From NCBI RefSeq assembly GCF_040954835.1, contig NW_027168352.1:581001-645000 (forward strand): a stretch of 64,000 nucleotides of DNA, written 5' to 3'. The notes under the pieces were generated by a model. That model made no database searches. It saw only the letters and a program-made list of their open reading frames with translations, and was not told the origin of the DNA. Shown here in pieces: positions 1 to 64,000 of the stretch. The stretch comes from Lepisosteus oculatus. Its lineage: Eukaryota; Chordata; Actinopteri; Semionotiformes; Lepisosteidae. Each line of letters opens with the position of its first letter. Within the stretch, counting starts at the first letter, position 1. The position numbers and the translations under genes were made by a program.

Positions 1-514
1 ACAGAGGCTGCAACAGAGCCTGTCAGCTGGTTTGGTGTTCGTGCCGGGAAACTCCAAATCCAAACACAGTGGATAAGTAAACCCCATGTTCTACATTGCG
101 TCTCGAGAATTCAATTGTACCTCAACACAAGTTGTTATCAATTTAATTCATGAGTAATGTATTTACTTCCGAGTTTAGAGTAACAGTGGGTAATAACACT
201 GATTAGCGATTTGGTAACCGAACGATATATATTGACATATATTCTCTGTTGTGTATCTCTTTGTGTTTGCATCTCTTCGAGATTATATACCTTGTATATT
301 GATAACCCTCACCGTAAGGTCTGCCGCTCGTATCCAGGCAGACTAGTATATGTTTGGTGCACAGTTATATTAATAAATGTATCCCGTGTATTGAACCCGT
401 GTGTGTGCGTTCTTAGTTGTTCTGACGATTGATTTTCTAAAAGCCCCAACGAACAACCTCGTGATTACTGCTACAATTAATAATTGTCTCAGTAAACCCA
501 TCAAAACCTCTACA
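1..514 (+). repeat. 5' LTR, 3' portion only (window starts inside it)
   Basis: Bases 1-514 match 10703-11216 with three substitutions (near 213, 387 and 401). The LTR ends ...CTACA at 514, the inverted complement of the TGTAG that opens the 3' LTR. An AATAAA is at 372-377, followed by a GT-rich stretch, which would place R/U5 here. The missing upstream part is about 865 bp, judged from the 3' LTR. Confidence 0.93.
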
Positions 515-519
515 TTTAA

Positions 520-537
520 TGGCGTCCCTGGGTGGGC
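520..537 (+). other. Primer-binding site complementary to tRNA-Asn 3' end
   Basis: Eighteen bases starting TGGCGTCCCTGG, five bases after the LTR end, are the exact complement of the 3' end of a standard tRNA-Asn(GUU) plus its CCA tail. A tRNA-Asn gene at 40036-40109 in this window ends GCCCACCCAGGGATG, one base different from the primer consensus. The neighbouring leader (538-789) has no open frame of note. Confidence 0.88.
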
Positions 538-789
538 GGAGTTAAGAATGAAATGAGAATCAATCGCACAGAATAACTGATATTGCTGTGAGTTCAAGTT
601 CAGCACAGCACCGCGGCTTCTATACGCGAATACCGGGTGTGCTGATAACTGCGCAAAGAAATCCCCCTGTTTTCTAGCGTTTAGTGTAACGTGTGCTGAT
701 TGGAAATCCATCTGCTCGGGTGTTTAAATTCCATACTGTATTTTGGTAAAAGAAAAAAAAAGTAATACTCTTAAAGTTTCTCTGACGTA
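538..789 (+). other. Proviral leader between PBS and gag
   Basis: This is a non-coding 250-base leader where packaging and splice-donor signals would be expected. I cannot name either one securely. Copies of its first part persist at 15195-15244 and, inverted, in the decayed copy near 36700-36915. Confidence 0.55.
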
Positions 790-3700
790 ATGACAATGGC
801 TGCTAAAATGTCTGAAGTGGAGTCGCTTATAAGTACTATTTCTAGCGACGACAATCCTGGTTACTGGAGCGGTATCGAAAAGTTGAACTTTGATGATATT
901 GAGAAGCTGCAAGTAGATTTAGTAGCTAAAGTAGCGAACCAGCTTAACACAGGAGGGTCCGTGAACGCAGTTCAGGTCCTATCGAGTTTCGCCTTAAATC
1001 TAGCTAAACAGCTGGAACTGTCTTTGTCCGAGCTGACAAAGTTTCAAAAGCTTCAGGGAAAGCTAGAAAGATATAAGGCGGAGCGAGTTGAGTTGTTGGA
1101 TATAATCAGAGAAAAGAGAGTGAAAAATGAGGAAAGTGAAGACAGACTCAGGGAAGTTTTAGGTAAATTAGATGACCTGTCTGCTAGAGGAACTGCGGCT
1201 GAGGTAGCTAGGAGAGACCTGGAAGCGAGCTTGAAAGAAAAAGAAAAAGAAATTGAGAGTTTAAATGAGCTCAGCCAGGAAAGGCAAAAGGAGTTAGATG
1301 CTGCCGTACTGGAAGCAAAACAGGCTAGATCCCACTTGCATGCCAGCCCACCTAGCAGCCCGGAGCGCTCACCCAGCGCGCCGGGAGGAGGTTTCTCCCG
1401 GCCAGGGTCTGTGGTCGGATCGGTATGGGGGAGATCGCCGAGTCCTGCGCGAGACGCAAGGGCGATGCAATTCAGGCAGAGACCCCCTGCTCCTGATCAC
1501 GGCCGTCCCCCTGCCCGCGGAGAAACCGTAAAAGTTAACCTCCACTCCCTGAGGCAGTTAGCCAAAGATGTAGAAAGGTTTGACCCATCAGTGTCAGGGA
1601 ACAATGTGGAAACCTACATCGATGAGCTGAGACATACTTTGCAGTTTATGCCCGGAGCGTCCGAACAGGAAAAGGCTTTGTTAGTAAGGAAAACTACTAG
1701 CCGAGCGGTCCACGAGTGGATGTCTAGACAAGGACCGGAGGTCTGTAATAGCTTTGAGGAGCTGTGTCAGGCAATGATCGGAGAATTTTCGGCTTTTATC
1801 GATCCCATAGCTGCCGTGGCCGCTGCGCACCATATTAAGCACGAAAAAGCTGAAGCCCCTCGCGACTATTATGAGAGGCTTAGGCGCACTTATTTTGCAG
1901 GGCGGAATGAAGAGGGTTGCGAAGAGAACGTGAATTTCAAAGGTTTATTCATTGCTAATCTGCATCCCTCAGTCAGGAAAATGATTGTGATGCACACAGA
2001 TGCAAAAGCGATGAAAATGGCTGACATTAGAAGGTTGGCTCAAAAAGCCTGGGGAGCTGAAGTCTCTGCTTCCTCAGAGCGAAAACCTGCTAAAACGGCC
2101 GTGTTCGCCACTAAAGCCAGCAGGGTTGACGACTCGCCTCAGCTCGAGGGAGCTGAGGTTCCTGAGCCCTATAAGCCCCGGCGCAAAATAGGCAGGCAAG
2201 ACCGCACTAAGCGTCAGAGCCGCCGTGAGCGCTACGGGGAAGGCAAGGGCTCAGGCAGAGCCTATCATAAGACTGGACGAAGGGAGTCGACTGCAGCCCG
2301 CCTGGCCCGGCTTGAACAAGCCCTGCTTGAGAGACCAGGACAGGGTAAACCTTCCGCACCGAATGCCGGAAGCGTGAATGAGCTTAGGGGGACCACGCCC
2401 CTTCTCACTGGAGGAGGCGGGGATCCACCCCAAACCCCTCCCTCAGTCTATCTGATTGGGTGGGAGGGTTCCTGCCTGAAAGAAGGCTGTGACTTTGAGT
2501 TGGGCGCTGACCCCGCCCCTGAAGTCAAAGGAAAGGCAGGCTTCCAACAATTCTTAGGGAATCTCAGTCAGAAAGGCAAAGCAAGGCGTATTTATATCAA
2601 GGTTTCTCTTGAAAGCGTCTTAGATAGAGAAGCACTGATTGACACTGGGGCTGAAATTAGTTTGATGTCAGCCGATCTACTCAGCGAGCTCAAACGAGTA
2701 GCGAAAGGAAAAGGCATCAGACTTAAGGTAGAACCGTGTAAGATAGATATTTCCAGCTATACCCAGGATCATGCCAGGATCACACACCGAGTGTGGGTGG
2801 CACTTAGGTTCGGGCCAATGAATGTGGTGCATCCTGTTTACATCTCTAGGTTTAAAACAGAGCCACTACTCATTGGCCAAGACCTGCTTGACAGGCTGGA
2901 GCCTCTGGTGGACTGCCAGCGTGGAAAATTGTGGGCTCAGGTCAAAAACCCTAAGCCTGTCGTACAGCAAAAAGGGGGGTTCAGTGGTTATGCTGTGACC
3001 ACACAGTGCCCACTGAACACTATAGCTGAGTTGGAGGTTCCACCTGGTTCCTCTGGACGAGAAATAAATGTCTCTTCTTGCTTTCCAAAACTACAGGGAA
3101 GTCCTGCCCAGGCCAGCACTCCCACGGTCTCCCAACTACAGGAGCAGTGCTCCGAGCAGCTGCTTGACCCGCCAGGTAAAGCACACCCCTTTTTCATCCC
3201 TGAAGAAGAGTGGATCTCCCTGTCCGGTAATGAATGGGAGTCCTTTCTGTGCGCCCTGGTACCTCAGGGGGACCAGGACTACCACCCCATGGTGGTGGGA
3301 GGGGTCCAGGTTGCAGAAGTGCAGGTTGATGATGTAATTCTCAGCCTCAGCTCTGAGAAGTCCATAATCAGTGAAGGTCTGTTCAAGGACCTGTCGCGAA
3401 GCCGTCAGGTGACCCTGGTGACGCAGTCACAGGTTCTGTGGTGGGCACCCCCACCTCATAGGTCCATTTGGAGCAAAGGAAGTTGTGTAGCTTCCATCTC
3501 CATCGGAAAAAGGAAGTTTGCTCACTACTTCCAGGTAGCACCTCAGCTGACCCATTCGGTCTGTATTGGTGCAGACCTCTTGGTTCGACTGGGCGCCCAG
3601 CTGGACACAGTAAACAGTGTGCTGTGGACACGGGTGAACCCAGATGCCCACTCTCTAAGCGGCGACCCCGAGAACATTCGGTCAGGTCAGACGATTCCTC

Positions 3701-6700
3701 AGGCCTGCCAGGTTGTAAATGAATCGGACCTGATCGTTCCTGCATCAACCGCAGGGTTTCCGGTACGCCTTGTCCTGAAGAAGGGACAGAGAATGGATGC
3801 TGAGATGGTTTTCTTCCAACCATCAGCTCAGTTTATCAGACTGAACCTAGCAGTCTGTGGTACCCCCAGACTGGAACGGAATGGCCGAGCCACCTGCCTG
3901 TTGGTGCAGAACATAGCAAAACAAGATGTCAAAATCCCTGCTCGCACTGACATGGGACTGGTAATTGACAATGGTTTCTATGATTTCGAACTGGCCATCC
4001 CAGTACTGGGGCAGCTCCCTAGTCCCTTGGCCAGGGAGGGGGGAAACGAGCAGGTGTACTACACCTACCCCCGGCGGATGATCGCAATTATGCCAATAGA
4101 GGGATTCTGCAACCAGGAGGTGTGCAGAGTGGACCTTAGCGATAAGGATGAGATGGTTGTGTACACAGTACACGCAGGTGTTCCGACGGACCACTCAGCT
4201 AAGAGTGCGACCCGGGATACCGCCATGCCGTCAAAAGCGGGGTTCCTAGAGCAGGTACAGGAACAGGTTGGTAAGGCAGATGCCCTGGAAACGGAAAGCC
4301 AGCGTCAGCAGCTGCGTCAGATCTTCCAGGATTTCCAGGAAGTGTTTGCACGGGATGCCTATGACTGCGGGGTGACGGATTTGCACACAGTGCGCATTCC
4401 CACAGCCCCTGGCGCCCGCCCAACCTATGTCAGGCAGTATCGCATTCCCCTCACGGCATACGAGTCCATAAAGCAGACGTTGGATGCTCTACTAGAGCGT
4501 CAGATCATAAGGGAGTGCAACTCCACTTATAACTCCCCACTGTGGCCGGTGCTGAAACCCAATGGTAAGTGGCGTCTGACCATTGACTACCGGCAGCTGA
4601 ATAAACAGGTTCCTTTGTCACGATGGCCAATGATCTACCTAGATCAGGAGTTAGCCAAGGTGACAACAGCGAAATATTTCACCACAGTGGATGTGGCCAA
4701 TGGGTTCTGGACCCTTAAGGTAGAACCGACAGACCAGTACAAACTGGCCTTTTCCTTCGGAAACAGGCAGTTCACCTGGAATCGATGCCCCTTTGGGTAT
4801 TCCAACTCCCCAGCGGAGTTCAACATATTTCTGCACAAAGCCATGAGTGATGCAGCCGCCAGGGGCAACCTGGTCTATGTGGACGATATTCTGATGCGGA
4901 GTCAGACCTGGGAAGAACACATGGCCGAGATCAGGCATGTGTTGACCCAGCTCTCCCGTGCAGGGGCCAAACTGTCCCTGGCTAAGGGACAGTGGTGTAG
5001 GACCCAAGTGGAGTACGTGGGACTGTTGGTTGGAGCCCAAGGCATACAGCCACAGTCCAGCAGAGTCCAAGCTATCCAGAATATGAAGTCGCCCACTAAC
5101 CTGTCTGAACTGCGCAGCTTTCTGGGAGTATGTAATTATTCCCGGCAGTTCATTGAGGATTACGCTGAAATAGCAAGGCCCCTCCACAAGCTGTTGCAGA
5201 AAGACGTGCCCTTTGAGTGGGGACCTTCCCCAGAACAGGCTGTGATGGAGCTGAAGCGCAAACTCGGTAGTGCGCCGTGCTTGGCCTACCCTGACAAAAA
5301 TAAGGTCTTCTACCTTGAAGCAGGGTTCTCAGAGCACTGCCTTGGGGCTGCTCTGAGTCAGGAATATGACCAAGAGCGAAGGGTGGTGGCGTATGCCAGT
5401 CGAGCCCTGACCCCAGTGGAGCAAAAGTTCTTGGACTGCGAGAAGGCCCTGTTGTCTACGGTCTGGTCGGTAGAACACTTCCGTAGTTATGTAGGGGGAC
5501 AAAAGATCATCATCGAAACCTGCCACCAACCTGTGACATTCCTGCATAGCCAGAGACTGAAAGCAGGCAGGGTGTCAAATAGCAGGATTGTGGCATGGAT
5601 GATGGCCCTACAAGGCTATGAGATAGAGGTACGTTATGCACAGAGCAAGAAAATGTACCTGGGACAGGGCCTGGCTTTGGGCCAAGTGTGTCACGGCTGT
5701 GACACTGACATGGAAGCTCCAGAAATGATTCCCGCTGCTGAGCTACCGAACAATCATCGGTACTACGATGAGAACGTGGGCCAGGGCTTACCCATGGCCT
5801 ATGTTGACGGTTGCTCTTTTCGCCACGAACAGCAGGTGCTAGCAGGGGTAGGTGTAGTCTGGCAAGACAATACTCCCTGTGGGCCGACCCGCTATAAGCT
5901 AGGACCAAAGACTAGTCAGTATGCGGAAGTAGCTGGGGTGCTGATCACACTCCAGCAGGCCCTGACAAATGGCCTTAAACAATTTGTCATCTGTAGTGAC
6001 TCGAACTACGCCCGACATAGCTTCGTGTCCCATCTTCCGTATTGGAAGGGTAACAGCATGAAAAATGCCCGGGGCAAGGAAGTAAAGAACAAAGAGTTGT
6101 TCCTGGCCAGTGACAAGCTCACGACCGAGGCTGGAATGATGGTTTACTGGAGGAAGGTGAAGGGACACTCCCAGGTGAAGGGACCCGACAAAGACGGGAA
6201 TGATGAGGCCGACTGGCTGGCCAAATCTGGCGCCTTAGAGGGTGATCCCTGGCAGTTCCAGCAGGAATGGCTACCCCCAGAAACCGTGGCTGAGGTCAAG
6301 GCAGTCACCCGAAGCAGGGCTAGACAGGATGTCGGAGCCGACCCTCAATCTGTAGTGCTTGGGTCACAGGGTTTTAACACCGATCTTGCGGAAATGCAGA
6401 AACAGGACCCAGCAATTGGGCAAATGTATCAGCATATCGCTGACCCAGTGCGTCAACCTCTTTCAGAGCAGGTGCTGAGCCAGTCTCCGGAGCTGAAGGA
6501 GCTGGCAGAGGTGAAAGACAACCTAAAAATTATAAAGGGGTTGTTGGTTTGTGTACCAGTTGCACAAGGTGTCCCAAAGTGGGTAGTTCCCCGCTGTCAT
6601 CGGGGGGTCATGATCCAACACGCTCATGACGAACCCTGTGGGGGTCACCGGGGAATCAAGGCCACGTACGACACTATCCAGCAGGTGGCATTCTGGCCTC

Positions 6701-7698
6701 ACATGGGCCGAGACATCGCCGCGTATGTAAAGGGGTGTCTGACGTGTAGCCAGTTCCAACCATCACGGCCCTTGCACCGTGCACCACTCCAGAAAAAGGG
6801 AATGACATTCCCCTGGTCCAATCTACAAATGGATTGGGTGGGGCCGCTGGTGAGGTCATCCAGAGGGAACAAATATTTCCTCACTGTTACGTGTGCATTC
6901 ACAAAATGGATTGAGTGCCTCCCAGCACCCAACGACACGGCAGAGACAACTGCAGTGCTGTTGGTGAACCATGTGTTCAGTCGATGGGGACTCCCCCTGA
7001 CCGTGGACTCGGATCGGGGAACCCATTTCACAGCTACAGTAATGGCAACCCTGTGGAATATGCTTGGGGTCAAGGCCCAGTTGCATATCTCCTACCACCC
7101 TCAATCCTCGGGCCAGGCAGAAAGGGCAAACCGAACGGTGGTTAGTATGCTCAAAAAGTTTGTCTCCACCAACAGTAGGGACTGGGACATTAAGCTGCCC
7201 CTGGTTCTGATGGCCATCCGAGCCACTCCCCATTGCTCTACGGGGGTCCCACCTTTTGAGATGATGACAGGTCGGAAGATGACTCTTCCCCTACACTGTC
7301 TCTATGGGGTGGAGGACCTGAGCACGACGGGGGCTGCTACGGCCCATCAGTATGTGTCAGACCTGCGAGCACATCTGCAGGCAACCTTTGCTTTTGCCCA
7401 GAACAATCTGGGAAGGAGTGCAGAGGGTAGGAAAGCATACTATGACCGGAAGGCAGTTAACCAGGAACTCCAAGTAGGAGACAAGGTCCTGTACTTCCAA
7501 TTTGCCAAACCCACAGGGGTGGCCCGGAAGTTCTTACCCAGTTGGACAGGACCCCACGAGATTGTCGATAAGGTATCACCGGTAGCTTATCGAATTCGGA
7601 TTGAAAAGGGAAGGCAATCTCTGGTCTACAAGTGGGTGCATCGCAACCACCTCCGATTGTATCGCCCATCTCAAATGGCGCCGGAGGACACAGAATAG
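790..7698 (+). CDS. gag-pol: Gag-Pol polyprotein, single fused frame
   Basis: 2302 codons with no stop or frameshift. In-frame ATGs occur at 790, 796 and 808. Gag part: coiled-coil-like charged helix at about residues 75-165, Ser/Pro linker, capsid-like helical domain at about 260-425, then a basic Arg/Lys/Gly tract at about 463-500. No CCHC zinc knuckle is seen. Protease DTGAE has its Asp at 618. A second protease-shaped domain at about 835-965 lacks the DTG. Next is a beta-rich spacer, then RT with YVDD at 1363-1366. A first RNase H-like region has Glu1510 where the first catalytic Asp is expected. A second, complete-looking RNase H has D1673, E1713, D1737 and D1808. Integrase follows, with H1946/H1953/C1983/C1986 and D2015-D2075-E2111 (35 residues between the last two), and a C-terminal GPY/F-like module (WTGPH). 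The enzymes would process the polyprotein, copy the RNA and integrate the DNA. Because gag and pol share one frame, the usual excess of Gag must arise some other way, which is not visible here. Confidence 0.93.
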
Positions 7699-7839
7699 GG
7701 TTAAAAGTCTAAACCCAATCAAAGAGGGGGGTGCCCCTTTGTAGTTGCAGGTAGTTAGGTACTGTAGTGTAGGTCCTGCTAGGAAAATATATTCAAAAAT
7801 ATAGTGGAACTGTACCATGTGCCTCATCTGTGTTCCAGA
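7699..7839 (+). other. gag-pol/env spacer with probable env splice acceptor
   Basis: The 141-base gap has no usable frame. A pyrimidine-containing run followed by TTCCAG ends at 7839, immediately before the first in-frame env ATG at 7840. This is what a 3' splice site for a subgenomic env message would look like. The acceptor is inferred from position and consensus only. Confidence 0.4.
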
Positions 7840-9609
7840 ATGGGAATCCTAAAACTGCCACGGCTGGTCCTGACAGTACTGTGGATCGCCTCGACACAGC
7901 CCCTTGAAGTTGTGGAACCCGGTCCTCCTACCGGCATAGTCCTGCAGGACGCTCCCGGATTGTTGTTAACAAATTGCAGAACATATACTCAGCGAGTGTA
8001 TGTACGGCTGGACCCACATGATGTGTTTCGGAAGCACATCAACATGAACAGTAGGGTGTCCTATCATGGTAGGCAGTGGGCTGGGGATACTGTATGGCAT
8101 GCCCAGCTAGACACTATACACATGCTCCGCCAGCTGAGGAAGGCAACAGTCACCCAGGAGGAGATGACGGGCCTCAACCGCCCCAAAAGGTTCTTGGGGG
8201 GTCTGATTGCTGCGGCCTCCGCCGTGGGTTCGCTGTTTTCAGCTGGTCTGTTTGCTGCTAACACTGTCACCCTGACCACCCTGAGAAGGCAGGTGTCTGG
8301 GTTACGTAAGGAAATGCCAGAAATTTATGACAAGCTGTATCAGCAGCAGCAGCGGCTGGAAAGCCTAGGGAAAACCTTACAGGGCACAATTTTAGCAGTA
8401 AACCTTCATGCAGCACTGTTAAATAACACCCTCCACACCGTGGGCAGGATTGTCGACGTGTTACAGTGGGACTATGCTTATGTGCAACAGGTCAGAATGC
8501 TGATGCAGGATCTGCTTAGGGAGCTTAGTGCCACAGTAACTAGCCTAGCCATGGGACAGATTCCAACCTACTTGGTTCCACTGTCCTTAGTAGAAGAAGT
8601 ACTGAAGACAACCACTTCCGAGATGGTGCAGCCATTGCAAGTACATCTTGCATACAGTCTAGGCAGTGCCATTCCCATACATGTCAACCCCGAAGCCAAG
8701 GAAATAGGTTTCCTGTTGAACCTTCCCATCGTGAGTAGCAAGGATATCTATAGACTCAAGTCTATATTGAACGTTGGCTTCTGGAGGGGGGACATGCATG
8801 TGAAGTTGACCACCCCACCGCTCGTAGCTTACCAGGAGGATGATCCGAATTTGTACCTTGTTCCAAACCTGGAACTGTGTATATCAACCAAGGATATCCA
8901 CTGGGTATGCCCAAGTAAGCCATTCCTTAGGGACACAACTCAGAGGTTGTGTGGTATCAGAAAGGGGGCTGCCACTGAAAAGTGTAAAGCCACAGTGACG
9001 AGCAAACGTGAGGTTAACGAACCCCAGGTTGAGCAGGTGGGAAAGAAATGGCTGGTCAGCACACCACAATTAACGGTTACAATAACCTATGACAGACATG
9101 ATACAGCTACCGAAGTGCAGCTACCCAACCAAACAGTTTTTCTACAAGTTCCTGAAGGAGCTATAGTGCATCTCAACGATTTAGCACTGTATCACCTGGA
9201 GTCAGAACCGTATGAAACGGAACTCGAGATTGTGGACGCTTTCAGAGGACACAGCGTTGACTTGGATGAGAGAATCCAAGAGACAGTAAGTCTTGAGGGT
9301 GTACAGGTAGTCGAATTTGTTCTCAACGACACAAACTTAAAAACTACACTGGTAGGTCCCAAGCACAGTCGGTGTGGATCCTCTGGGGCGCTAGGGACAG
9401 TAAACGTGGTCATCTTGACACTGCTGCTGGGTAGCTGGATCATGGCTGGGGTAATGTGTTGGATGCTGTTCTCTTGTATCAAAGCCTTGCTGGGTAGTTT
9501 GAATGAGACAAAGGGAGCAATGGTTTATCACCGAAATCAGGTAACCACGCCCAAGCGTCTGCCTGCTGCAGAGCTATCCGATACTGATAGTGAACTGCCG
9601 GAAGTTTAA
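7840..9609 (+). CDS. env: Envelope glycoprotein, class I fusion-protein-like
   Basis: 589 codons from the first ATG (the frame extends 12 codons upstream without an ATG). A hydrophobic signal peptide covers about residues 3-20. A short N-terminal subunit ends at a furin-type site RPKR (114-117). It is followed at once by a glycine/alanine-rich hydrophobic stretch typical of a fusion peptide (from 118) and a long heptad-rich helix at about 140-215. The large C-terminal subunit carries several Asn-X-Thr sites, a transmembrane segment at about 521-545 and a tail of about 44 residues. A short first subunit with a long second one is the layout of paramyxovirus/baculovirus/errantivirus F proteins. 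Ordinary retroviral Env has a large surface subunit and a small transmembrane subunit. Vertebrate lokiretroviruses are reported to carry such an Env. The role is receptor-triggered membrane fusion, and the frame looks intact. Confidence 0.85.
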   Translation: MGILKLPRLVLTVLWIASTQPLEVVEPGPPTGIVLQDAPGLLLTNCRTYTQRVYVRLDPHDVFRKHINMNSRVSYHGRQWAGDTVWHAQLDTIHMLRQLRKATVTQEEMTGLNRPKRFLGGLIAAASAVGSLFSAGLFAANTVTLTTLRRQVSGLRKEMPEIYDKLYQQQQRLESLGKTLQGTILAVNLHAALLNNTLHTVGRIVDVLQWDYAYVQQVRMLMQDLLRELSATVTSLAMGQIPTYLVPLSLVEEVLKTTTSEMVQPLQVHLAYSLGSAIPIHVNPEAKEIGFLLNLPIVSSKDIYRLKSILNVGFWRGDMHVKLTTPPLVAYQEDDPNLYLVPNLELCISTKDIHWVCPSKPFLRDTTQRLCGIRKGAATEKCKATVTSKREVNEPQVEQVGKKWLVSTPQLTVTITYDRHDTATEVQLPNQTVFLQVPEGAIVHLNDLALYHLESEPYETELEIVDAFRGHSVDLDERIQETVSLEGVQVVEFVLNDTNLKTTLVGPKHSRCGSSGALGTVNVVILTLLLGSWIMAGVMCWMLFSCIKALLGSLNETKGAMVYHRNQVTTPKRLPAAELSDTDSELPEV

Positions 9610-9823
9610 GGTCTAGGGCTAATGATGACGCCCGATGCCTCATTTCTATGTACCTTATAACTGAGAGCAGGTATACGCAATGTTCTTTCCAACACTATTT
9701 CCTGTACAAATTCTCGAGAGGTAATGTGAATATTGGGTGGTAGAATCCACCGGGGTACAACAGACATCACTTAACTCTGTTTTTGTTTTGAAGGCAACAA
9801 CGCCTCAGGACCTCGTGACCTTC
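9610..9823 (+). other. Post-env untranslated region
   Basis: About 210 bases between the env stop and the polypurine tract. A small open frame starts at 9737 and runs into the LTR. I see no recognisable domain in it and do not call it a gene. Confidence 0.5.
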
Positions 9824-9837
9824 AAAAAGGGGGGATA
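9824..9837 (+). other. Polypurine tract
   Basis: A run of A5 then G6 followed by ATA directly abuts the TGTAG start of the 3' LTR. This is the expected plus-strand primer. The position next to the LTR edge supports the LTR boundary. Confidence 0.8.
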
Positions 9838-11216
9838 TGTAGCGGCAATGCTTGTTAATAAGACAGAATTAAGCGTTGGTATGCTCCTAAAAGAGGCCCC
9901 ATCTCACCCTCCATCTCTGTGGTGCAGCCACAGAGAAAGAATTCATGCAAGCTGATTTAAGATGTTTTCTTGTGATAAGAAACCAGCTCCCAAAGGGGGA
10001 TGCACTTAGCTAAGCCTGGCTATCATGATCAATGGTCATGCATTGGCGCCTATCAGTCTAGGGAGTGCCGAATGGACATCTGGACTGCATTCCTAAGTGT
10101 CAAGAGTAAGTGACTTATATCTCACCTTGACCAACCAATCAGGGACTGGCAGGGCGTAGTAATACCACGTGGGTCTCCAATGCCCGCCAAACTCTCAACC
10201 AATCAGCACACATCTGGGTCTTGATCAAAAAGGGAGCGCAAGCTCAGTTCTGGGCTCTCCTTGGCCATTTTCGCGCATCCTCAGAGACAATCACGTGACA
10301 ACTGCTGTTGTCTGCAAAAGGACTTGGACTTTGTTCAAAGCGCGAGGCCGAAGATCCCGTACGTACTCAGAATTCTACCAACATGAATGCTCCGCTTGAT
10401 CAACGGCAGCCTACAGTTGGACCCTCGTCGACAACCTGAATAGCTTATTCAGAAGCAGCGCTGGACCGGGAACGAACCAGTTTCTTCCCAGGCAAAAGAG
10501 TGACTTGTGAGGACTCGCGGTCACACTCTGTGCATAGAGACTTTCTACTAGCCAGCCGGACTGCTGGTAGATCCCCTCGGAGCAACGACTGCCCTGCGCG
10601 CCGCAGTTAGATTCCTCCGCCCGTCCTACTCCGAGCTGCACCTCGACTGGTTGGCCGGTAGCCAGAGGACGCCGTCACAACGCCCATTGGACAACCGCTG
10701 CAACAGAGGCTGCAACAGAGCCTGTCAGCTGGTTTGGTGTTCGTGCCGGGAAACTCCAAATCCAAACACAGTGGATAAGTAAACCCCATGTTCTACATTG
10801 CGTCTCGAGAATTCAATTGTACCTCAACACAAGTTGTTATCAATTTAATTCATGAGTAATGTATTTACTTCCGAGTTTAGAGTAACAGTGGGTAATAACA
10901 CTGATTAGCGATTTCGTAACCGAACGATATATATTGACATATATTCTCTGTTGTGTATCTCTTTGTGTTTGCATCTCTTCGAGATTATATACCTTGTATA
11001 TTGATAACCCTCACCGTAAGGTCTGCCGCTCGTATCCAGGCAGACTAGTATATGTTTGGTGCACAGTTATATTAATAAATGTATCCCGTTTATTGAACCC
11101 GTGTGTGTGCGTTGTTAGTTGTTCTGACGATTGATTTTCTAAAAGCCCCAACGAACAACCTCGTGATTACTGCTACAATTAATAATTGTCTCAGTAAACC
11201 CATCAAAACCTCTACA
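9838..11216 (+). repeat. 3' LTR, complete (1379 bp)
   Basis: It begins TGTAG and ends CTACA (5-bp inverted ends with TG/CA). AATAAA lies at 11074-11079 with a GT-rich stretch after it. A TATATA is at about 10928-10933, and a CACGTG E-box at about 10164. From these I infer U3 to about 10955, R to about 11100, then U5. TATA use and cap site are inference. Confidence 0.9.
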
Positions 11217-11269
11217 CAACCAAGAAATGGATTTCATCTTTCACAAGCTGTATGGATTTTGAAATGTAT
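11217..11269 (-). repeat. Right flank of provirus: scrap of tRNA-region repeat
   Basis: Read on the minus strand, these 53 bases match 39897-39948 (beside the tRNA-Asn gene) and not the LINE. The LINE stump was therefore already joined to this repeat when the provirus inserted. The target duplication should begin CAAC, but its partner lies outside the window. Confidence 0.65.
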
Positions 11270-11906
11270 GGACGATGCCAGGTGTCCCACAACACCACAG
11301 CGCCGACACACCTTTGGTTGTCCCACATAAAAAACATAGCCATTGCAGGCGCCCAGCCGGATTGTAGAGGGCAGGTGCCTTAAGCCTCCATTTACATTGT
11401 CCGGTAGCAAGCGAACCTCGAATTTCCTTGCTCCTGTTTTTATACCGTCAACATCTCTAACCTCAGTTCCATGGTGGACGGTGCAGTACTGCTTAAGCCA
11501 GGTGTGAATGTCCTCCGTCTTTGCCAGTTCCGAGAACATAACAACATGCACCGTTTTCCTCTCTCTCTGTGTCAGAGGCTGCAAGTTGATCTTCTCAAGG
11601 GCAGGAACTTTCCCTCTTTTTGCCTCAAACACATCCACACATTGTTCAAACAGAGAATAGGTAGCAAAAACAACCTCAAATGCTTTCTGACCTGGGAGAG
11701 TGAAGATGAAATCCAAGTGCCGAGGTTCAAAGCCACGTTCCTTCTGTAACACTTTTCTGCTGAACTGCATACGATCCATGAAGAGGTCATCCAAAAGCTC
11801 AAAACGTACAGCATTCTTGCGGGATCCAAAGGTTGCCATCTCAAACTGCAAAACAAACACTGCTTCCACAAAACAAGAAAACAATCCAACTACTCTAACT
11901 ACAGGC
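11270..11906 (-). pseudogene. 5' stump of Tx1-like LINE, ORF1 truncated
   Basis: On the minus strand this matches the 5' end of the LINE at 58259 onward. The ORF1 start codon is at 11839 and reads down to the first CCHC knuckle (CRRCG...GHLASS). It then breaks into unrelated sequence at 11269, giving a frame that stops near 11234. Relative to the complete copy it has scattered amino acid changes and a few extra bases just before the ATG leader. No RT remains here. Confidence 0.85.
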
Positions 11907-11935
11907 TGATCAAGGTATCTCCCCTGCCAGGTAAG
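11907..11935 (-). other. U1 snRNA 5' fragment (nt 4-32)
   Basis: The 29 bases match U1 from CTTACCTGG to TTGATCA and directly precede the LINE 5' end. On the other side they join U5 upstream sequence at a shared CTT. The same fusion is found at 58230-58258. Confidence 0.85.
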
Positions 11936-12070
11936 CCGAGAGCCGCAGGCGATGAGCCCGGAGCTGAACGGGCCCCACTGGCTCGTTTGTAAGGCCAGGT
12001 GCATTGCCAACCACGACTGGCAGGGCAGAGGCCTTGAAGGCGGCCTGGGCTCCTGCAGCTGTCCAGCCAC
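11936..12070 (+). promoter_or_regulatory. U5 snRNA upstream (promoter) region
   Basis: The block upstream of every U5 copy here is strongly conserved (GAGCCCGGAGCTGAACGGGC is shared). Conservation in copies whose other flanks differ suggests it holds the PSE/DSE of a Pol II snRNA promoter. I cannot pin the elements exactly. Confidence 0.55.
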
Positions 12071-12187
12071 GCACTCTGGTTTCTCTTCATCTCGTACAAA
12101 TCTTTTGCCTTTTACTAAAGATTTCCATGGAGAGGAACATGAATGAGTTCCATACAATTTTTGTGCTTCCCTGCCTTCGGGTGGGGC
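12071..12187 (+). ncRNA. U5: U5 snRNA gene
   Basis: It carries the invariant loop 1 region (CTTTTACTAAAGATTTCC), an Sm site (AATTTTTG) and a terminal 7-bp hairpin closed by TTCG. Length is about 117 nt, as expected. A 3' box (GTCAAAGAGAGA) lies at 12200-12211. U5 holds the exons together in the spliceosome. All core parts look intact. Confidence 0.88.
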
Positions 12188-12413
12188 GCAGCTGGGCTGG
12201 TCAAAGAGAGAAAATAAAACCGCTCACAATCGCTCTTATTACGGCGACTGTGGCCGTCTGCTCTGCAAGTCCTCGGTCTCCGCCTGTCTGATTGGCGCTC
12301 TTTTCTTTGGGGGCGGGAATATGCTGTGAAATATGAAGCGTTACAGCAACGACATGCCATGAGACGATTGATAACGATTTCCATAGGATCCCCGCGGTTG
12401 CCTGGCAACCGTC

Positions 12414-12559
12414 AGCTTTGCGCAGTGGCAGTATCGTAGCCTGTGAGGTTTAGCCGAGGCGCGATTATTGCTAGTTGAAAACTTTTCCCAATACCCCGCT
12501 TCCGCCGGTTTGCAATACAATCGGCGAAAGCAATTTTTGACAGTCTCGTCAGAGACTGA
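12414..12559 (+). ncRNA. U4: U4 snRNA gene
   Basis: It starts AGCTTTGCGCAGTGGCAG and contains the U6-pairing stems, the 5' stem-loop, an Sm site (AATTTTTGA) and a complete 3' stem-loop (CAGTCTC/GAGACTG). A 3' box GTTTAAAGACAGA follows at 12567-12579. Length 146 nt fits U4. It lies 226 bp downstream of a U5 gene in the same orientation. Confidence 0.93.
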
Positions 12560-12579
12560 GCAAGGTGTTTAAAGACAGA

Positions 12580-13724
12580 TTTTGTCATGGTAACATCATG
12601 GTAGAAAGAAACAAGCTTGTTACGTCTCAACAGAAACGCTCTTTAGCTCTTTCAGCGTTATGCAGAGAACAGCGTCTGTCGAGATCACTTTTGAGTCAGC
12701 GCGAAACGCCGTGTGCTGTCAGTTTGATTTCATATTGCTCGTAGCGGCGCCCGGCTTTTGTCTGTCAAACGTTAGGTTGCGCTTCTTCATGCTGCATCGT
12801 CGGCATGAGTGGAGCTTTTTAAACGTCTGTACTTACTGCGCCCCATAAGAAATCGTTTGTCCCCGTTCAAAAGAGATTGTGCGATGTCCTGCAGCGTTCG
12901 CAAAGCAAACCTTTGACAGTTTGAAAAGAGGAATTTATTCTGCTTCCTGTGCGTGCAGTAATTACAAAGTTGAAGTCTTTACACGATCTGCTGCAGTTTT
13001 CAGTGGGCGGGCTTTGTCAGATGGCTTGGAAAAACGCACTGTGTTTCGGCTCGGGAAACATCATGAGCAGTGTCCTGCATGTTTTCTGTGTATAGCTGTC
13101 TTTTAACGCATACAGAATTCATTCGAAATCATTGTAAGATTCTCCCTCAGTTCCGTTGTGCAGTGCTTTACCTCTTTCAAAAGGCTTCACTTTCCTAGTC
13201 ACATTCCAAGGCTCATCGAACCCGGGCTGTTTCCTCCAGCGGTATAGTATTGCAGTGAGACAGCACGATGCCTGCAAGACTATGTCACACTAAACGCCAC
13301 AGATTGTGTTTGTCCGTTCATGTCAGTCGTCCTGCAGCCACGGGAAGTGGGACACAAACATGCTGCAATGCTTTCAGGACGTTAGGATTTGTTTGTGCAA
13401 CATCCGAGAAGAGTACTTGTGGCTTGAATGTGAGCTGTACGTGCCCGCCCCCTTTCCTCTGTAGTGCATGAGTTCCTCCCGGCATGCCCTTCGTCATTGT
13501 TCTGTCATCTTGTATTTAAAGGGTTGTATTTCTGCTGCTGAAAATAAGCAACGGTTTTCTCACAACGCCCTTTGTTCCCGACGGAGCCCTTGTCTGTCAT
13601 GAAATTCTTCAAAACCTCAAGCTAGAAGAAGAAGACGACAAATATGAAGCGTTACAGCAACGACATGCCATGAGACGATTGATAACGATTTCCACAGGAT
13701 CCCAGCGGTTGCCTGGCAACCGTC
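12580..13724 (+). repeat. Duplicated U4-flanking spacer block
   Basis: No gene is seen in these 1.1 kb. The sequence recurs, whole or in part, at 24990-25500, 37690-38273, 38500-38900, 42430-42780, 43260-43775 and 56500-57601, in both orientations and always near U4 or tRNA genes. Short frames in it recur only because the DNA recurs. Confidence 0.75.
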
Positions 13725-13865
13725 AGATTTGCGCATTGGCAGTATCGTAGCCTGTGAGGTTTAGCCGAGGCGCGAGTATTTCTAGTTGAAAACTTTTCCC
13801 AATACCCCGCTTCCGCCGGTTTGCAATACAATTGGTGAAAGCAATTTTTGACAGTCTCGTCAGAG
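13725..13865 (+). pseudogene. U4 snRNA copy with broken 3' stem
   Basis: It matches U4 except for substitutions (GCGCATTGG, GAGTATTTCT) and ends at CTCGTCAGAG. The closing half of the 3' stem-loop is replaced by another block (CGTGACATAG...), so no 3' box follows. The inverted copy at 56295-56435 has the same break, so both derive from one rearrangement. Confidence 0.8.
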
Positions 13866-14047
13866 CGTGACATAGTCTTGCAGACATCGTGCTGTCTAAC
13901 TGCAATACTATACCGCTGGAGGAAACAGCCCGGGTTCAATGAGCCTTGGAATGTGACTAGGAAAGTGAAGCGTTTTGAAAGAGGTAATGTCGACGCTTTT
14001 TTAACAGAGCACCAAAAAAGCGTCTTTTTTGAAGGCCTGGGTACTGA

Positions 14048-14118
14048 GCATTGGTGGTTCAGTGGTAGAATTCTCACTTCCCATGTGGGAGGCTCTGGTT
14101 CGATTCCCAGCCAAAGCA
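14048..14118 (+). tRNA. tRNA-Gly (CCC), possibly decayed
   Basis: 71-nt cloverleaf with A box TGGTTCAGTGG and B box GGTTCGATTCC. Anticodon loop TTCCCAT gives CCC. The acceptor stem has an A-A mismatch at pair 3-70 (GCATTGG against CCAAAGC), so activity is uncertain. Confidence 0.7.
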
Positions 14119-14675
14119 GTGGCTTTTGCAGCGAGCGGCTCCATCACTTGCATCCTCTTGCAACTCGCAACTGAAAACCCACTGAAGCAAAGCATTTGTT
14201 AGCCAGGTCAGTACCCGGATGAGGGTGAGCTACAGGGAAAAACAAAGTTTCCAGCTGGAAGCGGTGTTAATGGTGCCGGTGGGGGGGCGCTCACCCTGAG
14301 GTCTTTGCGGGTCCCAATGCCCCAGTATAGTGACGGAGATGCTGTGTTGTAAGAGGGCGCTGTCTTTTGGATGAGATGTAAAACCGAGGTCACAGCGCTC
14401 TGTGGTCATTCAAAATGACCACCAAAACCTTTGACAAAAGCTCTTGGTAATTGATGGTCTTCAAAACTGCTTCTCCTTTAGGTAAATTTTAAATCAGCTG
14501 AAAAATGCTGTGAAATGGGGGGGCACTTCAGGCCAGTGTAGGATTTGGGTTACAAGAACCATGAAACTGCACGAGAAAGCCCATACACTGAATTACACGG
14601 CTTTCTATTCAAAGGAGGACAAAAGAAATTCCCTGAGTTCGATTTTTTGCAGCACAGAGAGGATTGCTGGTGTAA
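14119..14675 (+). repeat. 5S rRNA-derived SINE-like repeat between tRNA-Gly and tRNA-Ile
   Basis: Part of this segment resembles the 5S internal promoter region (best kept in the inverted copies near 24250-24290, CTGCTTAGCTTC in plus reading). It is followed by a body common in fish genomes (CCCAGTATAGTGACGGAG, GATGAGATGTAAAACCGAGG). The same unit separates Ile and Gly genes at 23788-24348, 31193-31749 and 55495-56041, so it was copied with them. Confidence 0.6.
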
Positions 14676-14749
14676 GGCTGGTTAGCTCAGTTGGTTAGAG
14701 CGTGGTGCTAATAACGCCAAAGTTGTGGGTTCGATCCCTGTACGGGCCA
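14676..14749 (+). tRNA. tRNA-Ile (AAT)
   Basis: 74-nt cloverleaf with A box TTAGCTCAGTTGG and B box GGTTCGATCCC. Anticodon loop CTAATAA gives AAT. A TTTT terminator lies about six bases after the end. T-stem changes (GTTGTGGG) are mild. Confidence 0.85.
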
Positions 14750-15060
14750 GGTCATTTTCTCCTCTCGTACCAAAGCTGTTAGGTTCCTTTCCGTGGTGAG
14801 AGGGGTTGTCATGCAACGCTGCTACATAGTGCCGACAGACAAGAGTGTTGCGGGAGAAGAGAAAAGTGTTTGAAGATTTAAGAGTGTCTTAGGTGGAGCC
14901 AAAATCAAGTGTCACAAATGCAAGTGGTTGGATTTCCAATGTTTAATATGGTAAAAATAAGCGGAAGTTATCTGCCGGTCCGGCACAGTCTGCCATCCTT
15001 TTGTCAGATACTGTAAAGTGGTGTCGAACTGGGTGTCGAACTGGAGCCTCACCATTTGCA
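14750..15060 (+). repeat. Duplicated tRNA-Ile 5'/3' flank block, inverted relative to others
   Basis: No gene is seen. The sequence (AAGACACTCTTAAATCTTC in the other orientation) recurs at 23480-23700, 33100-33390, 41610-41920 and partly 55315-55400. Confidence 0.65.
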
Positions 15061-15244
15061 TATGTGTGTGCGTTGTTAGTTGTTCTGATGATTGATTTTC
15101 TAAAAGCCCCAACGAAAAACCTCGTGTTTATTGCTACAATTAATAATTGTCTCAGTAAACCCATAAACCTCTACATTTAATGGCGTCCCTGGGCGGGCGA
15201 GTTTAGAATGAAATGAGAATCAATCGCACAGAATAACTGATGTT
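15061..15244 (+). mobile_element. Scrap of the retrovirus: LTR end, PBS and leader
   Basis: It matches 396-580 of the provirus, with the LTR end CTACA, an Asn-type primer site with one change (CTGGGCGGGC) and leader bases. It sits within a repeat block whose other copies lack it. No coding part remains. Confidence 0.85.
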
Positions 15245-16167
15245 ATACAGTTATACATCGAGTGTCACATTAAATGACGAAAATGAAGAGAGTTAAAGTA
15301 GCTGGAGAGGTTTTCTTACAACTTTTGAGCTGACACAGTTTTGGAAAATGTTTCCTTCACGCTGCACTGTACAACATAGGCAGCCAAGAGTCTCCAAAAC
15401 AAAACAGAATTGACAGATAGGAGAAAATACCCACTCGTCCTGAAGTTCCCATAATCCAGCACTGAGCGTAAACAAAGTGTCTAAGTAGCGTGGGAATGCT
15501 AACCCTAACCCTAGCTGGAGTTTGAGCAATCCAGCACTGAGCGTAAAAAGATGAGTCAAAGTAACGTCTAATCGGGTTAGTTTGCTTAGAGCTGGTTCAG
15601 AGTTTGCTCAAGAGTTTACCTTTCACAGATGGGCAAAGAAGAAAGTTGGGGGTGCACGCTTCAAGGCGCCTTACAGCTGTAGGGAGTGATTCGAGACGAT
15701 TCGTGGCGTGTGCTCGTTTCCATATACCGTACGCCCCGGGGTGCAGTGCTAGGATGACGTACAATACCGCTTGGGCACGTAACAACGTTATATGCGAGTG
15801 CGGGACATGAGGGTTTTCGTTTGTTCGTTTTGTTTTGCTCTGCTCTGCTTTGCTTTGTTTTGCTTTCCATCGCGTTGGTAAGAGCGTAAATAAAAAGGCG
15901 ATTCCTGCGTCTACCATGTAACAGCTATTTCAAGTGCGACGTGGTGTGGCTTTTCAAATGCTTGTGGGCATTTCTCTGTTGGTGATTCTTTTTTTGTGTG
16001 TAACAAAGTGGCATTTTCATGTCCGGACGGGGAGACTTTATCATTCTGACATGAAGCCACCCTTAAGTCCTCTGAGGCGTGTCTGTCTGCAAGGCTTGTA
16101 TTTTGGAAATGTTTTTTTGAAACAGAAAACGACTTTGAAATAGGCTTCCGGATTGGGCACGCCCGCA
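15245..16167 (+). repeat. Duplicated intergenic block with a short TTAGGG patch
   Basis: No gene is seen. Inverted copies lie at 32120-33080 and 40990-41600. It contains two telomere-type units (CTAACCCTAACCCTAG) near 15498, kept as GGGTTAGGGTTAG at about 32816 and 41343. A pyrimidine-rich run near 15830-15870 is GCTCTGC/TTTTG-like simple sequence. Confidence 0.65.
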
Positions 16168-16323
16168 CGGATTGGGCACGCCCGCAAGCCGAGAGCCACA
16201 GGCGATGAGCCCGGAGCTGAACGGGCCCCACTGGCTCGTTTGTAAGGCCAGGTGCATTGCCAACCACGACCGTCAGGGCAGAGGCTTTGAAGGCGGCCTG
16301 GGCTCCTGCAGCTGTGCAGCCAC

Positions 16324-16440
16324 GCACTTTGGTTTCTCTTCATTTCGTACAAATCTTTCGCTTTTTACTAAAGATTTCCGTGGAGAGGAGCATGAATGAG
16401 CTCCATGCAATTTTTGTGCTTCCCTGCCTTCGGGTGGGGC
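16324..16440 (+). ncRNA. U5: U5 snRNA gene (tandem copy 1)
   Basis: Conserved loop 1 (TTTTTACTAAAGATTTCC), Sm site AATTTTTG and terminal TTCG hairpin are present. The 3' box GTCAAAGAGAGA is at 16453-16464. One change near the 5' end (ACTTTGG for ACTCTGG) does not break the core. Confidence 0.87.
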
Positions 16441-16831
16441 GCAGCTGGGCTGGTCAAAGAGAGAAAACAACAACGCTTACAATCGCTCTTGTTATGGCGA
16501 CTGTGGCCGTCTGCTCTGCGAGTCCTCGGTCTCCGCCCGTCTGATTGGCGCTCTCTTCTTTGGGGGGCGGGAAGTGTCCGGCCGCAGGGGATCTTCGGAC
16601 CTCGCTTTGCATAGCGGCTTCCCAGAGTGCGTCGTTTCCGGCACAGTGTGGCCGGGTGTTTTCCGAGTTATCGCACGGATTGGGCACGCCCGCAAGCCGA
16701 GAGCCACAGGCGATGAGCCCGGAGCTGAACGGGCCCCACTGGCTCGTTTGTAAGGCCAGGTGCATTGCCAACCACGACCGTCAGGGCAGAGGCTTTGAAG
16801 GCGGCCTGGGCTCCTGCAGCTGTGCAGCCAC

Positions 16832-16948
16832 GCACTTTGGTTTCTCTTCATTTCGTACAAATCTTTCGCTTTTTACTAAAGATTTCCGTGGAGAGGAGCA
16901 TGAATGAGCTCCATGCAATTTTTGTGCTTCCCTGCCTTCGGGTGGGGC
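16832..16948 (+). ncRNA. U5: U5 snRNA gene (tandem copy 2)
   Basis: Same sequence as the copy 508 bp upstream, with a 3' box at 16961-16972. Near identity of the two units suggests recent duplication or conversion. Confidence 0.87.
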
Positions 16949-17257
16949 GCAGCTGGGCTGGTCAAAGAGAGAAAACAACAACGCTTACAATCGCTCTTGT
17001 TATGGCGACTGTGGCCGTCTGCTCTGCGAGTCCTCGGTCTCCGCCCGTCTGATTGGCGCTCTCTTCTTTGGGGGGCGGGAAGTGTCCGGCCGCAGGGGAT
17101 CTTCGGACCTCGCTTTGCATAGCGGCTTCCCAGAGTGCGTCGTTTCCGGCACAGTGTGGCCGGGTGTTTTCCGAGTTATCGCACGGATTGGGCACGCCCG
17201 CAAGCCAAGAGCCACAGGCGATGAGCCCGGAGCTGAACGGGCCCCACGGTGGAAAGA

Positions 17258-17289
17258 ACGCATGGGTTCTAATCCCATCCTCGTTGCTC
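17258..17289 (+). pseudogene. tRNA-Ser (GCT) 3' half
   Basis: The variable-arm end, T arm (GGGTTCTAATCCC) and acceptor 3' strand of a Ser tRNA are joined to truncated U5 upstream sequence. The 5' half and anticodon are absent. Confidence 0.75.
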
Positions 17290-18658
17290 TCCATGTCTGA
17301 CACGTGTGCCCGTTCGACGTTGGCCTTCCTGCCGTTTGCTCCGGTACTAGAGCCGTACATTTTCTAGCGGTGGCTGAACATGGTATAGTAGGTTAACGTC
17401 GGTATCGAGCAGTAACAGTAACAGTATTTACGTGCCGCTGCTGCCAAGTGGCTCTGGGTTGAGACTGCGTTTTCACTTACTTGCAACGCAAAAGGAGAAA
17501 GCGATTTTTGACAGTCTCTCGAGAGACTGCGCTAGGTGTTTAGGGATAGACTTTGTCAGTTCCCCCTGGGATGATGGCCTCTCAAATAGTTTGTGATTCC
17601 TATAGACGTTTATACAGTAGAAGCCTGCTTCGTGGCTTAAATCCAAGCTATGGAAACGAGTTAGAGGTCTGATGCAGAACTGCAAATTCAATGAACGGGA
17701 ACACTACAGTACATTGCACTGTATGTGTGAGGAAAGCTGCCCCCTTCTGTCCCTTGTCGACCGAACAGAGGACTGTAAAAGATACCGCCAAGAAACTTTA
17801 GGATGCCGGTTGGAATCCAGCTCCAAAGAAGCCCCTTTGGGTGTTATGTCATCAAAAAGTAAGAACAGCGAATCTCTCTTTGATCAAAAGCGCAACAGAA
17901 CTGTTTTCCGTGGAGCAGGTTTCAGACCTGTAGACCTGTTTTATTTGTAGGGCAGGGCGCATTCCCAAATGCGAATCTCCTGTTTTAGAAATGCTTTGGG
18001 CGGCGTGAAGTGAAAATAAGAAATGGGCTCCAGATGCACATGGAAGCAATCAAGTGTTTGATCCGAGCTGTTTCAAAGACTGCTCAAGAGCTTTCCTTTC
18101 ACAGAGGCGCAACGATTAATGATGGGGGTGCACCCTTCAATGCGCCTTACGACGCTAGGGAGTGATTGAGAGGATTCGTAGCGTGTGCTCATTTCCCTCT
18201 ATTCCCCGTGTTGCGGTGGTAGAATGACGTAAATTACTGCTTCGACACGTAATGGCATTATAATCAATTGCAGGAGCTGAGGGCTTTTGTTTTGTTTCGT
18301 TTTCCATGGCGTTCGTAAGCGCGCAAATCAAAGGCAATTCCTGCGTCTAACAGGAATTCATGTCTGCACGAATGCTTTTGAAAGTGCAGTGTGGTGCAGC
18401 TTGTAAAATCCTTGTCCACATTTGTGGTTTGTTGATGTTTTTTCTGTCTGCCAAAGTTGCATTTTGACATCCGGACTGGGGGACTTTATCATTTGAACGT
18501 GAAGCCAGCCTTAAACCCTCTGAGGCGTGTCTGTCTGCCGGCACGAATCTTGTGAAAGGTATTTTTTTTTTAACGGAGAGCGACTTTAAAAAGGTTTCCG
18601 CAGCCACCTCGCACTCCGTGTTAGATTATAGGAGGAATGCGGCGGTAATGAGCTCGCT
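17290..18658 (+). repeat. Duplicated block with a U4 3'-end relic
   Basis: No gene is seen. Most of it (about 17300-18270) recurs inverted at about 52240-53165. Near 17490-17550 it has a U4-like Sm site, a short 3' stem-loop (CAGTCTCTCGAGAGACTG) and a degraded 3' box, the tail of a lost snRNA copy. Confidence 0.65.
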
Positions 18659-18740
18659 TTTGTCGTGGCCGAGTGGTTAAGGCGATGGACTCGAAATGGG
18701 TTGGGGACTCTCTGCGCCGGTTCGGAATTTGCCGACTCCA
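18659..18740 (+). pseudogene. tRNA-Ser-like relic (CGA)
   Basis: The A box (GGCCGAGTGGTTAAGG) and anticodon arm with CGA are clear. The right anticodon stem (ATGGGTTGG), the B box (GGTTCGGAATTT) and the acceptor end are altered, so it cannot fold well. Confidence 0.7.
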
Positions 18741-19697
18741 CCGTCTGCCGCACGTCGCCTTGTGCCTGAGCGGCAAAGTCAAAGTGCCGCTTCTCCTTTC
18801 CCGGTACAATAAAAACGCTAAATCGCTTGGCCCCGCTGCCATGGAAAGCAATTCTTCAGATAACCACACTTTTTGCGTTCGCACCTCTGGTGCTCTACTT
18901 ATGCCTTTGAAAACCTACGAATAAAGCTGTAAGAACCGACACGATGTGTAGGTGCTCTTAAAGCACGCAGTAAAGAACTGTTAACAGCAAGGGTTTCAGT
19001 GGGTTAACTGAGGAGAAGGCGTGATCGCTAATTGTTGACTTTTTATTTGGTGTTAGAAACACTCTTACTGTGCATGACGTGCAACAAATGTAGCCACAGA
19101 AATTGCATCACGCTTTCATGTATGCTATAGCAGACACCAACGTTGCCTAGATAGAAAACCGAAATAGCCGTGGGTTTGCTTGCTGGTCTGAAGGATCTTT
19201 CTTCGAATCTTTATCATTTGTCAATGAAAGTAAAAGGTGCTGCAATCTCATACGTTCAGAATCAAACCCGCAGCTGTTGTTCGACTTTATTTCTTGACTA
19301 ATTACAACTGAGTGTCGCATGAGCAGTTACGTAAACTTGTCTGGTATATTTGAACACAAATGCCGTTCTTCAATTAAAACTAACAGTACATTGTCAGGGA
19401 CATTCAGTTCTATACAAACAAGAGACAGACAAGAGAATATTTCTACCTTTCATGTGGACTACGTGTTGACTTACTGATCGGAATAATTGAAAAGTTCGGG
19501 TTCATAGCCGATGCAGTGCGTGCTAATTAGAACAACAGCAACGCTGAGCTCTCAGCACCGTACTGAGCCCAGGTGATTTTCTAAAGCTGTCAGGTGCAGT
19601 TCATTTACATGAAGGAAATCTCTTACTGAGTACGATTACAATGCAGTAAGTAGCACAGACTACTAAGGGGAGTAGCCCGATGCGTTTAAAAACCAGC
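18741..19697. other. No gene seen
   Basis: About 950 bases of unremarkable sequence. I find no open frame, RNA motif or clear repeat boundary. A part near 19380-19440 resembles 33690-33760 in inverted order. Confidence 0.5.
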
Positions 19698-19770
19698 CGA
19701 GCCAGGCAGGAGTCGAACCTGCAATCTCCTGATCCGTAGTCAGACGCTTTATCCATTGCGCCACTGGCCC
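19698..19770 (-). tRNA. tRNA-Arg (ACG)
   Basis: On the minus strand: GGGCCAGTGGCGCAATGGAT start, anticodon arm CTGACTACGGATCAG with ACG, and B box GGTTCGACTCC. A TTTTT run follows within a few bases. It is the only Arg gene in the window and lies outside the duplicated Ile/Gly/Ser units. Confidence 0.9.
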
Positions 19771-20835
19771 TCGTGTGACACTGGAGGACTGTAACCCAGT
19801 GAGATCAGCACTGCAACTAGTAAAATACCCCCGGTCCATTCTTTTCCAAAAGTGAGAAACACCTGTTTTCTACATTTTGTCTGTTTTAAAACCATATCTC
19901 TTTAAACCAAACCAAGAGTTTGTCTTTTGCACTGATATTCTGATTCATTTCGATTTCAAAGAAAAAAAAAAACATTATCTTCCAAAGCATCATAAAATTG
20001 TCCCTTCTTCCAGACTCCAGGTGAGCAGATCACAGAATCCGTAATGAGCTTCCTCCATCAAGCAAAGTACCTGAACATGACTCTGTCTTCATAAAAGCGC
20101 CCCTGTAATAAAGAAATTAAATCCGAAATCAAGAGGGCAGCTGCCTACTGAAGTTCAAGAAGTCATCAATTTTAACCTAGCAACACATTAAAGGCTGCAT
20201 CTATACAAGTACGATTCTAGAAATCCTCACCAGATTACGTTTTAAGAAGGAACTGCGCCTCAGGTTCCGCCGAGATCTTAACTCGGATGGTAGGATTCAG
20301 AGCCCGGAGTGTGGACTGATGGCGCACGGAGGGTCCACATACTGTGGATCCCGCAGTGATCTTCCGCGTGTTCAAACCGCCAGCGTGTGACTCCCCTGTC
20401 CCCGTGACCTCATTGCTCTGCTCTTGCCTCTGTGCAGCCAAGCCCGACTCATGGTAAAGTGGAAAAAAATATGCCCTCAACGTGAGATTTACTCTGGAGC
20501 GAGGATAGATGTTACCTTTTTATCGTTGAACAGGATGTATGTGATGTGGCAACTAGGTTCAATTTTGATTCCTGCGGCGATTCCTGTGTCTACCACTAAT
20601 GTAAGAGCTATTTCAAGTGTGGCGTTGTGCGGCTTTTCAAATGCTCAACAGGATGACTTCGCATGCACGTGTGCTTTCATGCAGTCGTGTGTGCAACCAT
20701 GTCTGCTTATGTGCAAACGGGCGTGGTTTCATGTATGCAAAAAACTTTCCTGGGCTCTTCTGAAGCACATAAAATTATTTGGAGATATACATTTGTCTTG
20801 TTTTCCTCTTAGGCTCTAGAGTTGATAACTTTTTT
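19771..20835. repeat. Duplicated spacer (third copy of a block also at 29740 and 53980)
   Basis: The part at about 20020-20560 is the reverse complement of 29740-30340 and 53980-54600. No coding or RNA gene is recognised. Confidence 0.6.
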
Positions 20836-32115: not shown

Positions 32116-33796
32116 AACAAGCCCCGCTGCCGCTGCGTTCTTGCTACAATCTTACCTGGATCGCGAGGCGCCGGCGGAAGCCTATTTCAAAGTCGTTCTC
32201 CGTTTCAAAAAAACATTTCCAAAATACAAGCCTTGCAGACAGACACGCCTCAGAGGACTTAAGGGTGGCTTCATGTCGGAATGATAAAGTCTCCCCGTCC
32301 GGACATGAAAATGCCACTTTGTTACACACAAAAAAAGAATCAACAACAGAGAAATGCCCACAAGCATTTGAAAAGCCGCACCACGTCGCACTTGAAATAG
32401 CTCTTATATTAGTGGTAGACGCAGGAATCGCCTTTTTATTTACGCTCTTACCAACGCGATGGAAAGCAAAACAAAGCAAAGCAGAGCAGAGCAAAACAAA
32501 ACGAACAAACGAAAACCCTCATGTCCCGCACTCGCATATAACGCCGTTACGTGCCCAAGCGGTATTGTACGTCATCCTAGCACTGCCCCCTGGGTCGTAC
32601 GGTATATGGGAACAAGCACACGCCAGGAATCGTCTCGAATCACTCCCTACAGCTGTAAGGCGCCTTGAAGCGTGCACCCCCAACATTCTTCTTTGCGCAT
32701 CTGTGAAAGGTAAACTCTTGAGCAAACTCTGAACCAGCTCTAAGGAAACTAATCTGATTAGACGTTACTTTGACTCATCTTCTTACGCTCAGTGCCGGAT
32801 TGCTCAAACTCCAGCTAGGGTTAGGGTTAGCATTCCCACGCTACTTAGACACTTTGTTTACGCTCAGTGCTGGATTTTGGGAACTTCAGGACGAGTGGGA
32901 ATTTTCTCCTATCTGTCCATTCTGTTTTGTTTTGGAGACTCTTGGCTGCCTATGTTGTTCAGTGCAGCGTGAAGGAAACATTTTCCAAAATTGTGTCAGC
33001 TCAAAAGGTGTAAGAAAACCTCTCCAGCTGCTTTAACTCTCTTCATTTTTGTCATTTAATGTGACACTCGATGTATAACTGGAGTCCTCACATATGCAAA
33101 TGGTGAGGCTCCAGTTCAACACCCAGTTCGACACCACTTTACAGTATATGACAAAAGCATGGCAGACTGTGCTGGACCAGCTGGTAACTTCCGCTTATTT
33201 TGACCATATTAAACATTGGAAATCTTCCCACTTGCATTTGTGACACTTGATTTTGGCTCCACCTAAGACACTCTTAAATCTTCAAACACTTTTCTCTTGT
33301 CCCGCAACACACTTGTCTGTCGGCACTATGTGGCAGCGTTGCATGACAACCCATCTCACCACAGAAAGGAACCTAACAGCTTTGGTAAGAGAGTAGAATT
33401 ACCTGAAGAACTGCTTTCCATGGAAGCAGGACCAAGCGATGTAGCATTTTTATAGTACCAGGAAAGGAGAAGCGGCACTTTCTCCAGCTCCAAGCTCAAT
33501 TGCAATGAAAAAACATGCAGAACAGAGAGCAGCTGAATTTGTGCTCAGTAGGGTGGGGAGGACTCAGCATTGCTATTGTTCTAATTGGCATGAAGTGCAG
33601 GGGATCTGAATCAGAACATGTCAGTTAGTTCGATCATTGCGTCAATATGTAGGCCACGTTAATACAGAATTATTACTTTGTCTGTCTCGTCTTTGTATAT
33701 AGCTGAATGTCCCTGACAATTTCATGTTAGTTTTTAAGAACGACATTGGTGCTAATATATACATATATAGCATATAAGGAACACGTAAAAGTTCAG
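32116..33796. repeat. Duplicated intergenic block
   Basis: 32116-33390 is the inverted counterpart of 14880-16140 and recurs at 40990-41920. It includes a GGGTTAGGGTTAG patch at about 32818. 33391-33796 shows nothing recognisable. Confidence 0.6.
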
Positions 33797-36700
33797 TCTG
33801 ATAAACTGAGCTGATGGTTGGAAGAAAACCATCTCAGCGTCCATTCTCTGTCCCTTTTTTAGGACAAGGCGTACCGGAAACCCTGCTGTTGACGCAGGAA
33901 CGATCAGGTCCGATTCGTTTACTACCTGGCAGGCCTGAGGAATCGTCTGACCTGACCGAATGTTCTCGGGGTCACCGCTTAGAGAGTGGGCATCTGGGTG
34001 CACCCGTGTCCACAGCACACTGTTTACTGTGTCCAGCTGGGCGCCCAGTCAAACCAATAGGTCTGCACCAATACAGACCGAATGGGTCAACTGAGGTGCT
34101 ACCTGGAAGTAGTGAGCAAACTTCCTTTTTCCGATGGAGATGGAAGCTACACAGCTTCCTTTGCTCCAAATGGACCTATGAGGTGGGGATGCCCACCACA
34201 GAACCTCTGACTGCGTCACCAGAGTCACCTGACAGCTTCGCGACAGGTCCTCGAACAGACCTTCACTGATTATGGACTTCTCAGAGCTGAGGCTAAGAAT
34301 TACATCATCAACCTGCACTTCTGCCACCTGGACCCCCTCCCACCACCATGGGGTGGTAGTCCTGGACCCCCTGAGGTACCAGGGTGCACAGAAAGGACTC
34401 CCATTCATTACCGGACAGGGAGATCCACTCTTCTTCAGGGATGAAAAAGGGGTGTGCTTTACCTGGCGGGTCAAGCAGCTGCTCGGAGCACTGCTCCTGT
34501 AGTTGGGAGACCGTGGGAGTTCTGGCCTGGGCAGGACTTCCCTGTAGTTTTGGAAAGCAAGAAGAGACATTTATTCTCGTTCAGAGGAACCAGGAGGAAC
34601 CTCCAACTCAGCTATAGTGTTCAGTGGGGACTGTGTGATCACAGCATAACCACTGAATCCCCCTTTTTGCTGTGCAACAGGCTTAGGGTTTTTGACCTTA
34701 GCCCACAATTTTCCACGGTGGCAGTCCACCAGAGGCTCCAGCCTGTCAAGCAGGTCTTGGCAAATGAGTAGTGGCTCTGTTTTAAACCTAGAGATGTAAA
34801 CAGGATGCACCACGTTCATTGGCCCGAACCTAAGTGCCACCCACACTCGGTGTGTGATCCTGGCATGATCCTGGGTATAGCTGGAAATATCTATCTTACA
34901 CGGTTCTACCTTAAGTCTGATGCCTTTTCCTTTCGCTACTCGTTTGAGCTCGCTGAGTAGATCGGCTGACATCAAACTAATTTCAGCCCCAGTGTCAATC
35001 AGTGCTTCTCTATCTAAGACGTTTTCAAGAGAAACCTTGATATAAATACGCCTTGCTTTGCCTTTCTGGCTGAGATTCCCTAAGAATTGTTGGAAGCCTG
35101 CCTTTTCTTTGACTTCAGGGGCGGGGTCAGCGCCCAACTCAGAGTCACAGCCTTCTTCCAGGCAGGAACCCTCCCACCCAATCAGATAGACTGAGGGAGG
35201 GGCTTGGGACGGATCCCCGCCTCCTCCAGTCTTATGATAGACTCTGCCTGAGCCCTTGCCTTCCCCGTAGCGCTCACGGCGGCGTGCGGTCCTGCCTGCC
35301 TATTTTGCGCCGGGGCTTAGCGAGCTCAGGAACCTCAGCTGCCTCGAGCTGAGGCGAGTCGTCAACCCTGCTGGCTTTAGTGGCGAACACGGCCGTTTTA
35401 GCAGGTTTTCGCTCTGAGGAAGCAGAGACTTCAGCTCCCCAGGCTTTTTGAGCCAAGCTTCTAATGTCAGCCATTTTCATCGCTGTGTGTGCATCACAAT
35501 CATTTTCCTGACTGAGGGATGCAGATTAGCAATGAATAAACCTTTGAAATTCACGTTCTCTTCGCAACCCTCTTCATTCCGCCCTGCAAAATAAGTGCGC
35601 CTAAGCCTCTGATAATAGTCGCGAGGGGCTTCAGCTTTTTCGTTCTTAATATGGTGCACAGTGGCTACGGCAGCTATGGGATCGATAAAAGCCGAAAATT
35701 CTCCGATCATTGCCTGACACAGCTCCTCAAAGCTATTACAAACCTCCGGTCCTTGTCTAGACATCCACTCGTGGACCGCTCGGCTGGTAGTTTTCCTTAC
35801 TAACATAGCCTTTTCCTGTTCGGACGCTTCGGGCATAAACTGCAAAGTATATCTCAGCTCATCGATGTAGGTCTCCACATTATTCCCTGACACTGACGGG
35901 TCAAACCTTTCTACATCTTTGGCTAACTGCCTCAGGGAGTGGAGGTTAATTTTTACGGTTTCTCCGCGGGCAGGGAGACGGCCGTGATCAGGAGCAGGGG
36001 GTCTATGCCTGAATTGACTCGCCCTTGCGTTTCGCGCAGGACTCTGCGATCTCCCCCATGCCGATCCGACCACAGACCCAGGCCGGGAGAAACCTCCTCC
36101 CGGCGTGCTGGGTGAGCGCTCCGGGCTGCTAGGTGGGCTGGCATGCAAGTGGGATCTAGTCTATTTTGCTTCCAGTACGGCAGCATCTGACTCCTTTTGC
36201 CTTTCCTGGCTGAGCTCATTTAAACTCTCAATTTTTTTTTCTTTTTCTTTCAAGCTCGCTTCCAGGTCTCTCCTAGCTACCTCAGCCGCAGTTTCTCTAG
36301 CAGACAAGTCATCTAATTTACCTAAAACTTCCCTGAGTCAGTCTTCACTTTCCTCATTTTTCACTCTCTTTTCTCTGATTATATCCAACAACTCAACTCG
36401 CTCCGCCTTATATCTTTCTAGCGTTCCCTGAAACTTTTGAAACTTTGTCACCTCGGACAAAGACGGTTCCAGCTGTTTAGCTAGATTTAAGGTGAAACTC
36501 GATAGGACCAGAACTGCGTTCACAGACCCTCCTGTGTTAAGCTGGTTCGCTACCTTAGCTACTAAATCTACTTGCAGCTTCTCAATATCATCAAAGTTCA
36601 ACTTTTCGATACCACTCCAGTAACCATGATTGTCGTCACTAGAAATAGTACTTATAAGCGACTCCACTTCAGACATTTAGCAGCCATTGTCATTACGTCA

Positions 36701-37556
36701 GAGAAACTTTAAGAGTATTACTTTTTTTTTCTTTTTCCAAAATACAGTATGGAATCTAGACACCCGAGCAGATGGATTTCCAATCAGCACACGTTACACT
36801 AAACGCTAGAAAACAGGGGGATTTCTTTACGCAGTTATCAGCACACCCGGTATTCGCGTATAGAAGCCGCGGTGCTGTGCTGAACTTGAACTCACAGCAA
36901 CATCAGTTATTATACTAGTCTGCCTGGATACGAGTGGCAGACCTTACTGTGAGGGTTATCAATATACAAGGTATATAATCCCGAAGAGATGCAAACACAA
37001 AGAGATACACAACAGAGAATATATGTCAATATATATCGTTCGGTTACCAAATCGCTAATCAGTGTTATTACCCACTGTTACTCTAAACTCGGAAGTAAAT
37101 ACATTACTCATGAATTAAATTGATAACAACTTGTGTTGAGGTACAATTGAATTCTCGAGACGCAATGTAGAACATGGGGTTTACTTATCCACTGTGTATC
37201 GATTTGGAATTTGCCGGCACGAACACCAAACCAGCTGACAGGCTCTGTTGCAGCCTCTGTTCCAGCGGTTGTCCAATGGGCGTTGTCCCGGCGTCCTCTG
37301 GGTACCGGCCAACCAGTCAAGGTGCAGCTCGGAGTAGGACGGGCGGAGGAATCTGACTGCGGCGCGCAGGGCAGTCGTTGCTCCAAGGGGATCTACCAGC
37401 AGTCCGGCGGGCTGGTAGAAAGTCTCTATGCACAGAGTGTGACCGCGAGTCCTCACAAGTCACTCTTGTGCCTGGGAAGAAGCTGGTTCGTTCCCGGTCC
37501 AGCACTGCTTCTGAATAAGCTATTCAGGTTGTCGACGAGGGTCCAACTGTAGGGTC
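33797..37556 (-). mobile_element. Decayed inverted copy of the retrovirus
   Basis: On the minus strand it runs from a 5'-truncated LTR (37556 to about 36917) to gag-pol, ending at the equivalent of 3846 in the intact copy. No RT, RNase H, integrase, env or 3' LTR remains. The LTR end, the PBS and the start of the leader are deleted (junction at about 36916/36917). Other changes include a 135-bp deletion between two ACTGGA repeats and an 11-bp deletion in the basic Gag tract. Confidence 0.9.
33798..36676 (-). pseudogene. gag-protease remnant of the retrovirus
   Basis: The frame opens at the MSEVES start (36676). Upstream, one A is missing relative to the intact copy, so the earlier ATGs are out of frame. 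A TGA at 36338-36340 ends the first part. Capsid-like sequence is at 36148-35477, the DTGAE protease at about 34990 and the second protease-like domain to about 34050. Stops and frameshifts divide these pieces. Not functional. Confidence 0.85.
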
Positions 37557-38273
37557 CAACTGTCCAACACAAACACAATCTGTGGCGTTTAGCGTGACAT
37601 AGTCTTGCAGGCATCGTGCTGTCTCACTGCAATACTATACCGCTGGAGGAAACAGTCCATCTGGCCATGAAACTCATTTGAACGTCTAGCTACAGCAACT
37701 AACAATATCATGAATTCTGTATGCGTTAAAAGACAGCTATACACAGAAAACATGCAGGACACTGCTCATGATGTTTCCCGAGCCGAAACACAGTGCGTTT
37801 TTCCAAGCCATCTGACAAAGCCCGCCCACTGAAAACTGGAGCAGATCGTGTAAAGACGTTCAACTTTGTAACTACTGCACGCACAGGAAGCAGAATAAAT
37901 TCCTCTTTTCAAACTGTCAAAGGTTTGCTTTGCGAACGCTGCAGGACATCGCACAATCTCTTTTGAACGGGGACAAACGATTTCTTATGGGGCGCAGTAA
38001 GTACAGACGTTTAAAATGCTCCACTCATGCCGACGATGCAGCATGAAGAAGCGCAACCTAACGTTTGACAGACAAAAGCCAGGCGCCGCTACGAGCAATA
38101 TGAAATCATACTGACAGCACACGGCGTTTCGCGCTGACACAAAAGTAATCTCGACAGACGCTGTTCTCTGCATAACGCTGAAAGAGCTAAAGAGCGTTTC
38201 TGTTGACACGTAACAAGCTCGTTTCTTTCTACCATGATATCACCATGACCAAATCTGTCTTTAAACACCTTGC
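37557..38273 (-). repeat. U4-flank spacer block, inverted
   Basis: No gene is seen. It matches 56890-57600 and, inverted, 12580-13130. Confidence 0.65.
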
Positions 38274-38419
38274 TCAATCTCTGACGAGACTGTCAAAAAT
38301 TGCTTTCGCCGATTGTATTGCAAACTGGCAGAAGCGGGGTATTGGGAAAAGTTTTCAACTAGCAATAATCGCGCCTCGGCTAAACCTCACAGGCTACGAT
38401 ACTGCCACTGCGCAAAGCT
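38274..38419 (-). ncRNA. U4: U4 snRNA gene or near-intact copy
   Basis: Full 146 nt with a 3' box on the minus strand. Differences from 12414-12559 include CTGGCAG for CCGGCGG (plus reading) in the central stem and CAATCTCTG in the 3' stem, each affecting one or two pairs. Confidence 0.8.
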
Positions 38420-39072
38420 GACGGTTGCCAGGCAACCGCGGGGATCCTATGGAAATCGTTATCGATCGTCTCATGGCATGTCGTTGCGGTAACGCTTCAT
38501 ATTTGTCGTCTTCTTCTTCTTCTAGCTTGAGGTTTTGAAGAATTTCATGACAGACAAGGGCTCCGTTGGGAACAAAGGGCGTTGTGAGAAAACCGTTGCT
38601 TATTTTCAGCAGCAGAAATACAACCCTTTAAATACAAGATGACAGAACAATGACGAAGGGCGTGCCGGGAGAAACTCATGCACTACAGAGGAAAGGGGGC
38701 GAGCACGTACAGTTCACATTCAAGCCACAAGTACTCTTCTCGGATGTTACACAAACAAATCCTAACGTCTTGAAAGCATTGCAGCATGTTTGTGTCCCAC
38801 TTCCCGTGGCTGCAGGACGACTGACACCAACGGACAAACACAATCTGTGGCGTTTAGCGTGACATAGTCTTGCAGGCATCGTGCTTTCTCACTGCAATAC
38901 TATACCGCTGGAGGAAACAGTCCATCTGGCCATGAAACTCATTTGAACGTCTAGCTACAGCAACTAACAATATCATGATTTATTCAGGATGTGTGGAATC
39001 AGCACGTCCCGGAGACAGCTTCCGAAATCGTGAGCATTCTCTGGTGGTGTCCTGCAGGGCGCCTGTGGCCGT
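38420..39072 (-). repeat. Duplicated upstream block of U4
   Basis: Contains the U4 upstream segment (GCGGTTGCCTGGCAACC is palindromic-looking and conserved before all U4 copies in their sense) and a block also at 13262-13700, 43300-43775 and 56440-56900. No gene is seen. Confidence 0.65.
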
Positions 39073-39144
39073 GCGTTGGTGGTATAGTGGTGAGCATAGT
39101 TGCCTTCCAAGCAGTTGACCTGGATTCGATTCCTGGCCAACGCA
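39073..39144 (+). tRNA. tRNA-Gly (TCC)
   Basis: Acceptor GCGTTGG/CCAACGC pairs fully. Anticodon loop CTTCCAA. T arm has two changes (CTGGATTCGATTCCTGG) that still pair partly. No TTTT is found within about 20 bases. Confidence 0.82.
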
Positions 39145-39718
39145 GTGGCGATTGGTTTCAAATGCTGTCCTGAGCCTTGGATTGTGACTAGCAAAGCGAA
39201 GCCTTTTGAAAGAGCTAAAGCACTGCAAAGCGGAATTGAAGGAGAATCTTACAGGGGATTCTGAGCGGTGTCTGCATACACGCAGTCCGATACGGGTGCT
39301 GAAAGCTTGAGCTACTCTCAATGTCATGCTGCCTTTCCCCGGAGTAAATCTGTTACATTGAAAGAATGCTTCTGGCAGGTTCAAAAAGGGAGAAATAGGA
39401 GAAATTGGAGAAATCAATGATTTCGAATGAATTCTGTATGCGTTAAAAGACAGCTATACACAGAAAACATGCAGGACACTGCTCATGATGTTTCCCGAGC
39501 CGAAACACAGTGCGTTTTTCCAAGCCATCTGACAAAGCCCGCCCACTGAAAACTGCAGCAGTTGGACAAGAAAAGTGCCCGATAAATTCCATTTCTCATC
39601 ATTTCTCTTGGCGTCAGTTCTGCTATTAAATGGGACGGAGGCAACGGGCTCAGAGAGCAGGTTAAGTGCACACCGAACGCAGATGTGTCCAAGTGTCTGT
39701 AAAAGCGCGGTGCTCCGC
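39145..39718 (+). repeat. Duplicated block after tRNA-Gly
   Basis: It matches 28162-28420 and then the U4-flank block. Near 39565-39715 it resembles the spacer before Thr genes (53520-53670), more diverged. No gene is seen. Confidence 0.6.
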
Positions 39719-39719
39719 T

Positions 39720-39793
39720 GGTGCTGTTCCCTAGTGGCTTAAAGTGCCTGCCTAGTAAGCAGGCGATCCTGGGTCTGAATACCAGCGGTGCCT
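39720..39793 (+). pseudogene. tRNA-Thr (AGT) relic
   Basis: Anticodon arm (CTGCCTAGTAAGCAG) is clear. The D arm (CTAGTGGCTTAAAG, missing bases) and the B box (GGTCTGAATACC) are broken. Confidence 0.75.
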
Positions 39794-40035
39794 CTCTCCG
39801 TGTCTTGTTGTGCCGAATGTCTCATTTCAGACAAACATGTACAGCTTGGTTCAGTTTAATGCAATAATTCATTTCCTTTCTGGAATAACTTGTTTTTGAA
39901 GAAATCCATACAGCTTGTGAAAGATGAAATCCATTTCTTGGTTGTCAGTGGAAAAAGATTGCCGGCTGCAAGAAGCGCAAGGATTGTTTTCTTTGACCAT
40001 AAACCTGCAAATGTAGGGAGCACAAGCGGCCGTCA

Positions 40036-40068
40036 GTCTCTGTGGCGCAATCGGTTAGCGTGTTTGGT

Positions 40069-40102
<34 letters not shown>

Positions 40103-40109
40103 AGGGATG
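40036..40109 (+). tRNA. tRNA-Asn (GTT)
   Basis: GTCTCTGTGGCGCAATCGG start, anticodon arm with GTT, B box GGTTCAAGCCC, acceptor closing with one G-T. TTTTT follows about nine bases on. Its 3' end corresponds to the primer used by the provirus at 520-537 with one base difference. Confidence 0.85.
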
Positions 40110-40990
40110 CATGTCTCAGTTTTTCCAATGTAAACATCATCACCGCTAAAGAAGATGGCGCAGAAGGCTCCACAGTCGAAACGTTGTGCTTCTTTTCTTC
40201 TCTTTTCAGCATGGAGTAAACCTTTGCTTGATCCTTTGCAGCCTACGCATGCTGACACAGCTACCTTTCTCTTTATGCGCCTCAATCATTATTCACCAAA
40301 ACCATCAGCAGAATGTGTCGCCTTTGTGGTGATGTCACTCCTCTGCTTCACAAATCACAAATGATAGAGTATTTGAATCCACAAGTAGCTACGAGCAACT
40401 TTGTCCTGGCTTGCATGAAAGTCAAAAATGTCAAAAAGAAAAAGATGGTGGCTTTTTCATATTCATTCTTTTATTTTTAGTTCGTTGCTTCTTCTGTCCA
40501 TTGTCCTCCTGCCTGGCTCTTGACCTGTGACTGTTTGAACGCACACAGTAGACTTTCATGCAGGGGATTTGTCCTGAGCCTCTGTGAAAGACCCACCCAC
40601 CCCCATAAATAACTGCTCTAGAAACACATGAATGCAAAACTAAACCACAGCTTAAAGAGGAGCTTGTCATGACCGCCAGGCAGTTAAGACCAACTCTTAA
40701 GCAATCTAATCAGCTCCAGCAGCGGGTGATTATTAACAAACACCGCCGCACGAGTTAACCCACCTGCACACACTCCACCATGCGGTACGCAGTGCTATTT
40801 TTACCATCTTTACCTGCTTCCCGCTGGTATTGAGTCTACTCCTTGAGAGCTCTACCTGGCGTTTTTTCCATTACCTCGTTTATTCTGGATATTGGACTCC
40901 CCTTCTGCCTTTTCGGCTTTGGACCTCGCCTCTCACCTCGGACTGTCTGCCACCAGTGTTCTCCCTGGATTACGACTTACCTTACGCCTA
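40110..40990. other. No gene seen
   Basis: Mixed, apparently single-copy sequence. No RNA gene or convincing coding frame. Confidence 0.5.
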
Positions 40991-41930
40991 TTGACCACGA
41001 AACAAAGCAAAGCAGAGCAAAACAAAACGAACAAACGAAAACCCTCACGTCCCGCACTTGCATATAACGCCGTTACGTGCCCAAGCGGTATTGTACGTCA
41101 TCCTAGCACTGCACCCTGGGGCGTACGGTATATGGGAACGAGCACACGCCACGAATCGTCTCGAATCACTCCCTACAGCTGTAAGGCGCCTTGAAACGTG
41201 CACCCCCAACATTCTTCTTTGCGCATCTGTGAAAGGTAAACTCTTGAGCAAACTCTGAACCAGCTCTAAGCAAACTAACCTGATTAGACGTTACTTTGAC
41301 TCATCTTTTTACGCTCAGTGCTGGATTGCTCAAACTCCAGCTAGGGTTAGGGTTAGCATTCCCACGCTACTTAGACACTTTGTTTACGCTCAGTGCTGGA
41401 TTATGGGAACTTCAGGACGAGTGGGTATTTTCTCCTATCTGTCAATTCTGTTTTGTTTTGGAGACTCTTGGCTGCCTATGTTGTACAGTGCAGCGTGAAG
41501 GAAACATTTTCCAAAACTGTGTCAGCTCAAAAGTTGTAAGAAAACCTCTCCAGCTGCTTTAACTCTCTTCATTTTTGTCATTTAATGTGACACTCGATGT
41601 ATAACTGGAGCCTCACATATGCAAATGGTGAGGCTCCAGTTCGACACCCAATTCGACACCACTTTACAGTATATGACAAAAGCATGGCAGACTGTGCCGT
41701 ACCGGCAGATAAGTTCCGCTTATTTTTACCATATTAAACATTGGAAATCCTCCCACTTGCATTTGTGACACTTGATTTTGGCTCCACCTAAGACACTCTT
41801 AAATCTTCAAACACTTTTCTCTTCTCCCGCAACACTCTTGTCTGTCGGCACTATGTGGCAGCGTTGCATGACAACCCCTCTCACCACGGAAAGGAACCTA
41901 ACAGCTTTGGTAAGAGAGGAGAAAAGGACC
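40991..41930 (+). repeat. Duplicated intergenic block with TTAGGG patch
   Basis: It matches 32470-33390 directly and 14900-15840 inverted, with GGGTTAGGGTTAG at about 41343. No gene is seen. Confidence 0.65.
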
Positions 41931-42004
41931 TGGCCCGTAAAGGGCTCAAACCCACAACCTTGGCGTTATTAGCACCACGCTCTAACCAACTGAACTAACC
42001 AGCC
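41931..42004 (-). pseudogene. tRNA-Ile (AAT), decayed
   Basis: Anticodon AAT is kept. The A box (TTAGTTCAGTTGG) and B box (GGTTTGAGCCC) carry C-to-T type changes, and the acceptor and T stems mispair. A TTTT run follows. Confidence 0.7.
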
Positions 42005-42317
42005 TCGCGACAGTGCTCCTCTCTGTGCTGCAAAAAATCGAACTCAGGGAATTTCTTTTGTCCTCTTTTGAATAGAAAGCCGTGTAATTCAGTGTACGGG
42101 CTTTCTCGTGCACTTTCATGGTTCTTGTAACCCAAATCCTACACTGGCCTGAAATGCCCCCCATTTCACAGCATTTTTCAGCTGATTTAAAATGTACCTA
42201 AAGGAGAAGCATTATTGAAGACCATCAATTACCAAGAGCTTTTGTCAAAGGTTTTGGTGGTCATTTTTAATGACCACAGAGCGCTGTGACCTCGGTTTTA
42301 CATCTCATCCAAAAGAC

Positions 42318-42424
42318 TTCGCACAGTGGCAGTATCGTAGCCTGTGAGGTTTAGCCGAGGCACGATTATTGCTAGTTGAAAACTTTTCCCAATACCCCGC
42401 TTCCGCCGGTTTGCAATACAATCG
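42318..42424 (+). pseudogene. U4 snRNA fragment lacking Sm site and 3' stem
   Basis: It matches U4 from about nt 5 to nt 110 (ending TTTGCAATACAATCG), then joins the U4-flank block at CAACGTTAGG. On the left it is joined directly to the SINE-like unit of the Ile/Gly block. Confidence 0.8.
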
Positions 42425-43050
42425 CAACGTTAGGTTGCGCTTCTTCATGCTGCATCGTCAGCATGAGTGGACCTTTTTAAACGTCTGTACTTAGTGCGCC
42501 CCATAAAAATCGTTTGTTCCCATTCAAAAGAGATTGTGCGATGTCCTGCAGCGTTCGCAAAGCAAACCTTTGACAGTTTGAAAAGAGGAATTTATTCTGC
42601 TTCCTGTGCGTGCAGTAGTTACAAAGTTGAACGCCTTTACACGATCTGCTGCAGTTTTCAGTGGGTGGGCTTTGTCAAATGGCTTGGAAAAACGCACTGT
42701 GTTTCGGCTCGGGAAACATCATGAGCAGTGTCCTGCATGTTTTCTGTGTATAGCTGTCTTTTAACGCATACAGAATTCATTCAAAATCATTGATTTCTCC
42801 AATTAACAAGGGTCCCTTTTTGAACCTGCCAGAAGCATTCTTTCAATGTAACAGATTTACTCCGGGGAAAGGCAGCATGACATTGAGAGTAGCTCAAGCT
42901 TTCAGCACCCGTATCGGACTGCGTGTATGCAGACACCGCTCAGAATCCCCTGTAAGATTCTCCTACAATTCCGTTTTGCAGTCTTTCAAAAGGGTTCGCT
43001 TTGCTAGTCACAATACAAGGCTCATGACAGCATTTGAAAACGTTCGCCAC
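42425..43050 (+). repeat. Duplicated U4-flank and Gly-flank blocks
   Basis: 42425-42780 matches 12770-13120. 42800-43050 is the inverted form of 28162-28420. No gene is seen. Confidence 0.65.
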
Positions 43051-43122
43051 TGCGTTGGCCGGGAATCGAATCCGGGTCAACTGCTTGGAAGGCAGCTATG
43101 CTCACCTCTATTCCACCAACGA
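43051..43122 (-). tRNA. tRNA-Gly (TCC), altered
   Basis: Anticodon arm and T arm are good. The first base is T instead of G, which breaks pair 1-72, and the D arm reads TGGAATAGAGG. Probably weak or inactive. Confidence 0.65.
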
Positions 43123-43775
43123 ACGCCCACAGGAGGCCTGCAGGACACCACCAGAGAATGCTCACGATTTCGGAAGCTGTCTCCGGGACGTGCTGATTCC
43201 ACACATCCTGAATAAATCATGATATTGTTAGTTGCTGTAGCTAGACGTTCAAATGAGTTTCATGGCCAGATGGACTGTTTCCTCCAGCGGTATAGTATTG
43301 CAGTGAGACAGCACGATGCCTGCAAGACTATGTCACGCTAAACGCCACAGATTGTGTTTGCCCGTTCGTGTCAGTCGTCCTGCAGCCACGGGAAGTGGGA
43401 CACAAACATGCTGCAATGCTTTCAGGACGTTAGGATTTGTTTGTGCAACATCCGAGAAGAGTACTTGTGGCTTGAATGTGAACTGTACGTGCCCGCCCCC
43501 TTTCCTCTGTAGTGCATGAGTTCCTCCTGGCATGCCCTTCGTCATTGTTCTGTCATCTTGTATTTAAAGGGTTGTATTTCTGCTGCTGAAAATAAGCAAC
43601 GGTTTTCTCACAACGCCCTTTGTTCCCGACGGAGCCCTTGTCTGTCATGAAATTCTTCAAAACCTCAAGCTAGAAGAAGAAGAAGAAGACAAATATGAAG
43701 CGTTACCGCAACGACATGCCATGAGACGATCGATAACGATTTCCATAGGGTCCCCGCGGTTGCCTGGCAACCGTC
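43123..43775 (+). repeat. Duplicated U4-upstream block
   Basis: It matches 13220-13724 and the inverted copies at 38430-38990 and 56440-56930. No gene is seen. Confidence 0.65.
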
Positions 43776-43921
43776 AGCTTTGCGCAGTGGCAGTATCGTA
43801 GCCTGTGAGGTTTAGCCGAGGCGCGATTATTGCTAGTTGAAAACTTTTCCCAATACCCCGCTTCCGCCGGTTTGCAATACAATCGGCGAAAGCAATTTTT
43901 GACAGTCTCGTCAGAGACTGA
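43776..43921 (+). ncRNA. U4: U4 snRNA gene
   Basis: Appears identical to 12414-12559 over all core parts, with 3' box GTTTAAAGACAGA at 43929-43941. Its downstream flank is cut at about 44032 by a DNA transposon, beyond the 3' box. Confidence 0.92.
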
Positions 43922-44032
43922 GCAAGGTGTTTAAAGACAGATTTTGTCATGGTGACATCATGGTAGAAAGAAACGAGCTTGTTACATCTCAACAGAAACG
44001 CTCTTTAGCTCTTTCAGCGTTATGCAGAGAAC

Positions 44033-45240
44033 TATGGAAGCCCGTTTCCGCCAGGGAGTAAAAAAAAAAACGCGCTATGCTATCTCAGAATTCCGACCTA
44101 GTATCTCAGAATTGCGACTTAGTATCTCAGAATTGCGACTTAGTAACTCAGAATTGCGACTTAAAATCATTCTTAAATCGTACAAGATCTAAAGGCATGG
44201 GGAGTTGTATTGTCAAGTGCCCTGATAAAACTTATTTTGGACTTATTTTGTCGTGGTTACACAAACCATGAAATTTTGGTGTTATTGGAGGAATCACACA
44301 ATGTAAAACTGAGTCTTCGGACCTTGGAAAGAATGCTGTGTAAGAATCAGCTCTGGCGAAGGCGAAACAAGACAGATGAAGCGGAGGTCGCCTCATTCAT
44401 ACACCAACAGCTACAGACTTCTGGCAGACATCATGGCTATCGGTGGATGCACCAGAAATGCTGGATGGCAGGGATAATAACGGATAGAGAGACTGTCCGT
44501 CAGTTACTGCACCTTATGGACGGGCTAGGAGTAGATCTGCGTGCGCAAAATCGCCTGAGACGCCAGCAGTATTACAGCCGCGGACCAAACTATGTGTGGC
44601 ATATTGATGGGTATGACAAATTAAAACCTTACGGGATATGCATCAACGGGTGCATTGATGGCTTCTTGAGAAAAATGATCTGGTTAGAAGCATACAAAAC
44701 CAATAATGACCCATGAATTATTGCGGGTTATTTTATAGACGCTGTCTATAAAAACAATGGTCTTCCACAAAGAGTACGACTTGATCATGGAACCGAAAAC
44801 ACCCACGTTGCTGTAATGCAAAAGTTTCTGGGCGAAATGAATGAGGATAGCACAGAATGTGTTACTCTTTGCCCAAGCACTGGGAATCAGAGAATTGAAC
44901 GCTGGTGGGCTACACTAAGAGCACAGTGCAGTCAGTTTTGGATGGACCATTTTGAACAGCTGAGAGAAGATGGCATTTTGTTGACACCTTCATCGACAAA
45001 TCACTCATTCAGTTTTGCTTCCAAAACACCATACAGGTAAATGTAACATACCTGTCATTACAGATTTTGATATGAATAGTAAAACATAAAATTCTACTAT
45101 TTTTTATACTATTATACTTATTAAAGATCTCTTCTTTGAGTTCCATAAAGTGAACCTTATTTCAAAACAATTGAATTCTATTGATTTCTATAGGAGGAGC
45201 TCAATGAAGTGCTGACTGCCTGGAATAATCACTTATAAAC
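44033..45240 (+). mobile_element. Decayed DDE transposon inserted in U4 flank
   Basis: The U4 flank present in other copies breaks at 44032 (GCAGAGAAC). New sequence starts with TGGAAGCCCGTTTCCGCC, which may be a terminal repeat. A 21-bp unit (TATCTCAGAATTGCGACTTAG) repeats about four times at 44081-44166. The transposase gene follows. I did not find a matching inverted end, so the right boundary is only a minimum. Confidence 0.65.
44210..45240 (+). pseudogene. Integrase-fold (DDE) transposase, broken
   Basis: An N-terminal helix-turn-helix-like part (NHEILVLLEE...LSLRTLERML) precedes a catalytic domain with HIDG (Asp codon 44606), LDHGTEN (Asp codon 44783) and RIERWW (Glu codon 44897), 37 residues between the last two. 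A TGA at 44714 interrupts the frame (CGA to TGA is likely). There is no in-frame ATG at the start. The frame ends at 45040 just after a CAG|GTAAAT donor-like site. An acceptor-like CTATAG lies at about 45194, and the continuation (EELNEVLTAWNNH) stops near 45236, so an intron is likely. The family resembles rve-type transposases of fish such as IS3EU, an inference. Confidence 0.65.
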
Positions 45241-48200
45241 CTCACATTTCTCACAAAAGACCCTGCGCTCACACTTACTAACACCCGTCGCTGCATTCCG
45301 AAAGTGTCTCGCCAAACACTGAGAGCTACGACAAAAGACCTTACAGTACGCTGGGCAAACGTCCCGAGATCTAATTCTTCCGCGACAGGGGTACCTTTAA
45401 AGCGGAGACGACGGCACCCTTTTGGCGCGCCCTCTCTTTAAAGCCCTGGCCAAATACGAAGACAGTACGTACAGTTATAATTCAAACAAAACTAAAAACT
45501 ACACATCCCAGTTACCATGGTGGTGCTTGTGATCATTGCGTTTAACCAACGAAACAGGGCGAAAAATCAGTCACATGACTTTGGGGCAGAGTTTCGAAAG
45601 CTTAACCTATCAGCAACAAAGCGAAATTTACACGATAGGCTACCTCAAACTGTCAGTTACATGACTGTGTATGTCGCTTAAGCCACTCCTATTTGGCATT
45701 TTAGTTATGGAGGCGAGAAGACGCCCCCCCCCCCCGTCTCTGGGTGTCTGATTTGCCGCCATGTTTAACCGTCCGTGTCCGAATGGCAGTAGCTACGCGT
45801 ACGAAATAAAGTTCATCCCAACTACAAAACAGATATATTTTTGTGGTAAGAGGGCGCAAAACATCAGTATTTACTGCTATTAATTACTGTACGATTTATA
45901 GTTGAAATCTGACCCTAGATATAAAGTTAGATATAAAGTTAAAATCTCGACAAAGCAATGTAGGAAACACAGAGAAAAGAAATCCTTTCTGACATCTAAA
46001 ATCAGTTTCGATCAAGGTCTCTAAAACGAACAAGAAAAAGAGGATTTTCGGAGGGCAATTACGCTGTGTTTATATAGGATAAGTGATCTATGAGCAATCT
46101 AATTTCTTGTTCGTTTAAAACAGTGAAATGTCAGCTGCACAAGATCGCACCAGAAACAGCACTCTCTCTGCCTGTCATAGACGTTCAGGAAAGGCTGAAT
46201 GAAGTCATGTCAAGAACAATAATTCGGTGATCAATAATAACAGTTGTAGCACAAGAAACAAAAGATAATGAAAACTTCTTTAGGCTAAAACTCAAGTTCA
46301 TTCTACAAATTAAGGCAAATGAAAATTCAGGATGTTAAAGTGCTAGAGGTGTAAAAAATACAAAAATGCACATGAGTAAAAAGTTTTAGAAATGGAGCAG
46401 GTGTTGCTTTGAAATAAGCAAACAGAAAAAAAGCCATGACTAAAGTGCAGAAGAGGGATGCAGGAACACTTGCTTAGATATACAACAAAAATCACAAAAA
46501 GGTGTATGTTACAAAAGAACATGCAAACATGTTCATCATGTACATCAATTTCCCTTCACGATCAATAAAGTCTTTTCTATAAACATGAAACAGAGTGAGG
46601 AATCAGAAAATTAGCATGCATAAAAACAGCAATTCTGTCAATAAGCCCTAAATGAATTAATAGCAACCATGGTTTCATGGAGGGCTTCTCAGATAGTTGG
46701 GCATTCAGGTAGATTCAGGTAGATTGCCAGGTGAAAGGATTTGTAAACATACTTTGTTAAAGCAAGTCAGTTTTTTCTGCAACACATAAAAGACATTTTT
46801 CCAAGAAAGTTTAGCCTTTGTCACTAATGAAACCACTAAATAAAGACATAAATATAGAAATCTTAAGATTTTGTTATTCAATGTTGGTAGCAGGATGAAC
46901 TGTGCTAAGTGTATATTTTGTCGCAGCGTTGCTGCAAGATGTTAAAAGTGAAAAAAGGTATTTAGAAATGAGTTATTTCAAGAAGAAAATGTTCAGAATA
47001 ATTGCAAATCTAGCAGGATAGAGAAAGCACAGAAAACAGGCAGTTAGATTGATCAGATTAGTATGAAAAGTTATTTAGCAAAGGGAATGAGAAGGGTGAC
47101 AAACTAGTATGCTTTAGATCTTTTTATCTGGAGCAGGGAAAACTGATCATGTTTCTCTATAACAATAATAAAAAACTTTATTTTATATATCACCTTTAAA
47201 AGTGGCATCTCAAAGCAATACAGTAGATATAAAAACAGATAAAAGGACCACAGATTACAAAGTAAATACATATAAGAAAGACAAGCAGTTAGAGGTGCTA
47301 CCAAAATTAGAAAATGAAGCAGATACAGACACTAAGTCTTCTGAAAAGAAAGGTTCTGAGGTTAGATTTAAATGCACTCAGGGTACGTGACTGATATCAC
47401 TGGGAACACAAATTGAGAGCTCTGGGGTGCAGCTAGAGAAGACCCTGTCACCCACAGAATGTAGATGTTCTTGAGGACAGCTAGAAGACCAGAGTCAGAC
47501 GGACAAAGGTGGGGAGTAGACAGATAATAAGCCATATACTGTAGGTACTGAATGAGGATGAGGATTTTGAAGTTGACTCGAAACCTGATAGGTAACCAAT
47601 GCAAGGACTTGAAAACAGGTGTAATGCATCCCTGATAGGATTCTAGCTGTCATATTCTGAACATATTGAAGATTGCTCAGTGTGGATTTAATTTCCCCAG
47701 TGAACAGGATGTGGATTTATTAATTCTAGAAAAAAAAGCCTTTCTTGATTTCTCTAGTTCTTAGTTTCTCTTGTTCCCTTTAAAATAAACTATTATTCCA
47801 CAATGCAGAGTATTACATGGACAGTATTTACACATGATATTTGTGATTTAAAGAAATGAACACAAGCAGCTTTTCGAGATTTAAGTGTTGGCTGAGTTAT
47901 TGCAGGATAAAAAACTAGAGATGTTGGTAAGAAGATAATTTTGGGATAGCTGAGGAATACACTGATAACAAGAACACTTCCTAATGGGGTTAGGCATACT
48001 TTTGATGAAGATGATGAAGTTAACAGACTGTATGTTTACATAGATACTGAAATGAGGATTGTATTTTAGATTTTGTGTAGTTGCTAGCATTGAACTGTGT
48101 GTTGGATGCACATGAATTGAAGGAATGGGCAAACATCGCTGATGCGGATCCACAGAGCCAGCATATTAAGATGTTTATAATTAGAGGCAATTTGTTTAAA

Positions 48201-48340
48201 TAACTAGGTATGGATACTGATGTGCAAGAGAGGTGGAAAGGCTGTAAAGCCAGCACTATAAAATATTTTATTCTCAGTGAGATGCTGCCATTTCATAGTG
48301 GGTTTCTAACACTGTGTATAGTTCAATCCACACAGTGCCT
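45241..48340. other. No gene seen; AT-rich apparently unique sequence
   Basis: No long frames, tRNA or snRNA motifs. There is a C-rich run at about 45727 and a GC-richer stretch at 45260-45800. Some of this may be the remaining 3' part of the transposon. Confidence 0.45.
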
Positions 48341-48665
48341 TAACTTCCATCCATTTCTAATCTCTTTATCCAGTACAGAGGATTTGGAGCCTATCCCAGT
48401 AAGCAACTGACACAAGGCAGAATACACCCTGGACATAGCGCCAGTCTATCACAGGACAGACAGACACAAACACACACACACCAGGGCCAGTTTTCCCATA
48501 AACCAATTAACTTACCAGTATGTTTTGGAGTGCGAGAGGGAGTCATATCACACATATGGAGAAAAACCATGTAACCCAGAGAGAACATGCAAACCCCACA
48601 CACACAGGATGGGACCTGGGACCCCAGTGCTCCAAGATAGCAATGCTAACCACTTTGCCACCATT
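48341..48665 (+). repeat. Old dispersed vertebrate repeat
   Basis: It contains the ordered phrases CTTTATCCAGTACAG, GGAGCCTATCCCAG, ACACCCTGGACA, CGCCAGTCTATCACAGG, AACATGCAAACC and GCTAACCAC..GCCACC, known from a very common fish/amphibian repeat. I do not assign its class. Confidence 0.6.
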
Positions 48666-49819
48666 ATAAATGAATGGATATCTTAGTTATCTTTCTAGTT
48701 CACAGGTTTGCATGCAAAATTTAATTTTGAAAGCCACTGAGACATCAGGTACTACTGTTGTATTTATGAAAAAGAAACAAAACAAAAAGCATACTAACAA
48801 CTGTGCCATCCTACTCTTTAGTTAATACAATTTATTATTTATAAACAGTTAACATTGTTAGCAAAATATTTTGAATTATATTTAACCCTATTTTTTCTTT
48901 AGTTTTGTATTTAACTTATTATATGATAGTCAGATTTAATGTATATTTGAACAATGAAAATATATTTTTACAAGATGCGGGGGAAAGTGCAACAAATTAT
49001 TACAGTGCTAAATTTAATATTAATTGCAAATAGTTTATGCTAACACCTAACTTTCTTAATTAGATGTATTTAAAACAGTGAACTAAGTGTAACATACCAT
49101 TCAGAAATACAATCGAGAATAGTTTTGTGGTGTTTGTATGGATGAAACGTTTCTAAAATGTATAACGTAACAAAATTAAAGACGATTAAAATCTGTAATC
49201 TTTCCACTTGTAATGTCATTAGACAGAACAAGAAGTTTCTGCTTTGTCTAAGGATGGTATCAAAAAGTAGTCTAAGTGGTGAGAAAGCTGTGCTTAATGA
49301 TAATTAAGTGACTTAAAAGTAAAAAGAGATAGTTCATATTGCTTGATTAATTTTAAAAACTAAGTTATAAATGCAGACGCGATCGCTGCCATAAGCACTC
49401 CAGGCAGTAGAACGTTCGTTCTGTACTGCTGCGCTCCGCGGCTCCTCCCTCTCTCGGTGCCGCGCCCCTCTCTGACGGAGCGCTGTGGGCGCAACGCTAT
49501 TTTCAGAGCCTCTGATTGGGAAAAAAAGACCTGCTGATCAGTTTCACACACCAGGAAGAGAAAAGAATGGGATTTTTTCTCTTCGAAACGTGTGTTGTCT
49601 TGATGAAATTCGTGTATTTTAAACGTTTAATTAAGAAGTAAAAACCTTACAGCGTACACAAAGATTCTGAGCTGATCACGAGGAAGAAAAATCACCCATT
49701 TTTCGCGCATAAAAAGTGGTTTTTAACTCTCGAAACCTGTTTTTATATGTTTTAAAGTCGTGCAATGTCTAAGTTAAGCAGGAACACATCATTATATCTC
49801 ATTATTTATTTATTTTTTT
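48666..49819. other. No gene seen; one GC-rich patch
   Basis: AT-rich except for 49376-49520, which is GC-rich with many CpGs and could be a lone promoter-like patch. No transcript can be supported. Confidence 0.4.
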
Positions 49820-50119
49820 TTAATTTAAAAATCGTTTTCCCAGCCTAGTACAGGCCGGGCAATTCTGAATTTCTGCATCAATTTCGCAACACTGGGGATC
49901 TAAACAGGTTTTACAAGCTTTAACACAGGCGTGTGCGTTCTTGTGGCTATACACCGAATGGTAGTTAGTGCAAAAATATGCCGCCCCCACAAAAGCTTTA
50001 ATATTTAAAACCCCATAAAAATGCAGTAGAACAAAAAGTATTTTAGAATTAGGTGGTGTGGGCCCCATTGTAAAATATTTCCAATCACCCTTGTCGTGGT
50101 ACAAAATTTTAATGACCAC
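49820..50119 (-). pseudogene. Cys-rich fragment, possible Polinton DNA polymerase piece
   Basis: A 99-codon minus frame has the spaced residues YFCxxY...H...C...C..C and, further on, CPAC. This resembles the Cys/His-rich region of protein-primed DNA polymerases of Polinton/Maverick elements. One Cys of the first pair appears replaced by Tyr, and no polymerase motifs follow. The assignment rests on this pattern alone. Confidence 0.35.
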
Positions 50120-50563
50120 CTTGCTTTCCTGCTTTCCAAAAGATCAGCACCGTGTACGAAGGAGCCACATTAAAACTACTCGAACGTGCAAAACGTGCGA
50201 GAAGAAGGGGCGCTTGTTTCCAGCCGAAACTTCTCGTGTGTGAGACGAGCTGACCATCGCTGCAGGAGGTGGGAGGGTTACTCTGGTAGACAGGGCTGAC
50301 CTTCGGCAATAGGATTTATACTCTCCAAGATGATATTTGCACTTTCTGGAGAGGCGATTTTCTGCACTTCAGTAGCCCGATTTCGTCGATTGCGTAGAGA
50401 GGGCTGTAGAATGTGGCGCCGACTTTCCTGCTCCGTCCATGACAGGCGTGCTGGACTCTGGAGAGAGAGCACGGTCCATCAGCGCACTCCAATAAAGGCA
50501 CTGGAAGCAGCTGAATCGCATTGGCGAAGCTCAGCGCTGGGCCGCTGGGCACATCTTACCACC

Positions 50564-50625
50564 GTTTCCGTAGTGTAGTGGTTATCACGTTCGCCTCACA
50601 CGCGAAAGGTCCCCGGGTGGAAACA
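50564..50625 (+). pseudogene. tRNA-Val (CAC) with T-arm deletion
   Basis: Everything up to the variable region matches tRNA-Val(CAC) (GTTTCCGTAGTGTAGTGG start, anticodon loop CTCACA). About 11 bases, TTCGAAACCGG in the usual gene, are missing between CCCCGG and the acceptor end GTGGAAAC. The whole T loop and B box are gone. Confidence 0.85.
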
Positions 50626-51370
50626 GACTTCAGACTTCTTTTGTCGCCACGCACAAAAGGGGATTGGGGATTCGCCTAGCGCTGTGATCGAACAGACCCA
50701 CTCACCTCTTAGTGTGGCGGGATCTGCACAGTGCATGTCGCAGCGCATCCTGCTTTCACTTCAATGCGCGTCCTGATGTACCCCGGTCTCCCGCGTGACA
50801 GGTGGGGACAGGTCCTATACTAACGAGGAAGACATCGCTCTCTCCGACCCCCGGCATCGTGTCCCGACCCACCGTGCTGGAAGCCGATGCGTGCTGTGAT
50901 TCCTTTACGGAGCAGAAATGACAACCGAGGAGCCGAGAGATCATTTCAGCATTTCGCGTCTGAACGTCTGAACACAAACGACCAACTCGGAATGACTTGC
51001 CTTTGACGCTTTTCAAAGCGTTCTTTGTGCACGACGACTGCGCCGCCTAGCAGATACAAATGGGTTGTACAACTTTGAACTAGCAAATGGAAGAGGGCTA
51101 AGCCCCCTCTCTTTAAGCCCAGGTTCAATCTGTCTCCCAGAATCACCAGGGCGCACACACACACACCCGTGCCGTTGAAGTGCTCTGCTTCATTTCTAAG
51201 GGCAACTCAACATTCCCTCCTACCCCGAGTGCAGAAAAGACAGCGTCTGCAGCAACAGCAGCTCAGGTCTCTGCCCATCTCCTCTGCTCTGCGGCTCCTG
51301 CGGAGTGGAGTCCTGCCTGGAGCTGTGTTTGCAGGCGGCGGCTCCCCGTGCCCTGTCTGTGCGTCGTGAA
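50626..51370. other. No gene seen; GC-moderate sequence
   Basis: Several short frames on both strands but no recognisable domain. An (AC)n run lies at about 51151-51165. Confidence 0.4.
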
Positions 51371-51445
51371 ATTAATTAATAACGTTAATAAATTTATAAA
51401 GTTAATTTATAAAGTTAATAAAGTTATAAATTAGAAATTAATAAC
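51371..51445 (+). repeat. AT-rich degenerate tandem repeat
   Basis: Repeats of AAAGTTAATAA/TTATAAAGTTAAT-type units. Simple sequence. Confidence 0.7.
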
Positions 51446-52197
51446 GATATAATTATATTCATGTACCGCAACACAAGAATAGTACACGCTGTACATTGTC
51501 TGTCAATAATGTTTCTGTAGTGCTTTTTCAGCACTCAGCATGTGACTGTGCTGGTGGCGCTGTGGGTTAGGTTCCTGACTTCCACGTCACACGGTCTATG
51601 ATTGAATCCCATAGAACTATGACTTCATTTTTTAACAAACATTTCTTTGAAAAAATGAAACGTTTCCCTTGGTCAGAGATTAAATAAAACCTCACTTTTT
51701 TTGAGGTTTTACTGTGCAGAGTGAGGTTTTACCTCACGTTTTTTGAGCAGAAGGTTTACTGTGACCTGAGAAGGGCCAGTCACGGTGGTACACACACACG
51801 CTCTCACTCATCTGAGCTACACGGCTACCAAGATGATCTCGGGTGCGCCGAGCTGGTACGGAACATATTGAACTGATCGACGGCGAATTGTCTCTCAGAC
51901 AGGCTTTTCACCTCTGAGCTCCCTGACTGACAGTAATCAGCTAGGTAGTGAAACAGTCAGCTGCTTCTAAGCCTTAAACAGCTGCATCTCGGCGCTTCCA
52001 CGGAGAGATGATTTGAAAGCTGAACATCGCCCATTGGGAACACCTTACTATCACTAGTTTAAGAGACTCTTAAGGTCTTGCAGAGGTGCCTGTCTAATAG
52101 CATGCGCTTTGCAAGCTATAGGTGTTTAGGCTGAGGCAGAATGCCTGTTAACAAAATGTTTTTCTAAAGGTGTGTCCAAGTGGCTGCAAAAGGACAA
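51446..52197. other. No gene seen; short hairpin-forming direct repeats
   Basis: At 51690-51750, CCTCAC and TTTTTTGAGG/GAGGTTTTAC phrases recur and can fold into hairpins. No known RNA family fits. Confidence 0.4.
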
Positions 52198-52222
52198 CAC
52201 TCCTGGGGCGACGTGGCTCAGC
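52198..52222 (+). pseudogene. tRNA-Thr 5' scrap
   Basis: About 25 bases (CTGGGGCGACGTGGCTCAGCTCC) match the start and flank of the Thr genes. The rest is replaced by the block that follows. Confidence 0.55.
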
Positions 52223-53211
52223 TCCTGCACTTGATTATAATGCCGTTACGTGTCGAAGCAGTAATTTACGTAATCCTACCACTGCAACACGGGGAATAGA
52301 GAGAAATGAGCACACGCTACAAATCGTCTCAATCACTCCCTAGAGTCGTAAGGCGCATTGAAGGGTGCACCCCCATCATTAATCGTTGCGCCTCTGTGAA
52401 AGGAAAGCTCTTGGGCAGTCTTTGAAACAGCTCGGATGAAACACTTGATTGCTTCCATGTGCATCTGGAGCCCACTTCTTATTTTCACTTCACGCCGCCC
52501 AAAGCATTTCTAAAACAGGAGATTCGCGTTTGGGAATGCGCCCTGCCCTACAAATAAAACAGGTCTACGGGTCTGAAACCTGCTCCACAGAAAACAGCTC
52601 TGTTGCGCTTTTGATCAAAGGGAGATTCACTCTTCTTACTTTTTGATGACATAACACCCAAAGGGGCTTCTTTGGAGCTGGATTCCAACCACCATCCTTA
52701 AGTTTCCTTGCGGTATCCTTTACAGTCCTCTGTTCGGTCAACAAGGGACTGAAGGGGGCAGCTTTCCTCAGACATACAGTGCAATGTACTGTAGTGTTCC
52801 CCTTCATTGAATTCGCAGTTCTGCATCAGACCTCTAACTCGTTTCCTTAGCTTGGATTTAAGCCACGAAGCAGGCTTCTACTGTATAAACTTCTAGAGGA
52901 ATCACAAACTATTTGAGAGGCCACCATCCCAGGGGGACCTGACAAAGTCTATCCCTAAACACCTAGCGCAGTCTCTCGAGAGACTGTCAAAAATCGCTTT
53001 CTCTGTTTGCATTGCAAGTGAGTGAAAATGCGGTCTCAAACCAGAGCTACTTGGCAGCAGCGGCATGTAAATACCGTTACTGTTACTGCTCGATACCGAC
53101 GTTAGCCTACTATACCATGTTCAGCCACCGCTAGAAAATGTACGGCTCTAGAACCGGAGCAAACGACAGGAGGGCCAACGCCGAACGGGCACAAGTGTCA
53201 GACATGGAGCA
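52223..53211 (-). repeat. Inverted copy of the 17300-18270 block
   Basis: No gene is seen. The U4-like 3' stem (GCAGTCTCTCGAGAGACTG) near 52970-52990 is the mirror of the relic at 17510. The last 130 bases precede the Ser gene as at 28740-28870. Confidence 0.65.
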
Positions 53212-53293
53212 CGACGAGGATGGGATTTGAACCCATGCGTGCAGAGCACAATGGATTAGCAGTCCATCGCCTTAACCACTCGGCCACCTCGTC
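53212..53293 (-). tRNA. tRNA-Ser (GCT)
   Basis: 82 nt with full acceptor pairing (GACGAGG/CCTCGTC), A box GTGGCCGAGTGG, anticodon loop CTGCTAA, long variable arm, and T loop TTCAAAT. No TTTT was noticed in the 40 bases downstream. Confidence 0.88.
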
Positions 53294-53671
53294 AATGAAA
53301 CTGGGCTGTCCGGACATGGGTTGGCGCGCTCCAGATGATCTTTTTCTTTTTTTCCCACGTAATCGAGGGTCATTTTCCTGTTCCACATGCGATTTCAACA
53401 TTTTCCTTGGGAGATGTCAAGCCAGCAAGCCACTGCTGTGGTTCAATGGCCAGTGTGGAGTTCAGTGGCCCTGTTGTACACAGAAAGCACATTGAGCTCC
53501 TTGGACATGAAAAGTTCCAGATAAAAGCCATTTGTCATCCTTTCTCTTGGTGTCGATGTTGCTATTGTATGTAAAGGTGGCAACTTGCTCAGCAAGCAGG
53601 CGGAGCACACACCGAATGCAGATGTGTCTGAGTGGTGTGTCCAAGTGGCTGCAAAAGGACAGCGCTCCTGG
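53294..53671 (+). repeat. Duplicated Ser-Thr spacer
   Basis: Copy of 28956-29335 with scattered changes. No gene is seen. Confidence 0.65.
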
Positions 53672-53745
53672 GGCGCCGTGGCTTAGTTGGTTAAAGCTCC
53701 TGTCTAGTAAACAGGAAATCCTGGGTCCGAATCCCAGCGGTGCCT
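53672..53745 (+). tRNA. tRNA-Thr (AGT)
   Basis: Acceptor GGCGCCG/CGGTGCC pairs fully. Anticodon stem CTGTC..GACAG-type arm with loop CTAGTAA. TTTTTT follows directly. The B box is GGTCCGAATCC as in the other copy. Confidence 0.85.
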
Positions 53746-55408
53746 TTTTTTGTTCTGTGTTCTCGAACAGAACTGGTCATTATGGACAACCGCATACGTC
53801 TAGACTTAATTAAATGCAAGTATTCATTTCCTGTCTTAAACGACTTGTTTTTCTTAAAATGGATGCAACTTGCAAAACATGAAATACAAACATCGCTAAT
53901 CAGTGCTCGCGGCTGGCAAAAAAAAAAAGAGTCAGCAATGTTTTTTTCTTTAACCTTAAGCCTGCTAACGGAGAAGAACCTAGTCGCCACATCACATACA
54001 TCCGTTTCAACGATAAGAAGGTAACAACTATCCTCACTCCAGAGTAAATCTCACATTGAGGGCATATTTTTTTCCACTTTACCATGAGTCGGGCTCAGCT
54101 GCACAGAGGCGAGAGCAGAGCAATGAGGTCAGGGGGACAGGGGAGTCACACGCTGGCGGTTTGAACACGCAGAAGATCACTGAGGGATCCACAGTATGTG
54201 GATCCTCCGTGCGCCATCATTCCACACTCCAGACTCTGAATCCTGCCATCCGAGTTAAGACCTCGGCGGAACCTGAGGCGCAGTTCTTTCTTAAAACGTA
54301 ATCTGGTGAGCATTTCTAGAATCGTACTTGTATAGATGCAGCCTTTAATGTGTTGCTAGGTTAAAATTGATGACTTCTTGAACTTCAGTAGGCAACTGCC
54401 CTCTTGATTTCGGGTTTAATTTCTTTATTACAGGGGCGCTTTTATGATGACAGAGTCATGTTCAGGTACTTTGCTTGATGGAGGAAGCTCATTTCGGACT
54501 CTGTGATCTGCTCACCTGGAAAGGTCTGCTGTACTACTACAAGAGAGAAGTAGAGTCTGGAGGAAGGGACAATTTTATGATGCTTTGGAAGGTAATGTTT
54601 TTTTTTTCTTTGAAATCGAAATGAATACTCAAGTTGTGTATAATGTAATAATTTAAGTAGAATAGATTCTAATAATATAATGATCCAGTGTGTTGCACTA
54701 CTTCACTGCTTCACTGCTCTATGCCGTCTGGAAATAAATCCTCAGACTACTTACTGCCCTGGGCATGTACCAATAAATTACAGGAGCACATCTATATATC
54801 ACTGCGTTGAAGCAGGAGACACAATCACTGCAAACACATCCTAAATACAGTGTTCCAGCAACTTTGACCTCATCCAGAACGTATCATTTCTTGAAAGGAA
54901 TTGCTGTCCGAATGCACATCTGAATCCCAAACAGAATCTCTAGTAAAATACGATCATTTGTGAAACAGGTAAATGTCTCAGGGGCCCATTCCTCATTCTC
55001 AAGACACATGTATGCAGTACGTACACCATGCATTGAGCAATAGGGATTAAAGACACCACAGGTAAGGTTAGAAGACATTCTGACTATATTCTAAAATATT
55101 GGACTCATATTCTTATGATGGCAGACATGATGCTGTGTTTAATACCGGGGTTAATGGACATTATATGACTGTCAATTCTGTTTTGTTTTGGAGACTCTTG
55201 GCTGCCTATGTGGTACAGTGCAGCGTGAAGAAAACATTTTCCAAAACTGTGTCAGCTCAAAAGTTGTAAGAAAACCTTTCCAGCTGCTTTAACTCTCTTC
55301 ATTTTTGTCATTTAATTGTCTGTCGGCACTATGTGGCAGCGTTGCATGACAACCCATCTCACCACGGAAAGGAACCTAACAGCTTTTGTAAGAGAGGAGA
55401 AAAGGACC
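53746..55408. repeat. Duplicated spacers and AT-rich repeats
   Basis: 53746-54600 copies 29410-30340. 54610-55140 copies 22660-23210. 55170-55400 is the tRNA-Ile flank block. No gene is seen. Confidence 0.65.
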
Positions 55409-55497
55409 TGGCCCATACGGGGATTGAACCCACGACCTTGGCATTATTAGCACCACGCTCTAACCAACTGAGCTAACCAGTTGGCTAACCAGCCTCA
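55409..55497 (-). pseudogene. tRNA-Ile (AAT) with internal duplication
   Basis: Anticodon and T arm are kept. A 12-base duplication (AGTTGGCTAACC in plus reading) separates the acceptor 5' strand from the D arm, so the cloverleaf is broken. Confidence 0.8.
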
Positions 55498-56041
55498 TGA
55501 CAGCAATCCTCTCTGTGCTGCAAAAAATCGAACTCAGGGAATTTCTTTTGCCCTCCTTTGAATAGAAAGCCGTGTAATTCAGTGTACGGGCTTTCTCGTG
55601 CAGTTTCATGGTTCTTGTAACCCAAATCCTACACTGGCGTGAAGTGACCCCCCATTTCACAGCATTTTTCAGCTGATTTAAAATGTACCTAAAGGAGAAG
55701 CATTATTGAAGACCATCAATTACCATCAAAGGTTTTTGTGGTCATTTTTAATGACCACAGAGCGCTGTGACCTCGGTTTTACATCTCACCCAAGAGACAG
55801 CGCCCTTTTACAACACAGCGTCTCCGTCACTATGCTGGGGAATTGGGACCCGCACAGACCTCAGGGTGAGCGCCCCCCCACCGGCACCATTAACACCGCT
55901 TCCAGCTGGAAACTTTGTTTTTCCCTGTAGCTCACCCTCATCCGGGTACTGACCTGGCTAACACCTGCTTTGCTTCAGTGGGTTTTCAGTTGCGAGTTGC
56001 AAGGGGATGCAAGTGATGGAGCCGCTCGCTGCAAAAGCCAC

Positions 56042-56112
56042 TGCTTTGGCTGGGAATCGAACCAGAGCCTCCCGTGTGGGAAGCGAGGATTCTACCACTG
56101 AACCAACAATGC
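56042..56112 (-). tRNA. tRNA-Gly (CCC), altered
   Basis: A box TGGTTCAGTGG and B box GGTTCGATTCC are good and the anticodon is CCC. The acceptor has mismatches (GCATTGT against CCAAAGC) and one anticodon-stem pair is lost. Related to 14048-14118. Confidence 0.65.
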
Positions 56113-56294
56113 TCAGTGCCCGGGCCTTCAAAAAAGATGCTTTTTTGGTGCTCTGTTAAAAAAGCGTCGACATTACCTCTTTCAAAAGGCTTCACTTTCC
56201 TAGTCACATTCCAAGGCTCATTGAACCCGGGCTGTTTCCTCCAGCGGTATAGTATTGCAGTTAGACAGCACGATGCCTGCAAGACTATGTCACG

Positions 56295-56435
56295 CTCTGA
56301 CGAGACTGTCAAAAATTGCTTTCGCCGATTGTATTGCAAACCGGCGGAAGCGGGGTATTGGGAAAAGTTTTCAACTAGAAATACTCGCGCCTCGGCTAAA
56401 CCTCACAGGCTACGATACTGCCAATGCGCAAAGCT
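56295..56435 (-). pseudogene. U4 snRNA copy with broken 3' stem
   Basis: Inverted counterpart of 13725-13865, with the same truncation of the 3' stem-loop and the same junction to GTCACG. Confidence 0.8.
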
Positions 56436-57601
56436 GACGGTTGCCAGGCAACCGCGGGGATCCTATGGAAATCGTTATCAATCGACTCATGGCATGTCGT
56501 TGCTGTAACGCTTCATATTTGTCGTCTTCTTCTTCTAGCTTGAGGTTTTAAAGAATTTCATGACAGACAAGGGCTCCGTCGGGAACAAAGGGCGTTGTGA
56601 GAAAACCGTTGCTTATTTTCAGCAGCAGAAATACAACCCTTTAAATACAAGATGACAGAACAATGACGAAGGGCACGCCGGGTGGAACTCATGCACTACA
56701 GAGGAAAGGGGGCGGGCACGTACAGTTCACATTCAAGCCACAAGTACTCTTCTCGGATGTTGCACAAACAAATCCTAACGTCCTGAAAGCATTGCAGCAT
56801 GTTTGTGTCCCACTTCCCGTGGCTGCGGGACGACTGACACGAACGGACAAACACAATCTGTGGCGTTTAGCGTGACATAGTCTTGCAGGCATCGTGCTGT
56901 CTCACTGCAATACTATACCGCTGGAGGAAACAGCCCGGGTTCGATGAGCCTTGGAATGTGACTAGGAAAGTGAAGCCTTTTGAAAGAGGTAAAGCACTGC
57001 ACAACGGAACTGAGGGAGAATCTTACAATGATTTCGAATGAATTCTGTATGCGTTAAAAGACAGCTATACACAGAAAACATGCAGGACACTGCTCATGAT
57101 GTTTCCCGAGCCGAAACACAGTGCGTTTTTCCAAGCCATCTGACAAAGCCCGCCCACTGAAAACTGCAGCAGATCGTGTAAATACGTTCAACTTTGTAAC
57201 TACTGCACGCACAGGAAGCAGAATAAATTCCTCTTTTCAAACTGTCAAAGGTTTGCTTTGCGAACGCTGCAGGACATCGCACAATCTCTTTTGAACGGGG
57301 ACAAACAATTTCTTATGGGGCGCAGTAAGTACAGACGTTTAAAAAGCTCCACTCATGCCGACGATGCAGCATGAAGAAGCGCAACCTAACGTTTGACAGA
57401 CAAAAGCCGGGCGCCGCTACGAGCAATATGAAATCAAACTGACAGCACACGGCGTTTCGCGCTGACTCAAAAGTGATCTCGACAGACGCTGTTCTCTGCA
57501 TAACGCTGAAAGAGCTAAAGAGCGTTTCTGTTGAGACGTAACAAGCTCGTTTCTTTCTACCATGATGTCACCATGACCAAATCTGTCTTTAAACACCTTG
57601 C
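56436..57601 (-). repeat. U4-flank blocks, inverted
   Basis: Inverted counterpart of 12580-13720. No gene is seen. Confidence 0.7.
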
Positions 57602-57747
57602 TCAGTCTCTGACGAGACTGTCAAAAATTGCTTTCGCCGATTGTATTGCAAACCGGCGGAAGCGGGGGATTGGGAAAAGTTTTCAACTAGCAATAATCGC
57701 GCCTCGGCTAAACCTCACAGGCTACGATACTGCCACTGCGCAAAGCT
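57602..57747 (-). ncRNA. U4: U4 snRNA gene
   Basis: Full 146 nt on the minus strand, 3' box upstream in plus coordinates (TCTGTCTTTAAAC, about 57582-57594). One change from the 12414 copy (GGGGGATTGGG in plus reading). Confidence 0.88.
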
Positions 57748-57977
57748 GACGGTTGCCAGGCAACCGCAGGGATCCTATGGAAATCGTTATCAATCGTCTG
57801 ATGGCATGTCGTTGCTGTAACGCTTCATATTTGCGGCCGGACACTTCCCGCCCCCCAAAGAAAAGAGCGCCAATCAGACAGGCGGAGACCGAGGACTCGC
57901 AGAGCAGACGGCCACAGTCGCCGTAATAAGAGCGATTGTGAGCGGTTTTGTTTTCTCTCTTTGACCAGCCCAGCTGC

Positions 57978-58094
57978 GCCCCACCCGAAGGCAGGGAAGC
58001 ACAAAAATTGTATGGAACTCATTCATGCTCCTCTCCATGGAAATCTTTAGTAAAAGACAAAAGATTTGTACGACATGAAGAGAAACCAGAGTGC
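57978..58094 (-). ncRNA. U5: U5 snRNA gene
   Basis: On the minus strand: loop 1, Sm site AATTTTTG and the terminal TTCG hairpin all intact, with 3' box at 57954-57965. It is the mirror of 12071-12187. Its upstream region runs into the U1 fragment and LINE. Confidence 0.88.
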
Positions 58095-58229
58095 GTGGCT
58101 GGACAGCTGCAGGAGCCCAGGCCGCCCTCAAGTCCTCTGCCCTGCCAGTCGTGGTTGGCAATGCACCTGGCCTTACAAACGAGCCAGTGGGGCCCATTCG
58201 GCTCCGGGCTCATCGCCTGCGGCTCTCAG
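58095..58229 (-). promoter_or_regulatory. U5 upstream region
   Basis: Same conserved block as at 11936-12070, divergent from the LINE that follows. Confidence 0.55.
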
Positions 58230-58258
58230 CTTACCTGGCAGGGGAGATACCTTGATCA
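58230..58258 (+). pseudogene. U1 snRNA 5' part (nt 4-32)
   Basis: The 29 bases CTTACCTGGC...CTTGATCA match the U1 5' end, including the 5' splice-site pairing segment ACTTACCTG (minus the first three bases). The LINE begins at the next base. Confidence 0.9.
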
Positions 58259-58319
58259 GCCTGGAGTAGTTGGATTGTTTTCTTGTTTTGTGGAAGCAGT
58301 GTTTGTTTTGCAGTTTGAG

Positions 58320-59747
58320 ATGGCAACCTTTGGATCCCGCAAGAATGCTGTAAGTTTTGAGCTTTTGGATGACCTCTTCATGGATCGTATGCAGTTCAGC
58401 AGAAAAGTGTTACAGAAGGAACTTGGCTTTGAACCTCGGCACTTGGATTTCATCTTCGCTCTCCCAGGTCAGAAAGCATTTGAGGGTGTTTTTGCTACCT
58501 ATTCTCTGTTTGAACAATGTGTGGATGTGTTTGAGGCAAAAAGAGGGAAAGTTCCTGCTCTTGAGAAGATCAACTTGCAGCCTCTGACACAGAGAGAGAG
58601 GAAAACGGTGCATGTTGTTATGTTCTCGGAAATGGCAAAGACGGAGGACATTCACACCTGGCTTAAGCAGTACTGCACCGTCCACCATAGAACTGAGGTT
58701 AGAGATGTTGACGGTATAAAAACAGGAGCAAGGAAATTCGAGGGTCGCTTGCTACCGGACAATGTAAATGGAGGCTTAAGGCACCTGCCCTCTACAATCC
58801 GGCTGGGCGCCTGCAATGGCTATGTTTTTTATGTGGGACAACCAAAGGTGTGTCGGCGCTGTGGTGCTGTGGGACACCTGGCATCGTCCTGCACTGTGAA
58901 ATGCTGCAAGACCTGTGGCAAACAGGGACATTTAGCCTCTGACTGTTCAATGCTGCCAAAGTGCAATTTATGTGGCTCGGAAGGACACATTTTTAAGAAC
59001 TGCCCTCACGCCTACGCCAATAAACTCAAAATGAGAAAGGATGAGGCAGTGCTTGTTTCAGCCAAACCGGCCCGAAAAGCCAAAGCAAACAACAAGTCAA
59101 ACAAAGAACCCTTGTTGGACAAAGAGTCTTAGCCTCCAGCCAGGATCAGTCCTGCTGTGGCTCCGGGGCCGGTGGAAGAGAAATCCACTACGCTCCCACA
59201 ACCGCAGACTGCACCAGACAAGCACGAGGGTTTGAAAACCCCAGAGAACAGCGAGGACCCCTCCCCCACTCCTGCTCCTCAGAACGAGGGCCAGTGTGGG
59301 GCCCCCCGGTGGAGCGGGTCCAGCGACGATACCCAGGATTCAGCGGAGCTGCTTTTCTTAGACTCTGCAAGTGCTACAGATGCCCTCCTCTCCTCCATCC
59401 AGTCCATCACGGAGGATCTGCAGCAGCTGGTGGGTGAGGGGGAAGAGGAGACTGGTGCATCGGCTGCACCCCTTTCCCCTCAGTGCTCCCAGGAGCTGGA
59501 CTTGAGGAAAAGGAAAAATGACTCTGTTTTCTCCCCGAGCGAGGAGGAAGGAGAGCATGGCGATGGGGACAGCTGGAACCCCTCCACCCCTCCCTCTACC
59601 CCCTTCCTTGAAATGGACTCCGTGAATGCTTTTACTGCTGCCACCCTGATGAAGGCTCATTCAGAGGATGGCTGGCAGGAAATTGGTAAGAAGAAAAAGA
59701 AAAAGAAGAAGGTAACAGGTGAGACAGAAGAGAAATGTGTTTTGTAA
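58320..59747 (+). pseudogene. ORF1: LINE ORF1 (Gag-like RNA-binding protein) with one in-frame stop
   Basis: Start ATG 58320 (MATFGS). A TAG at 59130-59132 splits an otherwise open 475-codon frame. Before the stop are an N-terminal globular domain and three zinc knuckles (CRRCGAVGHLASSC, CKTCGKQGHLASDC, CNLCGSEGHIFKNC). After it come a Pro/Ser/Glu-rich part and a lysine run (KKKKKKK) near the end. ORF1 proteins bind their own RNA for retrotransposition. The stop would remove the tail but leave the knuckles. The open frame upstream of 58320 reads through antisense U5 and is not coding. Confidence 0.85.
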
Positions 59748-62700
59748 AGACTGGTTCCACTTTCTTATGTAATATGGCTCTAAACATAATTTCTCTTAAC
59801 ACCAGAGGTATCAATGACAGAGTTAAATGCCAGTCTGTCTTTGATTACCTCCAGCAGAGAGAGGGAGATGTGTTGATGTTGCAGGAGTGTGCTTTAGCAT
59901 ATCAAGAGAGGTATAAAAGCTTTGAAGATAGGTGGGATAAAGGGCCTTCTGTTTGGTCAGGGGACAATAACAACAGAGCCTCTGGCGTGGCCATTCTTTT
60001 CAAAGGATGGGCTTTCAAATTGAAAAGTATTCAGAGGGTCATAGATGGCAGGTTGCTGTGTGTGGATGTGGAATGGGGGACCGTTAACCTGCGGCTAATC
60101 AATGTGTATTGTCCTACTGACGTGGGAGGAAGGGTGGAGCTACTCAAGGCACTCTCTCCCCTATTGTTATGTAGCACAGACGTGATAGTGGGAGGGGATT
60201 TTAATTGTATCTTAGAGCACACAGACAGGCAGTCTAGCTCTCCGATAAAATTGGATTCCAGCTCACTGGCCCTGCAAAACTTAGTTCAAGACTTTAAACT
60301 CTCAGACACATATAGATGTATATATCCCACAACAGCAGGATATACATGGTCAGGGAGGAATAGCAGCTCCAGAATTGACTATTGCTTTGTCTCAGAGAGA
60401 GTGAAAGTTGTTGGGGTCACTCTTCAGCCTGTCTTCTTCTCAGATCATCAGGCTTTAGGGTGTAGAGTGGAACTCCAGGGCGGGACTGTCTTTGGAACAG
60501 GCCTCTGGAAACTCAACACAAAGCTGCTAGAGAATGAGGGGGTAGTATCCCGCTACAAGGAGAAACTATCACAGTGGTTGTCCTTGCAGTGTCTGTACGG
60601 GTCAGTAGGAGAGTGGTGGGAGGAGGTGAAGGTGAGGACTAAGGCCTTTTTCATGGCTGAGGGAAGGAAGGCTGCTGCCAGACGGAGAGGAGTGCTAGCC
60701 AGGAAACAGAGGCAGCTGCAGCGTCTCTACACGATGCTGCACAGTGGCTTCGATGTGCTCGAGGATATCACCCTTTTAAAAAGGGACATCCGGAGCATAG
60801 CCGAAGAAAGTAGTCGAGGAGTGCTGTTAAGAAGCAGAGTGCAGTTCTTGGAAGAAAATGAGAAGTGTACTCGCCTCTTTTTCAGGAAAGTGGTAGGCTC
60901 CAAGTCTGTCATGGAAAGTGTAGTTGATGAGGAGGGACGAGAGAGAACAGGGCCGAGTGCTATCCTCTCCTGCACCGAGGCCTTCTACTCAAGACTGTAC
61001 AGCTCTACAGAGGTAAAGGATGAAGAAATTCATTTTTTTACCTCAAAGCTAGAAAACGTTTTGAGTGAAGAAGATAGGGAAGTACTTGAGAGGGATTTGA
61101 CAGTAGAAGAGCTGAGACAGGCTATGGAGAGCTTACAGCAGGGGAAAACTCCGGGTGCTGACGGGCTCCCTAAAGAATTTTATTGCACCTTTTGGGATCT
61201 GCTTCAGGATCCGCTACTGCTCCTATTCGAGGAAAGCTATAAGACAGAATTGCTGCCTGACTCCTTAAGAGAAGGCACTATCTCTCTCTTGTTTAAGAAA
61301 GGAGCAAAGAATGACATAAAGAACTGGAGACCCCTCAGCCTGTTAGGCGTGGACACTAAGATCCTGTCCAAAGCCCTTTTCCTGCGCCTACAAAATGTAG
61401 TGGCCTCACTGGTAGGGAAAGAACAGACTTGTGGGATAGCAGGACGCCTGATGAGCGACAACCTGGCCTTGTTGAGGGATGTCTGTCTGTACTCAGAGGA
61501 TCGCTCCCTCCCTCTGTGCATTTTAGGTGTAGACCTAGAAAAGGCCTTTGACCGCCTAAACCGGCAGTACTTAACATCGGTACTTGAGCACATGAAGTTT
61601 GGCCCCATCATGAGAAAGTGGATTAACCTGCTGTACACAGGTAGCAACAGCAGAGTCATGGTTAATGGCAATAGATCACGCCCCTTTGAAGTCTGTTCAG
61701 GGGTGAGGCAGGGCTGCCCATTATCCCCCTTGTTATTCGTTTTGGCTATGGAGCCCTTAGCCTGTGCCTTGCGCCAGGATCAGGCCATTAATGGGATACC
61801 AGTGCCTGGAAGTGGGGGAGGAGAGGTAAAGACATCTCTATACATGGATGACGTCACCCTGCTCCTCTCTGACAATGCCTCAATTAGCAGAGCTCTGCAG
61901 TGCTGTGATCAGTTCTACTTGGCTTCCTCTGCAAAAATTAACAAATCTAAGAGTGAGATTTTTTATCAGAACTGGAGGGAGCCAAAAGAAGGACATGATC
62001 TCAGGCTGCAAGAGAAGAGAATTAAGGTCCTGGGGGTGTATTTTGGAGAAGAGATGGGAACAGTAAATTGGCAGAACAAATTGCCAATCTTAAACAAAAA
62101 ACTGATGCAATGGAAGGACCGAGACCTCACCATGACAGGGAAGCTGCTGGTCATCAAAGCCGAGCTCTTGCCTGTCTTGATTTTTCTGGCTTCTACCTTC
62201 CCAATCCCACACCGTGTTGCGGCGGTGCTGAGGAGATTGATGTTTCAATTTCTATGGGGTGGGAAGCAGGAAAGACTCAGAAGGGAAATAATGTACAGGC
62301 CGCTACCCTCAGGGGGGAAGTCTGTCCCAGATATTGCTACGAAGCTGCTGTGCATTTTCCTGGCCTCTGTGCTGAGAGGCTTTGCAACAGCACCTGCAGC
62401 GCGTACCTGGACTTATTTTTCCAGGCTCTGGGTAGGTAGGGAGGTGTTCAGAGTGTGGGGTGTCAGACCCAAGCTGGATGTCCCACTCTCTGACACATGC
62501 CCTGCAATTTATGGGACAGTTAAAAGTTTTCTAAGATCTCACCCAATTGGCCATATTCCCCTCCGAGATGTCAGCGTCCAAAAACTGGAAGATTTCGTTG
62601 CACCCCAGAATAATAGGCAGACGCCTGTGGGCATTTTAACATCAGCCCAAACAAGGAAGGTGTGGAAACACACATCCTCTAAGTTTCTGTGCAACATTCA

Positions 62701-63193
62701 CAGAGATTTAGCCTGGAGTGTCGTCCACCAGTGCTTACCGGTACGAACTTTCTTGTACCGTAGGGGCCTCACCCCCAGCCCTCGCTGCGTTAGGGTGGAC
62801 TGCGGCGAGGAGGAGACTGTGACCCATCTCCTGTGGTCCTGTTTTTTTGCTAAGGCCTTCTGGGCACAGTTTGAAGATTGGTTGCAGGCTCTCTCGCCCC
62901 AATTTACCCTGACCGCTGCTTTCGTCATATACGGCATCTCTCCTGTCAAACTTCCTCCTGACGTGTTTGACAGGATCTGGGCCGTGGTGAACAGTGGGAA
63001 AGACGCCCTGTGGAGACTGAGGAACATGGGGCTGTTCAAAGGCATCGAGGTCCCAGTCAAGGCAGCAGGTAGCCTGGCCCTGTTCATCACCCGAGAGAAC
63101 TATTACCTCAGAGATCTGTGGAGAGAAGGGAGGGAGGAAGCAGAAAATCTGTGGGAAATAGAGAGCATAGGTCAATATCTCAAGAGACTGTGA
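59735..63193 (+). CDS. ORF2: LINE ORF2: APE endonuclease + reverse transcriptase
   Basis: 1152 codons, fully open. It overlaps the end of ORF1 by 13 bases. A second ATG at residue 14 (MALNII) aligns better with endonuclease starts. Endonuclease motifs: SLNTRG, LQEC with Glu51, GGDFN, and SDH at 236-238. RT motifs: TPGADGL, WRPLSLL, GVDLEKAFDR with Asp600, GVRQGCPLSP and YMDD at 703-706. Near the C terminus, Cys/His spacing (CVRVDCGEEETVTHLLWSC) fits the zinc-binding region common to such ORF2s. The endonuclease would nick the target and the RT would copy the element RNA at the nick. Confidence 0.94.
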   Translation: MCFVKTGSTFLCNMALNIISLNTRGINDRVKCQSVFDYLQQREGDVLMLQECALAYQERYKSFEDRWDKGPSVWSGDNNNRASGVAILFKGWAFKLKSIQRVIDGRLLCVDVEWGTVNLRLINVYCPTDVGGRVELLKALSPLLLCSTDVIVGGDFNCILEHTDRQSSSPIKLDSSSLALQNLVQDFKLSDTYRCIYPTTAGYTWSGRNSSSRIDYCFVSERVKVVGVTLQPVFFSDHQALGCRVELQGGTVFGTGLWKLNTKLLENEGVVSRYKEKLSQWLSLQCLYGSVGEWWEEVKVRTKAFFMAEGRKAAARRRGVLARKQRQLQRLYTMLHSGFDVLEDITLLKRDIRSIAEESSRGVLLRSRVQFLEENEKCTRLFFRKVVGSKSVMESVVDEEGRERTGPSAILSCTEAFYSRLYSSTEVKDEEIHFFTSKLENVLSEEDREVLERDLTVEELRQAMESLQQGKTPGADGLPKEFYCTFWDLLQDPLLLLFEESYKTELLPDSLREGTISLLFKKGAKNDIKNWRPLSLLGVDTKILSKALFLRLQNVVASLVGKEQTCGIAGRLMSDNLALLRDVCLYSEDRSLPLCILGVDLEKAFDRLNRQYLTSVLEHMKFGPIMRKWINLLYTGSNSRVMVNGNRSRPFEVCSGVRQGCPLSPLLFVLAMEPLACALRQDQAINGIPVPGSGGGEVKTSLYMDDVTLLLSDNASISRALQCCDQFYLASSAKINKSKSEIFYQNWREPKEGHDLRLQEKRIKVLGVYFGEEMGTVNWQNKLPILNKKLMQWKDRDLTMTGKLLVIKAELLPVLIFLASTFPIPHRVAAVLRRLMFQFLWGGKQERLRREIMYRPLPSGGKSVPDIATKLLCIFLASVLRGFATAPAARTWTYFSRLWVGREVFRVWGVRPKLDVPLSDTCPAIYGTVKSFLRSHPIGHIPLRDVSVQKLEDFVAPQNNRQTPVGILTSAQTRKVWKHTSSKFLCNIHRDLAWSVVHQCLPVRTFLYRRGLTPSPRCVRVDCGEEETVTHLLWSCFFAKAFWAQFEDWLQALSPQFTLTAAFVIYGISPVKLPPDVFDRIWAVVNSGKDALWRLRNMGLFKGIEVPVKAAGSLALFITRENYYLRDLWREGREEAENLWEIESIGQYLKRL

Positions 63194-63405
63194 AAAACAT
63201 TATCATGTTTAAGTAAAGAATGTGATTTGCACCAGAAAAAAAGAAATTGTTACTATGTAACTGTTGCCGTGTCAAAATGTAATGAGATGTGATCATATAT
63301 ACTGTTTTAAGTATGTATATTAATGTAAAGCTTTCTGATTTGTGATGTCCTGTATTTTATTGTGAAAAGAAAATAAAGTTCTTAAAAATCGAAAAATCGA
63401 AATCA
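63194..63405 (+). other. LINE 3' UTR and tail
   Basis: About 210 AT-rich bases ending in AATAAAG and two to three copies of an AAAATCGA-like unit directly against U1 sequence. Short repeated tails are typical of Tx1-type elements. Confidence 0.75.
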
Positions 63406-63515
63406 GTTCACCCAGGGCGAGGCTCGGCCATTGCACTCCGGCTGTGCTGACCCCTGCGAATTCCCCAAATGTGGGAATCTCGACTGCATAATTTCTGGTA
63501 GTGGGGGACTGCGTT
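63406..63515 (+). pseudogene. U1 snRNA 3' part (nt 41-150), stem-loop IV missing
   Basis: 110 bases from GTTCACCCAGGGCGAGG to GGGGGACTGCGTT follow U1 collinearly (stem-loops II and III, and the Sm region ATAATTTCTGG). The last 14 nt (stem-loop IV) and any 3' box are replaced by other sequence. With the 5' half this is a split, dead U1 copy. Confidence 0.9.
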
Positions 63516-64000
63516 AGGACACCACGAGCTGCGTGGCTGCGGAAGGATCCCGGTTCGACAGGAGTGGACGCCGCTGCTGGTTCTCGCTGGCTTTTAGTTA
63601 GGGGTCCGGAGAAGCATCTCAAGCTAGTTCCACTACTCCTTCCGGACGTTCATTCCCTTTTCAAAGTCAGTCGTTTTGCTGTAGTCTGCGTTCTTTAGGC
63701 TGATTATCGAGGTTAGCCTTTATTTGGTCATGGGGGGCCTCGGTACTGTATGCTGAGTCTAAAGACAGTTTCACCCGTTTTCTGATTGCTCGGTTCTGTC
63801 CCAGTGCAGACATGTCAAACAGTGAATGGCTGTACCTCTATTGTATCCGTGCTCAATGAATGAAATCGGTAACAAATGAATATATGTCTAGTTATACGAA
63901 AAACGAGTGGTTTATCGACTCATCTTCATTTGCAGATTTAGAGGCAGCTTCGATATTCGTTTAACAGACTGTTTTTTTTTTTTTAATATGGGTCACACAC
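63516..64000. other. No gene seen
   Basis: No RNA motif or coding frame is recognised after the U1 fragment. Confidence 0.45.

Follow-up and report, generated by a model that had tools for sequence, protein, structure and literature searches.

A young Tx1-like LINE with U1 snRNA genes as its main target in Lepisosteus oculatus appears to carry the start of U1 with it

Main finding

We found that a young Tx1-like LINE in the genome of Lepisosteus oculatus has the gene for U1, one of the RNAs required in splicing, as its main target, although targeting is not absolute. Its copies bring along the first 32 letters of U1, and the element therefore seems to borrow the start signal of the U1 gene itself. 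In the titles and abstract openings of open papers we found no report of a LINE in U1, which appears to be a new target for this class of element.

Results

The window copy

The window, the whole analysed stretch of 64,000 nucleotides, contains one long copy of the element (Table 1). As the sequence-only reading had claimed, the LINE is framed by U1 nt 4-32 on its left and nt 41-150 on its right. Each part is identical over its full length to host U1, for which the commonest form seen at 30 U1 loci of this genome served as reference. U1 nt 33-40 (AGAAGGAG) are absent between the flanks. In a scan of the window's plus strand (the second copy sits on the minus strand), the closest other match to the 29-mer of the left U1 part had 10 mismatches, and a 25-mer taken from the 3' portion of U1 occurred a single time in the window at up to 3 mismatches, where 0 occurrences were expected. 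The Rfam U1 model stayed below its gathering score of 69.5 on the right part. We also considered whether the left piece might be a chance fragment, given that its neighbour is a U5 promoter and that the right piece ends at nt 150; this doubt was dropped because U1 promoters and an undeleted U1 3' end are present in other copies.

Table 1. Features of the element and its surroundings in the window
Feature	Position	Strand	Basis or remark
Second copy, U1 head (11907-11935) and first ~640 bp of LINE	11270..11935	-	duplicated locus
U5 snRNA gene adjoining the element	57978..58094	-	Rfam RF00020
U5 promoter, proximal part, replacing U1 promoter	58095..58229	.	common to U5 loci without U1
U1-derived head, U1 nt 4-32	58230..58258	+	29/29 identity to host U1
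Tx1-like LINE without U1 head	58259..63405	+	5' junction TTGATCA/GCCTG and a 3' junction of this type recur in hundreds of copies
ORF1, 270 codons, then TAG	58320..59132	+	ZCCHC3-like RNA-binding domains, CCHC knuckles
ORF2, 1152 aa, intact	59735..63193	+	APE-type endonuclease, reverse transcriptase, zf-RVT
AATAAA polyadenylation-like signal	63372..63377	+	sequence
3' tail, AAAAATCG-type repeats	63384..63405	+	differs among copies
Target-gene U1, nt 41-150	63406..63515	+	110/110 identity to host U1; Rfam 63.3 bits
U1-unit downstream spacer	63516..64000	+	comparison with complete U1 units

This copy is damaged in three respects: its U1 promoter is swapped for a U5 part, the U1 3' end is lost, and ORF1 stops early. 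The U5 promoter part, which is found without U1 at 16186, 16694 and 26011, is joined by the left U1 part at nt 4, while U1 nt 151-164 and the 3' box are deleted at the 63515/63516 joint, between two GTT motifs. A few bases after GCCTG are absent from the window's 5' form. ORF1 ends at the TAG at 59130-59132, with the frame beyond it open to 59747; counted with upstream codons, its open frame measures 396 aa in the window copy and two sister copies, and 412 to 603 aa in the other copies listed, except for one at 1640. ORF2 is indeed open throughout, as had been supposed, and bears the Pfam domains Exo_endo_phos, RVT_1 and zf-RVT. The second copy in the window consists of the 5' part only; it lies in an inverted duplication (96.5%) and is truncated beside an LTR element.

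U1 is the main target genome-wide

The sequence-only reading had proposed to look for numerous U1-joined copies with the junction at nt 40/41 and for uninterrupted U1 loci, and both exist. Exact patterns for joints and tails, searched in the 1.2 Gb host genome, yielded 538 5' joints between U1 and the LINE versus 482 U1 5' halves intact at the same site; the 538 joints are not an event count, since many copies are array duplications and U5-joined copies are included. At the other end, 344 of 457 LINE 3' tails, in many tail forms, were joined to U1, and control searches with backwards patterns gave 0 matches. Among the best 40 tail matches in the genome, 39 continue into U1 at nt 40/41; of the 40, the U1 3' end is complete in 26, carries the window-type deletion in 11 and is changed otherwise in 3. 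Copies selected by their ORF2 gave a similar picture (30/34 with fetched flanks continue into U1 at nt 40/41; 2/34 have no recognisable 5' end). The fetched loci show 20 tail forms, and in all 40 scored copies ORF2 has an open frame and an identity of at least 98%.

The same 3' end in unrelated DNA, which had been named as evidence against U1 targeting, does occur, in a minority of copies. From the 113 of 457 tails beyond the exact U1 set, 20 were examined, and 16 of these lie elsewhere and 4 in U1 with a base change. Together with a triplicated headed copy outside U1, these 16 show that specificity is not strict. A SINE behind the dispersed tails was considered and rejected: four of them start at similar LINE positions with unrelated flanks, which we read as 5' truncation.

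The U1 head moves with the element

In nine copies, the target U1 is retained as far as nt 41 or further, and a second U1 head follows. These second heads begin at nt 1 (C401:1882017, C445:830594, C369:1741362), nt 3-4 (C1:6568k), nt 4 (C401:1631069), nt 5-7 (C1:5580743), nt 13-14 (C807:152506) or nt 26 (C1:5661115 and 5669622). Among the copies seen, no head reaches upstream of U1 +1. An insertion outside U1, flanked by a 12-bp duplication (AATCGCGTCTCC), likewise starts exactly at U1 nt 1 (+1); the three copies that have it (two in C326, one in C627) go back to one event. The mobile unit thus evidently includes U1 nt 1-32. Of the claim that 8 nt of U1 are missing, the absence of nt 33-40 stands, and a deletion made at each insertion is not the best reading, because the double-head and off-target copies carry the U1(1-32)/LINE joint themselves and the joint therefore travels with the element. 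As the double heads and the off-target copy never pass +1, transcription of the element most probably begins at the start site of U1.

With a common 5' joint but different tails and U1 forms, C401:1882k and C445:830k may have undergone gene conversion. Eight of the nine double heads lie on the minus strand and the ninth on the plus strand, a point against the model proposed below. The U1 head includes the sequence that pairs with the 5' splice site.

Classification

CCHC zinc knuckles in ORF1 are a feature of the Tx1 clade, and ORF1 of this element has zf-CCHC and ZCCHC3-type domains; its ORF2 combines an APE-type endonuclease with a reverse transcriptase, as in that clade, and matches L1 ORF2p and the LTX endonuclease chain 2v0r in sequence. 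In a midpoint-rooted tree of 57 rows, built without Keno, Mutsu or an L1 outgroup, ORF2 grouped with 21 unnamed proteins (support 99), and the sister group includes a Danio protein with the name transposon TX1 (41% identity over 76%). The concentration of copies at a single position in the U1 genes also marks the element as a target-specific LINE. Relatives of ORF2 at ~50% identity are present in metagenome protein sets and 11 distant loci in prokaryote-genome records, which were left out of the analysis. IMG/VR contained no relatives with flanks.

Discussion

Proposed mechanism and its alternatives

We propose that this is a U1-targeting APE-type LINE whose RNA is made from the U1 promoter, starting at +1, and whose head anneals to the target at integration, a model to which we assign a probability of about 85%. 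The element endonuclease would nick the U1 bottom strand near nt 40/41, in stem-loop I, and the nicked U1 3' end would prime DNA synthesis on the element RNA; we infer both steps from the uniformity of the 3' junctions. The RNA, transcribed from the host U1 promoter from U1 +1 and continuing into GCCTGTAG, would then read U1(1-32)-LINE-(AAATCG)n. In the usual case, the newly made DNA strand may anneal through its U1 part to the matching target U1. The U1(1-32)/LINE joint would then be seamless and lie under a U1 promoter, and nt 33-40 would seem to have been lost. Where annealing fails, microhomology could join the head instead, and the copy would then have a doubled U1 head and a short duplication of the target. 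The DNA directly shows the target and its precision, the variable tails, the mobile U1 head with its +1 limit in the copies seen, and the intact ORF2s; promoter use, start site, strand order and annealing are deduced from it. The DNA footprint of uniform joints and double heads fits a target-derived RNA head annealing to its target.

The abundance of interrupted U1 genes could also have arisen from a single chance insertion, multiplied by duplication and gene conversion of snRNA arrays, in a LINE with no preference for U1. U1 arrays are large, and the window's class, with its U5 promoter joined to U1 nt 4, does resemble one amplified event. In 40 stretches fetched at the expected 5' end of copies similar to the window's, a U5 joint was present in 16, a U1 promoter in 6 and a joint to another LINE in 2, and the other 16 showed no 5' end, so that the class makes up 16 of the 24 readable ends. 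However, tails, U1 forms, 5' joints and target-duplication lengths all vary between copies, and duplication cannot yield double heads with several different U1 start positions. Flank divergence bears on the same question. In two of three locus pairs measured both ways, the U1 upstream flanks are 82% alike and the LINE 3' parts 97.5-97.9%; the third pair (C315, C530), at 98.2% in flanks and 99.1% in LINEs, is uninformative between the models because both parts are near-identical. This comparison rests on 9 of 10 rows, as the off-target flank row was excluded as a free-end-gap artefact. At the C14 locus, the divergence of the U1 flank lies far above that of its LINE, which speaks against duplication, too. 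Amplification as the sole cause is thus already contradicted, and we consider it very improbable.

A somewhat less remote alternative, which we still judge improbable, accepts U1 as the target and regards the head as a by-product: the LINE would have an internal promoter, and gene conversion from the target would restore the head. Copies under native U1 promoters would look alike in either case, but the off-target insertion with the 12-bp duplication has an nt-1 head and no U1 target there to convert from, and the +1 limit of the heads argues in the same direction. Mammalian L1 is known to make chimeric retrocopies with small RNAs by template switching, and U1 sequence on the 5' side of the LINE might recall such a LINE/U1 chimera. 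Yet U1 is in register on both sides of the LINE and many copies lie under U1 promoters, and we regard this origin, which the 3' junctions already contradict, as practically negligible.

Beyond the U1-targeting model itself, the element could depend fully on the Pol II snRNA machinery, with a +1 start, a head that serves as homology arm and perhaps the use of U1 3' end signals, and with arrays and element expanding together, as the excess of U1/LINE joints over uninterrupted halves might indicate. This fuller reading is tentative, and we lean slightly against it.

Comparison with known systems

Keno, Mutsu and Dewa belong to the Tx1 group. Judged by their targets as described in PMC3706591 and PMC4640811 rather than by sequence, these zebrafish LINEs resemble our element in having a fixed multicopy small-RNA-gene target (U2 snRNA, 5S and the tRNA-Leu spacer, respectively), and Keno also has an APE-type endonuclease; they differ in the target, which here is U1 nt 40/41. 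According to PMC4640811, Utopia is likewise an snRNA-gene-fixed LINE, but with a restriction-like endonuclease and U2 as target. Dada-U1 elements share the U1 gene target in fish, but these DNA transposons, as presented in PMC3706591 and PMC8869645, have a DDE transposase, no LINE proteins and another site (target duplication GCGAAT/GCGAAC). The two ORFs of the insert contained LINE-type domains only and no DDE transposase.

R2 offers the closest parallel for the head. According to Eickbush et al. 2013 (PMC3774820), retained 28S sequence leads to uniform 5' joints in R2 and failures lead to tandem 28S duplications, and the RNA is cut out of an rRNA co-transcript by an HDV-like ribozyme. Our element would share the target-derived RNA head and shows the uniform 5' joints and occasional tandem duplications of the head. 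It differs in that its head goes no further than the U1 start site and that a search of 58000-64000 with the Rfam families, at an E-value limit of 1, gave no HDV-like ribozyme. SLACS and CZAR, whose endonuclease belongs to the restriction-like group, sit a short way inside trypanosome spliced-leader genes and are thought to use their promoter. Our element, too, is inserted slightly inside a small-RNA gene whose promoter it presumably uses; it differs in endonuclease group, host and target.

Implications

The double heads and the off-target copy reveal the likely RNA start site of a LINE from DNA alone, and the head-annealing model of R2 may be extended to an APE-type LINE in which no ribozyme was detected. 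Since U1 is strongly conserved across animals, the endonuclease could be of interest as a tool for site-specific insertion. The tolerance of this genome for many interrupted U1 genes is now testable.

The LINE and its U1 flanks

Taking as reference the commonest U1 form in a set of 30 loci from this genome, we compared it with the U1 pieces on either side of the window LINE and confirmed both the U1/LINE/U1 arrangement and the intact ORF2 that the sequence-only reading had described (see table). Between the two pieces, U1 nt 33-40, AGAAGGAG, are absent, and the 3' end of the LINE carries AATAAA together with consecutive AAAAATCG-type units. At C401:481546 (C-numbers are contigs of the host assembly, G000), the ORF1 match sits inside a frame that stays open for 1640 aa; ORF1 may therefore be fused to ORF2 in this copy.

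Features of the window, and second U1 heads in double-head copies (target U1, then another U1 head, all or part of nt 1-32, before the LINE)
Feature	Position	Strand	Remarks
LINE	58259-63405	+	flanked on both sides by U1
U1 nt 4-32, left of LINE	58230-58258	+	identical to commonest host U1 form
U1 nt 41-150, right of LINE	63406-63515	+	identical to commonest host U1 form
ORF1	start 58320	+	ZCCHC3-like RNA-binding and CCHC domains; stop at codon 271 in window copy
ORF2	59735-63193	+	open, 1152 aa; APE-type endonuclease, reverse transcriptase, C-terminal zinc-binding domain
Second LINE copy	11270-11935	-	part of inverted duplication; ends beside LTR element
Second head from nt 1	C401:1882017, C445:830594, C369:1741362		
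Second head from nt 3-4	C1:6568k		some extra letters ahead of head
Second head from nt 4	C401:1631069		
Second head from nt 5-7	C1:5580743		
Second head from nt 13-14	C807:152506		
Second head from nt 26	C1:5661115, C1:5669622		

Genome-wide targeting of U1

The host assembly (1,200,105,466 bases, 813 contigs) was searched with the LINE tail alone and with the ORF2 protein. The 3' flanks of all 40 tail matches scored, out of 781 candidates, were inspected, and 39 enter U1 at nt 40/41; in the exception, locus L033, U1 is lost and the sequence goes on in the U1-unit spacer, while in two of the 39 (L042, L043) a shortened U1 piece is joined to 5S sequence. ORF2 is free of stops and at least 98% identical in each of the 40 copies scored out of 6852 candidates. 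Flanks were fetched for 34 ORF2-selected copies, of which 30 have their 3' ends in U1; the rest comprise the off-target copy, one LINE-LINE tandem, one copy with a truncated tail and one that enters U1 but is rearranged after nt 52. A U1 head is present at the 5' end of 32 of these 34 copies, including two full-length double heads and two in which the second head is shortened; the remaining two show no recognisable 5' end in the fetched stretch.

The occupied form, CAGGGGAGATACCTTGATCA joined to GCCTGTAG, has 538 exact matches in the genome and the uninterrupted form at the same site, in which that U1 stretch runs on into AGAAGGAGG, has 482. Both counts include those double-head copies whose head is of sufficient length, U5-joined and off-target copies enter the former only, and neither count covers variant U1s or the 5' form seen in the window. 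Reversed-pattern controls gave 0 matches. The LINE tail pattern AATAAAGTTCTTAAAAAT matched 457 times, with the joint to TTCACCCAGG 2-32 bases further on in 344. Twenty of the remaining 113 tails were inspected (the first 16 by contig order, C1-C5, and four in C14): the four C14 tails lie in U1 genes with a base change, and 16 of the 20 lie outside U1, with LINE 3' sequence at 70-98% identity. The U1 joint counts, taken with the tails outside U1, therefore show that targeting is strong but not absolute. The proposal of U1 as the target thus stands: many copies join U1 at nt 40/41, and empty U1 loci exist. LINE 3' ends in unrelated sequence, named beforehand as a sign against it, do occur among the leftover tails, but most tails are in U1.

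A mobile U1 head

A pattern search for target U1 intact to at least nt 41, with a further U1 head and the LINE behind it, gave eight copies; a ninth, L222, lies on the plus strand and was located by position. All eight pattern matches lie on the minus strand of their contigs, although the occupied joints overall are split evenly (262 and 276). C1:5661115 and C1:5669622 are probably one event. Where the 3' side of a double head is visible, about 1-13 nt of U1 occur both before and after the insert as target duplications; the 3' stretch fetched for C1:5580743 showed empty U1, and the 3' side of C1:6568k is known only by a tail at the expected distance.

The insertion outside U1 at C326:1114528, C326:1464201 and C627:287237, one event in three copies, starts exactly at U1 nt 1 and is flanked by a 12-bp duplication, AATCGCGTCTCC. 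Six full heads with a non-T base at -2 were found in the genome: the heads of these three copies, those of two double-head copies, and one in a U1 gene whose promoter has diverged. No U1 promoter sequence travels with the element in any double-head or off-target copy. As judged from these sequences, the mobile unit is U1(1-32) plus the LINE, and the 8-nt gap is intrinsic to the element.

The C326 event and three of the 16 non-U1 tails (L237, L248 and the diverged L241) occupy one and the same position in a dispersed repeat, close to AATCGCGTCTCC, and this position, with four LINE insertions (L237, L241, L248, L226), is a possible second target. The C326 site, GGTTAATCGC, and U1, GGTTCACCC, have GGTT in common, which may be part of the endonuclease recognition, few sites having been compared. 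Another non-U1 tail, L238, has GGTGATGCGCGG on both sides. Short dispersed copies with unrelated flanks (L238, L243, L244, L247) start within 20 bases of one another (LINE 4858-4877), possibly at a reverse-transcription stop in a purine run.

The window copy and its surroundings

The window copy is a damaged, rearranged example. The proximal part of a U5 promoter stands left of its U1 nt 4, with GCTT common to the promoter and the U1 joint; the same promoter part is present without U1 at window 16186, 16694 and 26011. The right-hand U1 piece of the window copy lacks nt 151-164 together with the adjoining 3' box, with GTT on either side of the gap. Among the best 40 tail matches in the genome, the U1 3' end is complete in 26, carries the window-type deletion in 11 and is otherwise changed in three. 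Sister copies at C732:553811 and C29:12212228 are 100% identical over a 322-base query and in ORF2. Because its copy is damaged and duplicated and has identical sisters, the window alone cannot settle targeting.

We fetched 40 stretches at the expected 5' end of copies that closely resemble the window's. The U5 joint of the window was seen in 16, a U1 promoter in six (L096, L097, L099, L105, L108, L113), a joint to another LINE in two and no LINE 5' end in 16, two of which read N; the U5-joined class is therefore common among the window's nearest copies. Readable 5' ends of the 34 ORF2-selected copies adjoin U1 promoters, except in the off-target copy. In L103, L104 and L153 (C86, C43), the 5' end of the U1 LINE directly abuts another LINE, which has a poly(A) end.

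Window 1-11270 holds an LTR retroelement. One of its frames, 2302 aa long, has reverse transcriptase, RNase H and integrase domains, and a second, of 601 aa, has no Pfam match; positions 1-514 and 10703-11216, 99.4% alike, are probably its LTRs. The element borders the second LINE copy where the latter is cut off. Window 12000-58100 is densely packed with 8 U4, 5 U5 and 21 tRNA matches, arranged in duplications, both inverted and direct, many of which exceed 90% identity, and CCTAAC telomere-like repeats adjoin a U5 promoter near 26225. By eye rather than by Rfam, 5S-like sequence in reverse orientation follows U1 units in L140, L033 and L042; the U1-5S fusion point of L042/L043 lies inside U1.

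Discussion

The occupied U1 genes point to different insertion events rather than to a single insertion copied together with its surroundings. Among the fetched loci, the U1 joints show 20 tail forms, and in the 100 of 344 joints listed the tail and the first U1 letters make up at least 24 distinct strings. The copy at C14:31.1M resembles those at C315:1.82M and C530:0.92M by 82.5% and 82.3% in the U1 upstream flank and by 97.9% and 97.5% in the LINE 3' part, while C315 and C530 are alike by 98.2% and 99.1%, respectively. Across nine occupied loci, 33 of 36 pairs are 79.8-96.7% alike over the 134-180 bp upstream of U1, and three are 98.1-100% alike. LINEs more alike than their flanks are not expected from one copied insertion, unless gene conversion favoured the LINE.

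The double-head and off-target data fit an RNA whose 5' end is the U1 transcription start and which includes U1 nt 1-32; we infer use of the U1 promoter, the strand order and the annealing from sequence. Target-primed reverse transcription at nt 40/41 would yield a cDNA ending in the complement of the U1 head, which could anneal to the matching part of the target, giving the exact U1(1-32)/LINE joint with loss of nt 33-40. Where annealing fails, the head would be joined to the cut end, often via a few shared letters (ACC, CAGGG, TT). The U5-joined copies, the window included, may represent such a failure, in which the shared GCTT served to link a head beginning at nt 4 with a U5 promoter close by, and this class would have multiplied after its formation.

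In the tree of 57 relatives, which contains no Keno, Mutsu or Dewa sequences and no L1 outgroup, the ORF2 protein falls in one group (branch support 99) with 21 unnamed proteins of 45-53% identity, and the sister group includes a Danio protein named transposon TX1; the U1 LINE thus likely belongs to the Tx1 clade. Keno, Mutsu and Dewa, target-specific LINEs of zebrafish, are fixed on U2 snRNA, 5S and the tRNA-Leu spacer, respectively (PMC3706591, PMC4640811). In searches of open papers, titles and abstract starts revealed no paper on a LINE in U1; Repbase may contain such a family that was never published as a paper.

For R2 LINEs of 28S rDNA whose RNA retains 28S sequence, annealing of that sequence was proposed by Eickbush and colleagues, and tandem 28S duplications were interpreted as annealing failures (PMC3774820). 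Unlike R2, the U1 LINE showed no HDV-like ribozyme in an Rfam search of window 58000-64000, and its head ends at the start site of the target gene.
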